This document shows positions 1 through 64,000 of a stretch of DNA of 64,000 bases, piece by piece. The position numbers and the translations under genes were made by a program. This DNA is from Rhodococcus sp. PAMC28707 (GTDB lineage: Bacteria > Actinomycetota > Actinomycetes > Mycobacteriales > Mycobacteriaceae). Below the pieces are notes generated by a model. It was given only the letters and a program-made list of their open reading frames with translations, made no database searches and had not been told where the DNA came from. Positions within the stretch are counted from its first letter, which is position 1; the number at the start of each line of letters is the position of its first letter. Location: NCBI RefSeq assembly GCF_004795915.1, contig NZ_CP039253.1, forward strand, positions 1,054,001 to 1,118,000, given 5' to 3'.

Positions 1-1
1 T

Positions 2-1729
2 GGAGTCGAGTGGAACGAGTCGGTATTCGGCCACCACCACGACGAACCCGAAACTCGCAACGACGACAATTCCGCGGCGTCGATGCCGCTGTCGGTGGTC
101 ACGGCGTCCGAATTCGACTGGGGCAGCGATACCGCACCTCGAATTCCGTTGGACCGCACAGTCGTCTACGAAGTCCACGTCAAAGGGTTCACCGCAAACC
201 ATCCCGGTGTGGAGGAGTCCATCCGTGGAACATATGCAGGGTTGGCCCATCCCGCAGCGATCGCCGAGCTTGTCGAATTGGGCGTGACTACCGTCGAACT
301 GCTCCCCGTTCATCAATTCGTCCAGGACTCCCATCTCCTGGAGTCGGGACGTCGAAACTATTGGGGATACAACTCGATCGGCTTCTTCGCCCCGCACAAC
401 GAGTACAGCAGTGCCGGAGACACCGGCGGCCAGGTCGATGAATTCAAGGCCATGGTCAAAGCTCTCCACAACGCCGGAATCGAAGTGATCCTCGATGTGG
501 TGTACAACCACACGGCCGAGGGAAACCACCTGGGACCGACGTTGTCGCTCAAGGGAATAGACAACAGATCGTACTACCGGTTGGTCGAGGACGACCGAGC
601 GTCCTACTTCGATACCACTGGAACGGGCAACAGCCTCAACGTCGGCCACCCAGCCGCGCTGGCTCTCATCATGGACTCCTTGCGTTATTGGGTTACCGAG
701 ATGCACGTCGACGGGTTTCGATTCGATCTTGCGAGCACCCTGACCCGGCAGGATTCCGATCTGGACAAGCACAGCGCGTTCCTCGATCTGGTTCACCAGG
801 ATCCGACGCTGGCGCCGGTCAAGCTCATCGCTGAGCCTTGGGACACCCATGGTTATCAGGTGGGCGGATTTCCCGCTCGCTGGTCCGAATGGAATGGCCA
901 GTTCCGCGACGACGTTCGAGACTTCTGGCGCGGTGAGCCCGGATCGTTGGGTGCCTTCGCGCAGCGCATCACCGGTAGCCCCGACGTCTACGAGGCCAGC
1001 CGTCGGCCGACATTGGCGAGTATCAACTTCATCACGGCGCACGACGGCTTCACCCTCGCCGACCTGAACAGCTACGACGACAAGCACAACGACGCCAACG
1101 GCGAAAACAACGAGGATGGCGAGTCCGACAATCGGTCGTGGGGTTGCGGAGTGGAAGGCCCGACCGAGGACGAGGGCATCCTCGCCCTACGCGCGCGGCA
1201 ACAACGAAATCAACTAGCGACGTTGTTGCTGTCTGCCGGCGTGCCGATGATCCTCGGTGGCGACGAAATCGGCAGGTCGCAGCAGGGCAACAACAACGCC
1301 TATTGCCAGGACAACGAGCTGTCGTGGTTCGACTGGGCGAACGCCGATCTCGATCTTCGCAACTTCACCCGCGAACTCCTACGCATGCGTCGGGAGCATC
1401 CGGCACTGCGTCCGAAGTGGTTTCGGCACGACAGTGACAGCGATGCCGAAAACTCGGTGGACTTCTACCGAGCGGATGGCGCCAAGCTCGGCGCGGAGGA
1501 TTGGGAGGACGGCACCGCACTGTCCATGCTCGTGCGCATGACGGCGCCCGAGGACGACACCACCTTCGCCTGGATCGTCAACTCTTCCTCCGGCCCAGTG
1601 GACTTCTCACTGCCGGAGGGAAGGTGGGCGCAGAGTCTATCGAGCGACCCCGACCAGGCCTACGAAAGCGAAGGCCCGACAATCTTGATTCGTGAGCATT
1701 CGTTCACCCTCCTGGCAGCAGAAGACTAG
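2..1729 (+). CDS. glgX: Glycogen debranching enzyme GlgX (5' end outside window)
   Basis: Hydrolyses alpha-1,6 branches in glycogen limit dextrin, in the cytoplasm. The reading frame is open from base 2, and the residues before the first internal ATG (base 83) already match the family, so the gene starts upstream of the window; 575 residues are visible of a usual ~700. GH13 catalytic landmarks are present: DGFRFD with the nucleophile Asp (about base 710), AEPWD with the acid/base Glu (about 829) and AHDGF (about 1039). The N-terminal CBM48 part is lacking only because of truncation. It ends 10 bases from a convergent acyl-CoA dehydrogenase gene. TreX-type isoamylase is the close alternative. 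Confidence 0.93.
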
Positions 1730-1739
1730 AAGGCGGGAT

Positions 1740-3491
1740 CTAGAACCACTCGGGATTCATATCCAGGGTCGTACGGTCCAGGGACGCCAAAAGGTCGAAT
1801 TGTGGGCCTGTCTTCGGTAGTTCGTAACCGAAGAAGTACCGTGCGGCTTGACGCTTGCCGTCGTAGAAGGCTCCGGTCTTGCCTTCGACGGCGGTGAGCT
1901 GCTCGAGCCACATCCAGGCAATCACCACATGCCCGACCGCTTCGAGATACACGGTCGAATTCGCCAGCGCCACAGTAGGATCACCCTCCGACCACAGCGC
2001 TGCGGTGACCTCGACCGTGCGGTTCCATGCCGCTTCCAGTTCACCGGCGAACCGAGCGGTGTCGACGCTCAGCGGCCGGGCCCGTTCGACGGTGGCCGAA
2101 ATTTTGGAACCGAGGACCGCCACCCCTGCCCCCGACTGCATGGTTACTTTTCGGCCCAGCAGATCGAGCCCCTGAATGCCGTGCGTCCCCTCGTGAATCA
2201 AATTGAGTCGATTGTCCCGGTAGTACTGCTCGACGTCGTAGTCACGGGTGTAGCCGTACCCGCCGTGAATCTGGATCGCCAGGCTGTTGGCCTCGAGGCA
2301 CCACTGTGACGGCCAGCTCTTCGCGATCGGCGTCAACACATCGAGCAGTAGCGTCGACTCCGCCTTGATGGTGTCATCGGTCGTCGAGTCCTGCTCGTCG
2401 ACGAGCCTGGAGCAATAGAGACCGAGCGCAAGCGCTCCCTCCACATATGACTTCTGTGCCAACAGCATCCGCCTGACATCGGCGTGCTCGACAAGCGGCA
2501 CCGCAGGAGATGACGGATCCTTGGACCCCAGCGGCCGACCTTGAGTGCGAACCTTCGCATACTCGAGCGACTTCAGGTATCCGACGTAGCCCAACGCAAT
2601 TGCCAGGAACCCGACCCCGATTCGGGCCTCGTTCATCATGTGGAACATGTAGGAGAGACCGCGATGCTCCTCGCCGACGAGGTAGCCGACCGATCCGTCG
2701 AAAGCGAGAAGGGTGTTGGTTGTCCCGCGGTTACCCATCTTGTGGTTCAAACCGACGAGAGTCACCTCGTTGCGCTCCGCGTTCGGCAGAAGCTTGGGCA
2801 CGATGAACAGCGAGATGCCCTTGACTCCCGCTCCCCCACCCGGGATTTTGGCCAGCACGAGGTGGATGATGTTTTCGGTGAGTTCGTGATCGCCTGCCGA
2901 GATCCACATCTTGGTTCCGGTGATCCGGTAGCTGCCGTCGTCCTGCTTCTCGGCCCGGGTCGTGATGTCTGCGAGCGAGGAACCTGCCTGCGGCTCGGAG
3001 AGGCACATCGTGCCGAAGTACTTACCCTCCAACATCGGACGCACGTACTCGTCGATCTGCTCGGCAGTTCCGTACGTCGAGATCAGATTGGCATTGGCGA
3101 CGGTCAGAAACGGGTACGACGCCGTCGAGGCATTGGCCGCCTGGAAGTATGCCATCGATGCGCGAGCGACCGTCGTCGGCAGTTGCATCCCGCCGACGCT
3201 CTCGTCGAACTGACTTGCGATGAGCCCGGCAGAGGAATAGACGTCCAGTGCGGCCTTGACCTCATCGATCATGTCCACCGAGCCGTCGGGACGCATGGTC
3301 GGCTCGTTCGCGTCGGACTTCTTGTTGTGCGGTTCGAAGTGCTTGTGCGCGATATCGGCACATAGGTCCAGTACCGCGTCGAACGTCTCCTTCGAGTGTT
3401 CGGCGAACCGTGTGCGGTCCGTCAGCGATACGACATCGAGCCACTCGTAGAGCAGAAAGTCGAGATCGCGGCGAGAGAGTACGTCGGTCAT
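1740..3491 (-). CDS. Acyl-CoA dehydrogenase with C-terminal extension
   Basis: FAD-dependent dehydrogenase that introduces the alpha-beta double bond in acyl-CoA during fatty-acid oxidation. The 583-residue protein carries an N-terminal helical domain, the middle beta domain (TMCLSEPQAGSSL near 162, MWISAG near 196) and the C-terminal helical domain. The likely catalytic base is Glu434 in HEGTHGIQ. The last ~130 residues are the extra C-terminal domain found in long FadE5-like members. ATG start at 3491. A TetR gene begins 126 bases away on the other strand, so the two probably share a control region. Substrate chain length cannot be told from the sequence. Confidence 0.92.
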   Translation of the reverse strand: MTDVLSRRDLDFLLYEWLDVVSLTDRTRFAEHSKETFDAVLDLCADIAHKHFEPHNKKSDANEPTMRPDGSVDMIDEVKAALDVYSSAGLIASQFDESVGGMQLPTTVARASMAYFQAANASTASYPFLTVANANLISTYGTAEQIDEYVRPMLEGKYFGTMCLSEPQAGSSLADITTRAEKQDDGSYRITGTKMWISAGDHELTENIIHLVLAKIPGGGAGVKGISLFIVPKLLPNAERNEVTLVGLNHKMGNRGTTNTLLAFDGSVGYLVGEEHRGLSYMFHMMNEARIGVGFLAIALGYVGYLKSLEYAKVRTQGRPLGSKDPSSPAVPLVEHADVRRMLLAQKSYVEGALALGLYCSRLVDEQDSTTDDTIKAESTLLLDVLTPIAKSWPSQWCLEANSLAIQIHGGYGYTRDYDVEQYYRDNRLNLIHEGTHGIQGLDLLGRKVTMQSGAGVAVLGSKISATVERARPLSVDTARFAGELEAAWNRTVEVTAALWSEGDPTVALANSTVYLEAVGHVVIAWMWLEQLTAVEGKTGAFYDGKRQAARYFFGYELPKTGPQFDLLASLDRTTLDMNPEWF

Positions 3492-3617
3492 GGCATGCCT
3501 CGTGTCGGAAGTCGCGGTGGGAACTATGCAGGTGCATATTTTCTATGCGCTTGCCTATACTCGACCCGACACCCGATCGTGTCAACCCTGGGACCCGAGA
3601 GGAGGGATCGACCAACC

Positions 3618-4214
3618 ATGAGTGACGACGAGGTGAGCACCTCCAAAGCCGCCGCCCGAATCAGAAGCGCCGCCATCGAGATTTTCGCTGCCAAAGGGTA
3701 CGGCGCGACGTCGACGCGCGAAATCGCCGCAAGCCTCGATCTCAGTCCCGGGGCCATGTATCCGCACTACAAAACCAAAGAGTCGCTACTGTTCGACGCG
3801 AGCCTCGACGGACACCGACGTGCGCTCGCCGAAACGAAGCAAGCCGATGCCGAAACCGACCCGCCGCAGGCTCGACTCGCATCCACGGTCCGAGCGTACG
3901 TCCAGTTCCATGCCCGTCATCACGCGTTGGCCCGGGTCATCCAATACGAACTGCGGTCGCTCACGCCCGAGCACTTTCGCACGATCGCCGCTGTTCGACG
4001 GGCGACCTCCAAGGTGTTCACCGACATCATCGACGCGGGCGTGATCACCGGAGATTTTTCGATCGTCGACACCGACGCTGCCACTTTGGCGATCACCTCG
4101 CTCGGAATCGACGTCAGCCGGTGGTTTCCGAGTAAGTCGTTTTCGGACCCGGACGTCCTGGCCTCGCGCTATGTGGAACTGGCGCTTCGGATGGTCGGCG
4201 CACCACCGACATAA
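3618..4214 (+). CDS. TetR-family transcriptional regulator
   Basis: 198-residue regulator with a typical TetR N-terminal helix-turn-helix (roughly residues 12-58, including the IFAAKGYGATSTREIA and GAMYPHYKTKESLL stretches) and a helical ligand-binding C-terminal domain. The open frame extends upstream to 3396, but ATG 3618 was chosen because a purine-rich ribosome site (gagaggaggga) precedes it and the homologous part begins there. It is divergent from the acyl-CoA dehydrogenase and is a candidate repressor of it, by position only. Effector unknown. Confidence 0.88.
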   Translation: MSDDEVSTSKAAARIRSAAIEIFAAKGYGATSTREIAASLDLSPGAMYPHYKTKESLLFDASLDGHRRALAETKQADAETDPPQARLASTVRAYVQFHARHHALARVIQYELRSLTPEHFRTIAAVRRATSKVFTDIIDAGVITGDFSIVDTDAATLAITSLGIDVSRWFPSKSFSDPDVLASRYVELALRMVGAPPT

Positions 4215-4259
4215 TTTCGACGGCAATCCGACTCGTCCATAGTCCGGACAGCGATCGAC

Positions 4260-4874
4260 TCACTCCGATGGCAGCGTAGGTTGCCATTGGTGTGGGTCCC
4301 GCACGACGATCGGTAGTGAGTCCGGGTCACCTGCGGGCCACCGTGCTGGAGATCCACCGAGCTCGTGCAAGCGTTCCATTTGCTCACGGCACCACGGTGA
4401 TACCGCACCACCCTCGGCAACGAACTTCGAAAACTGTCGCCAGGGAACCCAATCTGCGCGTGACACCTCTTCGGGATTCGGTTTCGGAGCGGGCCCGTCG
4501 TAGACGACACCGAACACCGGACACAGTTCGTTTTCGACGATTCCGTTTGCCATGACGGCTCGATACCGGAAATCGGGCAGCAGCAGCCGCACGCCTCCTG
4601 CCTCGATTCCCAACTCCTGACTCAACCTGCGCAGGACCGCATCGCCCAAATTCTCCCCCGGGCCCGGATGCCCGCAGCAACTGTTGGTGGTCACCCCCGG
4701 CCAGGTCGACTTGTGGTGGGCGCGCTCGGTAACCAGTACCTCGTCCCTGCTGTTGAATACGTAGCACGAGAACGCCAGGTGCAGCGGAGTCGTCGTCGTA
4801 TGCACCGTCGACTTCGCCTGCGTTCCCAATTTCCGACCGGCGTCGTCTACGAGTACGACCTCCTCGGTCAGCAT
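4260..4874 (-). CDS. idi: Isopentenyl-diphosphate delta-isomerase, type I
   Basis: Interconverts isopentenyl and dimethylallyl diphosphate for isoprenoid synthesis. It is a Nudix-fold protein. The catalytic Cys lies in NSCCGHPGPGE and the catalytic Glu in ENELCPVFG; the metal ligands are the surrounding His and Glu residues. The start was set at the ATG giving MLTEEVVLVDD (4874), where family homology begins; the frame is open to 4910, so 12 extra residues are possible. No strong ribosome site is visible for either start. It stands alone and is convergent with the TetR gene. Confidence 0.93.
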   Translation of the reverse strand: MLTEEVVLVDDAGRKLGTQAKSTVHTTTTPLHLAFSCYVFNSRDEVLVTERAHHKSTWPGVTTNSCCGHPGPGENLGDAVLRRLSQELGIEAGGVRLLLPDFRYRAVMANGIVENELCPVFGVVYDGPAPKPNPEEVSRADWVPWRQFSKFVAEGGAVSPWCREQMERLHELGGSPARWPAGDPDSLPIVVRDPHQWQPTLPSE

Positions 4875-5091
4875 CGGGCACTGCCGGCGGATGAGGTGAG
4901 GGGCGCGCAAGCTATCCGATCCATACCATCATGTTCCCAGACCCCGCCACAATCGAAACATTTCGGCGCCGGTCGGCGCGTTCTTCTTTCATTCCACTCT
5001 CCAGGACCACACCACGCGTGGCCGGAAAAGTTCGATGTTTGTAGTGACCGGCAGAACGGGTAGAGCGATACGCAGGCGGGGCCGTGTTGGT

Positions 5092-6387
5092 TCACCTCGC
5101 CGGAGCGCCCGGGCAGGTTGAGCACACAGCCTCCCGGTCGTTCTTACTCCCGGACACCGATCGAGCCTTGGTCGCTCGAGAACTCGACGGAAATGTGAGA
5201 TCCAGAGCCGCCGAGAGATCGGCGATCAGATCGGCCGGATCCTCCAACCCGACGGAGAATCGCAAATGGCCGAGGGTCCGGAAGGAATCCGGATATCGGG
5301 CGACCCGCGCACCCTCGGTTCCTACGTGCACGATCAACGACTCGTCGTGACCGAGTGATACCGCCGAGGTGATCACTCGAAGATTCGCGACGAACGCGTT
5401 GTGGGTACCGGAGTCGGCGTCGATCGCAAAAGCCATCATCGCGCCGAACCGACCGTCGAACTGGCGGGCAGCGACCTCGTGCTGAGGATGCGATTGCAAT
5501 CCCGGATAGGCAACGAACGCCACCCTCGGATCATTGTCGAGAAACTTGGCGATGGTCGCGGCAGAGCTCGTCTGCTGGTTGAGCCGAAGCGGCAGCGTGA
5601 TCGAGCCGCGACTGATCAGCCAGGCGTTGAACGGCGAGATGACACCGCCGACATCGACCATTGCGTCGTTCTTGATCCGACCGATGAGCGCGCTCGATCC
5701 GATGACCGCACCACCCATTGCGTCACCGTGCCCGTTGATGTACTTGGTCAGCGAGTGCACGACCAGATCTGCCCCATCGGCGAGCGGGCGGTACATCGGA
5801 GGCGGGGTGAACGTCGAGTCCACCGACAACAGGACACCTGCCTCGTGTGCTACCCGCGCGATTGCCGCGATGTCCGTGACCTTGGTCGTCGGATTCGCGA
5901 TCGCCTCGACATGCACCAGAACGGTGTTCTCTCGCACAGCAGCCGCGACCGCGGCGACGTTCGAGCTGTCGACGAACGTTGCTTCGATTCCATACTTCTG
6001 CGGCAGTAGTTCCGAGAACAATCGAAAGGTCGCTTCGTACGTGACATCGCCGACGACCACGTGGTCACCGGACGAGAGAAACGTGAAGAACACCGCATGC
6101 AGCGCGGCCACTCCGGATGCAAGAACGACGGCGTCCTCGCCGTTGTCGAGTGCTGCCAACTTCTCCTGCAAAGCAATCTGATTCGCACCGGAATTGCGCG
6201 TGTAGAGCGGCACGTCGGTGGCCGACCAACTCAACGACGACGGATCCTCGGGTAGTGCATAAGAGTTGGCCATGACGATGGGTTGCCTGATCGCTCCCGA
6301 ACCACCGTCTGTTCGATTGCCTGCATGTACCGCTTGTGTGGGGAACGCCAATGTCGATGGGTCTTCTTTGTCGGGACGCGATGTCAT
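5092..6387 (-). CDS. Cys/Met-metabolism PLP-dependent lyase (cystathionine/methionine gamma-lyase family)
   Basis: A 431-residue fold-type I PLP enzyme. The PLP lysine is Lys215 in SLTKYINGHGD, the cofactor-ring Asp is Asp190 in SVDSTF, and YTRN (near 62) gives the phosphate-binding Tyr/Arg. Family members perform gamma-elimination or gamma-replacement on cystathionine, methionine or homoserine esters; residues visible here do not settle which. About 30 low-complexity residues follow the conserved C-terminus. It is a single gene with ATG start 6387. Alternatives are cystathionine gamma-synthase and O-acetylhomoserine sulfhydrylase. Confidence 0.85.
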   Translation of the reverse strand: MTSRPDKEDPSTLAFPTQAVHAGNRTDGGSGAIRQPIVMANSYALPEDPSSLSWSATDVPLYTRNSGANQIALQEKLAALDNGEDAVVLASGVAALHAVFFTFLSSGDHVVVGDVTYEATFRLFSELLPQKYGIEATFVDSSNVAAVAAAVRENTVLVHVEAIANPTTKVTDIAAIARVAHEAGVLLSVDSTFTPPPMYRPLADGADLVVHSLTKYINGHGDAMGGAVIGSSALIGRIKNDAMVDVGGVISPFNAWLISRGSITLPLRLNQQTSSAATIAKFLDNDPRVAFVAYPGLQSHPQHEVAARQFDGRFGAMMAFAIDADSGTHNAFVANLRVITSAVSLGHDESLIVHVGTEGARVARYPDSFRTLGHLRFSVGLEDPADLIADLSAALDLTFPSSSRATKARSVSGSKNDREAVCSTCPGAPAR

Positions 6388-6423
6388 ACCGAGAAATCTA
6401 TCGAACCGGAGACCGCGCGTGCG

Positions 6424-6906
6424 CTAGCGGCGGGAGAGAACGACCACCGGAATCTCGCGCTCGGTCCACGCCTGGTAGTTCGCGAAATCTGCGTATCTCT
6501 TCACCAGCAACGGCCACAACCGTGCGCGCTCGGCGGAGTCGACTGTGCATGCACGCACGTCACGTCGCTCGGAGCCGATTTGTAGCCAGGTATCGGGGCT
6601 CGCCATCAGATTCGAATACCACTGCGGGTTTTTCGGCATTCCGCCCTGCGAGGCCACCACGATCACGTTGTCGCCGTCGAGCAGGTAAATGAGCGGAGTC
6701 GTGTACTCGGTGGCCGACTTTCGGCCTCGATGCCCTAGCAGGAGCACTGGCACCGGCTTGCGGAATCCGCTGCCGATACGCCATTTCCCACCGATCCGGC
6801 CGCCGGTGCGTCGGTACAACCAGACCTGCGCCTTGGCGCCGTATTTCATCACCGAGGGAACGATCGGTGAGTCGAGGTGGGATGGCCGTGCGGGCGGTGT
6901 CGTCAC
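6424..6906 (-). CDS. Deazaflavin (F420)-dependent nitroreductase-family protein
   Basis: About 160 residues of the split-barrel family typified by Ddn of mycobacteria, which uses coenzyme F420 or FMN. Recognisable parts are KYGAKAQVWLYRRTGGRIGG, VPVLLLGHRGRKS, TTPLIYL and GGMPKNPQWYSNL, in the family order. The frame is open to 7197, but the upstream residues do not look like this family; GTG 6906 is the best start, with the ATG of MKYGAK (41 bases downstream) as the alternative. It is divergent from the AurF-type gene across a region with an inverted repeat. Substrate unknown. Confidence 0.8.
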   Translation of the reverse strand: MTTPPARPSHLDSPIVPSVMKYGAKAQVWLYRRTGGRIGGKWRIGSGFRKPVPVLLLGHRGRKSATEYTTPLIYLLDGDNVIVVASQGGMPKNPQWYSNLMASPDTWLQIGSERRDVRACTVDSAERARLWPLLVKRYADFANYQAWTEREIPVVVLSRR

Positions 6907-6974
6907 GTCGGGCAGTGTAAGCCCGCGATGCCGCAGCCGTCGATGATCCAGTTGAGCTCTACCCGTTTCTTCAA

Positions 6975-7001
6975 GTAACTGGTAATCTCCGTAACAGTTA
7001 C
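6975..7001. promoter_or_regulatory. Inverted repeat, candidate regulator-binding site
   Basis: Perfect 7-base arms (gtaactg and cagttac) separated by 13 bases, between the divergent F420-type oxidoreductase and AurF-type genes, 36 bases before the AurF start codon. The internal gtaa half-repeats suggest an operator for a TetR-like protein. No regulator gene is adjacent. Confidence 0.45.
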
Positions 7002-7036
7002 ATTGAGAGAACGAAAGACGAAAGGACGCACCCGCG

Positions 7037-7942
7037 ATGACCAGCACCGTCAGCTCGATCGACACCATCGAAGCCGAGGATGTCTCAGCACGGCTGCTCG
7101 ATTCTGCCGCGCAATTGTCGTACGACCCGGCCGAGGAAGTCGCCTGGGACGAACCCCTCGACCCCACCCTGTTCGGCCTCAATCCGGAATGGAGCACTCT
7201 CTACGGCACATCGATGTGGGAGGAAATGACGCAGGAACAGCGCATCTTGCTCACCCGCCACGAGGTGTGCTCGATCATGAGCACCGGCATCTGGTTCGAG
7301 ATGATCCTGCAACAGATGGTTCTTCGCGACCAGTACTGCAAGGACTCGTCCAACTCCGACTTCCAGTTCGCGTTGACCGAGATCGCCGACGAGTGCCGAC
7401 ACTCCATCATGTTCGCTCGTGCGTGTACGACCATGGGCATCAAGGCATACTTACCGCGCCGGATGAGCATCGAACTCGGCCGCGGCTTCAAAGCGATGGC
7501 ATCTGCCGAAGCCGCCTACGGCGGAATACTGGTGGCCGAAGAAGTTCTCGACGTGATGCAACGCGATTGGATGCGCGGCGAGAACGTCCTCCCCCTGGTG
7601 CGCACCACCAGCAAGATCCATGTAGTCGAAGAATCGCGACACATGACCTTTGCGCGTGCGCAGATGCGTGAACGGATTCAAGGCAAGAGCGTCGCGCGGC
7701 GTAAGTCGAGTGCACTGGTCGTTGCCATCGCCGCTCGCATCATCGTCTCGAACATGGTCAACAAAGGGGTGTACGAGGCTGCAGGCCTCGACGCAGATCG
7801 TGCAATCAAAGAGGCCAAGAACAACGCCCACCACCACACCATGATGCGAACCAGCAGCGAACACCTGATGGCATTCCTGCTGGACTGCGGTCTGATCACC
7901 AAGCCGGCGGAGGCAATCTACCGTCGGCTGCACATGCTGTGA
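7037..7942 (+). CDS. AurF-family diiron oxygenase
   Basis: 301-residue ferritin-like protein of the p-aminobenzoate N-oxygenase (AurF) family. A complete set of seven candidate diiron ligands is visible: Glu88, Glu119, His122, Glu168, His195, Glu199 and His202. The Glu168-His195-Glu199-His202 spacing equals that of AurF (196-223-227-230). The family oxidises arylamines or other substrates with O2 and needs an electron supply; the next gene, 16 bases downstream, encodes a ferredoxin-NADP reductase that could provide it. A ribosome site (gaaagga) precedes the ATG. The substrate is not known; a mycobacterial homologue next to fprB (Rv0885) is also uncharacterised as far as I know. Confidence 0.88.
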   Translation: MTSTVSSIDTIEAEDVSARLLDSAAQLSYDPAEEVAWDEPLDPTLFGLNPEWSTLYGTSMWEEMTQEQRILLTRHEVCSIMSTGIWFEMILQQMVLRDQYCKDSSNSDFQFALTEIADECRHSIMFARACTTMGIKAYLPRRMSIELGRGFKAMASAEAAYGGILVAEEVLDVMQRDWMRGENVLPLVRTTSKIHVVEESRHMTFARAQMRERIQGKSVARRKSSALVVAIAARIIVSNMVNKGVYEAAGLDADRAIKEAKNNAHHHTMMRTSSEHLMAFLLDCGLITKPAEAIYRRLHML

Positions 7943-7958
7943 AGAAGGAATAGCTGAT

Positions 7959-9464
7959 ATGGCCTTCGCCATCACCCAGAACTGCTGCAACGACGCGTCC
8001 TGCCTGTCTGTCTGCCCCGTCAACTGCATTCATCCGACACCTGATGAGCCGGATTTCGGCAAGACCGAATTGCTGTACATCGACCCACGCTCCTGCATCG
8101 ACTGTGGGGCATGCGCCGATGCATGTCCGGTCGACGCGATTACCCCCGTCTCGCGTCTGACACCGGAGCAGTCGATCTACGCGGATATCAATGCCGACTA
8201 TTACAAGGACAAACCGACCGATCCGGCTTGGGCACCTCCGCGGTTCCCAGCCACGGCGGTGAACGAACTTCGAAAAATCGATGTCGCGATCATCGGGACC
8301 GGCCCAGCTGCCTGCTACACCGCGCAGGCACTCCTTCGGCTTCCGAGCAGCCGGGTTACGTTCTACGACCGCCTCGAGACAGCAGGTGGACTGGCCCGCT
8401 ACGGGGTGGCGCCCGACCACCTCGGAACCCGTCGAATCAACGAGCATTTTCGCAGCATCTTCGCGCACCCCCGCGTCGGCATGAAGCTCGGCGTCGAGGT
8501 CGGAGTCGACATCGACCAGCAGACGCTCACCGAACGCTACGACGCCGTCGTCTACGCCGTGGGTGCGGAGAACGATCGTCCCCTCGATATTCCCGGCCTC
8601 GACCTGCCCGGTTCGATCAGCGCTCGCACCGTAGTCGGTTGGTACAACGGCCATCCCGACGTCGCCGCCGATGCCGTCGACCTGACCGGCGTTCGGAGCG
8701 TCACGATCATCGGCAACGGCAACGTGGCCCTCGATGCGGCGCGCATCCTGACCGCCGACCCGGACGATCTCGCATCCACCTCCATCTCACCCCATGCCCT
8801 CGCGGCGCTCCGACAGCACCGGGTCGAGGAAGTGGTCGTTCTCGCTCGTCGCGGTCCGGAGTTCGCCGCATTCACCCGTTCCGAGTGCAAGGCGCTTCTC
8901 GACCGCCCACACGTCGATGTGGTGGTGGCCGGATCGCCGGAGACTCTGTCGGTGATCGACGCGCTTCCCGCCTCGGCTCCAGCGTCGGCGCTGCGTGGCG
9001 CGGACGTCGTCGAACTCGGTTCACCGTATTCTTCGCGCCGGATCGTCTTCGCGTTCGGGCGGGCACCACTGGCCGTTCACGGCGAGAGGTGTGTCGAGTC
9101 GGTCCTTGTCGGCACCGAGGACGACGCCCGATCTATCCCTACCGAGCTTGTGCTGCTCGCGATCGGATACCGCGGAACGCCCTCTGCGGGAGTTCCTTTC
9201 GACGAGAAATCGGGGACCATCAACAATATCGACGGCAGAGTGTCCGACCACGACGGAACACTCGTAGCCGGTTGCTACGTGGTCGGTTGGGCCAAGCGTG
9301 GCGCCACGGGCGGAATCGGCGACAACAAGGTCGACGCCGAACTGACTGTGGACGCGCTCGTCGAGGACGTCGCAGCACGCAGTCCACGACGCACCCGCGA
9401 CTGGCACCGAGGACTGTCTGCATCATCGAAAACTCGCGAGGACGCCGTTATACTCGATCGGTGA
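7959..9464 (+). CDS. fprB: Ferredoxin/ferredoxin-NADP reductase, FprB type
   Basis: 501-residue fusion of an N-terminal bacterial ferredoxin and an adrenodoxin-reductase-like flavoprotein. The ferredoxin has cysteines 9, 10, 15, 19, 23 and a second cluster motif C46, C49, C52, C56 before a proline. The reductase part starts near residue 108 with the FAD motif IIGTGPAAC and has an NADPH motif IIGNGNVALDAAR. It moves electrons from NADPH to its own or a partner ferredoxin. Its start is 16 bases after the diiron oxygenase and its stop overlaps the next gene, so the three are an operon and it is the likely electron donor. Confidence 0.92.
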   Translation: MAFAITQNCCNDASCLSVCPVNCIHPTPDEPDFGKTELLYIDPRSCIDCGACADACPVDAITPVSRLTPEQSIYADINADYYKDKPTDPAWAPPRFPATAVNELRKIDVAIIGTGPAACYTAQALLRLPSSRVTFYDRLETAGGLARYGVAPDHLGTRRINEHFRSIFAHPRVGMKLGVEVGVDIDQQTLTERYDAVVYAVGAENDRPLDIPGLDLPGSISARTVVGWYNGHPDVAADAVDLTGVRSVTIIGNGNVALDAARILTADPDDLASTSISPHALAALRQHRVEEVVVLARRGPEFAAFTRSECKALLDRPHVDVVVAGSPETLSVIDALPASAPASALRGADVVELGSPYSSRRIVFAFGRAPLAVHGERCVESVLVGTEDDARSIPTELVLLAIGYRGTPSAGVPFDEKSGTINNIDGRVSDHDGTLVAGCYVVGWAKRGATGGIGDNKVDAELTVDALVEDVAARSPRRTRDWHRGLSASSKTREDAVILDR

Positions 9465-9841
9465 GTACTTCTGAGATCGCGACTGTATTGGCCTGGCACG
9501 ACGCACTCAACGGGAACGACGTGGACACGGTATTGGCCCTGTCGAGTGACGATATCGAGGTGGGCTCGGCCGATGGCGCCGCGCAGGGGCTCGAGCACCT
9601 GCAGGAGTGGGTGCGCACTCCAGGGGTGACGCTCACTCCAGGTGCGATGTTCTACCGGGACGGCGTCGTGGTGGTCGAAGAATCGGCAACCAGCGATGAC
9701 GAGTCGGCGGGGACCACCATGGAGGCCGCCAGCTTCCGAGTCGTCCACGACCACGTCACGTCGATCTTCCGTCATACCGACCTCGAATCGGCTCTCTCCG
9801 CCACAGGCATGTCGGAAAGCGATCGGGTGGCCGAAAGCTGA
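9461..9841 (+). CDS. SnoaL-like (NTF2-fold) small protein
   Basis: 126 residues in the cone-shaped NTF2/SnoaL fold: a helical start (ATVLAWHDALNGNDVDTVLALSSDDIEVG) followed by a run of beta strands. Starts with GTG overlapping the fprB stop by four bases, which indicates translational coupling. Members are often isomerases or hydrolases acting on small cyclic substrates, or have no known activity. It is presumably part of the diiron-oxygenase operon; a substrate-binding or accessory role is inference only. Confidence 0.75.
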   Translation: MSTSEIATVLAWHDALNGNDVDTVLALSSDDIEVGSADGAAQGLEHLQEWVRTPGVTLTPGAMFYRDGVVVVEESATSDDESAGTTMEAASFRVVHDHVTSIFRHTDLESALSATGMSESDRVAES

Positions 9842-9878
9842 CTCGCGCGAGGCACTCTCACCTCGGATAGGCCGAATC

Positions 9879-9913
9879 GTGCGGTACCCGTTCTATTGGA
9901 TCGGGTACCGCAC
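9879..9913. terminator. Hairpin between convergent genes
   Basis: Perfect 12-bp stem (gtgcggtacccg pairing with cgggtaccgcac) around an 11-base loop. It lies between the end of the diiron-oxygenase operon and the end of the desaturase gene, so it may terminate both. No long T run follows on either strand. Confidence 0.7.
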
Positions 9914-9924
9914 CGCCAGTGAGA

Positions 9925-11337
9925 TCAGTCGTCTCCGCGCGGTGGCGGCTCGACATCCACGCCTCCGCCCCGATGCTCGGGTCCCGCGTCAGGATGGCTC
10001 GCCGGAAGACGGCTGCGCGAATTGGCGGCTTCACTTTCGTTGAACTTCCTACGCCAGGCTTCCTCGGGCCGATAGGGGCCGGGCTTCGGCCGAAGCTTGC
10101 CACCGGGCAAGGCGAGTCGGGCGATCGTGCGGTGCACCATTCCCCACTGCTGCATCAGCGGTCCACTGTTGTACGGCAACTGGTAGCGCTCGCAGATGTC
10201 TTTGATTTTCGGAGACACTTCGGAATACCTCGTACTCGGCATATCCGGGTACAGATGGTGCTCCACTTGGTAACTCAAGTTCCCGCTCATCAGATGGAAA
10301 AATGGCCCGCCATCGATGTTGGCAGCGCCGACGAGTTGGCGAACGTACCAGCCGCCGCGGGTTTCGTTCTCCACTTCTTCTTCACTGAACGTGTAGGCCT
10401 GATCCGGAAAATGCCCGCAGAAAATAATGCCGTGCGACCAGACGTTGCGAATGATATTCGCGAAAAAGTTCGCGGCAAACGTTGCGACGAAAGTGCTTTC
10501 GACGCCGCTGAAGCGATCATCGAGCACATCGGATATGGCGTTGTTCTTCCCGAATCGTGTCGACTTACGCAACCGCGCAGCCACTCTCGACTTCTTGCTC
10601 TCGCGCAGATGCCCTCCGGACATCAGCTGCGCCAAGCCGAATGCGCCCGCACTGATAACCGGCCAGCCGATATAGTCCTTGACGAACTGCCGACGTGCTT
10701 TACCTGCAATGCCCCTGAGATCTGCCAGCAGTTCCTTCGGCGACTTGTCGCCGTGTCGCAACGCATCGAGGTCCAGATCGTGCAGCGCCACACCCCATTC
10801 GAAGAACGCCATGAGGAGAACGTTGTAGAAGGGCTGTGCCAGATAGACCGGGTGCCATTTCTGCCGCGGGTCGATACGCATGATCTCGTATCCGAGGTCT
10901 TTGTCCTTGCCGCGAATGTTCGTGTACGTGTGATGCACGTAATTGTGTGAATGCTTCCACGATTTCGCCGTCGACGCAGTGTCCCAGTCCCACACCGAAG
11001 AGTGGATCTCCGGATCGTTCATCCAGTCCCACTGCCCGTGCATGACGTTGTGGCCGATCTCCATGTTTTCGAGGATCTTCGCAACTCCGAGGCACGCCGT
11101 GCCCGCCAGCCAAGCCGGCTTGCTCGTCGAGCCGAGCAGAAGTACACGCCCAGCGACCAGAAGTTGGCGTTGTGCCGCGATCACCGAGGTGATGTATTTC
11201 CGATCCTTTGCCCCCAGGCTCGCGTACACCTCGTCGTGAATGGCGTCGAACTCTTTGGCCAACTCCGCGATGGTCTCCTCGCTCAGGTGTGCCAGCGGAT
11301 TGACCGGCTCCGTGCGAGTCGAGTGGTCGATGGTCAT
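9925..11337 (-). CDS. desA3: Membrane acyl-CoA desaturase, DesA3 type
   Basis: Introduces a cis double bond (delta-9 in characterised relatives) into stearoyl-CoA, with electrons from the reductase encoded just upstream. 470 residues with the three histidine boxes: HNVMH (96-100), HNYVHH (131-136) and QVEHH (357-361), plus hydrophobic stretches for a membrane di-iron enzyme. The final ~45 residues are a poorly conserved hydrophilic tail. It begins 19 bases after the reductase stop on the same strand, the same pairing as Rv3230c-Rv3229c in M. tuberculosis. ATG 11337. Confidence 0.92.
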   Translation of the reverse strand: MTIDHSTRTEPVNPLAHLSEETIAELAKEFDAIHDEVYASLGAKDRKYITSVIAAQRQLLVAGRVLLLGSTSKPAWLAGTACLGVAKILENMEIGHNVMHGQWDWMNDPEIHSSVWDWDTASTAKSWKHSHNYVHHTYTNIRGKDKDLGYEIMRIDPRQKWHPVYLAQPFYNVLLMAFFEWGVALHDLDLDALRHGDKSPKELLADLRGIAGKARRQFVKDYIGWPVISAGAFGLAQLMSGGHLRESKKSRVAARLRKSTRFGKNNAISDVLDDRFSGVESTFVATFAANFFANIIRNVWSHGIIFCGHFPDQAYTFSEEEVENETRGGWYVRQLVGAANIDGGPFFHLMSGNLSYQVEHHLYPDMPSTRYSEVSPKIKDICERYQLPYNSGPLMQQWGMVHRTIARLALPGGKLRPKPGPYRPEEAWRRKFNESEAANSRSRLPASHPDAGPEHRGGGVDVEPPPRGDD

Positions 11338-11356
11338 AAAAATCCCTCCGGAGATC

Positions 11357-12406
11357 TCATAGCTCGATTTCGATGTCGCCCTCGGCCGTGTTCACACAAA
11401 TTCGCACGGCTTGTCCCGTTGGTTCCGATACATCCCCGTTGCGCAAGTCGCGTAAACGCCCGGACCTCAGCGTTCCGATACAGGTGTGGCAAATCCCGAT
11501 GCGACATCCGAATGTCAGGTCGAGGCCTGCGTCTTCACCGGCTACCAATATCGTCGTTCCGCCGTCGCACTCCACGTCCTTGTCACTGTTGACGAACCGG
11601 ATAGTGCCACCCTCGCCGTCGTCGGCATTGCCACCGATGACTGGCTGAAAGCTTTCATGATGGAACCGCTCGTAGTCGCCCTCGTCCTTCCAGTAGGACC
11701 GCAGGTCGTCCAGATGCTCCCCCGGACCGGAACAGAACGCCTCACGCTCACGCCAGTCCGGAACGAGCTTGTCGAGCTCGGTGGCTTTCATTCGACCTTC
11801 GTCGCTGGTGATGCGCAGTTCGAAACGAAAACCAGGATGCTTCGCTTCCAGTTCGGCAAGGGTGTCGGCGAACATCAACTGCTCACGGTTGTGAACCGAG
11901 TGGACGACGACGATGTCCTTCATTTGGTCGTGGTGGTCCACACTACGAAGCATGCTGATGATCGGTGTGATGCCGCTCCCCGCACTGATGAACACCATTT
12001 TCGCCGGCAAGGGATAGGGCAGCGTGAACTCGCCTTCGACCTCACTGAGTCGGACTATGTCGCCGGCCCTGATGGTGCCGACCAGATAGGGCGACACCGT
12101 GCCCTCCGGAACAAGCTTGGGGCTGACACTCACCAAGCCGTCGATCGGGTTGGGATCCGAGGTGATCGAATACGCTCGCCAGTGATATCGACCGTCGATG
12201 AGCACTCCCAGACGCACATATTGCCCCGGGGTGTGACCGGCCCATTCGAAGCCTGGCCGGATGTAGACCGACACTGCCTCCGACCCCTCAGGGGAGACTC
12301 GCTCGACCTTGCCGCGCAGCTCACGGGTGGTCCAGAGCGGATTGATCATCGAGAGATAGTCGTCCGGTCTCAGCGGATTGAACAGTAATCGGACGGCTCT
12401 CAGCAT
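11357..12406 (-). CDS. Ferredoxin reductase, electron donor of DesA3 (Rv3230c type)
   Basis: NAD(P)H-dependent oxidoreductase with three domains: FAD-binding barrel (PGQYVRLGV and RAYSITSD), nucleotide-binding domain (ISAGSGITPIISMLR) and a C-terminal plant-type [2Fe-2S] ferredoxin. The cluster cysteines lie in FGCRIGICHTC and a later Cys in VRICVN. It passes electrons to the adjacent desaturase. ATG 12406 (MLRAVRLLFNPLRPDDYL) was chosen; homologues have a short extra N-terminus, and GTG 12454 is possible. The frame is open to 12709, but that part is not family-like. Confidence 0.9.
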   Translation of the reverse strand: MLRAVRLLFNPLRPDDYLSMINPLWTTRELRGKVERVSPEGSEAVSVYIRPGFEWAGHTPGQYVRLGVLIDGRYHWRAYSITSDPNPIDGLVSVSPKLVPEGTVSPYLVGTIRAGDIVRLSEVEGEFTLPYPLPAKMVFISAGSGITPIISMLRSVDHHDQMKDIVVVHSVHNREQLMFADTLAELEAKHPGFRFELRITSDEGRMKATELDKLVPDWREREAFCSGPGEHLDDLRSYWKDEGDYERFHHESFQPVIGGNADDGEGGTIRFVNSDKDVECDGGTTILVAGEDAGLDLTFGCRIGICHTCIGTLRSGRLRDLRNGDVSEPTGQAVRICVNTAEGDIEIEL

Positions 12407-12633
12407 CGTCCTGCGAACTATCGAAACCTGGGGTCTGGCCCCGCGCTCTGCCACGATGTACACGTTAACCCTGGTCACGCATGTTATGTGCTGGATTCGC
12501 GAATCGACCGAACCGAGCGTGTCACAGATTGGGCTGTATCTCATTGCAGCGCAGTGGAATACACCGAACCAACCACCCTTCGTCCAGTCGAAGACCCCCC
12601 TCGCCGACGTCGAGAGACCACCCGAGAGCGCCA

Positions 12634-12649
12634 AGTGATGCGCATCACT
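12634..12649. promoter_or_regulatory. Perfect palindrome resembling a CRP/GlxR site
   Basis: Sixteen-base perfect palindrome agtgatgcgcatcact. Its core GTGA-N6-TCAC fits the CRP-family consensus (TGTGA-N6-TCACA) except for the outermost bases. It lies about 230 bases upstream of the desaturase reductase gene and 150 bases upstream of the small ORF at 12801, so its target is not obvious. Confidence 0.45.
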
Positions 12650-12800
12650 CTCGAGCTTTCGGTGTTTGCTGCCGATATCGACGGGCAACGCACTCAGCAG
12701 GCCGCGCAAAGTACATCAAGGCTCTCGCGACAGCCGCCCACGAGCCGAAGGTGATTGCCCTGGCCGACCGATTGATCACCGCACATAGCGCTACCGTGGA

Positions 12801-13199
12801 ATGGTCGAAACCGTCCTCGCCGAAGACGCACTGGGCGGCCCCGCAGCATTGCGTCGGTCGCCGCTGCAGGCCGCAGCGGGAAGCGCCGTCAAGTTGGTCA
12901 ATGCGCCCGCGACGTGGTTCGCCCGCAGTCTCGATCGAGCACTCGACGCAGCCCGCGGCACACCCAACAGGGTGAGCGAGCTACTCGGCAGAGGGGCACA
13001 TGCAGGTGAAGTTGCAGCGAAGACACTCGCCGCCAGCCGCGACGCAGCTCCGGAAGCTGCCGAGGTTGAATTGGATGATCCGTCGGGCGTTCGCGTCGTG
13101 CTCGCCTTCGAAGAAGCGCACAAGAATCGTCACGGGGTCGTATCAGCGGCCCAGACACGACTTGCTGCAATCGCCAAGGAAGTTGTCACGACTCGCTGA
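12801..13199 (+). CDS. Hypothetical protein, possibly 3' part of a frameshifted gene
   Basis: 132 residues, helix-rich and alanine-rich, with codon use like the neighbours (mostly G or C in third positions). No domain recognised and no membrane segment. The ribosome site before ATG 12801 is poor. Just upstream, another frame (about 12700-12800) also looks coding (KYIKALATAAHEP, VIALADRLITAHSATVE), so the real gene may start earlier with a frame change near 12795. About 200 further bases back to 12407 hold promoter-type sequence and the palindrome at 12634. Confidence 0.5.
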   Translation: MVETVLAEDALGGPAALRRSPLQAAAGSAVKLVNAPATWFARSLDRALDAARGTPNRVSELLGRGAHAGEVAAKTLAASRDAAPEAAEVELDDPSGVRVVLAFEEAHKNRHGVVSAAQTRLAAIAKEVVTTR

Positions 13200-13267
13200 T
13201 CGGTGATGCTTCCACTATTGGTGAGTCGCCACAGTTTCCGAAATCGACGGACGGGTATGTCCGCATT

Positions 13268-14800
13268 GTGCACGTACGTAACGATTCAACAGCCCCGGTC
13301 GAAGCCGACCCCGACGACCCTCGCAAGCCGCAATCACCGGCAGAGCTGACCAAGCCGTCATGGATGTTCGTCGTCCGTAAGACCGCAAGAGAGTTTTCGC
13401 GCGATCAGTGTACCGATCTCGCCGCGGCTCTCACCTATTACGCTGTGCTGTCACTGTTTCCGGCAATGCTTGCTGTCGTGTCGCTACTGGGAGTGTTCGG
13501 CCAGGGGCAGGCAACGGTGGACGGCGTGCTTCAGGTCGTCGGCGATCTCGGTCCGTCGTCTGCGGTGGACACGTTGCGGGGACCTATCGAGCAGTTGGTT
13601 CAGGCGCCGGCTGCCGGGTTTGCGCTTGTCACCGGCCTGTTGGGCGCATTGTGGTCGGCCTCAGGTTACGTGGGAGCTTTCGGGCGGGCGATGAATCGGA
13701 TGTACGAGGTCGACGAGGGGCGGCCCGTCTGGAAGCTGCGTCCGATCATGCTTGTGGTGACGTTGGTTGCCCTCGCGCTGTTGGCATGTGCTGCTGTGAT
13801 GTTGGCATTGAGCGGCCCGGTCGCCAAAGCAGTGGGCGAGACCGTGGGGCTCGGCGAAACCGCGTTGACTGTCTGGAACATCGCCCGTTTCCCGATCGTC
13901 CTAATACTTGTCGTTCTCGCCGTAGCCGTTCTCTACTACGCAACCCCGAATGTCCAGCAGCCGAAGTTTCGCTGGATCAGCGCAGGCGCTGGAGTCGGCA
14001 TCCTCGCGTGGATTCTGGCATCGGCAGGTTTCGGGTTCTACGTCGCCAACTTCAGCAGTTACAACAAAACCTACGGGTCGCTCGCGGGCGCGATCATATT
14101 TCTGCTGTGGCTGTGGATCACCAACCTGGCGTTGCTGTTCGGAGCAGAACTCGATTCCGAATTGGAGCGAGGCCGTCAGCTACAGGCAGGAATGATCGCC
14201 GAGGAGCAGCTTCAGTTGCCGCCACGCGATACGCGAGTCTCGGACAAGAACGCCGAAAAAGATGCCGAAGCGATCGAACAGGGCCGCCTGTTGCGCACAC
14301 AACACAATCCCGACCAGTCAGAGGACGCCGACTCTCCCATCGGCACGAAAGGAGCAACCGTGACAGACCGACCCGACACCAGACCCGACCACCTACGGCA
14401 GGCAAGTAGGAGCGAGGTTGCAGATCTGTCCACCGTCCAACTCGTCGAGCGGCTCACCCAGCAAGTCTCGACCCTGGTACGCACCGAAATCTCGGCCGGT
14501 CTGGATGAGGTGAAAACCAAAGGCACCCGCCTGGGAATCGGAATCGGGATTTCCGGCGCCGGCGCGTTACTGCTGTTCTTCGGGCTCGCCACCTTCATTG
14601 CAACGGCTGTTCTCGGTCTGTCGACCGTGCTGGATCCCTGGCTCGCCGCGTTGATCATCGCGGCGGCGGTGACCCTTGTCGGTGCGATTCTTGCCCTCGT
14701 CGGAGCCAAGCGCGCGAAGAATGCACTCCCCCCCGTTCCCGAAAACACTGTCGCCAGCGTCGACAAAGACATCACCGCAATCAAAGAAGGCATCCGATGA
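13268..14800 (+). CDS. YihY/BrkB membrane protein fused to holin-like (Phage_holin_3_6) domain
   Basis: Single open frame of 510 residues with no stop between two parts. Residues ~35-315 are a YihY/BrkB family protein with about six membrane segments and the family motifs DLAAALTYYAVLSLFPA and YNKTYGSLAGAI. After a hydrophilic linker (~315-365), residues 366-510 match the small actinobacterial holin-like family: SEVADLSTVQLVERLTQQV, an amphipathic helix and two membrane helices. In related genomes these are usually separate genes. GTG start 13268. The downstream genes overlap by four bases each, forming an operon. Transport or export function is not established. Confidence 0.8.
   Translation: MHVRNDSTAPVEADPDDPRKPQSPAELTKPSWMFVVRKTAREFSRDQCTDLAAALTYYAVLSLFPAMLAVVSLLGVFGQGQATVDGVLQVVGDLGPSSAVDTLRGPIEQLVQAPAAGFALVTGLLGALWSASGYVGAFGRAMNRMYEVDEGRPVWKLRPIMLVVTLVALALLACAAVMLALSGPVAKAVGETVGLGETALTVWNIARFPIVLILVVLAVAVLYYATPNVQQPKFRWISAGAGVGILAWILASAGFGFYVANFSSYNKTYGSLAGAIIFLLWLWITNLALLFGAELDSELERGRQLQAGMIAEEQLQLPPRDTRVSDKNAEKDAEAIEQGRLLRTQHNPDQSEDADSPIGTKGATVTDRPDTRPDHLRQASRSEVADLSTVQLVERLTQQVSTLVRTEISAGLDEVKTKGTRLGIGIGISGAGALLLFFGLATFIATAVLGLSTVLDPWLAALIIAAAVTLVGAILALVGAKRAKNALPPVPENTVASVDKDITAIKEGIR
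14360..14800 (+). CDS. Possible internally started holin-like protein
   Basis: Within the fused gene an aaaggag ribosome site sits 5 bases before an in-frame GTG at 14360. That is the exact point where a stand-alone holin-like family member would begin (VTDRPDTRPD). A separate 146-residue two-helix membrane protein could therefore be made in addition to the fusion. This is inference from the ribosome site and the domain border. Confidence 0.45.
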   Translation: MTDRPDTRPDHLRQASRSEVADLSTVQLVERLTQQVSTLVRTEISAGLDEVKTKGTRLGIGIGISGAGALLLFFGLATFIATAVLGLSTVLDPWLAALIIAAAVTLVGAILALVGAKRAKNALPPVPENTVASVDKDITAIKEGIR

Positions 14801-15078
14801 CCGGAAAACACTCCAACGAAGCCCAGCCATCGAACGACCAGACACCCAGCGTCGACGAACTACGTGCCGAACTTTCCGAGACCGTGGCAGCGCTCGCAGC
14901 GAAGGCCGATGTCCCGACCCGCGTCCACGACAGCGCGTCGGCAAGCGTCGAGAAGGCCAAGTCCACCGCCGAATCGAATCCGGGGATCGTCGCAGCGCTG
15001 GCAGCGGCCGCGATCGGCGCAGTGATTGCATACGTCGTGGTCCGTCGCCGCAAGTCGAGGCGAGGAGTCCTCCGATGA
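14797..15078 (+). CDS. DUF3618 family protein
   Basis: 93 residues: an N-terminal segment matching DUF3618 (SVDELRAELSETVAALAAKADVPTR), a helical middle and one C-terminal membrane helix (about 64-84) followed by a basic tail. Starts with ATGA overlapping the previous stop and overlaps the next gene the same way, so translation is coupled. Function unknown; the family commonly neighbours holin-like and DUF4235 genes in actinobacteria. Confidence 0.85.
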   Translation: MTGKHSNEAQPSNDQTPSVDELRAELSETVAALAAKADVPTRVHDSASASVEKAKSTAESNPGIVAALAAAAIGAVIAYVVVRRRKSRRGVLR

Positions 15079-15347
15079 GCACGGTGTCCAAGACAATGTA
15101 CAAGCCGCTGTCGCTGGCGATGAGTGTGCTCGGCGGAGTTGTAGCCGGAATGGTGTTCAAACAGGTATGGAAGCGCATCGGGGACGAAGACGACAAGGCC
15201 CCGGACCCGAAGGATCTCGGACGCTCTGCACAGGAGGTGTTGATTGCTGCAGCAGTGCACGGCGCCGTATTCGGGTTGGTCAAAGCTGCGATCGATCGCG
15301 CAGGCGCCCACGGCTATCGCGCATTGGCCCATGAAGACCCCACGTGA
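15075..15347 (+). CDS. DUF4235 family membrane protein
   Basis: 90 residues with two hydrophobic helices (about 12-28 and 55-72) and a charged linker, matching the DUF4235 pattern of small actinobacterial membrane proteins. ATGA overlap with the DUF3618 gene; last gene of the YihY operon. Function unknown. The 205 bases after it, up to the STAS gene, hold nothing recognisable beyond the STAS ribosome site. Confidence 0.82.
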   Translation: MSTVSKTMYKPLSLAMSVLGGVVAGMVFKQVWKRIGDEDDKAPDPKDLGRSAQEVLIAAAVHGAVFGLVKAAIDRAGAHGYRALAHEDPT

Positions 15348-15552
15348 AAGACCACACCGAATTGCTTGGGCTTTCGATCGGTACGCACTACCTCGGGTTT
15401 ACTGGAATTCGACCTTGAAAGGTCGCCTCTGACCGCAATCGAGTACCGGACGAATCACTCAGCCATCGGTGCTCGCCGGGGCGGCAACGAGGGCCTGGTT
15501 TAATCGACCGGTAAGCGTCCACCTTCGGACCGCTTCTGAGCGAGGAGTGCCC

Positions 15553-15924
15553 ATGCCGGTCGACGGGACCCAGGCCGCGCAGTTCGACATTGCGCGTCAC
15601 TACAACGGGTCGACGCTCGTGCTCACCGTGTCCGGCGAGCTGGACATGCGGACCTCGCCCGCCCTGGATGAGGCAATCTCCGAAGGTGTACTCACTGCAC
15701 CGACCGCCCTTGTGGTGGATTTGTCCGAGGTGACTTTCGTTGCCTCGGCCGCGATGACGGTGCTCACTGTTGCTCAAAACAAGCTCGGCGAAACATTACA
15801 GTTCGCCGTGGTTGCCGACGGTCCGGCCACCAGCCGTCCGATCCGGCTGATGGGCCTGGATCAGGTCTTCTCTCTCTACGAAGATCTACCCACCGCGCTG
15901 GCAGCAATCGACTCACCGAGCTGA
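15553..15924 (+). CDS. STAS-domain anti-sigma factor antagonist
   Basis: 123-residue single STAS domain of the SpoIIAA/RsbV type, which binds an anti-sigma kinase when not phosphorylated. Visible family features are TVSGELDMRTSPALDEAI and VVDLSEVTFVASAAMTVL; Ser in VASAAM is the candidate phospho-site. ATG 15553 follows cgaggagtgccc. Its 3' end overlaps the convergent phosphatase gene by 49 bases. The phosphatase next door is a natural candidate to activate it; no anti-sigma kinase gene is in the window. Confidence 0.88.
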   Translation: MPVDGTQAAQFDIARHYNGSTLVLTVSGELDMRTSPALDEAISEGVLTAPTALVVDLSEVTFVASAAMTVLTVAQNKLGETLQFAVVADGPATSRPIRLMGLDQVFSLYEDLPTALAAIDSPS

Positions 15925-17120
15925 GTATCGGGTCCGGCGGGCACACCGAGCGCCAGCACAGCGGCGTCGTCCTCGAGGCCCGCCCCGAAGCTGTCCAGCA
16001 GTGCGCGAATGTCATCGATGATCGCCTCGGCGGTTGTCGGCGAATGTGACCGCGCGAAGTCGAGTAGCGCCCCGGTATCGTCATAACGTTCGCGACCGGG
16101 CCCGACGCGCGCTTCTGTCAATCCGTCGGTGTAGAGAACGAGAGTATCTCCCGGCCGCAGGGACAGTCGGGTCGAGACGAATCTGGCATTGGGAAGAATG
16201 CCGACCAATTGGCCTCCTGTCGTCTCCACGAAACTCGCACTTCCGTCTGCGCGAAGAAGTAACGCCGGAGGATGCCCGCCGCCGGCCAACTCCACGTCGA
16301 AGCCGTCGTCGACGACTGTGAGGACGCCGAATATCACAGTGCAGAACTGCGGTTCGGTCGCGTGGAATTCCTGCTCGAATACGGTATCGAGATTGTGCAG
16401 CACCGCAATTGGGTCCCGGTCGTACACCGCAGCCGCGCGGAGCGTGTATCTCGTCAACGACGTCACCGCCGCCGCACCCGCACCCTTTCCGCAGACGTCA
16501 CCGAGAAAGAACCCCCATTGGTCGGTCGCGAGCGGGAAGAGGTCGTAGAAGTCGCCACCTACGTCCTCCGTCGACGCGTAGTGATAGGAGGCCTGCGCGT
16601 CCAATCCCACAGGCGGAGACAGCGAGGACGGCAGTAGCGATCGCTGTAATGTCTTGGCCAACAGTTCAACTCGCGCTCGACTGTCGTCTGCACGCTTACG
16701 AGCCTCGAGCAGCTCACGCTCGTAAGCCCGCCGATGGCGCGCGTCGAGAGCAGTGATCCGAATCAACACTGGTTCACCGCAATCGTCGGTCTTGACGTTC
16801 GCGGTCAAGAACACCGGCAACCGGCCACCGTCCGCAGTGACGAGATCTACCGTGACGCCGTCGATGTGACCGTTCATGTGCAGAATCGGCGCGAAATGGG
16901 TCTCGTAGTGAATGCGACCGCCCGCAGTGAGCAGTCGCGTGAACGACGTCCCGATCATCGAGTCCTGTTGACGCCCCAGCCATCCGGCGATCGTCGAATT
17001 CAGCTTCGCGATGGTGCCGTCCGGCCACAATGAGAGGTACCCGCACGGCGCGTTCTCGTACAGATCGAGCAGGCTCTCTTCGAGTGCATCGCCAGAAGCG
17101 GGTTCCTTCGGCGCGCTCAT
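15876..17120 (-). CDS. rsbP: PAS-PP2C (SpoIIE-type) phosphatase, RsbP-like
   Basis: 414 residues: PAS domain (about 20-130), a short coiled-coil linker (130-160) and a PP2C/SpoIIE phosphatase domain (165-400). Metal-binding motifs are VGGDFYD, GDVCGKGAGAAA, LVLYTDGLTEAR and EDDAAVLALG. The layout and length match B. subtilis RsbP (403 residues), which dephosphorylates RsbV in energy stress. The gene overlaps the upstream RsbQ-like gene by four bases, the same pairing as rsbQ-rsbP. Its likely target is a STAS protein such as the convergent neighbour. Confidence 0.87.
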   Translation of the reverse strand: MSAPKEPASGDALEESLLDLYENAPCGYLSLWPDGTIAKLNSTIAGWLGRQQDSMIGTSFTRLLTAGGRIHYETHFAPILHMNGHIDGVTVDLVTADGGRLPVFLTANVKTDDCGEPVLIRITALDARHRRAYERELLEARKRADDSRARVELLAKTLQRSLLPSSLSPPVGLDAQASYHYASTEDVGGDFYDLFPLATDQWGFFLGDVCGKGAGAAAVTSLTRYTLRAAAVYDRDPIAVLHNLDTVFEQEFHATEPQFCTVIFGVLTVVDDGFDVELAGGGHPPALLLRADGSASFVETTGGQLVGILPNARFVSTRLSLRPGDTLVLYTDGLTEARVGPGRERYDDTGALLDFARSHSPTTAEAIIDDIRALLDSFGAGLEDDAAVLALGVPAGPDTQLGESIAASAVGRSS

Positions 17121-17923
17121 GACCGCGCCGCAAACCCAGCTATCGCGGCGGAAGTTAGTTCGGGAGCACTGACCTGCGGACAGTGTCCGCTGACGTCGAG
17201 TGTCTGCAACGTACTGCCGGCGATGTTCTCGTGCACGTATCGGCCGACTTCGGGCGGAGCAAGGGTGTCGCGTGCGCAGTCGACCACCAGCGTCGGCACG
17301 GTCACGCGCTTCAGATCGGCGCGATTGTCCGAAAGAAACGTCGCCATCGCGAACACTTTGGCAGCCGCCGGATCCGTTCGACAGAAGCTATCGGTCAGTT
17401 GCTCCTCGAGTTCGGGTCGATCCGGTGTACCCATGACGGTCGGAGCCATCACCGCTGACCAACCCAGATAGTTGCTGTCGAGGGAATCGAGCAACTCGTC
17501 GATGTCTGCCTTGGTGAACCCACCTCGGTAATCGCCATCGTCGATATAGCACGGCGACGGCGTCAACAAAATCAACTTCGCGAATCGTTCGGGCGCCTCG
17601 GCGACAGCCAGTACCCCGATCATCGACGCGACCGAGTGACCGACGAACACGACATCACGTAGATCGAGTTCCTCGACGATGTCGAGTACGTCGCGGGCAT
17701 ATTGTTCGAGGTCAGCGTACTTGGAAGCATCCCATGCGTCCAGGTTCGATCCGCCGGCACCCACGTGATCGAACAGAACTACCTTGAAGGAAGCCACTAA
17801 GCGCTCAGTGACCGACCCCCACAAATTTTGATCGCAACCGAAGCCGTGCGCGAGCATCACTACCGGACCGTCCGAAGCTCCGACGATCCTCACATTGTTC
17901 TTCACGCGCACGTTCACCAGCAC
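17117..17923 (-). CDS. rsbQ: RsbQ-like alpha/beta hydrolase
   Basis: 268-residue alpha/beta hydrolase strongly resembling B. subtilis RsbQ, which is needed for RsbP phosphatase activity in energy stress and is related to plant KAI2/D14 receptors. The catalytic triad is Ser97 (GHSVAS), Asp219 (CARD) and His247 (SGHCPQ), nearly the same numbers as RsbQ. Other shared stretches are HGFGCDQNLWGSV, TPSPCYIDDGDYRGGF and RFCSTDP-like CRTDPAAAKVFA. Upstream partner of the PAS-PP2C gene with an ATGA overlap. Its small-molecule ligand is unknown. Confidence 0.88.
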   Translation of the reverse strand: MLVNVRVKNNVRIVGASDGPVVMLAHGFGCDQNLWGSVTERLVASFKVVLFDHVGAGGSNLDAWDASKYADLEQYARDVLDIVEELDLRDVVFVGHSVASMIGVLAVAEAPERFAKLILLTPSPCYIDDGDYRGGFTKADIDELLDSLDSNYLGWSAVMAPTVMGTPDRPELEEQLTDSFCRTDPAAAKVFAMATFLSDNRADLKRVTVPTLVVDCARDTLAPPEVGRYVHENIAGSTLQTLDVSGHCPQVSAPELTSAAIAGFAARS

Positions 17924-18018
17924 ATTCTGACACTGGGCCGCGGAGGCATCGAGCGCACCCTGGTTCTCGAACGAAGCACGGCGGCCACTACCGAAAATTC
18001 ACGGCGCAATCTCGACGT

Positions 18019-18720
18019 TCACCGCCGCTGCGTCACTCGGCCGGCCAGTTCGGCGACACTGGTATTCCAGTCCTGCGAGAGCCTGCTGAGTAGGTCGAAC
18101 GCCTGGACCGCGTCGATGCCGTATCTTTCCATGATCATGCCCTTGGCCTGGCCGATAAGGTCACGCGAGGCCAGCGCGGACTGCATCTGATCCTCGTGTT
18201 GAGCAGCGATCAAAGCAACGGCAGCTTGAGTGGCCAACAACAAGCCGAGTTCCTCGCTTGCAGAATCGAACCCGTTGGCCCTCTCGGAGTACAGATTGAG
18301 GGCTCCCAAATTGTCACGTCCGGTGTAGAGCTGAAATGCCAGCATCGAACGCACACCCATTTCCCACGCCTCAGAAGCGAACTGCGGCCAACGATGTTCC
18401 GATCTCATGTCTTCGACATGGACCGTCCGCTGCTCCCACACGGCGTCCAGGCATGGCCCCTGTCCACATTGCTGTTGCAGGGAGTCGAGTCGACGCGGTA
18501 ACTCACCCGTCGCGGCCCTCGACTCGACCGTGAGGCGTCCGGTGACCAGAGTAATTCCAGCGTGATCAGTACCTGGGACCATCCCGACTGCCATGGTGGT
18601 GATCGAGACCAGCGTGTCTTCGATACTCGCGTAGTTCTGCTGCAAGACACGCGCCATCTCCGACATCCCTCGACTCAGCGCTCCGTCGAGCGCCCGCTGA
18701 TCGGATGACTCCAAACTCAT
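18019..18720 (-). CDS. GAF-ANTAR domain regulator
   Basis: 233 residues: GAF sensor domain (about 25-165) and C-terminal ANTAR domain (about 170-230; SRDLIGQAKGMIMERYGIDAVQAFDLL). ANTAR domains bind paired RNA hairpins and prevent termination. ATG 18720 was chosen because gggtgggg lies just before it; the open frame extends 23 codons further. It sits upstream of the RsbQ/RsbP-like pair on the same strand, 95 bases away, so it may belong to the same signalling group. Ligand and RNA targets are unknown. Confidence 0.88.
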   Translation of the reverse strand: MSLESSDQRALDGALSRGMSEMARVLQQNYASIEDTLVSITTMAVGMVPGTDHAGITLVTGRLTVESRAATGELPRRLDSLQQQCGQGPCLDAVWEQRTVHVEDMRSEHRWPQFASEAWEMGVRSMLAFQLYTGRDNLGALNLYSERANGFDSASEELGLLLATQAAVALIAAQHEDQMQSALASRDLIGQAKGMIMERYGIDAVQAFDLLSRLSQDWNTSVAELAGRVTQRR

Positions 18721-18845
18721 CGTCCCCACCCATCGCCTGAACTTGCCCTGAGCCGCCTGGCGTTTGTCCGACCCTACTTCGCAATCCACCCCGATCCGGT
18801 CGACTCGGCAATCACGAGTGGTTGAAAGAAGCTTTTCGGCCGTCC

Positions 18846-19637
18846 TCAGTCATGCCAACCGACAGCGTCGAACGGAGCATTCGTCGTGATTCGGCCGACG
18901 ATGCCCGCATGCGCGAAGTCCTTCGCCGTAGACACTGCTTCGAGGACACTCGCGCCTTTGGCAAGCTCAGCGGTAATGGCGGCCGCGAAGACGCATCCCG
19001 CACCGGATACTCGCTCGTTTCCGATCTTCGGCGCCCGAAAGAAGGTGATGTCCTGCCCGTCGTAGAGCACGTCCACAGCGTCGTCACCGGGCAGGCCGGT
19101 ACCACCTTTGACGACGACATACCGAGGCCCTAGGTCGGCAATTCTCTTTGCCGCCTCGGCTAGGTCTTCGGCAGTCTCGACAGCATCCATCCCGGCGAGT
19201 GTTCGGGCTTCGAACAGGTTGGGAGTAACGACAGTGGCCAGCGGCAGTATGTCGGTACGCAGCGCGGTGTCCGTGTCCAGGGCAGCACCCGGTTCCTGAC
19301 CCTTGCAGATCAGAACCGGATCTACGACGACGTGACGCCAAGGCTGTCTGCTGAGGGACTTCGCGACGGTGGCAACGGTCTCCGGTGTGCCCAGCATGCC
19401 GATCTTGACGACGTCGAGGTCGTGTGCGGCGGTTGCTGCTTCGATCTGATCGGCAATGACCGAGCCTGCAATCGGAACGAATCGGTGCCCCCAACCCGAC
19501 GCGGGATCGAACGACACGATGCAGGTAATGGTCCCGACGCCGTAAACACCGAGCTTTTCGAAAGTTTTGAGATCGGCCTGCAGCCCGGCGCCACCCGTGG
19601 CCTCAGACCCTGCGATGACAAATGCGCGTGTCGACAT
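18846..19637 (-). CDS. ThiD/PdxK-family kinase (hydroxymethylpyrimidine or pyridoxal kinase)
   Basis: 263-residue ribokinase-fold kinase. The N-terminus FVIAGSEATGGAGLQADLKTF and the C-terminal SGAGCVFAAAITAELAKGA are typical. GAGC with Cys in the anion hole, and the AITAELAKG stretch, resemble the ThiD-like pyridoxal kinase of Gram-positives (PdxK) more than GTGC of thiamin ThiD. It is therefore either vitamin B6 salvage or HMP(P) phosphorylation. ATG 19637 follows an aaagaaagag ribosome site. No thiamin gene is adjacent. Confidence 0.82.
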   Translation of the reverse strand: MSTRAFVIAGSEATGGAGLQADLKTFEKLGVYGVGTITCIVSFDPASGWGHRFVPIAGSVIADQIEAATAAHDLDVVKIGMLGTPETVATVAKSLSRQPWRHVVVDPVLICKGQEPGAALDTDTALRTDILPLATVVTPNLFEARTLAGMDAVETAEDLAEAAKRIADLGPRYVVVKGGTGLPGDDAVDVLYDGQDITFFRAPKIGNERVSGAGCVFAAAITAELAKGASVLEAVSTAKDFAHAGIVGRITTNAPFDAVGWHD

Positions 19638-19696
19638 GTATCTCTTTCTTTCGTGACCGAATTCTTCACCAGCGTATTTGCTGCCACCGGAGGAGA

Positions 19697-21004
19697 TCAA
19701 CGCTGGGCGGTGATCGCGGTGGTTGCCGCGACGATGCGTGTTCGAGCGGCCTCGATATCGATCGGGTCGCTGTCACTGCCGCTGTAGGCGCGGTTGAGGG
19801 CCGCCAACTGACGCAGAATCGTCTCTCGGATGTCGGAATGCACTGTGGTGGTCCCGATTCGCTGACCCAACTCCGCAGTTGCAATCACTGCAAGCGGATT
19901 ACCGAGACTGTAGTGGCGCATGGCGTCGAAGACTTGGTCGATCAGATCCGTCGCTGTCGAGCGAGTCACGGTGGCTCGATAGTTCCCCGCGCCGTCGACG
20001 CGTCCTAGAAGGGGTGTTGGCCGCGTGCTGAGCGGAACCAGTCCAACGGCGAGTTCGGCTAGCGCGTTCCGGGCAGTGTAAGGATCGTTGGTGCTCGGCG
20101 ACATTGCCCGCACCGCCATCTCCGTAAGCTGCTGTACCGCGAACTGGATGTCTTGATTCGGGGTTCGGGTGTCCCCCAGGTTCACTGCTGCCCTGACCGC
20201 ATCTTCGGTATCCGAATCCGTGCCACGACTCATCACAGCGATAGGCTCGCCCGCGATCAGGTGGTCGCCCGGTCCGATCCGCAGTTCGATGACGCAATCA
20301 CCGTTGCAGGCCGCTGAGAGCAATGCCTGTTCGTCGACGCCGACCACGAAACCCGAGGACTGCGCCAGCACGTTCACCGAAGGCTCGGGCAGAGAACGTG
20401 CGGCGACCGCGTCCTCGGGCAAGGCCTGCGGATACAACGAATCGACCACCGCAACCAACTCACCGCGAACCCGTGCGGAGAGTGTGGAGACCTGAATCGA
20501 ATTCGCGATATGGTGAATGAAATACACCAATACCGCGACGTCGAGTACCGCCAGTAGGACTGCGACATTGACGGCGATATCGGGAACAAAGGAAACCCCG
20601 TCGTTCGATTCGGAACGGATCGAACGCAACACCATCAACGCGTATAGGAAAGTCGCTCCGAAAATTCCGAGTACGAACTGATTCCCTCTGTCGGACATGA
20701 AATTTCGCACGAGCCGCGGACCATAGGTTGAGCTTGCGGTCGCAAGTACCGAGATGGTGATGGAAAATGATGTCGCAGCCACCGCCAGCATCGAGCCACC
20801 GATGGCACCGAGGATGTCCCGGCTTCCGCTGGCTCCGACCCGGTAGAGCAGAAAACCCCAGGCTCCGAAATCTGTACCGTCGAGACGACGGTCGAGCGTG
20901 ATCAGAAGTTGCGCCAGAACAATAGCCACGATACCGAGGAGCGTGGGAAGAAACCAGAACGATTCGCGTGCCCGGAGGAGCCGGACACGTAGAGCGCTCA
21001 CCAC
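19697..21004 (-). CDS. DUF2254 membrane protein
   Basis: 435 residues with four N-terminal membrane helices (about 15-37, 60-83, 108-128, 142-165), matching DUF2254, followed by a large soluble C-terminal part that includes LAQSSGFVVGVDEQAL and STNDPYTARNALAELA. GTG start 21004. Molecular function is not known. It lies between the kinase and the potassium-channel genes on the same strand. Confidence 0.85.
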   Translation of the reverse strand: MVSALRVRLLRARESFWFLPTLLGIVAIVLAQLLITLDRRLDGTDFGAWGFLLYRVGASGSRDILGAIGGSMLAVAATSFSITISVLATASSTYGPRLVRNFMSDRGNQFVLGIFGATFLYALMVLRSIRSESNDGVSFVPDIAVNVAVLLAVLDVAVLVYFIHHIANSIQVSTLSARVRGELVAVVDSLYPQALPEDAVAARSLPEPSVNVLAQSSGFVVGVDEQALLSAACNGDCVIELRIGPGDHLIAGEPIAVMSRGTDSDTEDAVRAAVNLGDTRTPNQDIQFAVQQLTEMAVRAMSPSTNDPYTARNALAELAVGLVPLSTRPTPLLGRVDGAGNYRATVTRSTATDLIDQVFDAMRHYSLGNPLAVIATAELGQRIGTTTVHSDIRETILRQLAALNRAYSGSDSDPIDIEAARTRIVAATTAITAQR

Positions 21005-21097
21005 GGACTCTCACCGGGAAAACTAGTTGTACTCATCCGCGACTCCTTCGATCCACGACACCTCTACTGGACTGGTCCACAGTATGTCGGCGCGCTT

Positions 21098-21763
21098 TCA
21101 GAGCAACTCACTGAATCGCTCGATGTCGCGGACCTTGCCCGAGACGATGATGGTGTCGCCCGCGGCGACGATCGTGTCAGCGGCAGCGTAGGTGAAACCC
21201 TCGCCCTGCCGTTTGATCGCCACCACTGTCACCTTGTGTTTGGTACGAACAGCACTGTCACCCAATTGAATTCCGATGACGAATTTCGGTGGCGAGGTCT
21301 TGGCCATGGCAAATTCGTCGTCGAACTCGATGTAGTCCATCATTCGTCCACGAACGAGGTGCGCTACCCGCTTGCCCATGTCGTGTTCGGGTCGAACCAC
21401 GTGGTGGACACCGATCTGCGTCAAGATCTTTGCGTGCGCGTTGGTGGTGGCTTTGGCCCAGATGTTGGTGACCGACAAATTGATCAGGGCCGACGCGGTG
21501 AGCAGACTCGCTTCGAGTTTCGAACCGATGGCCACGACCGCGCGGTCGAACTCGTGCACCGAGAGCTGCCGGAGAGCCTGCTCGTCGGTGGTGTCGGCAA
21601 CGGCTGCGTGAGTCAGGCGATCCGACATCCGCTGTACGAGTGTTTCGTCGGAGTCGATTCCGAGGACTTCGGTACCTTGCGACATGAGCTCGAGTGCAAG
21701 GGAATTGCCGAATCGACCGAGCCCGAGGACGACGACCACGTTGGAGGAAGGTTTCTTAACCAA
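21098..21763 (-). CDS. ktrA: KtrA-type potassium channel regulatory subunit (TrkA-N/TrkA-C)
   Basis: Cytoplasmic RCK ring protein gating the KtrB pore. Residues 9-130 form the Rossmann RCK-N domain with GLGRFGNSLA and an acidic ribose-binding Asp (GIDSD); residues ~145-220 form the TrkA-C domain. TTG 21763 is the preferred start: gaaagg lies seven bases before it, homology begins there, and it overlaps the ktrB stop by eight bases. The frame is open for 20 more codons. Binding of ATP/ADP or NAD is family knowledge. Confidence 0.9.
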   Translation of the reverse strand: MVKKPSSNVVVVLGLGRFGNSLALELMSQGTEVLGIDSDETLVQRMSDRLTHAAVADTTDEQALRQLSVHEFDRAVVAIGSKLEASLLTASALINLSVTNIWAKATTNAHAKILTQIGVHHVVRPEHDMGKRVAHLVRGRMMDYIEFDDEFAMAKTSPPKFVIGIQLGDSAVRTKHKVTVVAIKRQGEGFTYAAADTIVAAGDTIIVSGKVRDIERFSELL

Positions 21764-23141
21764 TGAACGGCCTTTCTTCGGGGAGAGTGTAGCGGCGCCC
21801 ACGATCACGCGCTGCAAGTGCACTGACCAAGGTGATCGATCCGATACGGCCGACGTACATGAGCAGAATCAGGATCAACTGCCCCCAAGGCGGAAGCTGG
21901 CCGGTGATCCCGGTCGACAGTCCGACAGTCGCCGAAGCCGAGACGACCTCGAACAACAGCGCGTCGAGGCCGAAAGGTGTGCCTGCCAAGAGGACCACGG
22001 TCGGAACCACCACCAATGCGATACCGAACAATGCGACGGTCAAGGCCTGCCGCTGCACCCGTGTATTGATCTGTCGATCGAAGGCCGTCACTGTCCGATC
22101 TCCACGGATTTCGGCGATGATGACGAACAACAGCACTGCGAACGTCGTGACCTTGATTCCGCCGGCCGTGCCGCCGCTTCCGCCGCCGATGAACATCAGC
22201 ACATCGGTGACAAGGAGAGTCGCCTGGTCGGCCTCTGCCCAGTCGATGCTGTTCAAGCCCGCAGATCTCGACATGATTCCTTGGAAACTGCCGACCAGTA
22301 CTTTGTCAGCGACTCCGAAGGGCGCGAGGGTCCGAGACCATTCGAGTACCAGTACCAGCGCGGGTCCGACAATCAGAAGCACTCCGGTGACCGACAGTGT
22401 CAGTCGAGAATGCAGGGACCAACGACGCGGCAATTGTGACGGGCGGCGACGAATCTGCCGGATCACCTCGAAGAGCACCGGGAAGCCCAGTCCTCCCAGC
22501 ACGACGGCGACTATCAGGGGTATACAAATCCAAGGGTCGGTGGCGAAGCCGATGATATTGCCCTCGAAGAGGACGAACCCAGCATTGTTGAACGACGATA
22601 TCGAATGAAAAACGCCCAACCACACCGCACGAAGCGGTGGTTCGTCGTATCCCGACCAGAAACGTAGTCCGAGACATACGGCTATGACGGCTTCGATGAC
22701 GAAGCTGGTGCGTACGACTCCGGTCACGACACTGCGGATGTCGGTCAGTCCCGTAGCGCGCAATTCCACGGCCGTGTTGAGCCGACTCCGCAGACCGATT
22801 CGATCGGCGAGAATCAACCCCACCAACGAGGCCATGGTCATGATGCCGAGCCCGCCCAGTTGGATCAGCGCCAGAATGATGCCTTGCCCGAAACCCGACC
22901 ACTGCGTCGGTGTGTCCACTACGACGAGACCGGTAAGGCACATCGCCGACGTCGCGGTGAACAATGCCTGCAGTGGACTTGCGCCCGATCCTGGCTGACT
23001 GGCCCAAGGGATGCTGAGAAGACCCGTCCCGACCGCGATAGCAACCGCAAATCCCAGTGAAACGAAACGAACCGGAGTCAACTTCGCGGCGTCTACGAAC
23101 CATCGACGCTTCTCAGGGGGGTCGTCGGCGGGGGGCGTCAC
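21756..23141 (-). CDS. ktrB: KtrB-type potassium uptake membrane subunit (TrkH family)
   Basis: 461-residue polytopic protein of the TrkH/KtrB superfamily with four repeated helix-pore-helix units; TSAMCLTGLVVVDT (first pore loop), SISSFNNAGF (second), RSAGLNS (third) and SATVGLSTG (fourth) contain the selectivity glycines. It imports K+ driven by Na+ or membrane potential. GTG start 23141. First gene of the ktrB-ktrA pair. Confidence 0.92.
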   Translation of the reverse strand: MTPPADDPPEKRRWFVDAAKLTPVRFVSLGFAVAIAVGTGLLSIPWASQPGSGASPLQALFTATSAMCLTGLVVVDTPTQWSGFGQGIILALIQLGGLGIMTMASLVGLILADRIGLRSRLNTAVELRATGLTDIRSVVTGVVRTSFVIEAVIAVCLGLRFWSGYDEPPLRAVWLGVFHSISSFNNAGFVLFEGNIIGFATDPWICIPLIVAVVLGGLGFPVLFEVIRQIRRRPSQLPRRWSLHSRLTLSVTGVLLIVGPALVLVLEWSRTLAPFGVADKVLVGSFQGIMSRSAGLNSIDWAEADQATLLVTDVLMFIGGGSGGTAGGIKVTTFAVLLFVIIAEIRGDRTVTAFDRQINTRVQRQALTVALFGIALVVVPTVVLLAGTPFGLDALLFEVVSASATVGLSTGITGQLPPWGQLILILLMYVGRIGSITLVSALAARDRGRRYTLPEERPFIG

Positions 23142-23227
23142 GCACTAGAGCCTAACCACGCCGTCGGGACTCTCGACCGCAACGAGGGCCAACGATGTCC
23201 GTCGACCTTCACTTGCCCTGCCGAGAG

Positions 23228-24379
23228 TCACACCACGACAGCGCGCTGCGGCACTCCCGAATATTCGCTGAGCGGACGGATCAGTGCATTCGATGCGCCT
23301 TGTTCGATGATGTGGGCGGTCCACCCCGTGATCCGGCTCATCACGAAAATCGGTGTGAAGACGTCGATGTCGAAGCCCATCAGGTAGTAGGCAGGGCCAG
23401 TCGGGAAGTCGAGGTTGGGCTTGATTCCGGTTGCGTCGCCCATCGTCTTCTCGAGGACGTCGTACATGCGGACCCACTTCTCGCCACCGGTGACAGCAGC
23501 TACATCGCGGAACGCCGCATTCATCGTCGGGACGCGGGAGTCACCGTGCTTGTAGACACGGTGGCCGAATCCCATGACCTTGTCCTTCGCGGCGAGCTTG
23601 TTCTTCAGCCACGCTTCCGCGAGATCCGGGTCGTCGATCTCGAGCATGTCTCGCATGACAGCCTCGTTCGCGCCACCGTGCAACGGCCCCTTCAACGCTC
23701 CGATGGCAGCGGTCACGGCACTGTAGATGTCCGACAGTGTCGAGGTGACGACCCTGGCTGCGAACGTGGACGCGTTGAAGCTGTGTTCCGCGTACAGAAT
23801 CAGCGAGACTTCGAACGCTTTCACTATCTCCGGCTCAGGAACCTTCCCGAAACACATGTTCAGAAAGTTCTCGGCGAATCCGAGATGTGAGTGCGGTGCA
23901 ATCGGATCGAGGCCGTGGCGCCTGCGATGATCGGCAGCCACGATCGTCGGCAGTACCGCGGTCATCCGCAATGCCTTTTGAAGGTTGGCCAGCGGACTGC
24001 TGTCGTCCTCGGCTGGATCCTCGGCACCGAGGTAGCTGATCGCTGTGCGGACGACATCCATCGGATGGCAGTTGTCGGGCATCTTCGTCACCAGGGACAA
24101 CAGAGACCGGTCCGCCCGGCGCAGCGCTCGTTCACGTTGGGTGAACGACTCGAGTTGCTGCACCGAGGGGATCTCTCCGTTCCACAACAGGTAAGCCACC
24201 TGTTCGAAACTGCAGTGCGCGGCCAGATCCTGAACGGCGTATCCGCGGTAGGTCAGCGAATTCGTCTCGGGCACAACCTTGGAGATCGCTGTGGTGTCGA
24301 CGACGACACCGGCAAGACCCTTGTAGATCGCTGTGGGCAGGCCGGAGGCCGGTCGGGAATCAGGAATCGAATCGGTCAT
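23228..24379 (-). CDS. prpC: 2-methylcitrate synthase
   Basis: Condenses propionyl-CoA with oxaloacetate in the methylcitrate cycle. 383 residues of the citrate synthase fold; active-site residues are in LHGGANEAV and FGHRVYKHGDSR, with the catalytic Asp in NLDFPTGPAYY. Last gene of prpDBC, overlapping prpB by four bases. Context rather than residues separates it from ordinary citrate synthase. Confidence 0.94.
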   Translation of the reverse strand: MTDSIPDSRPASGLPTAIYKGLAGVVVDTTAISKVVPETNSLTYRGYAVQDLAAHCSFEQVAYLLWNGEIPSVQQLESFTQRERALRRADRSLLSLVTKMPDNCHPMDVVRTAISYLGAEDPAEDDSSPLANLQKALRMTAVLPTIVAADHRRRHGLDPIAPHSHLGFAENFLNMCFGKVPEPEIVKAFEVSLILYAEHSFNASTFAARVVTSTLSDIYSAVTAAIGALKGPLHGGANEAVMRDMLEIDDPDLAEAWLKNKLAAKDKVMGFGHRVYKHGDSRVPTMNAAFRDVAAVTGGEKWVRMYDVLEKTMGDATGIKPNLDFPTGPAYYLMGFDIDVFTPIFVMSRITGWTAHIIEQGASNALIRPLSEYSGVPQRAVVV

Positions 24380-25290
24380 GATTGCGCTCCCAGGCTGAAG
24401 TTGAAGATACCGGTGTCGAACTCGTTGTACTTCTCGTATTCGAGCAGCTCGTACAGTCGCGACCGCGTCTGCATTTGGTCGAGCAAGGCTTCCTGAGTAC
24501 CTTTCGCGTGGATCTCTCGCAGACCGGACTCGATCGCACCCATGGCAAGCCGCAGGATGGTGACCGGGTAGATCACGGCGTTGTAACCGATATCTTGCAA
24601 CGTCTGCGCCGGAATCAGATTCGACTTCCCGAACTCGGTCATGTTCGCGAGCAGCGGCGTCTGCACGGCTGCCCGGAAGTTGGTGAAGTCTTCCTCGGTG
24701 TGCAGAGCCTCGGTGAAGATCAAGTCGGCACCGGCGTCGGCATATGCTTTCGCGCGCTCGATCGCGGCATCGATGCCATCGATTCCCGCGGCATCGGTCC
24801 GAGCACAGATTACAAAATTTGGGTCACGACGAGCGGCGACGGCTGCACGAAGTCGTCGCACCATCTCCTCGGTCGGGATGATCGACTTACCGTCGAGGTG
24901 CCCACATCTCTTCGGGTTGACCTGGTCTTCGAGGTGAAGACCGGCGACGCCTGCGTCCTCGGCCGCTAGGACCGTGCGTGCCGCGGACATCGGCTCACCG
25001 AATCCGGTGTCGGCGTCGATGAAGACCGGAAGATCGGTGACGCCGGCAATCTGCGCACTGTGCGAAACAACCTCTGTCAAGGTGGTGAGCCCGATATCCG
25101 GCAGACCGAGTCCGGCCGAGAACGCGCCGCCCGATATGTACACACCCTCGAAACCGATTTCTTGAATCAGTTTGGCGGTCAACGGGTTGATCGCGCCGGG
25201 GAGCCGGGTGATCTTGTCCGATATCAGGCTCGCCCGGAAAGCGACGCGTTTGTCGACCGCCGGTGTCGACGCTGCGATCAAGCCCGCCAT
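24376..25290 (-). CDS. prpB: 2-methylisocitrate lyase
   Basis: Cleaves 2-methylisocitrate to pyruvate and succinate. 304 residues of the isocitrate lyase superfamily; active-site Cys lies in PKRCGHLDG, and metal-site residues in FIDADTGFGE and HLEDQV. Starts at ATG 25290, with TGATG overlap of the prpD stop, and overlaps prpC downstream. Confidence 0.95.
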   Translation of the reverse strand: MAGLIAASTPAVDKRVAFRASLISDKITRLPGAINPLTAKLIQEIGFEGVYISGGAFSAGLGLPDIGLTTLTEVVSHSAQIAGVTDLPVFIDADTGFGEPMSAARTVLAAEDAGVAGLHLEDQVNPKRCGHLDGKSIIPTEEMVRRLRAAVAARRDPNFVICARTDAAGIDGIDAAIERAKAYADAGADLIFTEALHTEEDFTNFRAAVQTPLLANMTEFGKSNLIPAQTLQDIGYNAVIYPVTILRLAMGAIESGLREIHAKGTQEALLDQMQTRSRLYELLEYEKYNEFDTGIFNFSLGAQS

Positions 25291-26792
25291 CAGAAGATCC
25301 CCTTCGGGGTTTTCGGTGCTCGCGAGAGGACATCGTCGGTGACGGTGAAGGTCAGCTGGTCGAGTTCTCCGGCAGCGAGATTCGGTGTGTTTTCAACAGC
25401 AGCAAGAAAGCGGTCTTGCTCGGCCGGCTCGATGACTCCGTCGGCGAGAGTCCGGAACTTGGCGATGTACTGCTCGCGAGCAAACGGCCGCGCTCCCAAC
25501 GGATGTGCGTCGGCGACGGCGAGTTCGTCGGTGATCACAGTGCCATCCTTCAAAGTGATCTCGGCACGCGCTCCGAAGGCCTTCTCATCGGGGTCGGTCG
25601 AGTGATAACGACGTGTCCACTCCGGGTCCTCGGCCGTGGAGATCTTGTTCCACAGTGCAATCGTGTCAGGTCGTTGCGCACGCTCGGGGGCGTACGAATA
25701 CTCGTGGTGCCAATCTCCGTCCTCGAGCGCGACAGCGAAGATGTACATGACCGAGTGATCGAGAGTCTCGCGTGATGCCGTCGGATCGAACTTCTGCGGA
25801 TCGTTCGATCCCGTGCCGATGACGTAGTGCGTGTGGTGGCTGGTGTGCAGGACGATCTTCTCGATCTGTTCGAAATCGGAGATCTTCTCGCGCATCCGGC
25901 GCGCGAGGTCGATCGGCGCCTGACTCTGGTACTCGGCGGAATGCTCTTTGGTGTAACTGTCGAGGATCGCGCGCTTGGACTCGCCAGGTCCGGGCAGTGA
26001 CACATGGTATTCCGCGTCGGGCCCGCCGAGCAGCCAGGCGATGACGCCATCCTCGCCTTCCCAGATCGGCGACGGTGCACCTTCGCCGCGCAGGGCACGG
26101 TCGACTGCTTCGACTGCTACTTTGCCCGCGAGTGCTGGGGCATAGGCCTTCCAGCTCGAGATCTGCCCCTTGCGTGACTGGCGTGTAGCAGTGGTGGTGT
26201 GAAGTGCTTGGCCGATCGCCTGGTAGATGGTCTCGGTGTCGAGACCGAGCAGCGTTCCGATTCCGGCAGCCGCCGACGGCCCCAGATGGGCCACGTGGTC
26301 GATCTTGTGCTCGTGCAACGAGATTGCGCGTACCAGATCGATCTGAACTTCATAGCCGGTGGCGAGGCCGCGAATCAGATCGCGCCCGCTACGGCCCGCA
26401 TGCTGCGCGACAGCGAGGATCGGCGGAATGTTGTCGCCAGGGTGAGAGTATTCGGCAGCGAGGAAGGTGTCGTGGAAGTCGAGTTCACGCACTGCCACGC
26501 CGTTGGCCCACGCTGCCCACTCCGGCGAGTACTTTCCATCGACACCGAACACCGTCGCACCGGGGCTGTATGGATGCGACATCGCCTGTGCGCGGGCGCT
26601 CGTCACCGGGCGTCGCACCAGTGAGGCGGCCGCGACGGAGGCGTTGTCGATGATGCGGTTGACGATCATCTCGGAGGTGGAGGCGGGGACCTCGACCGCA
26701 TCGGTAGCTACCTCGGCGATCTTCCATGCGAGGTGACCGGACTGCGGAAAATCCTCGGCGGATCGATGGGTACGAACGAGATGAGTCTTCAC
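25290..26792 (-). CDS. prpD: 2-methylcitrate dehydratase
   Basis: Iron-sulfur-independent dehydratase of the MmgE/PrpD family, converting 2-methylcitrate to 2-methyl-cis-aconitate. 500 residues; family stretches include AARQ-type [21 protein letters not shown] and [23 protein letters not shown] 26792 follows ggaggatttt. First gene of the operon, divergent from the regulator gene, with TTGCAA-type boxes between them. Confidence 0.94.
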
Positions 26793-26825
26793 AAAATCCT
26801 CCGTGCTGGTGGTGACTACGCTTGA

Positions 26826-26917
26826 TTCGCAACCTTACGTACACGCTCGGAGCTGCAGAAGGTCTTGCAATTGCCTATTTTTGCGAGGCTTTTGTTGCAA
26901 ATCAGCGAATCTTGCGA
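26826..26917. promoter_or_regulatory. Cluster of TTGCAA/TTGCGA boxes between prpD and prpR
   Basis: Between the divergent genes lie ttgcaa at 26865-26870 and 26895-26900, ttgcga at 26881-26886 and 26912-26917, and the reverse form ttcgcaa at 26826-26832. Mycobacterial PrpR and corynebacterial RamB recognise TTTGCAAA-like sequences, so these are plausible binding sites for the adjacent regulator. Confidence 0.6.
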
Positions 26918-26963
26918 ATGCGGTCCGAGTACAGTGTGCTCTCGTCGAGAGGAAGTGATCGAG

Positions 26964-28421
26964 GTGCGGAAAATTTACGCCGGCAGTCGTCTGCGTCGCC
27001 TGCGAGAGAGTCGAAATCTGACACAGTTGGCATTGGCGAAGACGCTCGAACTATCGCCGAGCTATCTCAATCAGCTCGAGAACGATCAGCGTCCGCTCAC
27101 GGTCCAGGTACTGCTGAAGTTGAACACGATGTTCGACCTCGATCCAGCGTTCTTCGCTACCGACACCGATGCTCGACTGGTCGCGGACCTTCACGATGTT
27201 CTCACCGAGACCTCCGATCGCGGTGAAGTCTCGATGTCCGAAGTACACGAACTCGTCTCGCGTATGCCCGATATCGGCCGAACTCTTGTCGCGCTGCATC
27301 GGCGCCTGCATGCTGCGACAGACCAGGTGGAGCGATTGTCAGCGGGACTCGATGGCAGCGGGCCCGACATTGCTTTGGACAGCCGAGCACCGATGCCCTA
27401 CGAGGAGGTCCGAGACTTCTTCTACGACCGCCGCAACCACATCCCGGAACTCGACTTAGCCGCAGAAGAGTTGTTCTTCCGTGCCCGATTGACCATCGGC
27501 GCACTGGATCTGCAACTCGCACAGCTTATTTACGAGGATCACGGCATTGCGGTTGCGATCCGCGACGACGATCCCGGCGCTCTCGGACCCAAACGAGTCT
27601 TCGACGAATCGACACGAACACTGACCCTTGCGCGACGGTTGACGGCGGGACAGCGCGCGTATCAGATAGCTACACAGTTGGCCTTCGTCTCGCATTCGTC
27701 GACGATCGCCGCAGTAGTGGATTCCGATACGGCGATGAGTACCCAGTCACGCGAATTGGCCCGCGTGGGCCTGGCCAACTACTTCGCCGGCGCATTACTG
27801 CTGCCGTACCGACAGTTTCTGGCGGCAGCGGAATCACTGCGCTACGACATCGAGATGCTGTCGTTGACGTTCGAGGTCGGTTTCGAAACCGTATGCCATC
27901 GGCTCTCCACCCTGCAACGGCCGGGCGCCAAAGGTGTCCCCTTCTTCTTCGTCCGCACCGACCGCGCCGGCAACATCTCGAAACGACAGTCCGCCACCGC
28001 ATTTCACTTCTCACGCGTGGGCGGCAGCTGTCCGCTGTGGGTGGTACACGATGCTTTCGCCGCTTCGGGCCGCATTCTCACCCAGATCGCGACGATGCCC
28101 GATGACCGGTCCTACCTCTGGATAGCGCGCACGACCGACAGCGGTGGGCTCGGATACCGGTCACCACGAAAGAGTTTCGCCATCGGCCTCGGATGCGATA
28201 TCGCCTACGCGAACGAACTCGTCTACGCCGACGGCCTCCCACTGGACTCCCCCAGCGCGTCGACCCCGATCGGTCCGGGATGCAAAGTGTGCGAACGCAC
28301 CTCGTGCGCCCAACGCGCGTTCCCCCAGTTGGGACGCCCCCTGGTCGTCGACGACAACGTCGACACGGACCTGCCGTACCCGTACATCTCGCAGCCGTCT
28401 CACTATCGGAAGGGAGGCTGA
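26964..28421 (+). CDS. prpR: PrpR/RamB-type XRE regulator of propionate metabolism
   Basis: 485 residues: N-terminal helix-turn-helix (about 4-60; YAGSRLRRLRESRNLTQLALA and LSPSYLNQLENDQRPLT), then a DUF955-like M78 domain and the C-terminal short-chain fatty-acyl sensing region (DUF2083). The end has Cys residues in PGCKVCERTSCAQRAFP; in M. tuberculosis PrpR such cysteines hold a 4Fe-4S cluster. GTG 26964 was chosen from the spacing of gagaggaa and alignment with MAKTYVGARVRRLR of PrpR. Divergent to prpDBC, which it likely activates with propionyl-CoA as signal. Confidence 0.88.
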   Translation: MRKIYAGSRLRRLRESRNLTQLALAKTLELSPSYLNQLENDQRPLTVQVLLKLNTMFDLDPAFFATDTDARLVADLHDVLTETSDRGEVSMSEVHELVSRMPDIGRTLVALHRRLHAATDQVERLSAGLDGSGPDIALDSRAPMPYEEVRDFFYDRRNHIPELDLAAEELFFRARLTIGALDLQLAQLIYEDHGIAVAIRDDDPGALGPKRVFDESTRTLTLARRLTAGQRAYQIATQLAFVSHSSTIAAVVDSDTAMSTQSRELARVGLANYFAGALLLPYRQFLAAAESLRYDIEMLSLTFEVGFETVCHRLSTLQRPGAKGVPFFFVRTDRAGNISKRQSATAFHFSRVGGSCPLWVVHDAFAASGRILTQIATMPDDRSYLWIARTTDSGGLGYRSPRKSFAIGLGCDIAYANELVYADGLPLDSPSASTPIGPGCKVCERTSCAQRAFPQLGRPLVVDDNVDTDLPYPYISQPSHYRKGG

Positions 28422-28488
28422 GAGCCCGACCGCCTGCACACGCGGGTGATCGAGTACGAGGGGTGTACAGCCGTCTTCGGTCCGGAAC

Positions 28489-28516
28489 TACCCGTCGGCG
28501 ACATCGCCGACGGGTA
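28489..28516. terminator. Hairpin downstream of prpR
   Basis: 28-base inverted repeat (tacccgtcggcga, loop ca, tcgccgacgggta) 67 bases after the regulator stop and before the convergent cupin gene. The stem is perfect, 13 bp, but no T run follows. Suited to terminate either direction. Confidence 0.6.
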
Positions 28517-28601
28517 TCGCCTCATGGATTCCCACGAGGCCCTGAAAGTCCCTATCCACCGACGATATTGGAGAGTCTCCCCTTCGCCTGCCGATCCGAG
28601 A

Positions 28602-29012
28602 TCACTCGGCACTGCCGGCCGCTGCGTATTCGTCGTCGGATACCGGGGTCAGCCACTGAACTGCATCGTGGTTGTCGTCACCCTCGTTGATTGCCAGATG
28701 CACCATCAGACGATCCGGCGACGCACCGTGCCAATGCTCTTCATCTGCCTCGAACAGCACCCGATCGCCTGGCCTGATCACTTCTACCGGGCCGCCGCGG
28801 CGTTGGCACAGTCCGACACCCTCGGTGACGAACACGGTCTGACCGAGCGAGTGCCGATGCCAATGTGTACGCGCGCCCGGCATGAAGTGCACCATATTAG
28901 CCGATACTCGCGACGGCGGTGGAGCAGCCGCGACCGCATCCATGTAGACATCACCGGTGAACCATTCCTGTGGGCCCTTGACCGTCTTGATCGAACTGCG
29001 AACGATTTTCAT
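28602..29012 (-). CDS. Cupin-domain protein
   Basis: 136-residue single cupin. Metal ligands are visible in HWHRHSLGQ (the three histidines) and the later HWHGASP. It resembles the hydroxynitrile-lyase-like or carboxymuconolactone-associated cupins (SSIKTVKGPQEWFTGDV and GGPVEVIRPGDRV). ATG 29012 follows ggag; the open frame runs further to 29090. No substrate can be assigned. The 139 bases between it and the next gene hold nothing recognisable. Confidence 0.85.
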   Translation of the reverse strand: MKIVRSSIKTVKGPQEWFTGDVYMDAVAAAPPPSRVSANMVHFMPGARTHWHRHSLGQTVFVTEGVGLCQRRGGPVEVIRPGDRVLFEADEEHWHGASPDRLMVHLAINEGDDNHDAVQWLTPVSDDEYAAAGSAE

Positions 29013-29151
29013 CGAGAATCTCCGTCCGTGAACTGTGAGTACATCGAGACCGACGCCGGGAACGGCACGTCGATCGGGTACACCCACCATGTAATCGCAT
29101 ATCGAAAGCCAGCGGGAGTCCTTCGTGATAGGTGGTTTCGCAGGGCACGGC

Positions 29152-30315
29152 CTACTTCGCGTCGATTCGCGGCTGGGTTGCGGAGTTCAATTCAGCGCTG
29201 AGGACGTTCGAGCTTGTCCGCGGGATGGTGAATATTGCTGCAACACATGCTATTGCGACGACAAAGCATCCGAGCGTGTACCAAAGGTTGCCGACCGGAT
29301 CGCCATTGGCGGTGACACCGTCGACGGCGGCGAAGTAGTCCGGCAGCGCGCTCGCCCACAGTGCTGCCATAACGCCGAGGTAGACGAGGCTGTAGATACG
29401 GACGAAGCCGTTCGAATACGCCGGCTCGCGAGGTTGCCCAACCCGCAATGCGCGCCACTGGCGGATCAGGATGGGGATCGCCACGAGCGCCAAAATTACA
29501 AGCTCGGCCGCGTAAAGAATGCCCCGAACGGTATCGCTACCCATCCCGAAAACCGTCGCCGGAAGTGGCAGGACGAACGTGCCGACCGATGCCAGCAATC
29601 CGATTACCACGGTGCGCCAAACCAATTCAAGACCGGTGAAGCGTCGACCCTGATCGACGTGACGGCCCACGAAGAACTGCGCGCACAGCGCCAGCGACAT
29701 CGGCCACAGCGCGGCGAACACCACGACACTCGGTATCGGGACGGCATCGAACATGGGCTGGTTGATCGGGTTCTCGGTCGACCATTCCCACCACCGCAAC
29801 TGGGGGCCGAGGTGATCGAAGATCTCGTAGAACGCGTGGTGGACGAATCCGACACACACAGCACCGAGGATCACGCCATACTTTCGGAACACGCCGAGCA
29901 TCCGGACGATTTCGAAAGCGAGCGTCGCCATCAGCGGATAGATGGCGACGATGTAGAGCGGAAGTCGTCCCCACATGAATTCGACGGTGAACAGGTTGTG
30001 CGCGAACATCGTGTCGACATGTTCCTCGATCCCAAACGCTGCCGGAAAATACAGCGGAGGCTCGATGATGAACAGGAAGGCCGTCGCACCGAACCACACC
30101 ACCAGGTTGGTGGGATCACCGTGACGACGCAGTCGCACGAACGCGTAGACGAGCGCGAGCACCGACCCGAGCACGATCATCACCTCGAGCACCGGCAGAG
30201 TCCAGTTCTCCAACCCGAATGGACTGCGAAGCTCGAACAGTCCACCGGCTTCCCCGCAGGAGAATCCCAACGCCGTGGAGAGCTGATCGAAGGTAGGGGA
30301 ACATGAACCTGCCAT
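29152..30315 (-). CDS. Nine-helix membrane protein of unknown function
   Basis: 387 residues with about nine hydrophobic helices spread along the whole length, short loops and an intracellular-looking tail. Conspicuous conserved-looking polar residues lie in HNLFTVEFMWGRLPLY and VHHAFYEIFDHLGPQLRWWEW. I do not recognise the family. ATG 30315 sits in a TGATG overlap with the upstream metal-hydrolase gene, so the two are co-translated; a role in the same pathway is likely but not identifiable. Confidence 0.75.
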   Translation of the reverse strand: MAGSCSPTFDQLSTALGFSCGEAGGLFELRSPFGLENWTLPVLEVMIVLGSVLALVYAFVRLRRHGDPTNLVVWFGATAFLFIIEPPLYFPAAFGIEEHVDTMFAHNLFTVEFMWGRLPLYIVAIYPLMATLAFEIVRMLGVFRKYGVILGAVCVGFVHHAFYEIFDHLGPQLRWWEWSTENPINQPMFDAVPIPSVVVFAALWPMSLALCAQFFVGRHVDQGRRFTGLELVWRTVVIGLLASVGTFVLPLPATVFGMGSDTVRGILYAAELVILALVAIPILIRQWRALRVGQPREPAYSNGFVRIYSLVYLGVMAALWASALPDYFAAVDGVTANGDPVGNLWYTLGCFVVAIACVAAIFTIPRTSSNVLSAELNSATQPRIDAK

Positions 30316-31256
30316 CAGTTGGCCCCCGATCCGACCGACTGAGCGGACGACGCTGCGCTGTACCAGCGTGTGCAGTCGTAACCCTCGTCGTAGCGTTTGA
30401 ACCACTCGTCTGCGAGCGCCGGGAGCTTCTCGTGTTCAGGCTTGTGCCGGGGCATTTGACTCCGGGCGGCCCCTGCGAGGGCAGTGAGCTGTTCTTTGAG
30501 GGGCAGGCCGTCGAAAGCTCGCGGCATCGTCCCCTTGCTCAGGTAGGGAACGAAAAGGGTGAGCACTTTCTGCTTCGCGCGGTGGGAGGCGAACATCGAC
30601 AACGAGTCGACCTGCCGATCCTTGAGCGGAACATGCTGGTTGAACCCAGCGCAGGCAATCCGAATCACCTTCATCACGTGGGCGAAGATCGACGGCGCCA
30701 TCCGCACGCGATAGCCCTCATTGCCCACGAGGGCATCGAAGATGATGAGCGCAGAACTGCGGTGCTCGACTTCCTCTACGAAGTGCCACAGGAACAGTGA
30801 CGCAACACGGTCGTCGCCCGGTGCGAACAAGGTGGCTTCGTTGTCGAGCATCAATTTGAACACCGGGGTGAACGTCGCCTCGAGGTCCGCGGTGTAGGCG
30901 AGTCGATAGTTCAACGAGGTCGCCTCGGTAAGTACGTCGTACTCACCGAGTACTGCATCGAGCGTGTTCTGCAGTCCGGGATACCGCCTGATCAGGGCCT
31001 TCACGTGCTGCCGATGAGCGGTCGAGTGATGACCTTCCTGACGCATGAACGCCATGGCCTCTTCCGCGACCACAGGGTCGGTCATCAACGGCTTGGACTG
31101 GATGATTGCTTTCACGATCATCTTTTCGAAACCGATTGCCAGGAACGACACCGCGTTCGACATGCTCGACCATGCCGGGTTCTCCGGGTTCCACACGAAT
31201 GGGACGTCCGCGTCCTCGAATCCGAAATCCATCTTCCGGGGATGAAGGTCGGTCAT
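30315..31256 (-). CDS. Predicted metal-dependent hydrolase (PF10118-like)
   Basis: About 313 residues of a helical ferritin-like family annotated as metal-dependent hydrolase. Candidate metal ligands are in FMRQEGHHSTAHRQH (near 70-84) and LWHFVEEVEHRSSA (near 155-168). ATG 31256 was preferred over GTG 31265 because gagaggtg lies eight bases upstream. First gene of a two-gene operon with the nine-helix membrane protein and divergent from a TetR gene. The reaction is unknown; a diiron hydrocarbon- or lipid-acting enzyme is a reasonable guess. Confidence 0.78.
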   Translation of the reverse strand: MTDLHPRKMDFGFEDADVPFVWNPENPAWSSMSNAVSFLAIGFEKMIVKAIIQSKPLMTDPVVAEEAMAFMRQEGHHSTAHRQHVKALIRRYPGLQNTLDAVLGEYDVLTEATSLNYRLAYTADLEATFTPVFKLMLDNEATLFAPGDDRVASLFLWHFVEEVEHRSSALIIFDALVGNEGYRVRMAPSIFAHVMKVIRIACAGFNQHVPLKDRQVDSLSMFASHRAKQKVLTLFVPYLSKGTMPRAFDGLPLKEQLTALAGAARSQMPRHKPEHEKLPALADEWFKRYDEGYDCTRWYSAASSAQSVGSGAN

Positions 31257-31278
31257 GTACGACACCTCTCTGTTGCTG

Positions 31279-31321
31279 ACGTAGTGCGACGAACATACAT
31301 CACCGTGTCGCTACGTATGTT
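31279..31321. promoter_or_regulatory. Inverted repeats between hydrolase and TetR genes
   Basis: Two nested dyads lie in the divergent region: acgtag (31279-31284) with ctacgt (31311-31316), and aacatac (31292-31298) with gtatgtt (31315-31321). They sit just upstream of the hydrolase start and 137 bases before the TetR start, as expected for an operator of the neighbouring regulator. Confidence 0.45.
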
Positions 31322-31457
31322 GAGGTTGGGGGAATCCCCCGAATCCAGGTTGGGCACGAGTAACGAGGTGCCACAGAGGCGCAGTCATTCGCGATACCCT
31401 CGGGAATCCGGCAACGAACGCTGACGACCCGACAGGCGAAACGAGGACACACCAAAA

Positions 31458-32060
31458 GTGGCACGCAGGCGCGGGTGGGGTGGGGCACCACCCGAGAGCG
31501 ACGAAGACGCCGCGCGGCGGATCGTCGATACTGCCGTCGAACTCATCGGCAGCACGGAGGGTGAAGTCACCATCGCCGACGTCGCGGAGTCTCTCGGTGT
31601 CATCCGGCAAACTGTCTACCGCTACTTCCCCAGCGCCGATGCTCTCTTCCGGGCCGCTGCCATAGCCTCCGTCGGCGCCTTCCTCGATCGCCTCACCGAA
31701 CATGTGCGCGGCATCGACGATCCGGCCGAGGCAGTCATCGAAGCCGTCATGTTCGCACTCGGCGACGTCCCCAGGACCCCCCACCTGGCCATCATGCTGT
31801 CGGGCGCGCACTCACACACCGAAGGCATCGCCTCGGACGAGGCCATGGCTTTCGGGATGACCATGATCAGACGCTTCGACGTCGATTGGGAACACCACGG
31901 TTACGACGAGCAGGCCCTCCGCGAACTCGTCGAACATCAACTTCGAACCATGCAGTCTTTCTTCATCTCCCCGGGAAACCCGCCCCGCAGTGAGGAAGAC
32001 CTGCGGCGCTACCTACAGCGCTGGCTGGGGCCGGTCGTTTTGCTGATCGAACCCGCGTAG
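31458..32060 (+). CDS. TetR-family transcriptional regulator
   Basis: 200 residues; the N-terminal TetR DNA-binding domain spans about 18-62 (AARRIVDTAVELIG, VTIADVAESLGVIRQTVYRYFPSADALF). GTG 31458 with gagga upstream. Divergent from the metal-hydrolase operon, which it probably controls. Its last 48 bases overlap the convergent XRE regulator gene. Ligand unknown. Confidence 0.86.
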   Translation: MARRRGWGGAPPESDEDAARRIVDTAVELIGSTEGEVTIADVAESLGVIRQTVYRYFPSADALFRAAAIASVGAFLDRLTEHVRGIDDPAEAVIEAVMFALGDVPRTPHLAIMLSGAHSHTEGIASDEAMAFGMTMIRRFDVDWEHHGYDEQALRELVEHQLRTMQSFFISPGNPPRSEEDLRRYLQRWLGPVVLLIEPA

Positions 32061-32840
32061 ATACTCCGAGGTGACGGGGTCTCCAGGAAAGAACGACTCG
32101 ATGGCGAGCTCGGACAAAGTGATGTCCAATGCGGTTCCGAAGGTGGCGATGATCGCCAGAAACGACAGATCGGTATCTCCGACACGAAGTTTCAGCGGCA
32201 CGTACACGGCACCCGGGTCGGTGACCATGTGATCGCTATCCGATTCGCCCCCTGGGTAAGTGAGAAGTTCGTCGTGCAGCGCGAGCATCTCGGCGTCGGC
32301 TCGGGCATGGGCACTACGCAGCAGCGCAGCTAGTACCGCAGCGCGCCACTGGCCGAGATTGGTGATGTGCGGCGCCATGCCGTCGGGATGCAGGGTAAGC
32401 CGCAGCGCGTTGAGCGGTTGATCGGCAAGCAGGGCCGGTGACACGACCTGAGTGAGGACAGCGACCGCGGCATTCGCGTCGACGATGTTCCAGGTTCGAT
32501 CCACTGCCACCGCGGGATAGGGCGAGTGTGCTGCGAGAACCTCACGCACTGCGATGCGAGCCGGCTCCATCTGCGTTGAGGCCAAGTCGTTCTCGGGATA
32601 CACCGGCGCGAATCCAGCGGCGAGCAGAAGCCGGTTGCGCTCACGCAGAGGCACATCGAGGTGCACACACATCCGCAGCACCATCTCACGGCTGGGTTGA
32701 GATCGGCCGGTTTCGACGAAGCTCAGATGTCGGGTCGACACCTCGGCCTTACTCGACAGTTCGAGCTGACTCACTCGTCGATGAGATCGCCACTGCCGCA
32801 ACAGAGCGCCGAACGTGACCGGAGCAGTAGTGGTCGTCAT
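32013..32840 (-). CDS. XRE regulator with MmyB-like ligand domain
   Basis: 275 residues: helix-turn-helix (about 7-62; LLRQWRSHRRVSQLELSSKAEVSTRHLSFVE is the diagnostic region) and a C-terminal MmyB-like PAS-type domain (about 100-265; VAVDRTWNIVDAN, the NLGQW and ESFFPGDP stretches). ATG 32840; the frame is open twelve codons further. The family often controls an adjacent short-chain dehydrogenase or lipid gene, but none is next to it here; the nearest gene is a small membrane protein divergent from it. Confidence 0.85.
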   Translation of the reverse strand: MTTTTAPVTFGALLRQWRSHRRVSQLELSSKAEVSTRHLSFVETGRSQPSREMVLRMCVHLDVPLRERNRLLLAAGFAPVYPENDLASTQMEPARIAVREVLAAHSPYPAVAVDRTWNIVDANAAVAVLTQVVSPALLADQPLNALRLTLHPDGMAPHITNLGQWRAAVLAALLRSAHARADAEMLALHDELLTYPGGESDSDHMVTDPGAVYVPLKLRVGDTDLSFLAIIATFGTALDITLSELAIESFFPGDPVTSEYLRGFDQQNDRPQPAL

Positions 32841-32973
32841 CGGACCAGTCTGACAACGGATCGACGTAATCACCATGACCTCGTAGGTAATCGACTCCGC
32901 TCATTGCGGGAGGCACGGTTGTCGTCATGGTCGTCGGACCGGCCGTCGACCCGACATTCTTCAGGAGTAAGCC

Positions 32974-33354
32974 ATGAACCAGATCCGCACCCTCCTTCGA
33001 CTCGACGCCGTGGCTTCGGGCGGCCTCGGAGTCGTATTGGTCGCTCTCGCTGAAGTATTGGAAGACCCACTGGGACTGGCCGTGACGCTGTCCGTCGTAG
33101 TCGGCCTAGGCCTGCTGGCATGGACCGGGTTCGTCACCTGGGTCTCGGCCCATCCGACTCCCGCCCTGGTGAGGGAAGTCTTTGTCCTCAACTTGGTCTG
33201 GGTTGCCGCGAGCATCACCTTCGCCATCGGCGGCTGGGGCGGCCTCACCGGCTGGGGTGTGCTGTTCGTTCTGGCCCAGGCACTCGCCGTCGCAGCACTG
33301 ACCGCGCTCCAATACGCAGCACGACGGGAATTGCGAACGCCGTTGCCGGTCTGA
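32974..33354 (+). CDS. Small four-helix membrane protein
   Basis: 126 residues with four hydrophobic helices (about 12-30, 34-56, 70-88, 93-112) and a basic C-terminus. No conserved enzymatic motif. It is divergent from the XRE regulator and preceded by aggag, so it is a plausible regulator target. I cannot name the family. Confidence 0.72.
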   Translation: MNQIRTLLRLDAVASGGLGVVLVALAEVLEDPLGLAVTLSVVVGLGLLAWTGFVTWVSAHPTPALVREVFVLNLVWVAASITFAIGGWGGLTGWGVLFVLAQALAVAALTALQYAARRELRTPLPV

Positions 33355-33392
33355 CACATAGAGCGCAAGCGCCATCGAGAAACGACTTACGC

Positions 33393-33422
33393 GACGGCAG
33401 GCTTCACCAGGGGCCTGCCGTC
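33393..33422. terminator. Hairpin between convergent genes
   Basis: Perfect 10-bp stem (gacggcaggc with gcctgccgtc) and a 10-base loop, in the 86 bases between the small membrane protein and the convergent VOC gene. A probable terminator for one or both. Confidence 0.7.
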
Positions 33423-33440
33423 AACCACCGAGAAGGTGCG

Positions 33441-33878
33441 TCAGGTCTTGTTCAACTCCTCGGCGAGCATCACGATGATGCCGCTGGGGCCACGAACATA
33501 GGTGAGCTTGTAAACGTCCTCGTACCTCGCAACCCCGCGCAGCGGGTAGCAGCCATGCCTCGCAGCGATCTCGAGGGCCGCGTCGAGATCGTCGACCGAG
33601 AAAGCGACGCGATGCATGCCGATCTCGTTCGGGACGGTGGGCTCCGTCTCGATCGCGTCAGGGTAGATGTACTCGAAAAGCTCGAGGCGACCGTTGCCGT
33701 CGGGGGTCGCGAGCATGGCAATCTTGGCGTGATTGCCATCGAGACCCACCGCCGTATCCGTCCATTCCCCACTGACCGTGTCGCGGCCGAGGACGGTCAG
33801 ACCGAGATCGGTGAAGAATTCGATCGCCGCTTCGAGGTCACGGACTGCGATACCAACATTCTCGAGTTTGATGGCCAC
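33441..33878 (-). CDS. VOC (glyoxalase/bleomycin-resistance) family protein
   Basis: 145 residues with two beta-alpha-beta-beta-beta repeats: KLENVGIAVRDLEAAIEFF begins the first and GMHRVAFSVDDLDAALEIA the second. Candidate metal ligands are one His/Glu pair per repeat. The start GTG 33878 puts homology at residue 2; GTG 33887 and 33917 are alternatives. Members include glyoxalase I, epimerases and dioxygenases; the activity is not clear. Confidence 0.8.
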   Translation of the reverse strand: MAIKLENVGIAVRDLEAAIEFFTDLGLTVLGRDTVSGEWTDTAVGLDGNHAKIAMLATPDGNGRLELFEYIYPDAIETEPTVPNEIGMHRVAFSVDDLDAALEIAARHGCYPLRGVARYEDVYKLTYVRGPSGIIVMLAEELNKT

Positions 33879-34004
33879 GAGTTTCACGGTACCCACCAGG
33901 GCGGGGCGGAACGACATGCTCTCGCGGTCTCGAGCGTGACTTGGCCCTTCTGCGTGTGGGTAGGTATCGACGTTGCCATATCGACGCTGTCCAACATGTA
34001 ATCG

Positions 34005-34970
34005 CTATGCCGGCTCACTCATCACGCCCAGATGGCGCACCGTCCCCGAAAGTCCTGGAAGCTCTTGCGTGGTCGACCACGTTTGTAAGCCATCCGTGCT
34101 GTCGGAATAGAGATACTTGTTTTCGGTGTATGCATCGAGATATATCCGCCAGGCGCCGTTCGGCAACTGCGCCAGGGCCGGCCCCTCCAGCATCGTGCCC
34201 CAATCTCCAGATGGGACAAAGGAATAAGGTCCCGTCGCCGACGAGGCGACCGCGTGCTCGATTACCTTCTTCGTCTCGTTTTTGGTGAACGCATGATAGG
34301 TGGATCCGACCTTCACCACAGTGGTGTCGATATGGTCTGCGCCGATCCCGGCGAGCGGAACAGGCATGCTCCACATCTTGAGCGACGGATCGAGCGCCGT
34401 CATCATGTACGGCACGAACCCTCCGCCGGTCGACAGCGAAAGGATGACGTTGACGCGGTCGCCGTCCACGAACCATTCGGGCGCCCACGCTTTGGTGACG
34501 AACGGCGACAACGACGGGCCGTCCGAAGACCCGGCCGATCCGGTGCCCGGTAGATTCACGAAACCGACACCGTCTCCCGTACCTGGCATGAAGGCGCAAC
34601 AAAACGGAACCGGATACGTTCCCATGGAGGTCCAGTTGATGCGGTCAGGACTGCGAGCGAAGCCGATATTCGCCCCGTTGGCCGTTGTGTAGGTGACGTA
34701 ATACAGCCCGTCTGTGTTCTTGAAGATGGACGGGTCACGCACAAGCCCTGACGGTGGCCGATAAGCCGAATGTTGGACGAGTTGGAACGACGTAGCGTCT
34801 CCCGACTCGTAGACATCCATATCGCGATCGCTGGCGTTGCTGAACGCCACCATCGTGTATCGCGAGGCCGGCTGCGCAGCACCGTTTCCTGGGCCTGCAA
34901 CCAGTGTGGCTGCGAAAACAAGTAGCGCCGTAGAGATCGCGGACAAACAGGTTCGTTTGGTCGAAGTCAC
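34005..34970 (-). CDS. Secreted GH43-like (five-bladed propeller) protein
   Basis: 321 residues with a signal peptide (about 1-31, basic start and hydrophobic core ending GNGAA). The rest resembles glycoside hydrolase family 43 folds: FVRDPSI-type GLVRDPSIFKNTDGLYYVTYTT near the start, KAWAPEWFVDGDRVNVILSLS in the middle and EGPALAQLPNGAWRIYLDAY later, the positions that normally hold the two acidic catalytic residues. Likely an extracellular arabinan- or xylan-type glycosidase, but substrate cannot be deduced. It stands alone; the following 256 bases to the tRNA show no gene. Confidence 0.78.
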   Translation of the reverse strand: MTSTKRTCLSAISTALLVFAATLVAGPGNGAAQPASRYTMVAFSNASDRDMDVYESGDATSFQLVQHSAYRPPSGLVRDPSIFKNTDGLYYVTYTTANGANIGFARSPDRINWTSMGTYPVPFCCAFMPGTGDGVGFVNLPGTGSAGSSDGPSLSPFVTKAWAPEWFVDGDRVNVILSLSTGGGFVPYMMTALDPSLKMWSMPVPLAGIGADHIDTTVVKVGSTYHAFTKNETKKVIEHAVASSATGPYSFVPSGDWGTMLEGPALAQLPNGAWRIYLDAYTENKYLYSDSTDGLQTWSTTQELPGLSGTVRHLGVMSEPA

Positions 34971-35226
34971 GGGAGCAGTATCAACGGCAACTGCCGCACT
35001 TCGTGCCGTTTTGGCCGACTCCGATCAAGATCGTTACGGACGGGCGCCCGCCATAAGTTGACCGACCGGCGTTGCATTCATCGCGTGCCACGAAACTGCA
35101 TCGCTCTCGGCACCGGCTCACTCCCCGTTCGTACGGACCCCATGAGAGAGGGGCGACAAACCCATCATCGGCGACGTTTCCAACTTCTTGCGATCCCTAG
35201 AGGTACGAACCTGACCTGCGGAAACC

Positions 35227-35303
35227 TGGTGCCCCCAGTCGGACTCGAACCGACACTGTACGGATTTTAAGTCCGTTGCCTCTGCCAATTGGGCTATAGG
35301 GGC
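35227..35303 (-). tRNA. tRNA with anticodon TAA (Leu, UUA codon), short variable loop
   Basis: 77 nt including an encoded CCA. Acceptor stem gcccta-type (gccccta with tgggggc), anticodon stem acgga/tccgt with loop cttaaaa, T arm gtcgg/ccgac. The anticodon is TAA, which reads the leucine codon UUA. Unusually the variable region is only five bases (acagt), whereas leucine tRNAs are normally class II with a long variable arm. It lies 178 bases downstream of ppx on the same strand. Confidence 0.85.
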
Positions 35304-35481
35304 CACCGCGGACGTGCAGGTCCGCGTCGATCATCTTATAAGGCTGTATCCGCCCTGGAATCACCGGCGCCACGATCGCGGGATCTCTTCGCAGCTGAAG
35401 ATGGAAGATGAACTACCGCAAGCTCATCCGATCGAACAGCAACACGGAAATATACCCGCACCACCGGGGAGTTCTACGTGC

Positions 35482-36426
35482 CTAGACCTTCACCGAGAGA
35501 GCAATCCCGTCGAGAATGTCGTGTTCACTGACGATCAGTGTGCTGACGGCTCCGCGTCGCTCGAATTCCTCGGCCAAGACGCTGCAGACGATGGAACCGC
35601 CGCCGATGACGTCGACCCGCCCTGGATGCATGGGGCCCAACTTGCTTCGTTCTGCACGCGTCATGTTGACCAGCCGGTCGCACACCTCGAACAGGTCCGC
35701 GAACGGCACCCGGGTCAGGTGCACCTTCTCGGCGTCGTATTCCGTGAGTCCGGAAGCTATGGCGGCAATGGTGGTCATGGTGCCCGCGACGCCGACCCAG
35801 CTCGTCGCGTTTCCGATCGACACTTCCTCGAAGGCTTCTTCCAGCTTTGCGCGCACATATTCACGGGCACTGGCGATCTCGTCTGCGGTGGGCGGATCAC
35901 TGTGCAGGAACCGTTCGGTCAGCCGGACACAGCCGATGTTCGCCGAGAACGCAGCCTTGACGCCTTTGTTGTCTCCGAGTACCAGCTCGGTGGAGCCGCC
36001 TCCGAGGTCGACGACCAGGAAAGGTGCACCGGCAGCGTTGAGTTCACCGACGGCTCCGGCAAAGGAGAGTCTGGCTTCCTCGTCACCGGTGATGACCTCG
36101 GCGACCGAGCCAGCGACGATCGGATCGAGTATTTCGCGCGTCATCGCGAAGAAATCCTCGCGGTTCGACGCGTCGCGTGTAGCAGAGGTGGCCACCATGC
36201 GTAGCGCCGACGCTCCGCTCTCACGGATGATTCCGGCATACTCCTGCAAAGCATCTCGGGTTCGCTCGATGGCTTCGGGCGCAAACGCACCCGTCGCGTC
36301 GACGCCTTGGCCGAGCCTCACGATGCGCATTTCACGGGCGACGTCGGTGAGGACACCGTCCTTGACGTCGGCGACGAGCAGCCGAATCGAGTTGGTTCCG
36401 CAATCGATGGCGGCAACTCTGGTCAT
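35482..36426 (-). CDS. ppx: Ppx/GppA exopolyphosphatase
   Basis: 314 residues of the ASKHA fold, hydrolysing polyphosphate or pppGpp. Motifs are AAIDCGTNSIRLLVAD (phosphate 1) and LVVDLGGGSTELVLGD (phosphate 2), with GGGSIVCSV near the end. Like mycobacterial Ppx2-type proteins it is short. ATG 36426 overlaps the DUF501 stop by four bases; the frame is open further but the upstream part is not family-like. Last gene of the ftsB-DUF501-ppx operon. Confidence 0.9.
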   Translation of the reverse strand: MTRVAAIDCGTNSIRLLVADVKDGVLTDVAREMRIVRLGQGVDATGAFAPEAIERTRDALQEYAGIIRESGASALRMVATSATRDASNREDFFAMTREILDPIVAGSVAEVITGDEEARLSFAGAVGELNAAGAPFLVVDLGGGSTELVLGDNKGVKAAFSANIGCVRLTERFLHSDPPTADEIASAREYVRAKLEEAFEEVSIGNATSWVGVAGTMTTIAAIASGLTEYDAEKVHLTRVPFADLFEVCDRLVNMTRAERSKLGPMHPGRVDVIGGGSIVCSVLAEEFERRGAVSTLIVSEHDILDGIALSVKV

Positions 36427-36962
36427 TGTGTCTCCCCGCGAAGTTCTGCGACGGTCGGCCAGTCCGCTGGAATGGCCTTGCCGCGCATATGGTTTTCGGC
36501 GGCGAGGGCAACTGCCTCGTCGCCGAGTGGATTGAAACCTGGGCCCTTGGCGAGCGAATGCGCGATGAGGACGTGCAGGCATTTCACTCGGTCCGGCATG
36601 CCTCCGCCGGTGAAGTCTGTTCCCAACGATTCGATTTCGTTGCGTTCGGCCAAGTAGGACTCGTGGGCCCGCCGATATCCGGCTGCCAACTCCGTATCGG
36701 TCCCCAGCCTTTCGGTCATCTCACGCATGACACCTGCAGATTCTTGCCTGCTCGCCTCCGCGGTGAGCCGCGGATCAGTCAGGTAATACAGGGTCGGGAA
36801 GGGCGTGCCGTCGGGAAGTTTGGGTGCAGTTTTCACCACACCGGGCCTGCCGTCCGGGGATCGGTAGGCGATCTCGAGAACCCCGCGAGGCTCACGCCCC
36901 AGCTGGGTCGCAACCGCCTCGAGATCCTCCGGCGAGACTGCCGATTCTCCTGCACCGGTCAC
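36423..36962 (-). CDS. DUF501 family protein
   Basis: 179 residues matching DUF501 (about 60-165; VEIAYR-type GVLEIAYRSPDG, LPDGTPFPTLYYLTDPRLT, GGGMPDRVKCLHVLIAHSLA). GTG 36962 with aaggagg upstream, overlapping the ftsB stop. Conserved with ftsB and ppx in actinobacteria; function not established. Confidence 0.85.
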   Translation of the reverse strand: MTGAGESAVSPEDLEAVATQLGREPRGVLEIAYRSPDGRPGVVKTAPKLPDGTPFPTLYYLTDPRLTAEASRQESAGVMREMTERLGTDTELAAGYRRAHESYLAERNEIESLGTDFTGGGMPDRVKCLHVLIAHSLAKGPGFNPLGDEAVALAAENHMRGKAIPADWPTVAELRGETQ

Positions 36963-37639
36963 CCGACAGGTCCTCCTTCTAGTTCCGGCACAGGCGCAGG
37001 CGCGAGTGCGGGCAGTGGTTGCTGCTCCGGCTCGTCGCTCTGCTGCGGCTGCACTGCTGATTCCCAAAGATCCCGATACCACGGGCCCTCGGATTGTTGG
37101 ATCGATTTCGCTTCTGCATCGGACTTTGCCATGTCACCGGGAAGCTGCACCTGATAGGGCGTCTCCCCCGGCATCACCCACCGCAGCCGACTGCGTGCCT
37201 CGGCATCGATGCGTGCTGGTTCGTTCAGTTGCGACTTCTCACGTTCGAGATTTTTTACGTCGTCTTCGAGCCCCTTACGATCCGCAAGGACCGAAGCGAG
37301 CTCGGTCCGCTGCGAAAAGTACGTCCGCAGCGGCATCGCGAGCGTCAACGCCAACGCACACACCACGATCGCCAAAATCACAGCGCGACCGGTGGAGAGT
37401 CCGAAAAAACTTCGATCCGGACGCGTCGAAGCCTGGACGCCGACGCGTCGTGGTGCTGCCCGACCCGCCACGACGGCGTCGCGTGCCTGATCGGACGGCT
37501 CGGGCGGCAACTGGCCGGTGCTGCGCGCGTCGCCGCGCGCAGCTTCGGTCTGCCTGCCACGAGGCGAAGCCGAGCGGCCGCGAGGCCGAGGATCACGCCC
37601 ACCTGGACTTGTCCCCGGTCTACCTCGTCCTGCCGCCAT
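36959..37639 (-). CDS. ftsB: Septum formation initiator FtsB/DivIC family protein
   Basis: 226 residues: a proline- and arginine-rich cytoplasmic N-terminus (1-83), one membrane helix (about 84-106, AVILAIVVCALALTLAM) and an extracytoplasmic coiled coil (about 107-150; LADRKGLEDDVKNLEREKSQL), then a Pro/Gln-rich tail. Part of the divisome with FtsL/FtsQ in family knowledge. It follows eno by 29 bases and overlaps DUF501, so is in the same operon. Confidence 0.87.
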   Translation of the reverse strand: MAAGRGRPGTSPGGRDPRPRGRSASPRGRQTEAARGDARSTGQLPPEPSDQARDAVVAGRAAPRRVGVQASTRPDRSFFGLSTGRAVILAIVVCALALTLAMPLRTYFSQRTELASVLADRKGLEDDVKNLEREKSQLNEPARIDAEARSRLRWVMPGETPYQVQLPGDMAKSDAEAKSIQQSEGPWYRDLWESAVQPQQSDEPEQQPLPALAPAPVPELEGGPVG

Positions 37640-37668
37640 GACCCACCTTCAACGCTTGCGTACGAAAA

Positions 37669-39033
<1,365 letters not shown>

Positions 39034-39076
39034 TCAGACTAGCCGCTTCGCTCACCCACCCGCATACGACTCTTGG

Positions 39077-39814
39077 CTAGGCGCCTGCTCCTACCGAATA
39101 GGCCGCGGCAGCATCGCGGACATCACGGAGATAGACGCCCGATTGGTTGTATGCCATCAAGGCCCGCTCCCACCCTTCCGCGGTGCGCAAGTCGCCACCG
39201 CGCGCGCACAGGTACCGGGCGGCGGTCAGGGACGCGTCGTCCAGGTTGTCCGGATTCGGAACACCGTCGCCGTTGGCGTCGACGCCCCACTTCTTCCACG
39301 TCTCGGGAATGAACTGCATCGGTCCCATGGCCCGGTCGTAAATGTCGTCGCCGTCGAGGACACCTCGGTCGGTATCAGGGATTTCGGCGATGCCGGGAGC
39401 ACCGTCGAGCGGGATTCCGCGAATGGTCGGTGCAACGGTGCCATCCTGCGCGACGGCAGAGCCTTGGTAAGTCCCGTGGCGGCTCTCGATGAATCCGATG
39501 CCGGCGAGGGTGGTCCAGGCGATCCCGCAGTCGGGTGCCGTGGCGGACATGACGGCGGCGGCGTGCGCGTATGCCGCGAGCGCCGGTCCGGAGATATTCA
39601 GCGCGTCCGACTGCGGGGTAGCCCACGCGAGCAACAGATCCGCCGTGCGTCCGGGTGCGTTGAAGTCGATGTCCGGAACCGGAGCCCCTGGGCCGGGCGG
39701 TATGCCCTCGGGGATGACTCGCGGAGGTTCGGAGGAACCGCATGCGCTGGCCATGATCGCCACTGCCACGGCTGTGGACAGCAAGATCGCGACTCGGCGG
39801 GGTCGATGGTTCAC
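39077..39814 (-). CDS. lpqU: Lytic transglycosylase-like lipoprotein, LpqU type
   Basis: 245 residues, an exported lipoprotein with signal and lipobox ending in Cys25 (IMASAC). The body is a MltB-like peptidoglycan-cleaving domain with catalytic Glu in GFIESRHG and the motifs AMGPMQFIPETW and DNLDDASLTAARYLC. GTG 39814 was chosen for its aggatggg ribosome site. Convergent-side order with eno matches M. tuberculosis lpqU (Rv1022)-eno (Rv1023). Confidence 0.88.
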   Translation of the reverse strand: MNHRPRRVAILLSTAVAVAIMASACGSSEPPRVIPEGIPPGPGAPVPDIDFNAPGRTADLLLAWATPQSDALNISGPALAAYAHAAAVMSATAPDCGIAWTTLAGIGFIESRHGTYQGSAVAQDGTVAPTIRGIPLDGAPGIAEIPDTDRGVLDGDDIYDRAMGPMQFIPETWKKWGVDANGDGVPNPDNLDDASLTAARYLCARGGDLRTAEGWERALMAYNQSGVYLRDVRDAAAAYSVGAGA

Positions 39815-39928
39815 ACCACCCATCCTGCACATCAAAGGTAATAGAAACCTAAAGCTCTATGTAAGAGCTCGTTTGTCGGTGTTTTTGCTCCGGCTATCGG
39901 GGTGTATGTTGCTGTAATAGTGAATAGA

Positions 39929-39947
39929 TGAGGGTCGCCTACCCTAC
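39929..39947. promoter_or_regulatory. IdeR/DtxR-like iron box upstream of efeU
   Basis: tgagggtcgcctaccctac matches the ttaggttagcctaacctaa consensus at 14 of 19 positions and is an imperfect dyad centred on gcct. It lies 49 bases upstream of the efeU start, in the region between lpqU and efeU, where iron-dependent repression would act. Confidence 0.6.
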
Positions 39948-39995
39948 AGAAGGGCAGGCGTACCGAACTTAGTACCATTCCAGGGAAGGTCACCC

Positions 39996-40886
39996 GTGTC
40001 CGTACTCGCTGCCGCCGGAGCTGCGCCATCGATCGCAACCCAGATGTTCGGCAGCGGACTGATCGGACTCCGCGAAGGGCTCGAAACCGGCATCGTCGTG
40101 ATGATCCTCGTGGCCTTCCTCGTCAAAGCCGATCGCCGCGATGCACTCAAATGGGTATGGCTCGGAGTCGGCGCCGCCGTCGCCATGGTCGCAGTCGTGT
40201 TCTTCGTCATTCACTACGGCACGTCGACGGTCACCGGTCTCACCGCCGAGATCATCGCCGGGCTCGCTTCCCTCGTCGCGGTCGCCATTGTCACCGCCAT
40301 GGTCCTGTGGATGCGCACAGCGGCCAAGGACATCTCCGGCGAGCTGAAGGGCGGAATGGAACGTGCACTGACCGTCGGTCCGATTGCCGTTCTGACACTG
40401 GCCTTCTTCGCCGTCGGGCGTGAAGGAATCGAAACCGCGCTTCTCATGGTCGGATACGCCGAGAACACCAACGGCAGCCTGTGGCCGTTGCTCGGACTTC
40501 TCGTGGGCATCGTCGTCGCGGCCATCCTGACGGTGTTCCTGTACTTCGGTGCGATTCGCATCAACTTCGCCGTGTTCTTCAAATACACCGGCGTCTTCCT
40601 CATCGTCGTCGCCGCCGGGATTCTCGCCTACGGCATACGCGCACTGCAGATCGGCGGAGTGCTCCCCGGCGGATCTTCGGTGGCGTTCGACGTCACCGCG
40701 CACTACGACGCCTCGAGCTGGTACGGCACAGTGCTCGCAGGCATCTTCAACTTCCGACCCGAGCCGACAGTCCTGCAAGCCGTCGGCTGGTTGGCATATC
40801 TCGTCATCGTCCTGTTTCTGTTCCTCCGGCCGGTTCGCGTCCCCGCGACACCAGAGCCTGTTCTCCACGCTTCCGAAAGGCACTGA
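39996..40886 (+). CDS. efeU: Ferrous iron permease EfeU (FTR1 family)
   Basis: 296 residues with seven hydrophobic helices; the two iron-binding RExxE motifs are REGLE (26-30) and REGIE (142-146). Oxidation-coupled Fe2+/Fe3+ uptake across the membrane with EfeO and EfeB. GTG 39996 follows gggaaggt. First gene of efeUOB, controlled by the iron box upstream. Confidence 0.94.
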   Translation: MSVLAAAGAAPSIATQMFGSGLIGLREGLETGIVVMILVAFLVKADRRDALKWVWLGVGAAVAMVAVVFFVIHYGTSTVTGLTAEIIAGLASLVAVAIVTAMVLWMRTAAKDISGELKGGMERALTVGPIAVLTLAFFAVGREGIETALLMVGYAENTNGSLWPLLGLLVGIVVAAILTVFLYFGAIRINFAVFFKYTGVFLIVVAAGILAYGIRALQIGGVLPGGSSVAFDVTAHYDASSWYGTVLAGIFNFRPEPTVLQAVGWLAYLVIVLFLFLRPVRVPATPEPVLHASERH

Positions 40887-40891
40887 AGAAA

Positions 40892-42031
40892 ATGCGTCGT
40901 ACCACCTACGCTCTGGCAGCGGTTGCGGTTCTTCCGCTGGCTCTGGCCGGTTGTACCGAAAAGTCGTCCTCCGAGACGAGCGCCGGGGACATCGCAGTCA
41001 CCGCGACCGACAACGGATGTGACATCAGTGCCTCCGAAGGTGCCACTGGAAACTCCACCTTCCAGATCACGAACAACGGCAGCAAGGTCACCGAGTTCTA
41101 TGTCTACGGTGAAGGCGATCGAGTCATGGGCGAGGTCGAGAACATCGGCCCTGGCCTGACACGCCAGCTTATCGTCGCGCTGCCCGACCCCGGCACGTAC
41201 CAAACTGCATGCAAGGCAGGCATGGTGGGCGACGGCATCCGAACAGACTTCATCGTCAGCGGTGACGCCGTTCGCCAAGCCGACGAGGGCGGCCTGCTCG
41301 CCGAAGCCGCATCGGGATACAAGCGTTACGTTCTCAGCCAGATCGATGCATTGCAGGACACGACCGCAAGTTTCGTGGCAGCTGTCAAGGCCGGCGATGT
41401 CGAGGGCGCCAAGGCCCAGTTCCCCATCGCGCGTAGCTATTACGAACGTATCGAGCCCGTCGCCGAGAGCTTCCCCGACGACCTCGACCCCCGCATCGAC
41501 CTCCGCGAGCCCGACGTCGAGCCGGGAGCGGAATGGACCGGCTTCCACCGCATCGAAAAGGATCTGTGGGCACAGGGGCTGCAGCCGGACACGAACGCGA
41601 TGGCCGATCAGCTTCAGGCGAACATCGGTGAACTGGCCGAGAAGGTCAAGGCCGACGACTTCACCGTCGACCCGATCCAGGTTGCCGGTGGCGCACAGGG
41701 ACTACTCGACGAGGTCGCCAAGACCAAGATCAGTGGCGAAGAGAACTTCTTCTCACACACCGACCTCTGGGACTTCCAGGCCAACGTCGACGGTGCGCAG
41801 GCCGCGGTTGCCGCAGTACGTCCGATCATCGACGAGCGTGAACCAGAACTGGGGACATCGATCGACACTCGCTTCGCCGCACTCGACGCCGAACTTGCCA
41901 AGTACCGTGTCGGCGACGGCTTCGTGTTCTACGACACCGTGACCGAACCACAGCGCCAAGAACTCTCGAACAAGATCGACGCGTTGTCCGCTGAAGTGAG
42001 TCAGGTGCAGGGTGTCGTCGCAGGACAGTAA
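40892..42031 (+). CDS. efeO: Iron-binding lipoprotein EfeO
   Basis: 379 residues. The signal ends with the lipobox LALAGC (Cys20), so it is a membrane-anchored lipoprotein. An N-terminal cupredoxin-like domain (about 30-125) precedes the M75 imelysin-type domain (about 140-375), with HxxE-type HRIEKDLW and EGAKAQFPIARSYYERIEP. Binds iron extracytoplasmically and passes it to EfeU. Starts 5 bases after efeU, overlaps efeB by 20 bases. Confidence 0.93.
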   Translation: MRRTTYALAAVAVLPLALAGCTEKSSSETSAGDIAVTATDNGCDISASEGATGNSTFQITNNGSKVTEFYVYGEGDRVMGEVENIGPGLTRQLIVALPDPGTYQTACKAGMVGDGIRTDFIVSGDAVRQADEGGLLAEAASGYKRYVLSQIDALQDTTASFVAAVKAGDVEGAKAQFPIARSYYERIEPVAESFPDDLDPRIDLREPDVEPGAEWTGFHRIEKDLWAQGLQPDTNAMADQLQANIGELAEKVKADDFTVDPIQVAGGAQGLLDEVAKTKISGEENFFSHTDLWDFQANVDGAQAAVAAVRPIIDEREPELGTSIDTRFAALDAELAKYRVGDGFVFYDTVTEPQRQELSNKIDALSAEVSQVQGVVAGQ

Positions 42032-43277
42032 GAGCACAGGGTCAGGTGGCTCCGGCTTCTCCCGACGGCGCCTCTTCGGTGCCGTCGGGGCTGGGGCGGC
42101 GCTTGTCGGAGTCGGAGCCATCGCCGGCAACGCCACAGCAACAGGCTCTGAGTCCCCGACATCCGACATTGTCGAATTCCGCGGTAACCATCAGGCAGGC
42201 ATCGTCACGCCCGCACAGGACCGAATGCACTTCGTCGCCTTCGACATCACCACCGAATCGCGCGATGAGTTCGTCGCCCTGCTCCGTAAGTGGACGGACA
42301 TGGCCGAGCGACTGACCAAGGGCGAAGAGACATTCGAGGACGGCGCCGTCGGGGCAGGCGAGTACAAGCCGCCGTCCGACACCGGTGAAGCCCTCGGGCT
42401 CGCGGCCTCATCACTGACATTGACCATCGGATTCGGTCCGGGGTTGTTCGATCGGTTCGGTCTCGCGGACAAAAAGCCCGCATCGTTGGCCGAACTACAG
42501 CACTTCCCCGCCGACAACCTCGATCCTGCGCGATCTGGCGGCGACCTGTGCATTCAGGCATGCGCCAACGATCCGCAGGTTGCCGTCCACGCCATCCGCA
42601 ACTTGGCTCGCGTCGGATTCGGCACGGTGTCCGTCAAGTGGTCGCAACTCGGTTTCGGACGCACCTCGTCCACGTCGACAAGTCAGGCGACACCACGAAA
42701 CCTGTTCGGCTTCAAAGACGGAACCGCCAACCTCAAGGCCGAAGATCCGCAGATGCTGGACGAGAACGTCTGGGTCGACCCGGCCGACGACCAGGAGTGG
42801 ATGGGTGGTGGCTCCTACCTCGTTGCACGAAGAATCCGTATGCTCATCGAGTCCTGGGACCGCACGACACTCAAAGAGCAAGAGCGAGTCATCGGGCGTA
42901 GCAAGGGAACCGGCGCGCCACTGGGCCTGACCGACGAATTCGATGCGCTCGATCTCGATTCGAAAGGTCCCGACGGACCTCTCATCGACGCCGACGCACA
43001 CGTCCGGCTCGCGTCCAAAGAAGAACTCGGCGGCATCCAGATCCTGCGGCGCGGTTACAACTTCACCGACGGCTCGGACGGTTTCGGGCACCTCGACGCA
43101 GGACTGTTCTTCATCGCGTACTGCCGTGACCCGTTGACCCAGTTCGTGCCGCTGCAGCTTGCTCTGGCGCGAACGGATCTACTCAACGAGTACATCCAGC
43201 ACGTCGGCTCCGCGGTGTTCGCGTGCCCACCGGGGCTCGGGGAATCGGAGTACTGGGGTTCTACGCTGTTCGCGTGA
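42012..43277 (+). CDS. efeB: Dye-decolourising heme peroxidase EfeB, Tat-exported
   Basis: 421 residues with a twin-arginine signal SRRRLFG (17-23) followed by a hydrophobic stretch. The DyP fold shows GFKDGTAN (GxxDG motif with catalytic Asp) and a proximal heme His expected near the C-terminal third. Oxidises ferrous iron or removes iron from heme at the cell surface. GTG 42012 lies inside the end of efeO. Converges with mazG 17 bases downstream. Confidence 0.93.
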   Translation: MSSQDSKSTGSGGSGFSRRRLFGAVGAGAALVGVGAIAGNATATGSESPTSDIVEFRGNHQAGIVTPAQDRMHFVAFDITTESRDEFVALLRKWTDMAERLTKGEETFEDGAVGAGEYKPPSDTGEALGLAASSLTLTIGFGPGLFDRFGLADKKPASLAELQHFPADNLDPARSGGDLCIQACANDPQVAVHAIRNLARVGFGTVSVKWSQLGFGRTSSTSTSQATPRNLFGFKDGTANLKAEDPQMLDENVWVDPADDQEWMGGGSYLVARRIRMLIESWDRTTLKEQERVIGRSKGTGAPLGLTDEFDALDLDSKGPDGPLIDADAHVRLASKEELGGIQILRRGYNFTDGSDGFGHLDAGLFFIAYCRDPLTQFVPLQLALARTDLLNEYIQHVGSAVFACPPGLGESEYWGSTLFA

Positions 43278-43294
43278 CCGCGTGCGGGGCTGAG

Positions 43295-44209
43295 TTACGC
43301 CCGCAGACCCCAGTTTTCGATCCACTCGATCGCGGAGAGCTGCCCGGGGACAGCCCCGCGATCCTTGGCCGATACTTCGGCACAACGGATGCGCTCGGCG
43401 AACTCCAACACCCGACCGCGGAGCAGATCTTCCGCACTCTCACCCCCGCTGCTGTGATCGAGGCCGATGTGCACTGTTCGCAGGTCGTCGGGCACTAGCT
43501 CGTCCGGCAGACCGGCCTTGGATGCGCGCGCAATGATCTTCTGTGTCAGTGCAAGTGCGGGCTGAGCCATCGCGATGCCGTCCAGACATGACCCGCGCGC
43601 CTTCTCCGCCGCCTTGCGTTCCTCCCACGCCCGTTCCTGAGCCGCGACGTCGATGGGTCCCGTTGAGCCGTCGGTCAGGTGTGGTGTGCGGTGTGTCAGC
43701 TTTGCGACCAGACCGGCAGCGACATCGTCGACGTCGAAGCCGCCGTGTTCCGCGTCCTGAGCGATCCTCGAATGAAACAAGACCTGCAGCAGGAGATCGC
43801 CTAGTTCTTCCTTCAGATCGACGAGGTTCCCACTGTGAATCGCGTCGAGCAACTCGTAGGTTTCCTCGAGGAGATAGCCGCTCAGCGAGGCATGCGTCTG
43901 TTGGGCTTCCCAGCCCCCGATCGTTCGGAGTCGATCCATCAGCACGACAGCTGCGATGAGATCGTCACCGGGTAGTTTCGGGGAGGCGATGACTCGGTCA
44001 CCGCGCCGAATACGTTCGAGGACATCACCATTGCGCGGATCGGTACTGACGAGCACACCGCCGGAGTCGTCGGCATGTGCCGTTCCGGCGAAAAGCCACC
44101 GAATACCGACGGGCACTTCCTCGGTGAATTCGACTACCCCACTGAGGAATTCGACGGCTTCCGCCGGAACTTGACCGGGCCGAGTCGGGTCGAGCAAAAC
44201 TACCGTCAT
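43295..44209 (-). CDS. mazG: Nucleoside triphosphate pyrophosphohydrolase MazG
   Basis: 304 residues; all-alpha NTP pyrophosphatase domain in the middle with LLEETYELLDAI and LKEELGDLLLQVLFHS (EExxE...ExxD metal site) and the HRTPHL motif. The N-terminal ~110 residues are the extension also found in mycobacterial MazG. Removes non-canonical nucleotides in oxidative stress. ATG 44209 overlaps the mfd stop, so it is co-translated with mfd (as in M. tuberculosis Rv1020-Rv1021). Confidence 0.91.
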   Translation of the reverse strand: MTVVLLDPTRPGQVPAEAVEFLSGVVEFTEEVPVGIRWLFAGTAHADDSGGVLVSTDPRNGDVLERIRRGDRVIASPKLPGDDLIAAVVLMDRLRTIGGWEAQQTHASLSGYLLEETYELLDAIHSGNLVDLKEELGDLLLQVLFHSRIAQDAEHGGFDVDDVAAGLVAKLTHRTPHLTDGSTGPIDVAAQERAWEERKAAEKARGSCLDGIAMAQPALALTQKIIARASKAGLPDELVPDDLRTVHIGLDHSSGGESAEDLLRGRVLEFAERIRCAEVSAKDRGAVPGQLSAIEWIENWGLRA

Positions 44210-47200
44210 CACACGCCCACAGTGTGCTCCAACAGAACCGATCGAGACGGCTTACTGTCGAGCGAAAGGATCAGGTCGGCAATGAACTGCACCAATTCGA
44301 CGTCACGAACCCTGGCAGCTCCGACTCCCCCACCCTCGACGCGCGGTAGTGGCAGCTGCACGACGCCGGTGCTCGCGCGGTACTGCGCGTTGGGGTAGAG
44401 ACGCTTGAGCCGGATCTGCTTGGAATCGGGAAGATCCATCGGCGCCAACTTGACCTGTGTGCCGGCGACATTGACGTCGGTGAGGTTGTATTCCTTGGCG
44501 ATGAGCCGCAGCTTCGCGACAGAAACGAGCCTGCCGACTTCCTCGGGCAGCGGGCCGTAGCGATCCACCAACTCCTCGATGACGGCATTGATGGCTTCGG
44601 AATCCGCGGCAGCGGCCAACTTCCGATATGCCTCGAGTCGAAGCCGATCACTGGTCACGTAGTCCGGCGGAATGTTGGCGTCGACAGGAAGGTCGATCCG
44701 AACCTCCTTGGGGGCCTCATCGGTGGTGATGGGCTTCCCGTCAGCGGCTGCCCGGTAAGCCTCGACAGCTTCACCGACCAATCTGACGTACAGGTCGAAA
44801 CCGACACCTGCCACGTGGCCGGACTGTTCGGCGCCGAGAACATTACCGGCACCACGAATTTCGAGGTCCTTCATCGCCACCGCCATACCCGCACCCAAAT
44901 CGGAGTTCTGCGAGATGGTGGACAGACGGTCGTACGCCGTCTCGGTGAGCGGCTTCTCTGGCGGATACAGGAAGTACGCGTAACCACGTTCGCGACTACG
45001 CCCGACCCGACCACGAAGCTGGTGCAACTGCGAAAGGCCCAGCGAATCACTGCGTTCGACGATCAGGGTGTTCGCATTCGAGATATCGAGACCGGTTTCG
45101 ATAATGGTGGTGCAGACGAGTACGTCCGTCTCACGTTCCCAGAACCCCTGCACGGTTCGCTCGAGCGTCTCCTCGTTCATCTGACCATGCGCTACGGACA
45201 CCCGAGCTTCCGGTACGAGGTCACGAATCTTCTTGGCTGCCTTGTCGATCGAGCTGACTCGATTGTGCACGAAGAAGACCTGACCGTCACGGAGCAGTTC
45301 ACGTCTGATGGCCGCCGCGACCTGCTTGTCGTTGTAGGCGCCTACATAGGTGAGTACCGGGTGACGCTCTTCCGGCGGAGTCAGAATCGTCGACATCTCG
45401 CGAATGCCGGCCAAGCTCATTTCCAGCGTACGAGGAATCGGTGTCGCCGACATCGTCAGGACGTCCACGTGCGTACGCAGGGACTTGATGTGCTCTTTGT
45501 GCTCGACGCCGAATCGCTGTTCCTCGTCGACGATGACCAGCCCCAGGTCTTTCCACGCCACTCCGGTCTGCAGCAACCGGTGGGTACCGACGACGATATC
45601 GACCGTCCCGTCGGCGAGTCCGGCCATGACCTGCTTCGAGTCCGAACCGTGGGTGAAGCGCGAGAGCCCTTTGACCGTCACCGGAAAGGCTGCCATGCGC
45701 TCGGTGAAGGTCTGCAGATGTTGTTGCGCCAGAAGGGTCGTCGGCACGAGGATGGCAACCTGCTTACCGTCTTGAACTGCTTTGAACGCGGCACGAACGG
45801 CGATCTCGGTCTTGCCGTAGCCGACGTCGCCGAGGATGACACGGTCCATCGGGACCGGCTTCTCCATGTCCGCCTTGACGTCGGCGATGGCTGTCATCTG
45901 GTCCATCGTCTCGGTGAATGCGAACGCGTCCTCCATTTCACGCTGCCATGGAGTATCCGGGCCGAAGGCGTGGCCCGGCGCCGCCTGACGAGCCGCATAC
46001 AGCTGCACGAGCTCTCCGGCGATCTCTCGAACAGCCTTGCGCGCCTTGCGTTTCGTGTTCGACCAATCCGAACCACCGAGCTTACTCAGCGACGGCATTT
46101 CACCGCCGACATAGCGGGAGAGCTGATCCAGAGAATCCATCGGCACGAACAATCGATCCCCCGGGTGCCCCCTCTTGCTGGGTGCATACTCCACGACGAG
46201 GTATTCGCGGCGAGCTCCGCCGATGGTCCGCTCGACCATTTCGACGAACCGGCCGATACCGTGCTGATCGTGCACGACACTGTCGCCGGCCTTCAAGGCC
46301 AGCGGATCGACCTGATTTCGCCTCTTGGCCGGTAGCTTTCGGCCCTCGGCGGCGGCAACACGGTTTCCCGTCAGGTCGCTTTCGGTGACGATCACAAGCT
46401 TCGCATCGGTAAGGATCAATCCGGCGTGGAGCGAGGCGCACAGAACGCTCACCACGTCGGGCAACGGCTCGGAACCCGTATCGATTGCCACAGCGGGCAC
46501 TTCGGCCTCACCGAGACGCTCGATGATACGCGTTGCGGTTCCCGCGCCCGCGACGGCGATGACAGCGCGACCGCCCGTGGACACGTGCGCGCGAAGCATG
46601 GCAAAGAGTCCGGTGAGCAACTCCTCCGAACCACGAACCTCGGGGACGGTCTCGACAGCCAACTCGACCTCGGTCTCGCTGCCCGAAGCCAGTGGACTGA
46701 TGGTCCACCACGGCCGCCCGAGCGCCTGCGCGGATTCGCGGATCTGGCGTAGCGAACGGTATGCGGACGCTCCGAGGTCGAGACTCGTCCCGCCCAGACT
46801 GCTGGTGTCCACGGTCGAGGTGTCGAGCGGTGCCGCTCCACCCACAGACGCCGCCGTCCATGACGCTTCGAGGAACTCCTGACCGGTACGAACCAAATCT
46901 GTTGCACGCGTACGGATTCGCTCTGGATCGCACAACAGGACGTGTGCACCCTTCGGCAGCACATCGGCAAGTAGCTCGAGCTCGCCGGGCTGCAACAGCG
47001 GAAGCAACGCTTCCATGCCTTCCACTGGCACCCCGGCAGACATCTTGTCCAACATCTCCACCAGTGCCGCATCAGCCTGATTGTCACCGGCGAGCACCGC
47101 GGCACGATCGCGAACATCCTGAGTGAGTATCAGTTCACGACATGGAGGTGCGATGACCGACTCGATGACGACGTCGGGCAGGGAACGCTGATCCGCAACG

Positions 47201-47847
47201 GAGAAAGCGCGGAGTTCGGTTACCTCGTCACCCCAGAACTCGACACGCACCGGATGATCGGCCGTCGGGGAGAAGATATCGAGGATGCCACCACGGACGG
47301 CGAATTCGCCTCGTTTGCCGACCATGTCGACACGCGTGTATGCCAACTCGACAAGTCGGTGGATCAGGCCGTCGAAGTCGATCTCGACGCCTACCTTCAA
47401 TCCGATCGGCTCGATCTCTCCGAGCCCCGGGGCCATCGGCTGAACGAGCGACCGCACCGTGGTGACGATCACCTGGAGAGGTGGGCCGTAGTCCTGGTCG
47501 TCCGGCCGCGCGAGCCGACGCAACACTTCGAGTCTGCGGCCGACGGTGTCAGCGCTGGGGGAAAGCCGCTCGTGCGGCAATGTCTCCCATGACGGAAACT
47601 GCGCCACCGAGTCCCCGAACATCTGGCCGAGTTCAGCGGTGAGATCGTCCGCTTCACGCCCCGTCGCGGTGACGACGAGCACCTGCGCATGCTGCGCAAT
47701 CGCGGCAGCGACGAACGGACGCGAAGAATTCGGCGCGACGAGCGTGTACTCCGCAGTTCCGACGGCCTCGCTTACGGTCATCAAAGCGGAATCTGCCAGA
47801 GCGACGCGTGCGACGCCCGACAGGTGAAGCGAAGAATCGGAAGACAA
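44209..47847 (-). CDS. mfd: Transcription-repair coupling factor Mfd
   Basis: 1212-residue superfamily 2 translocase that frees stalled RNA polymerase and recruits UvrA. The N-terminal UvrB-like modules are followed by the RNA polymerase interaction domain ([16 protein letters not shown]) and the translocase with Walker [17 protein letters not shown] and [11 protein letters not shown]; the C-terminal D7 domain closes. TTG 47847 follows caggag. Length matches mycobacterial Mfd (~1230). Confidence 0.97.
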
Positions 47848-47999
47848 CAGCAGGGCTCCTGAACGAAAGACGACACGAAGGCAGCCCGGTTCGAAAGTGC
47901 ACCAAGATCATGGCGAAACGAGCGAACCGGCGGTCGCGACCAATTCTATGGGAGCAGACCGACCCGGCGACGGCTGGGCAGGCCCACCGAGCCGAGGAG

Positions 48000-48638
48000 C
48001 TAGTGCCGGATGACCCGTCGTGCAGCAAATTCACGGAAGTAGTCGAGCTTGCCTGCCGTGACGAGTGAGGGAAGCAGGTAGTACCAGAGGCGCTCCAAGC
48101 GTGATGGCAACTCCTCGGTGGTCCCGGTGGCTACGGCGACCATGTGCACACCGGTAAGGATCTCGAGTACGAGAGATCCGATGGTGTTCGGGTCTGCATC
48201 CGGATCTACATCGCCCTGCTTGATCGCCTTGGCCGCGAGCGCATCGAACGCGACGCTCCAGCCGGCCATGACGTTGCCCTGGGTACCCCGGTAGTCACCG
48301 ATCTGGTGGCTCAGACGCATCATCGCCGAGACCATGGGGTCGGTGACCGACATGTCCACGACGATGTAGGAGATGCCGATGGCAGCTTCGAGAGCCGGGA
48401 TACGGCCGTCGTTGAACTGCAGGCACGCGGCGGTGAGCCTGGCATTGCCCTCGTCGATCACAGCACGCGCGAGTTCTTCCTTCGACCCGAAGTGGAAGTA
48501 GAGAGCACCCTTGGTGACCTGTGATTGAGAGATGATTTCGCTGAGACTCGCGTTCGCATATCCGAGACGCAGAAACACGTTTGCTGCACCGGACAACACC
48601 GTATCGCGAGTAATCTCAGCGCGGGCCTGTCTGACCAT
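48000..48638 (-). CDS. TetR regulator of the ScbR/gamma-butyrolactone-receptor type
   Basis: 212 residues. The N-terminal domain (about 5-52) is QARAEITRDTVLSGAANVFLRLGYANASLSEII and VTKGALYFHFGSKEELARAVI, the latter typical of A-factor receptor-like repressors. ATG 48638 follows aaggcgg; the frame is open further. A perfect 12-bp palindrome at 48668-48679 lies 30 bases upstream. No butyrolactone synthase gene is in the window, so ligand and role are unproved. Confidence 0.85.
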   Translation of the reverse strand: MVRQARAEITRDTVLSGAANVFLRLGYANASLSEIISQSQVTKGALYFHFGSKEELARAVIDEGNARLTAACLQFNDGRIPALEAAIGISYIVVDMSVTDPMVSAMMRLSHQIGDYRGTQGNVMAGWSVAFDALAAKAIKQGDVDPDADPNTIGSLVLEILTGVHMVAVATGTTEELPSRLERLWYYLLPSLVTAGKLDYFREFAARRVIRH

Positions 48639-48667
48639 TGGATCCGCCTTAGGAATACTGGGACTGC

Positions 48668-48679
48668 CATTGCGCAATG
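48668..48679. promoter_or_regulatory. Perfect palindrome upstream of ScbR-like gene
   Basis: cattgcgcaatg, 12 bases, perfect, 30 bases upstream of the TetR start codon. Candidate autoregulatory operator. No other role is indicated. Confidence 0.35.
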
Positions 48680-48826
48680 CTGCGAACGGTACCATCCAGT
48701 GGTTTTCTCGCCTCGGTCAACTTGCTAACGGTCTGAACAATTAAATCCAGCGCCTGTGACGTAACTCTCAGTGCTGCAAATTTGACCCTACCCGCTCTTT
48801 CGAGCGGTAGTGCGAAAATCGACCGC

Positions 48827-49456
48827 TCATTTGCCGCCCAATTGCGGCGCAGCCTCCAGATTGGTCAATCCGTTCCAACACAAGTTGACAACGTGAGCCG
48901 CAACAACTTCTTTCGAAGGTTCTCGAACGTCGAGCCACCACTGTGCCGTCATCGAGACCATTCCGACCAGCGCTTGCGCATACAAGGGAGCAAACCCGGC
49001 ATCGAATCCGCGTCGCGTGAAGTCCGCAGCCAGAATGTGGCCTACCTGAGAGACGGCATCGTTCAACAACGACGAGTACTTGCCATCAGCAATGGCGGCG
49101 ACCGGTGAGTCCCGAACCAAGATTCGAAAGCCGTCCGTGCGCTCCTCCACATAAGTAAGCAGAGCCAGAGCGACTCGCTCGACGCGGACTCGGGAGCGAT
49201 TCTGTTCGAGCGAAGACGTGATCATCTGCAGCAGCGTCGACATCTCGCGATCCACGATCACCGCATACAGGCCCTCCTTCCCGCCGAAGTGCTCGTACAC
49301 GACGGGCTTGGAGACGTGGGCCCGACCTGCGATTTCTTCCACCGAGGTCGCCTCGTACCCGCGCTCGGCGAAAAGGGACCTCCCGATCTCGATCAACTGC
49401 TCACGGCGCTGCGTCCCAGTCATTCGAACGCGCGGTACCCGCTCGGGTTCGGACAA
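48827..49456 (-). CDS. TetR-family regulator (Rv1019-like)
   Basis: 209 residues with TetR helix-turn-helix near residues 15-60 (RREQLIEIGRSLFAERGYEATSVEEIAGRAHVSKPVVYEHFGGKEGLY). TTG 49456 was chosen because gggagg lies a few bases before; ATG 49423 is possible. In M. tuberculosis Rv1019 holds the same place between mfd and glmU. Function unknown. Confidence 0.82.
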   Translation of the reverse strand: MSEPERVPRVRMTGTQRREQLIEIGRSLFAERGYEATSVEEIAGRAHVSKPVVYEHFGGKEGLYAVIVDREMSTLLQMITSSLEQNRSRVRVERVALALLTYVEERTDGFRILVRDSPVAAIADGKYSSLLNDAVSQVGHILAADFTRRGFDAGFAPLYAQALVGMVSMTAQWWLDVREPSKEVVAAHVVNLCWNGLTNLEAAPQLGGK

Positions 49457-49649
49457 AATGCCTCCCACCGAAAGTCTTTGCCCGCTTGCTTGCAAGGAGC
49501 CTCGTTCGGCAAGCCTAGTGGTCAATTTTGGGCGCGGTTCGACTGGCAACTACCGTTCATGCGAGACTCGTTGCGCTCGGTGGGAGAACCGCGGCCGCAG
49601 ACCTGATTCACAAAGGTCTTCGGTCTCCGGAGAAACCGCTGGTCCACGA

Positions 49650-49720
49650 TCCGCCGTGGTGTAATGGCAGCACCTCTGATTTTGGTTCAGATAGTTCAGG
49701 TTCGAGTCCTGGCGGCGGAG
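49650..49720 (+). tRNA. tRNA-Gln (anticodon TTG)
   Basis: Acceptor arms tccgccg and cggcgga, anticodon stem tctga/tcaga with loop ttttggt giving anticodon TTG (codon CAA), and a T arm with ttcgagt. CCA is not encoded. 50 bases upstream of glmU. Confidence 0.92.
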
Positions 49721-49770
49721 CGAGAAGAATTTCTGTCGAGAAAGTAACCAGCAATTCGCAAGGAGCTCAG

Positions 49771-51255
49771 TTGCCGTTGCACACCGCCGTGGTCGTTCTC
49801 GCAGCGGGAGCAGGCACCCGGATGCGGTCCAAGACGCCCAAAGTCCTCCACCCCCTCGCCGGCCGCACGATGCTTGCCCACGCTCTGCATGCCGCTGCCG
49901 ATCTAGGGCCCGACTACCTGGTCACCGTTGTCGGGCACGATCGTGAGCGAGTAACCGAATCGGTCGACGAGTTGAGTGTCGAGCTCGGGTGCACCATCTC
50001 CACCTCCGTTCAGGACGAACAACTCGGTACCGGCCACGCAGTGCAGTGCGGCTTACGTTCATTACCGGACGACTTCGAGGGCACCGTCCTCGTCACAGCC
50101 GCCGATGTGCCCCTGCTCGACGGCCACACCCTCAAAGCTTTGCTCGACGAGCACCTGAGCGCACCCAAACCTGCCGCGGCGACGGTCCTCACATTCGTGC
50201 CCGCCGACGCCAACGGATACGGCCGAATCGTACGTACCGACGACGGTGAGATAGCCGAAATCGTCGAGCATGCCGACGCGAGTCCGGCCCAGATCAGAAT
50301 CGATGAGGTCAATTCCGGGGTCTACGCGTTCGATGCCGTCGCACTGCGGACTGCACTGGGCAAGCTGAGCACCCAGAACGCTCAGCACGAGCTTTACCTG
50401 ACCGACGTGGTCAAGATCAGCAAGAGCAGCGGCCTGGCGGTCTACGGCACTCAGCTCGCCGATCCGGACCTGGTTCTGGGTGTCAACGACCGAGTTCAGC
50501 TCGCCCGCGTCACCGCAATCTTCAATCGTCACATCATCGAGCGACACATGCGCGCGGGCGTCACCGTCGTCGATCCCGCCACAACCTGGATCGACGTCGA
50601 TGTCACTCTCGGGGCAGATGTCCGCCTCGAACCCGGCGTCCAGTTGTTGGGAAGCACTCACATCGGCGAGGACTCCGTCATCGGACCCGACTCCACCCTC
50701 CGCGACGTCGTCGTCGGCGAGCGCGCGTCGGTGATACGCACCCAAGCCGATCTCGCAACCATCGGCTCCGGTGCCACTGTTGGACCGTTCGCATACTTAC
50801 GTCCAGGGTCCGACATCGGTAACGGCGCCAAGGTGGGAACCTTCGTCGAAACCAAGAATTCGACAATCGGAAACCACTCGAAGGTGCCGCACCTGACCTA
50901 CGTCGGCGACGCGACCATCGGTGAGTACTCCAACATCGGCGCGTCGAGCGTGTTCGTGAACTACGACGGCGTCGGCAAGAACCGCACCATCGTCGGTTCG
51001 CACGTCCGAACTGGGTCGGACAACATGTTCGTCGCCCCGGTTCGAGTAGGCGACGGGGCCTACACCGGAGCTGGAACAGTGCTCCGACACGATGTACCTC
51101 CGGGGGCGCTCGCCGTCTCCGCGGGTTCCCAGCGCAATATCGAGGGCTGGGTCGAAAAGAAACGGCCAGGAACGGCGGCGGCGGAAGCTGCTGTTCGGGC
51201 TGTGGCTGCCAAGTCGACAAACGCGCACGAATCAAAGGATGGCGAACAGCAGTGA
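49771..51255 (+). CDS. glmU: Bifunctional UDP-GlcNAc pyrophosphorylase/GlcN-1-P acetyltransferase GlmU
   Basis: 494 residues making UDP-GlcNAc for the cell wall. The N-terminal pyrophosphorylase has [21 protein letters not shown]; the C-terminal part is a left-handed beta helix of hexapeptide repeats (about 270-450; [19 protein letters not shown]). TTG 49771 is preferred for the aaggagctcag ribosome site. Overlaps prs by four bases, the same order as in mycobacteria. Confidence 0.96.
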
Positions 51256-52235
51256 CCACCCCCAATTGGATCGACAACCAGAAGAACCTCATGCTCTTCT
51301 CGGGTCGAGCACATCCAGAGCTTGCCGAGCAGGTGGCAAAGGAGCTGGGAATCGGCCTGACCCCGCAGACCGCACGCGACTTCGCCAACGGTGAGATCTT
51401 CGTTCGCTTCGAGGAATCGGTCCGTGGATCCGACGCCTTCGTTTTGCAGAGTCACCCGTTCCCGCTCAACACCTGGCTGATGGAACAGTTGATCATGATC
51501 GACGCGCTCAAGCGCGGATCGGCCAAACGCATCACCGCGATTCTGCCGTTCTACCCGTACGCCCGTCAGGACAAGAAGCACCGCGGACGCGAGCCGATCT
51601 CCGCACGTCTGGTCGCCGACCTTCTCAAGACAGCCGGCGCGGATCGCATCATCACGGTCGATCTGCACACCGATCAGATTCAAGGCTTCTTCGACGGCCC
51701 CGTCGACCACATGCACGCGCACAGCCAGTTGGCCGAGCACATCCGAAGCAAGTACAGCCTCGAACACATCACCGTCGTCTCCCCTGACTCGGGGCGCGTT
51801 CGCGTCGCCGAGAAGTGGGCCGACAGCTTCGGCGGCGGACCGCTGGCATTCATTCACAAGACACGCGACCCCTTGGTGCCCAACCAGGTCAAGTCGAACC
51901 GGGTCGTCGGAGACGTCGAAGGACGCACCTGCATCCTGATCGACGACATGATCGACACCGGTGGAACGATCGCCGGAGCCGTGAAGGTGCTCAAGGAAGC
52001 CGGAGCCGGTGACGTCGTCATCGCAGCCACCCACGGCGTCCTCAGCAGCCCTGCCGCCGAACGTCTCGCAGAATGCGGGGCAAAGGAAGTTGTCGTCACC
52101 AATACCCTCCCGATCAGCGACGACAAGCGCTTCGACACGCTCACCGTGCTGTCCATCGCTCCGCTGCTTGCTCGCACCATCCGCGAGGTCTTCGAAAACG
52201 GTTCGGTAACAAGCCTCTTCAACGGCGTCGCATAG
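51252..52235 (+). CDS. prs: Ribose-phosphate pyrophosphokinase
   Basis: Makes PRPP from ribose 5-phosphate and ATP. 327 residues, the normal length. Signature stretches are [46 protein letters not shown] and the PRPP loop [17 protein letters not shown] 51252 overlaps glmU. 160 bases follow to the next gene with no clear feature but its promoter. Confidence 0.97.
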
Positions 52236-52381
52236 CACCCAGCACTATTCGATTCTTCGCAGGCTCGGTTTCCATACACCCGCTCCGCCATCTCTCCCCC
52301 ACTGCATGAACTTGGTCACTAACAGGTTCGAAAACCGCAGTTCGACCGGGAGGGGTGTGCGGGGCGGGTTTCGTTGTAACC

Positions 52382-52387
52382 TAAGAT
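52382..52387 (+). promoter_or_regulatory. Candidate -10 element, leaderless start
   Basis: taagat begins 14 bases before the GTG at 52396, with no ribosome site between. This is the geometry of a leaderless transcript, common in actinobacteria. No -35 element is clear. Confidence 0.35.
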
Positions 52388-52395
52388 GACTCGTC

Positions 52396-53022
52396 GTGAT
52401 CGACGCACAAACTATGGACAGCCCGACCGCAACTTCTACCGTCCGAATCGCCCGCTGGACTCCGGGCGCGTGCGTGTGGTGTGGGAGCACCGATTCGATC
52501 GAAATGTATCGAAACGAGCCACGCTGCGGCCAATGCCGCGAACACGAAGCCATCATCGATGAGGCCAAGCACTTCATCGGAATGTATGGTTTGCGCCCCC
52601 TCGGTGGGACCCTCGCGTCAGAAGACGAGGAAGAGCGCGAGTACCGCGTAACCGCACGCGACGCACGCGAGGTTCTCAATCGCATCCGCCTCGAGAAGCT
52701 TCCCGATCCGGCCGCAGTCCGCAAAGCATTGCGGCCGAGGGCAGCTGCTGCGGTGGCCGCAGCACCGACGTCGGCGTCTGCATCAGGGAAAGCAGCTCCC
52801 AAGAAATCCCAGGCAGGTGTGAGCAGTGTCGACCTGATCGAACTTCAATCACGTGGACAAAAACTCCTCGAGCAATTGGCGAGCATCGACGAGAAGATCG
52901 CCGCACTCGACGGTAGCTCCGGATTGCCTGCCCGTGCGCGACTCAAAGACCTCACCAGTCAGCGCACAAGCGTGATGGGGACGCTGGGCGCGCTAGAAAA
53001 GGCTCGCCGCCGTACCAGCTGA
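52396..53022 (+). CDS. Zinc-ribbon-like protein of unknown function
   Basis: 208 residues. A CxxC pair at ~26-29 (CVWC) and another at ~44-47 (CGQC) look like one zinc ribbon. A charged helical part (50-110), an alanine/serine-rich linker (about 110-145) and a C-terminal predicted coiled coil (about 147-205; LIELQSRGQKLLEQLASIDEKI) follow. GTG 52396 or ATG 52414. No family recognised. DNA or protein binding is the natural guess; not conserved in order with prs as far as I know. Confidence 0.72.
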   Translation: MIDAQTMDSPTATSTVRIARWTPGACVWCGSTDSIEMYRNEPRCGQCREHEAIIDEAKHFIGMYGLRPLGGTLASEDEEEREYRVTARDAREVLNRIRLEKLPDPAAVRKALRPRAAAAVAAAPTSASASGKAAPKKSQAGVSSVDLIELQSRGQKLLEQLASIDEKIAALDGSSGLPARARLKDLTSQRTSVMGTLGALEKARRRTS

Positions 53023-53023
53023 C

Positions 53024-53072
53024 TCCCCCTCCCTCCGCACACCGAAGCGCGTGTGCTCGAGGGGAGGGTGGT
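53024..53072. terminator. Imperfect hairpin after zinc-ribbon gene
   Basis: A pyrimidine-rich arm (ccctccctccgcacac) pairs imperfectly with gtgtgctcgaggggaggg across a short loop, right after the stop and before the convergent SOUL gene. Probable bidirectional terminator. Confidence 0.5.
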
Positions 53073-53122
53073 TCTGATCGGCTATGGAGTGCGCTGGCGC
53101 GTCGGTACACCTGAGTCGACGC

Positions 53123-53758
53123 TCAGGAACCTTCGGGCACCGACACGACAACCTCGTTACGACGCCGGAATGCCAGCGTCCAGGGCGGATCGTAGAACCA
53201 GGTCATCGGCTCATTCGACATCTCGATATTGTTGACGTGCAACACCTCTGACAATTTCGCCATCTGCGGCGCAACGTTGCCTCGGGCGCGGCTACCGCTG
53301 AAGCGCAGCACGGCGACTGTCTCCGCCGGAACCTCGACCAACTTCACGCGGTCGTCATTGGGCGTCGGCAGCGTCTCCATCGACCATGAGGACGGCATGA
53401 AGAACCGGATCACCCATTTGTCGCCGTCTGCGGTGCTCGACACGGGCGCCGTCATCGCGATCCGCTGGGAGTCGGCAGACGATTGACTGACAGGCGCTGT
53501 CATGGCGACCTTCTGTGAGCCCGTATTGCCACCGAAGATGTACCCGGCGAGGCGCCGGAACCCGTCCTGTCGTGCTTGTTCTTCATCCGCGTCAACCGTG
53601 GTCTGCGCGGCAATTCGCGGTTCATAGCGACGGATCTCCACCATGTCGGTCAACCGCCGACTGGTATGGGCAGGTTCCTCGGTGCCTATGCGAACACCGA
53701 CGATGCCCAAGGCCGACTTGGCCACCTGACCGATCGTGGACACAATTTTGTTCGACAT
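53123..53758 (-). CDS. SOUL-family heme-binding protein
   Basis: About 211 residues of the SOUL/HBP family: VEIRRYEPRIAAQTTV, FRRLAGYIFGGNTGSQKVAMTAPVSQ and a second AMTAPVSS motif, then RFSGSRARGN and NEPMTWFYDPPWTLAFRRRNEV. Binds heme or tetrapyrroles in the family. ATG 53758; ATG 53797 is possible. Last gene of the egtABCD strand, 95 bases after egtD; linkage to ergothioneine synthesis is unclear. Confidence 0.85.
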   Translation of the reverse strand: MSNKIVSTIGQVAKSALGIVGVRIGTEEPAHTSRRLTDMVEIRRYEPRIAAQTTVDADEEQARQDGFRRLAGYIFGGNTGSQKVAMTAPVSQSSADSQRIAMTAPVSSTADGDKWVIRFFMPSSWSMETLPTPNDDRVKLVEVPAETVAVLRFSGSRARGNVAPQMAKLSEVLHVNNIEMSNEPMTWFYDPPWTLAFRRRNEVVVSVPEGS

Positions 53759-53852
53759 CGTCTCGTCCGATCTATTGTCGCGTGGTACCTGACTCATTCC
53801 TACCAGCGACGGCCACGTGCGGTCGGGACGAGCGATGCGGGAAGGAAAACGA

Positions 53853-54827
53853 TCAGCGGCCGCGACGAGCAAGGATCAACGCAAATCGCTCCTTCGGGTC
53901 CGTCCAGAACTGATCGACGCCGAATCCGGCGTCTGCCAGTTCTGCCGTAATCCCCTCTTGACGAAATTTGGCCGAAATCTCGGTACGCAACTCTTCACCC
54001 TTGGCAAAGTCGATGTCGAGGGCCAGATCCGCGATGACAATATGCTGAGCCTCTTTCGCACGAAGTCGCATTTCGATCCACTCGTTGTCTGCATCCCACA
54101 CGGCAACGTGTTCGAACTGGGAGCGATCGAAATTCGCCCCTAGCCGATCGTTGAGTACCGACAGCACGTTCACGTTGAACTCTGCCGTCACACCGGCTGC
54201 GTCGTCGTATGCCGGGATCAGTACGTCCGGGTCGATGACGAGGCCCACTCCGAGGACGAGAAATTCGTCGGCAATCAGTGCACCGGCGATGTCGGACAGG
54301 AACCCCGCGCGCTCCTCGGGAGTCAAATTGCCGAGCGTGCCGCCGAGGAAGGCGATAGTTCTCCGCCCGTCGGCGGGCAGATTCTGCAAGGTGTCCGTGA
54401 AGTCGCTGACGATCCCGTGGACTTCTAGCGCAGGAAATTCGCGCGAAAGCTGCTCGATCGCGCCGGACAACGCCGACGGCGAGACATCCTGCGGAACGTA
54501 CTTCGCAAGCGAGCCATGTTTGATTCCGGCCTCTATCAGCAATCTGGTTTTCTCCGAAGAACCGGAACCGAGTTCGACGAGGATCGCCGCGTCGGTGCGC
54601 TCGGCGATGTCTTGGGCATGGGCCTCGATGAGTGCCCGCTCGGTTCGAGTCGGGTAATACTCGGGCAACTCGGTGATCCGCTCGAACAATTCACTGCCGG
54701 TGGTGTCGTAGAACCACTTGGGCGAGAGCCACTTCGGTGACGCCGTCAGACCCTGCCTCACATCCGATCGCAAGTCCTCCAGTAACCGTTCCGGCGAGAT
54801 GTGGACGTCCAACGCACTGTCTGACAC
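53853..54827 (-). CDS. egtD: L-histidine N-alpha-methyltransferase EgtD
   Basis: SAM-dependent enzyme making hercynine, first step of ergothioneine synthesis. 324 residues with SAM-site EVELGSGSSEKTRLL-type LVELGSGSSEKTRLLIEA, FLGGTLGNLTPEE and VWDADNEWIEMRLRA. GTG 54827 with gaaggag. Twelve bases after egtC. Confidence 0.95.
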   Translation of the reverse strand: MSDSALDVHISPERLLEDLRSDVRQGLTASPKWLSPKWFYDTTGSELFERITELPEYYPTRTERALIEAHAQDIAERTDAAILVELGSGSSEKTRLLIEAGIKHGSLAKYVPQDVSPSALSGAIEQLSREFPALEVHGIVSDFTDTLQNLPADGRRTIAFLGGTLGNLTPEERAGFLSDIAGALIADEFLVLGVGLVIDPDVLIPAYDDAAGVTAEFNVNVLSVLNDRLGANFDRSQFEHVAVWDADNEWIEMRLRAKEAQHIVIADLALDIDFAKGEELRTEISAKFRQEGITAELADAGFGVDQFWTDPKERFALILARRGR

Positions 54828-54839
54828 GAAAATGCTCCT

Positions 54840-55574
54840 TCAATCGAGGTCGGTGATATCGAGGTAACCGGGCCGGGCCACCACGAACTGGTGGTCCGCA
54901 ATCGGTTCCCACGACGGATCGTCGTCCAGCGGTTCGGACGCGAGGGTGACCGCGTCTTCGCCTCGCAGTACGGACAACGAGTGATACACGGTCGTGGCAT
55001 AGAGCGTATGCCCGTCGGAGAGCAGGAGATTCAGCCGCGAACTCGGCGAAACGGATTCGACGCGGTTCACCAGGATGCGCAACGCCTTGTCCGCTTCGTG
55101 TTCACGAAGAAGGTTTTGCAGGATGACCCACAATGCTGCCGAATCCGTTGGTGCCGGTAGACGCAGAAGGTCCGCCAACGGCACTTGCTCGGCGAGGTCC
55201 GTCATCACCTCCGGCCAACCGAAGACGACACCGTTGTGACTGAAAGCCCAGGTGCCGTCCGTGAACGGGGCACACGCACTGCGCTCCACCGGCATTCCGA
55301 CGGTCGCCGAGCGCACCGCCGCAACAATCGCCGTCGACTGTGCGGCGACAAGGACCTCGGCGACAGCTGGGTCCGACCACATCGGCATCGGATTTCGGTA
55401 GCTGCGCACGGTGCCTGCATCCCACCACGCGGTACCGAAGCCGTCGGCATTGATAGTGCCTCCGCCCCGCATGTCCTTGGGCGCCCACGATTGAACACGC
55501 AGGGAATTGCTACCCGCCGTCACAGCGTCGGCGACGCTGCGCTGCCGACCGAGGTAACCGAGATGACGGCACAT
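54840..55574 (-). CDS. egtC: Gamma-glutamyl hercynylcysteine S-oxide amidohydrolase EgtC
   Basis: Class II glutamine amidotransferase fold; the N-terminal nucleophile is Cys2 (MCRHLGYLG), exposed after Met removal. Removes the glutamyl group from the EgtB product. 244 residues. ATG 55574 directly follows the egtB stop. Other landmarks: GGGTINADGFGTAWWD, WAFSHNGVVFGWP. Confidence 0.95.
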   Translation of the reverse strand: MCRHLGYLGRQRSVADAVTAGSNSLRVQSWAPKDMRGGGTINADGFGTAWWDAGTVRSYRNPMPMWSDPAVAEVLVAAQSTAIVAAVRSATVGMPVERSACAPFTDGTWAFSHNGVVFGWPEVMTDLAEQVPLADLLRLPAPTDSAALWVILQNLLREHEADKALRILVNRVESVSPSSRLNLLLSDGHTLYATTVYHSLSVLRGEDAVTLASEPLDDDPSWEPIADHQFVVARPGYLDITDLD

Positions 55575-56879
55575 TCAGCGTGACTCGACATCGCGTGCGC
55601 ACCGAAAGCCGGCGAAGATCTGCCTACGAATCGGGTGATCCCAATTCCGGAACGTGCCCCGGCACGCGACCTCGTCGGTGCCGAACGAACCTCCGCGCAA
55701 CACCTTGTAATCACCGCGCAGAAACACCTCGGAATATTCGACATACGGAAACGGCTCGAATCCCGGGTAGGGCTCCAGATCCGAAGACGTCCACTCCCAC
55801 ATATCACCGATGAGTTGCTGCACACCCTGCGGTGTCGCCCCCGCTGGATAAGCCCCGATGTCGGCTGGTTCCAGGTGCCGCTGACCCAAATTTGCGTGAG
55901 CTTCCGTCGGCTCGGCATCTCCCCACGGATACTTGCGGACCGAGCCGGTCGACGAGTCGAAACGCGCCGCCTTCTCCCACTCCGCCTCGGTGGGTAGGCG
56001 CTTGCCTACCCAGCGCGCGTACGCCTCGGCCTCGAAGAAGCCGACGTGAACCACAGGCTGGCTCGGCCGAATCGGGGCCGTGACACCGAATCGGCGACGC
56101 CACCACGCACCATCTGCGTCACGCTCCCAGAACAACGGCGCTCGAAGTCCCTCGGTGATCCGGTGCGACCAACCGCGCTCACTCCACAGATCTTCTCGGT
56201 CGTAACCACCGTCTTCGATGAATTCCACATACCGACCGTTGGTGACCGGTGCGACGTCGAGGGCAAATGTGGAAACGAATACCGCGTGCGCAGGCCGTTC
56301 GATGTCGAGCGCCCACGGATCGAAGGTGGTGCCCATCGTGAACGGGCCGCCCTCGATCACGACCTCGCCTGCCGCTTCGACGGTCGGGGCGGGAGGCGCG
56401 GGCGCCGAGAGGACCGCCGGTCCGAGCCGAAGCTGGTGCGTCGCAAGCATGGTCTCGCCGTGCTGCTGTTCGTGCTGCGCAACCATGCCGAACGCGAATG
56501 CATCTTGCTCGAGCCTGCGCCCATCGAGCGGGCTGGACGCGAGAATGTCCCATACCTTCTCCCGCACGGTGCCGACGTAGGCGCGAGCCTCATCCGGTGA
56601 CAACAGAGGCAGCGAACGGCGGCTCGAACGCGAGTGCTTGAACGCGTCGTACAGTTCGTCGATGTCCTGGCGCACCGGATCACGGCCTCCGACGTCGCGG
56701 ACGAGCCACAACTCCTCTTGATTGCCGATGTGCGCGAGGTCCCACACCAGCGGGCTCATCAGCGGCGAGTGCTGCGCGGTCAGCTCATTCTCGTCGACAC
56801 TCTCGGTCAGCAGCGCACTACGTGCACGACTACGGGAAAGTACGACCTCTACTCGATCACGAAGATGCTCGACTGTCAC
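55575..56879 (-). CDS. egtB: Hercynine oxygenase EgtB (sulfoxide synthase)
   Basis: Non-heme iron enzyme joining gamma-glutamylcysteine to hercynine. 434 residues: DinB-like helical domain and C-terminal FGE-sulfatase domain. Iron ligands fit His50 (HIGNQEELW), His136 and His140 (AQHEQQHGE), matching the M. thermoresistibile 51/134/138 triad. GTG 56879 overlaps the egtA stop by four bases; the frame is open ten codons further. Confidence 0.95.
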   Translation of the reverse strand: MTVEHLRDRVEVVLSRSRARSALLTESVDENELTAQHSPLMSPLVWDLAHIGNQEELWLVRDVGGRDPVRQDIDELYDAFKHSRSSRRSLPLLSPDEARAYVGTVREKVWDILASSPLDGRRLEQDAFAFGMVAQHEQQHGETMLATHQLRLGPAVLSAPAPPAPTVEAAGEVVIEGGPFTMGTTFDPWALDIERPAHAVFVSTFALDVAPVTNGRYVEFIEDGGYDREDLWSERGWSHRITEGLRAPLFWERDADGAWWRRRFGVTAPIRPSQPVVHVGFFEAEAYARWVGKRLPTEAEWEKAARFDSSTGSVRKYPWGDAEPTEAHANLGQRHLEPADIGAYPAGATPQGVQQLIGDMWEWTSSDLEPYPGFEPFPYVEYSEVFLRGDYKVLRGGSFGTDEVACRGTFRNWDHPIRRQIFAGFRCARDVESR

Positions 56880-58138
56880 GACACCGTCTCCTTGCTCGTG
56901 AAATGGCATGCGTCGATCGAACGGGCCACTGCGTCCCCTGGTTCGGGTGACTCACCCCGGCGACATCGCTCCGAGGCCGCTGACAACGAGTCCGCGTGAT
57001 CACCTCCCGCGCGTGCAGCCAACCGCAGCAGTTCTACGGCCGTCTCACGCAAGTCGGCATCCGCCAACCCCAACTGTGCGGCATCGATCCATCGGCCTGC
57101 AGTCCGGTGGGCGAGCGCGGTTGCCGCCTCGGTGACTGCCGGGGTCGACAACAACGATTCGAACGCCGATGCCGGAACGACCCATTGCCCATCGGGTTGG
57201 GCGTCGAGGTACCGAATTTCGAGGTGTCCGCAGGCTCGAACGTGCGGAAACAGTGTGGTCAGGTGGTAGTCGAGGTCGACGGTGGTCGGCTGTCTCCCTG
57301 CCAGTGCCGCGACATCTCCTGCAAGCCAATCCGCAAACGTGGATCCGAACGGCGCCTCCCAGCTTTCCCCTTCACTGCGAATGCACAGCAACGGGACGTC
57401 GAGCGCCCATCTCGCATAGGCCGCGATGGGATCACCGCTGGCGGGAACGGCGGTGCGACTGCCGTCGAGTTCGAGCCAGGTGCGCATGCGCTGCGACGCC
57501 CAGGTGCCTTCCGGTGCGCCACGCAGACTGGGCGAGGATGCGAACGCGGCAACGAATGCGGGACCGATGGCCTCCAACATCTCCCACCGTGCAGCAACCT
57601 CGGCACGATCGACCCCGGCGTCGACGCTGACCTGAGCTGCAGCGGTGTTGCACATCATCAGCTTTCCGAACGGGCCGATGGTGGTGAAGCGTTTCTCCAT
57701 TGCACAGTAGCGCGGTAGGACCAGCACCCGGTGCGCCTCACGCTCGGTGTCCGCGGGCACCGATGCCATATGGATGCCGGCTGCCTCCATGACGACGGTG
57801 ACTTCACGGGAGTCCGAATCCAACGCGTTCTGCAGTTCGGCCACCGACGCATGCGGCGAGCTGGAGAGTTCGATCTGGCCGCCCGGTTCGATCGTGACGA
57901 CGCTTCCGCCCGGCAACGTCAGGGCGGGTGAATCAGGTGCGATACTGCGCGGTGCGTAGTCCCCCAGCGCGTCGGCAAGATGTTCGAGTGACGGTCTGTC
58001 TCCGTCCTCGGCGAACGTCAACCATTCCAATTCGGCACCGATGAGCTGCGGCGGACCGAGCTTGAAGCAGACCCGAGACACATAGGCCTCGGCCGCAGGC
58101 CGAGAACTGAGCCCGAGCGACTTCTCGTTGGACGACAA
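56876..58138 (-). CDS. egtA: Glutamate-cysteine ligase EgtA
   Basis: ATP-dependent ligase making gamma-glutamylcysteine for ergothioneine. 420 residues of the GCS2 family; IGAELEWLTF near the start holds the acidic metal site, followed by EPGGQIELSSSPH. TTG 58138 follows aaggagg. First gene of egtABCD-SOUL; faces divergent egtE across 189 bases. Confidence 0.93.
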   Translation of the reverse strand: MSSNEKSLGLSSRPAAEAYVSRVCFKLGPPQLIGAELEWLTFAEDGDRPSLEHLADALGDYAPRSIAPDSPALTLPGGSVVTIEPGGQIELSSSPHASVAELQNALDSDSREVTVVMEAAGIHMASVPADTEREAHRVLVLPRYCAMEKRFTTIGPFGKLMMCNTAAAQVSVDAGVDRAEVAARWEMLEAIGPAFVAAFASSPSLRGAPEGTWASQRMRTWLELDGSRTAVPASGDPIAAYARWALDVPLLCIRSEGESWEAPFGSTFADWLAGDVAALAGRQPTTVDLDYHLTTLFPHVRACGHLEIRYLDAQPDGQWVVPASAFESLLSTPAVTEAATALAHRTAGRWIDAAQLGLADADLRETAVELLRLAARAGGDHADSLSAASERCRRGESPEPGDAVARSIDACHFTSKETVS

Positions 58139-58284
58139 AAGTGCCTCCTTGCATGACCCGCACTCGCCCGTACGAATGTGAATCGGACCAACCCGGGGAC
58201 CGAACTACCCGACGCCGTGCTGCACGAAACGCGGATGCTGTGGAATCCTGCATCGACAATAGCCAGAAGTGCATCACAGCGCAC

Positions 58285-58310
58285 CGACAACTTGTCGTAA
58301 CCTGTCGTAA
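58285..58310. promoter_or_regulatory. Inverted plus direct repeats between egtA and egtE
   Basis: cgacaacttgtcg (58285-58297) is a perfect inverted repeat around one base, and tgtcgtaa occurs twice in tandem (58293-58310, 10-base period). They lie 18 bases before the egtE start and could bind a regulator or overlap promoter elements. Confidence 0.35.
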
Positions 58311-58327
58311 AGGAAGGCTCACTTACG

Positions 58328-59497
58328 GTGATCGATCTCGAGAGAATCCGCCGCGACACCCCTGCCGCAGAGACAGCAATCTTCCTCGACAGCGCCGGGT
58401 CCTCGCTGCCCCCGACGCCCGTCGTCGAGACTGCGGTTGCGCACTTGCGTCGAGAAGCCGTCGTCGGTGGCTACCGCGCTGCCATCGAGCGCAAACACGA
58501 TCTCGCCGCCGTCAAGACTTCGATCGCGACATTGATCGGCGCTGAGGCGTCGGATATTGCGTTGAGCGACAGCGCAACTCGCGCATGGAGCGACGTCTTC
58601 TATTCGATTCCGTTGACCGCGGGCGATCGAATTCTGATGTGCGAAGTGGAGTATGCCAGCAACGCGATCGCAGCCCTGCAACGCGCGGCGGCGACGGGCG
58701 CGCGGGTCGAGATCGTGCCGAGTGATCCGACAGGGCAGATAGATCTCCTTGCGCTGGAAGCATTGCTCGACGAACGGGTCCGAATTGTCTCGCTGGTGCA
58801 CGCTCCGACCAACGGTGGTCTGATCAATCCGGCGCGCGCAGTGGCCGATCTTGCGCATCGATTCGGCGCACTCGTGTTGCTCGACGCGTGCCAATCGATC
58901 GGTCAGATTCGCGTGGACGTCGCCGAGCTCGGAGTGGACGCTCTGAGCGCAACCGGACGAAAATGGCTGCGCGGGCCCCGTGGAACCGGTTTCCTGTACC
59001 TGCGCCCAGAACTGTCGGTATCACTGGAGCCGCCGGCCCTCGATCTACACAGCGCCCAGTGGACAGGAGAGTCCGAGTACCGACTCGCGCCCGATGTCAC
59101 CCGATTCGAATTCTGGGAATGCGACGTCGCAGCTCGGTTAGCGCTCGGTACCGCCGTCGACTACTTGCTCGATATCGGCATCGACAACGCAGAAGAAGCG
59201 ATATCTCAGCGTGCCGAATACCTGCGGACCGCGCTACGTGGTCTCGATGGTGTGTCGGTGCACGATCTGGGCGACCGCAGGAGCGGCATCGTCTCCTTCA
59301 CAGTCGACGATCTGACGCCGACCGACGTCCGCGACTTCCTGGCTGCCAAGGGCGTCACGGTCACCGTGAGTCCGCGCAGTTCGACGCTCCTCGACATGAC
59401 GCATCGGAAACTCGACGCCGTCGTACGGGCGTCACCGCACTATTTCGTCACGTTCGCGCAGCTGGACGAGATGGTCGAGGCACTTCGGACCCGGTGA
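58328..59497 (+). CDS. egtE: Class V PLP-dependent C-S lyase EgtE
   Basis: 389 residues, fold-type I. PLP Lys in SATGRKWLRGPRG and Asp in VLLDACQSIGQ. Mycobacterial EgtE cleaves the hercynylcysteine sulfoxide to ergothioneine. The gene is divergent from egtABCD, whereas the mycobacterial genes share one direction. GTG 58328 after aaaggaagg. A general aminotransferase of the IscS/SufS class is the alternative; context favours EgtE. Confidence 0.85.
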   Translation: MIDLERIRRDTPAAETAIFLDSAGSSLPPTPVVETAVAHLRREAVVGGYRAAIERKHDLAAVKTSIATLIGAEASDIALSDSATRAWSDVFYSIPLTAGDRILMCEVEYASNAIAALQRAAATGARVEIVPSDPTGQIDLLALEALLDERVRIVSLVHAPTNGGLINPARAVADLAHRFGALVLLDACQSIGQIRVDVAELGVDALSATGRKWLRGPRGTGFLYLRPELSVSLEPPALDLHSAQWTGESEYRLAPDVTRFEFWECDVAARLALGTAVDYLLDIGIDNAEEAISQRAEYLRTALRGLDGVSVHDLGDRRSGIVSFTVDDLTPTDVRDFLAAKGVTVTVSPRSSTLLDMTHRKLDAVVRASPHYFVTFAQLDEMVEALRTR

Positions 59498-59681
59498 GTT
59501 CCGGATGCGCTGGACAGGCTGGTCGAGCCGTCGTGTAAAGTCTTCCGGGTTGTCTCGGCGAGGGTAGAACCTACACAGGATCTACCGTGATCGACGCGGC
59601 TCGGCCCCTGGCCTTGCTCGTACGTGTCAGCCCCGACGAGTCTTTATCCGCCACAAGCGATACACCAGGAGCATTCACCAC

Positions 59682-60326
59682 ATGTCGAACGAAGCTAACA
59701 ATCTCAAGGCGATCGTCCGCACCGAATTCGGCAAGGGTGCCGCGCGCCGTGCACGTCGCGACGGCCTCGTTCCTGCGGTTCTGTACGGACACGGAACCGA
59801 CCCGCAGCACCTTGCACTCGATTCGCGGGCCTTCGCCAAAGTTCTCCGTAACCACGGCACCAACGCCGTGCTGACGCTCGACATCGACGGCGCAGAGCAG
59901 GTCGCGCTCACCAAGTACATCGTCGTGCACCCGATCCGCCGCAGCATCGAGCACGCCGACCTGCTCGTCCTCAAGAAGGGCGAGCGTGTCTCCGTGGAGG
60001 TCAACGTCCTGATCGAGGGCGACGCCGCTGCAGGCACCCTGGTCTACACCGACTCGACCGTCATCGAAATCGACGCGGACGCACTGTCGATCCCCGAGTC
60101 GATCACTGTCTCGGTCGAGGGTCTCGAAGCCGGAACTCAGATCCTCGCAGGCGCGGTCACGCTGCCTGAGAACGTCACCCTGGTGTCTGACGTCGAAATG
60201 CTGCTCGTCAATGTCGTCGAGGCTCCGTCCGAGGAGGACCTCGAGGCCGAAGGCGAAGGCACCGAGCCGACCGGCGAGGCCGCTGAGGGAGCAGCCGAGG
60301 AAAGCTCGGAAGAGTCCGAGAGCTGA
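59682..60326 (+). CDS. rplY: 50S ribosomal protein L25/general stress protein Ctc
   Basis: 214 residues, the long TL5/Ctc form: N-terminal L25 domain binding 5S rRNA ([24 protein letters not shown]) and a C-terminal beta domain (100-190), then an acidic Glu-rich tail. ATG 59682 with caggagc. 184 bases upstream carry promoter/leader without a recognised element. Followed by a strong terminator. Confidence 0.95.
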
Positions 60327-60346
60327 TCTCAGCCCTTTTACTACCG

Positions 60347-60390
60347 ACGCGCCGCTCCCCTGCACTGGGGAGCGGCGCGTTGTTGTTTGT
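60347..60390 (+). terminator. Strong intrinsic terminator after rplY
   Basis: Perfect 14-bp stem (acgcgccgctcccc pairing ggggagcggcgcgt), 6-base loop and a T-rich tail tgttgtttgt. Ends 16 bases before pth, so pth may have its own promoter or arise by readthrough. Confidence 0.85.
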
Positions 60391-60405
60391 CACCGCAATG
60401 GAAGC

Positions 60406-60993
60406 ATGGTCGCCGTGAATGTAGAGCCAGCCCTGATCGTCGGACTCGGGAACCCCGGACCTCAGTACGAGGCGACGCGGCACAACGTAGGTTTCATGGT
60501 CGCCGACGTGTTGGCCGCTCGAATCGGTGCAAAGTTCTCTTCTCACAAGAAGTCCAATTCCGAGGTGATTCAGGCGCGACTGAGCGATCGCCCGGTGGTG
60601 GTGGCCAAGCCGCGCACATTCATGAACCTCTCGGGCCAACCGGTGGCCGCACTTGCCCGATTCTTTTCCGTAGATCCGGGCAACATCGTGATCGTGCACG
60701 ACGAACTGGATATCGAGTTCGGATCGATTCGCCTCAAGCTCGGCGGCGGCGAGGGCGGACACAACGGCCTGCGCTCGATTTCACAGCAGCTGGACACCAA
60801 GGACTATTTGCGCACGCGCGTCGGGGTCGGCCGACCGCCGGGTCGAATGGATGCTGCCGCGTACGTCCTGAAGCCGTTCTCCGCAGCCGAACGCAAAGAT
60901 CTCGGCGTGATATGCGAGGAAGCTGCCGATGCGGCGGAACTGCTTCTACGCGTCGGGCTCGAAGCTGCGCAGAACCAGGTTCATCCGCGCTGA
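60406..60993 (+). CDS. pth: Peptidyl-tRNA hydrolase
   Basis: 195 residues that recycle peptidyl-tRNA. Active-site residues: Asn in IVGLGNPG, His in ATRHNVGF and Asp in [23 protein letters not shown] is also typical. ATG 60406 or GTG 60415; no strong ribosome site. Same order rplY-pth as in mycobacteria. Confidence 0.95.
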
Positions 60994-61083
60994 AGCATGT
61001 CGCGAAGCTAACACCGTTTTTGCCAACCTTCGCGCCCTGTTCACGTCCGAGCACGTGTGTGCGCTTTGCAAAAAGGGTGCGCG

Positions 61084-62724
61084 CTACCCCAGCAGCGCAG
61101 CCGAATTGGCCCGACGCAGCTTGCCCGAGGAGGTCTTCGGAATCGACCCAGGCCCCAGGACAGCGACCGTGCGTGGCCGCACGCCTACCTCCGAGTGCAC
61201 GGCATGGACGACTTCACGCTCGATTCGCTTGACCTCATCCGGATCCTGAAAGTCGTTGGTTTCCACGGCAACTGCGAAACTTTCCCGCTTGTCACCGGCG
61301 TCGAGACGGATTGCGACGGCGTTGCCCGGGCGCACTCCGCGCACCGACCCTGCGGCACGCTCGATGTCGGTCGGATAGATGTTGCGGCCGCCCATGATGA
61401 TGACGTCCTTGATGCGCCCGCACACCACGACCAGACCATCCTCGGTGAAGTAGCCGACGTCACCGGTGTCGAGCCAACCGTCCTCGTCCTGGGTTGCTAC
61501 CGGGCCGTCGACGGTGATGTATCCGGGGGTCACCGCTTTGCCTCGTACTTCGATGATGCCGACACCGCGCGGTGTCAGTACCTGCCCTTCCTTGTCCACC
61601 ACGCGCCCTTCGAGGTTCGGCACCATCTTGCCGAGCGTCGCCAGGGTCCGCACGTTGCCCTTGGTAGCCGGTACTGCGCGACCCATCGCCTCGAGCAGGT
61701 CTGCGTCGACGACGTCGAGCACCTGTCCTTGATACGGGTCCGGAATGGACACGGCCAGAGTCGTTTCCGCCATACCGTAGACAGGGGCAAGGGCAAGGGG
61801 ATCGAGTCGGTACGGCCTCCCGGCCTCGGCGAGCGCCGTCATCGTGTCCGGATCTACCGGCTCGGCGCCGTTCCAGGCATAGCGCAGTGAGCTCAGATCC
61901 AAATCGAAATCGTCCGCGGCTTGCCGTAGCCGTCGAGCGAGTAGCGAGTAAGCGAAATTCGGTGCCGCCGTGACAGTTCCACGGTACTTGTCGATCAGCT
62001 TGGCCCACAGCAGCGGTGACCGCAGGAAGTCCAGTGGGGTGATACTGACGACCTCGGCCCCGACCTGCATGGGCACAGTAAGGAACCCGACCATACCCAT
62101 GTCGTGGAACAGCGGCAGCCAACTGACCATGACGTCGCGGTCGACATCGAACTCGATCCGATCGATCATGGCGTACGCGTTGACGAAAAAGTTTTCATGG
62201 GTGATGCGCACCGCTTTGGGTGACCCCGTGGACCCCGACGTCAACTGTTGGAGCGCGATGTCGGACTCCGAGGTCTCGATCGGGTCGATGGGAGTGCCTC
62301 GACGCATGTCTTCGATTTTCAACACGGTGATGCCCCGTTCCTCGAGAATCGGGGCGGCGACGTCGAAAGGTGCTCCCAGAACGACTGCCTTGGACTCGAT
62401 CATCTTCACCACGGATTCGGTGTCCTGCCCCCACACGGCAAGGTCGGTTCGCGGTGTCGGCTGATGAAGCATCGTGACCGAGCAGCCACGCATCCACGCG
62501 GCCTGACAGGCGGGTGCGATGTCCACCGGCTGCCCGGCGAGGACACCGATCGCGTCTCCGTGCCCGATCCCCGCCTCGGCCAGAGCGCCCGACATCGCGC
62601 GCGCATCCTGATGGATCTCACCCCAGGACTGACGGAGCGGCTGGTCAGGCTCGCCGGTCACCAGTCCACGACGACTGGATTGTGCAGTCGCGAACATTTC
62701 TTCGGTGAACTTACTCAATGCCAT
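61084..62724 (-). CDS. AMP-dependent acyl ligase, Pks16-like
   Basis: 546 residues of the acyl-AMP ligase/acyl-CoA synthetase superfamily. P-loop [42 protein letters not shown] and [15 protein letters not shown]; the last resembles fatty acyl-AMP ligases. Position matches Pks16 (Rv1013) beside pth. Substrate and acceptor unknown. ATG 62724 or TTG 62718 (spacing from gaggag). Convergent with pth across 90 bases. Confidence 0.87.
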
Positions 62725-62862
62725 CTCCTCGTCGAGCGGGCGTGGTCACGGCAGGTGGTATTCAGGTTATTCAATCCTCGCGCGGAGGTGAACCATTACC
62801 GCCTTTTCGTCCGAGTATCCTGGTACGAGCCCGATGCCGTACAACGTGAGATTGAGGTTCGT

Positions 62863-64000
62863 TTGAGTACGCCGCCCGATTCGGTAGACGCTCCGGTCGA
62901 CAAGAGCAGTACCGCCACCGAGTCGACGGCGCAGCCGAAGAACCCGCACAAGGAACTCGTCCACGAGGTCCATCGCAGGCGCACCTTCGCCGTCATCTCC
63001 CACCCCGACGCCGGTAAGTCCACGCTGACCGAAGCGCTCGCGCTGCACGCCCGAGTGATCTCGGAAGCCGGCGCCACCCATGGCAAAGCCGGTCGACGCG
63101 CCACGGTCTCGGACTGGATGGAGATGGAGAAGGCACGCGGCATCTCGGTGAGTTCGACCGCGCTGCAGTTCAATTACCAGCTCGACCGGAGCGTCGACGA
63201 GATCAACGTCATCAACCTTGTCGACACTCCCGGCCACGCCGACTTCTCCGAGGACACCTACCGGGTTCTGACCGCTGTCGATGCGGCAGTCATGCTCATC
63301 GATGCAGCCAAGGGCCTGGAACCACAGACGCTCAAGCTCTTTCAGGTGTGCCGCCAGTTCGGCATTCCGGTCATCACCGTCATCAACAAGTGGGACCGGC
63401 CGGGCCAGTCCCCACTGGAACTCCTCGACGAGATCGAACAGCGCATCGGACTGACACCGACACCGCTGTACTGGCCTGTCGGCATCGCCGGAGACTTCCG
63501 TGGTCTGCTCGACGTCAGGGCAGGAAATTACATCCGATTCACTCGAACCGCTGGTGGCGCCACTATCGCCCCCGAGGAATTGATGGATGCCGACGCTGCC
63601 GCTGCGCGCGAGGGCATCGAGTGGGACACGGCAGTCGAAGAGAGCGAACTCCTGGTTGCAAGCGGCCAGGGTCACGATCAGGAAATGTTCCTCGGCGGCC
63701 AGACATCGCCCGTCATTTTCGGTTCGGCGATGCTCAACTTCGGGGTTCGCCAGATCTTGGACACCCTGGTGGCGCTTGCGCCGCAGCCAGGACCGCGGGA
63801 AGACATCAAGGGTACGGCGAGGGAAGTGACCGATCCGTTCAGCGCTGTGGTGTTCAAGGTGCAGGCTGGAATGGATACTGCGCACCGGGACCGGTTGGCG
63901 TTCATGCGCGTCGTGTCGGGCGTATTCGAGCGCGGCATGGTCGTGACGCATTCGCAGACCGGTAAGCCGTTCACCACCAAGTACGCCTTGACGGTGTTCG
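62863..64000 (+). CDS. prfC: Peptide chain release factor RF3 (3' end outside window)
   Basis: A GTPase that releases RF1/RF2 from the ribosome. The visible 379 residues include SHPDAGKSTLTE (Walker A), RGISVSSTALQF, DTPGHADFSEDTYR and NKWDRPG (G4). TTG 62863 with gagg; the first ~35 residues are a variable acidic extension. The gene runs off the window end. Confidence 0.96.
   Translation, partial: MSTPPDSVDAPVDKSSTATESTAQPKNPHKELVHEVHRRRTFAVISHPDAGKSTLTEALALHARVISEAGATHGKAGRRATVSDWMEMEKARGISVSSTALQFNYQLDRSVDEINVINLVDTPGHADFSEDTYRVLTAVDAAVMLIDAAKGLEPQTLKLFQVCRQFGIPVITVINKWDRPGQSPLELLDEIEQRIGLTPTPLYWPVGIAGDFRGLLDVRAGNYIRFTRTAGGATIAPEELMDADAAAAREGIEWDTAVEESELLVASGQGHDQEMFLGGQTSPVIFGSAMLNFGVRQILDTLVALAPQPGPREDIKGTAREVTDPFSAVVFKVQAGMDTAHRDRLAFMRVVSGVFERGMVVTHSQTGKPFTTKYALTVF

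Follow-up and report, generated by a model that had tools for sequence, protein, structure and literature searches.

The tRNA-Leu(UAA) gene of the host genome lacks the long variable arm of class II tRNAs, and we assign a probability of roughly 0.92 to the reading that its product would be a functional tRNA still charged with leucine by the host LeuRS. As far as sequence comparison can tell, the molecule is an unusually built leucine tRNA rather than a recoded one, and its identity looks unchanged. The short UAA form is the norm in the family and common in the phylum, and the main interest of the case would lie in a repeated, phylum-wide change of tRNA class with the meaning unchanged.

The window, i.e., the whole analysed stretch of 64,000 nucleotides, corresponds to positions 1054001-1118000 of a single-contig genome of 4.73 Mb. 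A tRNA-Leu(taa) gene was called there by ARAGORN, and the tRNA family of Rfam (RF00005) matched positions 35230-35303 of the minus strand with 62.8 bits (gathering score 29, E 3e-11). The gene has the following features:

35227-35303, minus strand: tRNA-Leu(UAA) gene, 77 nt with encoded CCA, class I body (ARAGORN, Rfam RF00005)
35278-35294, minus strand: D arm, GCCCAATTGGCAGAGGC, with A14, A15, the mispaired C13:A22, and G18 G19 C20 A20a G21 (sequence and feature counts)
35267-35269, minus strand: leucine anticodon UAA in the loop CTTAAAA (sequence, ARAGORN, Rfam)
35255-35259, minus strand: variable loop ACAGT, five bases, the last being U48 (sequence, Rfam)
35230, minus strand: discriminator base A73 (sequence)

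Read 5' to 3', a 7-bp acceptor stem is followed by the D arm, the anticodon arm with a perfect 5-bp stem (ACGGA/TCCGT), the variable loop, the T arm, A73, and the CCA end encoded at 35227-35229. With a variable region of 5 nt, the tRNA falls outside class II (variable arm of at least 10 nt) and belongs to class I. The combination of a class I body with a leucine anticodon, which the earlier note had reported as running against the usual rule for leucine tRNAs, was confirmed by both gene calls, the CTTAAAA loop, the perfect stem, and the 5-nt ACAGT. With its positions numbered by hand, the D arm reads as a leucine-type core. Excerpts of PMC9976931 name A73, A15-U48, G18G19, and A20a as leucylation elements, and the list drawn up after that paper (A73, A14, A15-U48, G18G19, A20a) is found complete in the window tRNA. 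The same excerpts count the base number of the variable arm among the properties expected to be important in class II tRNAs, and the V-arm is called important for synthetase recognition in excerpts of PMC4033280.

An Rfam sweep of the host genome yielded 46 tRNAs, every one of which was read for its anticodon. Five of them are leucine tRNAs (CAG, GAG, TAG, TAA, and CAA). The CUN tRNAs have variable arms of 15 (CAG), 18 (GAG), and 13 nt (TAG) and belong to class II, and both UUR tRNAs (TAA and CAA) belong to class I, with a variable loop of 5 nt each. The combination of A14, A15, an unpaired 13:22, G18G19-N-A-G, U48, and A73 is carried by all five leucine tRNAs and by 0 of the 40 other rows, the comparison covering 45 of the 46 tRNAs, read as distinct strings (two of these are one initiator sequence at two lengths, and the 46th is the window tRNA-Gln(ttg)).

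The same elements recur in relatives. Among 97 distinct class I UUR sequences (93 UAA, 4 CAA), A14, A15, C13:A22, and N-A-G after G18G19 are each invariant (97/97), and U48 and A73 are each present in 94. All 10 class II UAA sequences counted have A73, A14, A15, U48, and an unpaired 13:22. Stem positions covary in the 92 of 93 distinct class I UAA sequences that could be parsed: the pair 29-41 is C-G in 58, G-C in 29, A-T in 3, and T-A in 2, and the pair 51-63 is G-C in 51, C-G in 40, and G-T in 1.

We propose that the host LeuRS would charge the short tRNA-Leu(UAA) without using a variable arm, by reading A73 together with the folded core common to the five leucine tRNAs (A14, A15-U48, G18G19, A20a/G21, and the open 13:22). 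Thirty genomes, drawn from both classes, were found to have one LeuRS gene each (E <= 1e-60; in G192 and G177 a second row stems from another piece of the one frame), and from this we infer that a single LeuRS must serve both the short and the long tRNAs of the host, one enzyme for two body plans. An enzyme with no need of the arm would leave UUR tRNAs free to lose it and to acquire it again. A comparison of LeuRS lengths and motifs revealed nothing that separates short-form from long-form genomes, and in a comparison with the PDB, LeuRS structures were matched by sequence only.

The distribution of the two forms was followed from the genus to the phylum. A class I tRNA-Leu(taa) was read in 23 of 24 genomes of the same genus; in the 24th (G024) the match lies at a contig end, where ARAGORN finds no tRNA. 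For the larger samples, the pattern search accepted short and long UAA tRNAs, and class was counted from the matched length (42-44 for short, at least 50 for long). A match was obtained for 118 of 121 genomes of the family (118/118 short), for 124 of 150 genomes of the order (103 short and 21 long, the latter in families f5, f10, f12, and f15), and for 112 of 246 genomes of the phylum sample (49 short and 63 long); the remaining 3, 26, and 134 genomes were unmatched in searches of a kind that misses variants. In none of the matched genomes of the three samples do a short and a long UAA form occur together. Exactly one UAA match was found in each of the 124 matched genomes of the order and in 116 of the 118 of the family; of the second matches in the other two (G449 and G477), the first has no tRNA by ARAGORN and the other looks degenerate by its letters. 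One genome of the phylum sample (G330) has two short matches. What the earlier note had offered as a possible rare isoacceptor is therefore the sole UAA tRNA among the Rfam hits of its genome and the usual form in its family.

For the CAA anticodon, 128 of the 150 genomes of the order were matched: a short form occurs in 113 and a long form in 17, two genomes having both; three further matches were set aside as un-tRNA-like (G065, G102, and G134). The two genomes in which class I and class II tRNA-Leu(CAA) stand together, by pattern match, belong to family f12 (G035 and G060). UAA and CAA change class independently. Of the 18 genomes of family f15, 15 have a long UAA and 3 have no UAA match; for CAA, the same 18 divide into 10 short, 2 long, and 6 unmatched. 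A short UAA is combined with a long CAA in both genomes of genus g19 and in two of the three of genus g20, and the remaining g20 genome has two short CAA matches.

The neighbourhood of the gene in the window includes two further features:

37669-38955, minus strand: eno, enolase (tblastn, neighbourhood scan)
35482-36582, minus strand: gene of a Ppx/GppA phosphatase, adjoining the tRNA gene (Pfam PF02541)

A Ppx/GppA gene was also found by tblastn near the tRNA gene in four of five other genomes checked, on the opposite strand in one of them (G423), and no match was found in the stretch from the fifth (G412). The enolase scan covered 80 named neighbourhoods, the best 80 of at least 586 relatives. 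Within these 80 stretches, tRNA-Leu(taa) lies at most 10 kb downstream of eno in 45 and was found in none of the other 35. Thirty-eight of the 45 genes are short, six are long, and one is intermediate. The short form occurs near eno in Corynebacterium, Nocardia, Nocardioides, Geodermatophilus, Klenkia, Nakamurella, Cutibacterium, Streptosporangium, a Bifidobacteriaceae MAG, and others, and the long form in Streptacidiphilus, Kitasatospora, and Streptomyces tateyamensis. The tRNA-Leu(taa) of Nocardioides sp. Root240 (L276:15613-15690), with a 9-nt variable region and a deviant D loop, stands between the classes, and the short one of Actinomadura craniellae (L251:17024-17098) has the loop CCTAAAA, i.e., C33 in place of the near-universal U33.

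A whole-genome search of 23 named genomes returned 12 short and 11 long forms. The short ones include four Mycobacterium/Mycolicibacterium genomes, Williamsia, Pseudonocardia, and others, one belonging to a record under the title Streptomyces sp. NP160, a doubtful name. The long ones are those of Actinoplanes, Catenulispora, one Streptomyces, and all eight non-actinobacterial genomes (8/8). Bacillus sp. MUM 116 has three long UAA copies and one chance match.

An RpoB tree was built from the 30 genomes also used for LeuRS (22 short, 8 long). On this tree, which is quick and unrooted and in which two long rows are flagged, the class of the UAA tRNA needs at least four changes, and the starred branches alone force four. 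Since the outside genomes are uniformly long, the long form is probably the older one, which the unrooted tree itself does not show. The widest formulation, to which we give even odds, would be that the long arm of UUR tRNAs in Actinomycetota is an optional module, whose exchange happened four times or more for UAA and separately for CAA, that one LeuRS charges both forms, that phage-borne short UAA genes may take part, and that the rule confining class I tRNALeu to animal mitochondria is false.

The two UAA forms differ in more than the arm, which measures 13-16 nt in the 10 class II UAA sequences and 5-6 nt in the short ones. The pair 12-23 is C-G and base 13 is C in 97/97 short sequences, versus G-C and G in 10/10 long UAA sequences, and further long UAA sequences likewise have G-C at 12-23 and G at 13. 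The class switch would thus be more than an arm deletion, and gene exchange becomes as plausible as loss of the arm in place. That short and long UAA genes were exchanged by gene replacement, with phage-borne short copies as one vehicle, is a possibility that we put somewhat below even odds. It would account for the change of pair 12-23 and base 13 along with the arm; four families (f23, f30, f32, and f61) hold both UAA forms in the phylum sample, and a candidate vehicle exists in Streptomyces phage Karimac (L315:601-675), whose 75-nt tRNA, annotated as Leu(taa), is of the short form, the named Streptomyces read being mostly class II. However, the short and the long gene alike are found downstream of eno, so that each replacement would have had to occur at the same place, and no donor was identified. 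Similar tRNA-Leu matches, known without their anticodons, are present in other Streptomyces phages.

Highly improbable is the other identity considered in the earlier note, in which a class I body would be charged by a different synthetase and this lineage would read UUA as another amino acid. A class I body with A73 does resemble many non-leucine tRNAs, and the acceptor stem GCCCCTA/TGGGGGC is identical in the tRNA-Leu(UAA) of the window and the host tRNA-Lys(UUU) (G000:C1:1365228-1365302). Against this stand the leucine core, complete in the window tRNA and shared by none of the non-leucine rows, and the behaviour of UUA codons in other short-form genomes. UUA-containing ORFs of 11 such genomes were aligned to homologues in other loci, and the consensus of each column was scored with residues coded by UUA or UUG ignored. 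The test genomes were four (G456, G412, G423, and G117) with a single UAA match each in the pattern searches and seven Corynebacterium loci with the short form in the same stretch, of which only L226, standing for genome G439, was swept genome-wide; L203-L206, which come from the same genome as L226, were left out.

At a consensus of at least 90%, the column is leucine for 29 of 32 UUA codons, compared with 138 of 145 for UUG, 335 of 348 for CUG, and 39 of 44 for CUA, the 32 strictest UUA columns coming from 7 of the 11 genomes of a mostly Corynebacterium set; in the host genome, UUA was too rare for the test. The proportions are 47/52 for UUA and 475/519 for CUG at a consensus of at least 70%, and 60/77 and 569/665 at a consensus of at least 50%. 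Against a reference set restricted to 21 class II or outside loci (17 confirmed as class II, L234 assigned by clade, and L286, L289, and L293 non-actinobacterial), leucine was found at 17 of 19 UUA and 180 of 204 CUG columns at the 90% level; at the 70% level it was found at only 26 of 34 UUA columns, CUG doing no better (218/285). Where ORFs overlapped, the best-scoring one was kept, and some minus-strand ORFs remain; one of the two codons at phenylalanine columns, and likewise one of the two at threonine columns, lies in minus-strand ORFs of L215, which are taken for antisense. In short-form genomes other than the host, UUA thus behaves in these alignments as a leucine codon, like CUN, which together with the retained core contradicts a changed charging identity.

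Recoding of UUA was rejected on this column-consensus test of 11 other short-form genomes. Two earlier codon tests did not enter the conclusion. The first, on LeuRS and RpoB with many antisense ORFs, left only two UUA codons to count among class I genomes, the one at a serine column lying in a misaligned start region, and gave leucine at 34 of 35 UUG codons at a consensus of at least 80%; the second, with antisense ORFs mixed in, gave six UUA codons (two Leu, two Arg, one Phe, and one Val) and was dropped.

Least probable of all is a minor or decaying extra copy beside a normal class II tRNA-Leu(UAA) elsewhere, for although UUA is rare in GC-rich genomes and selection on its tRNA might be weak, the 46 Rfam hits of the genome include no second UAA tRNA of the kind whose presence the earlier note had proposed to look for, the window tRNA has perfect stems with compensatory changes among relatives, and matched genomes of the order and nearly all those of the family have a single UAA match, so that a pseudogene or spare copy was rejected on the genome sweep and the covariation.

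Four known systems come closest to the short tRNA-Leu(UAA). The bacterial class II tRNA-Leu(UAA), such as bldA of Streptomyces, shares with it the UAA anticodon, A73, A14, A15, U48, and the unpaired 13:22, and in Kitasatospora and relatives it lies downstream of eno, as the short form does elsewhere; it differs in its long variable arm as well as in pair 12-23 and base 13. The tRNA-Leu(UUR) of animal mitochondria also has a short variable loop and, according to excerpts of PMC9976931, owes its leucine identity in humans to A73 and A14; however, it is organellar and served by a mitochondrial LeuRS, whereas here class II CUN tRNAs stand beside class I UUR tRNAs in a bacterial cell. The variable loop is likewise short in a bacterial tRNA-Leu(TAG) from a mycobacterial mobile cluster, as the authors themselves remark in excerpts of PMC6582537, but this tRNA is an extra copy in a horizontally acquired cluster beside a normal long form, and those excerpts make no mention of chromosomal UAA or CAA tRNAs as short. 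In the nematode nev-tRNAs (excerpts of PMC4033280) the variable-arm class also mismatches the anticodon, but there a long arm is combined with class I anticodons and decoded as leucine in tests, whereas here the amino acid looks unchanged.

According to excerpts of a 2023 review, animal mitochondria are the only place where tRNALeu lacks a long arm. A human tRNA-Leu(CAA) without a long arm, scoring as tRNA-Met, appears in excerpts of PMC8450103, and excerpts of PMC2474678 include some type I leucine tRNAs in a set of 571 tRNAs, with actinobacteria not named. The excerpts of PMC9569102, PMC4255298, PMC4932002, PMC7609411, PMC6297222, PMC4810241, PMC4033280, and PMC8450103 contain no mention of a short chromosomal bacterial tRNA-Leu(UUR), and no paper describing one was found in the literature searched, with subscription journals and tRNA databases lying outside it. 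The earlier note had named a known short form conserved in all relatives as grounds for refutation; the conservation holds in the matched family genomes, and no paper that would make it "known" turned up in the literature searched. Since the sequences themselves are publicly available, and at least those in phages bear the label tRNA-Leu, the new part may be the recognition of the pattern rather than the sequences.

A standard statement on tRNA structure and leucine identity fails in a large bacterial phylum. If charging is confirmed, a bacterial LeuRS would be shown in living cells to have no need of the arm, and class I and class II leucine tRNAs within one cell would allow the purpose of the arm (discrimination against SerRS and TyrRS, EF-Tu, the ribosome) to be tested; if the optional-module reading is true, the phylum would be a natural experiment on the reason for the arm of class II tRNAs. 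The case also bears on isotype-specific annotation models, on the design of orthogonal tRNAs, and on the control of UUA by bldA in Streptomyces versus its relatives. Phages of the Karimac type might bypass the bldA limitation of UUA codons, most Streptomyces read using the class II form.

Three of the 97 class I UUR sequences, the short tRNA-Leu(UAA) of L260, L270, and L272, have G73 in place of A73 beside relatives with A73, and their charging is uncertain. G73 as a trait of one group was rejected, since two Phycicoccus genomes (L316 and L317) carry A73.

Several copies of the 3' half of the tRNA, spread at intervals across some 85-180 kb, lie beside the intact gene in genomes of the same genus (G021:C1:2277464-2407556, G013:C54, G016:C1, and G006:C27), as left by integrative elements. 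One interval between such copies (L372) encodes a YobI-like ATPase, an OGG-like glycosylase, and an HNH protein; no integrase was found among the four proteins scanned, and by its predicted content the interval looks like a cargo or defence island. In two Mycobacterium abscessus prophage records (MW584199.1 and MW584176.1), positions 2-52 correspond to the 3' half of the tRNA with 94% identity, and each has a second such site; as these records start with the tRNA 3' half, mycobacterial phages, too, seem to use the tRNA-Leu(UAA) gene as an attachment site.
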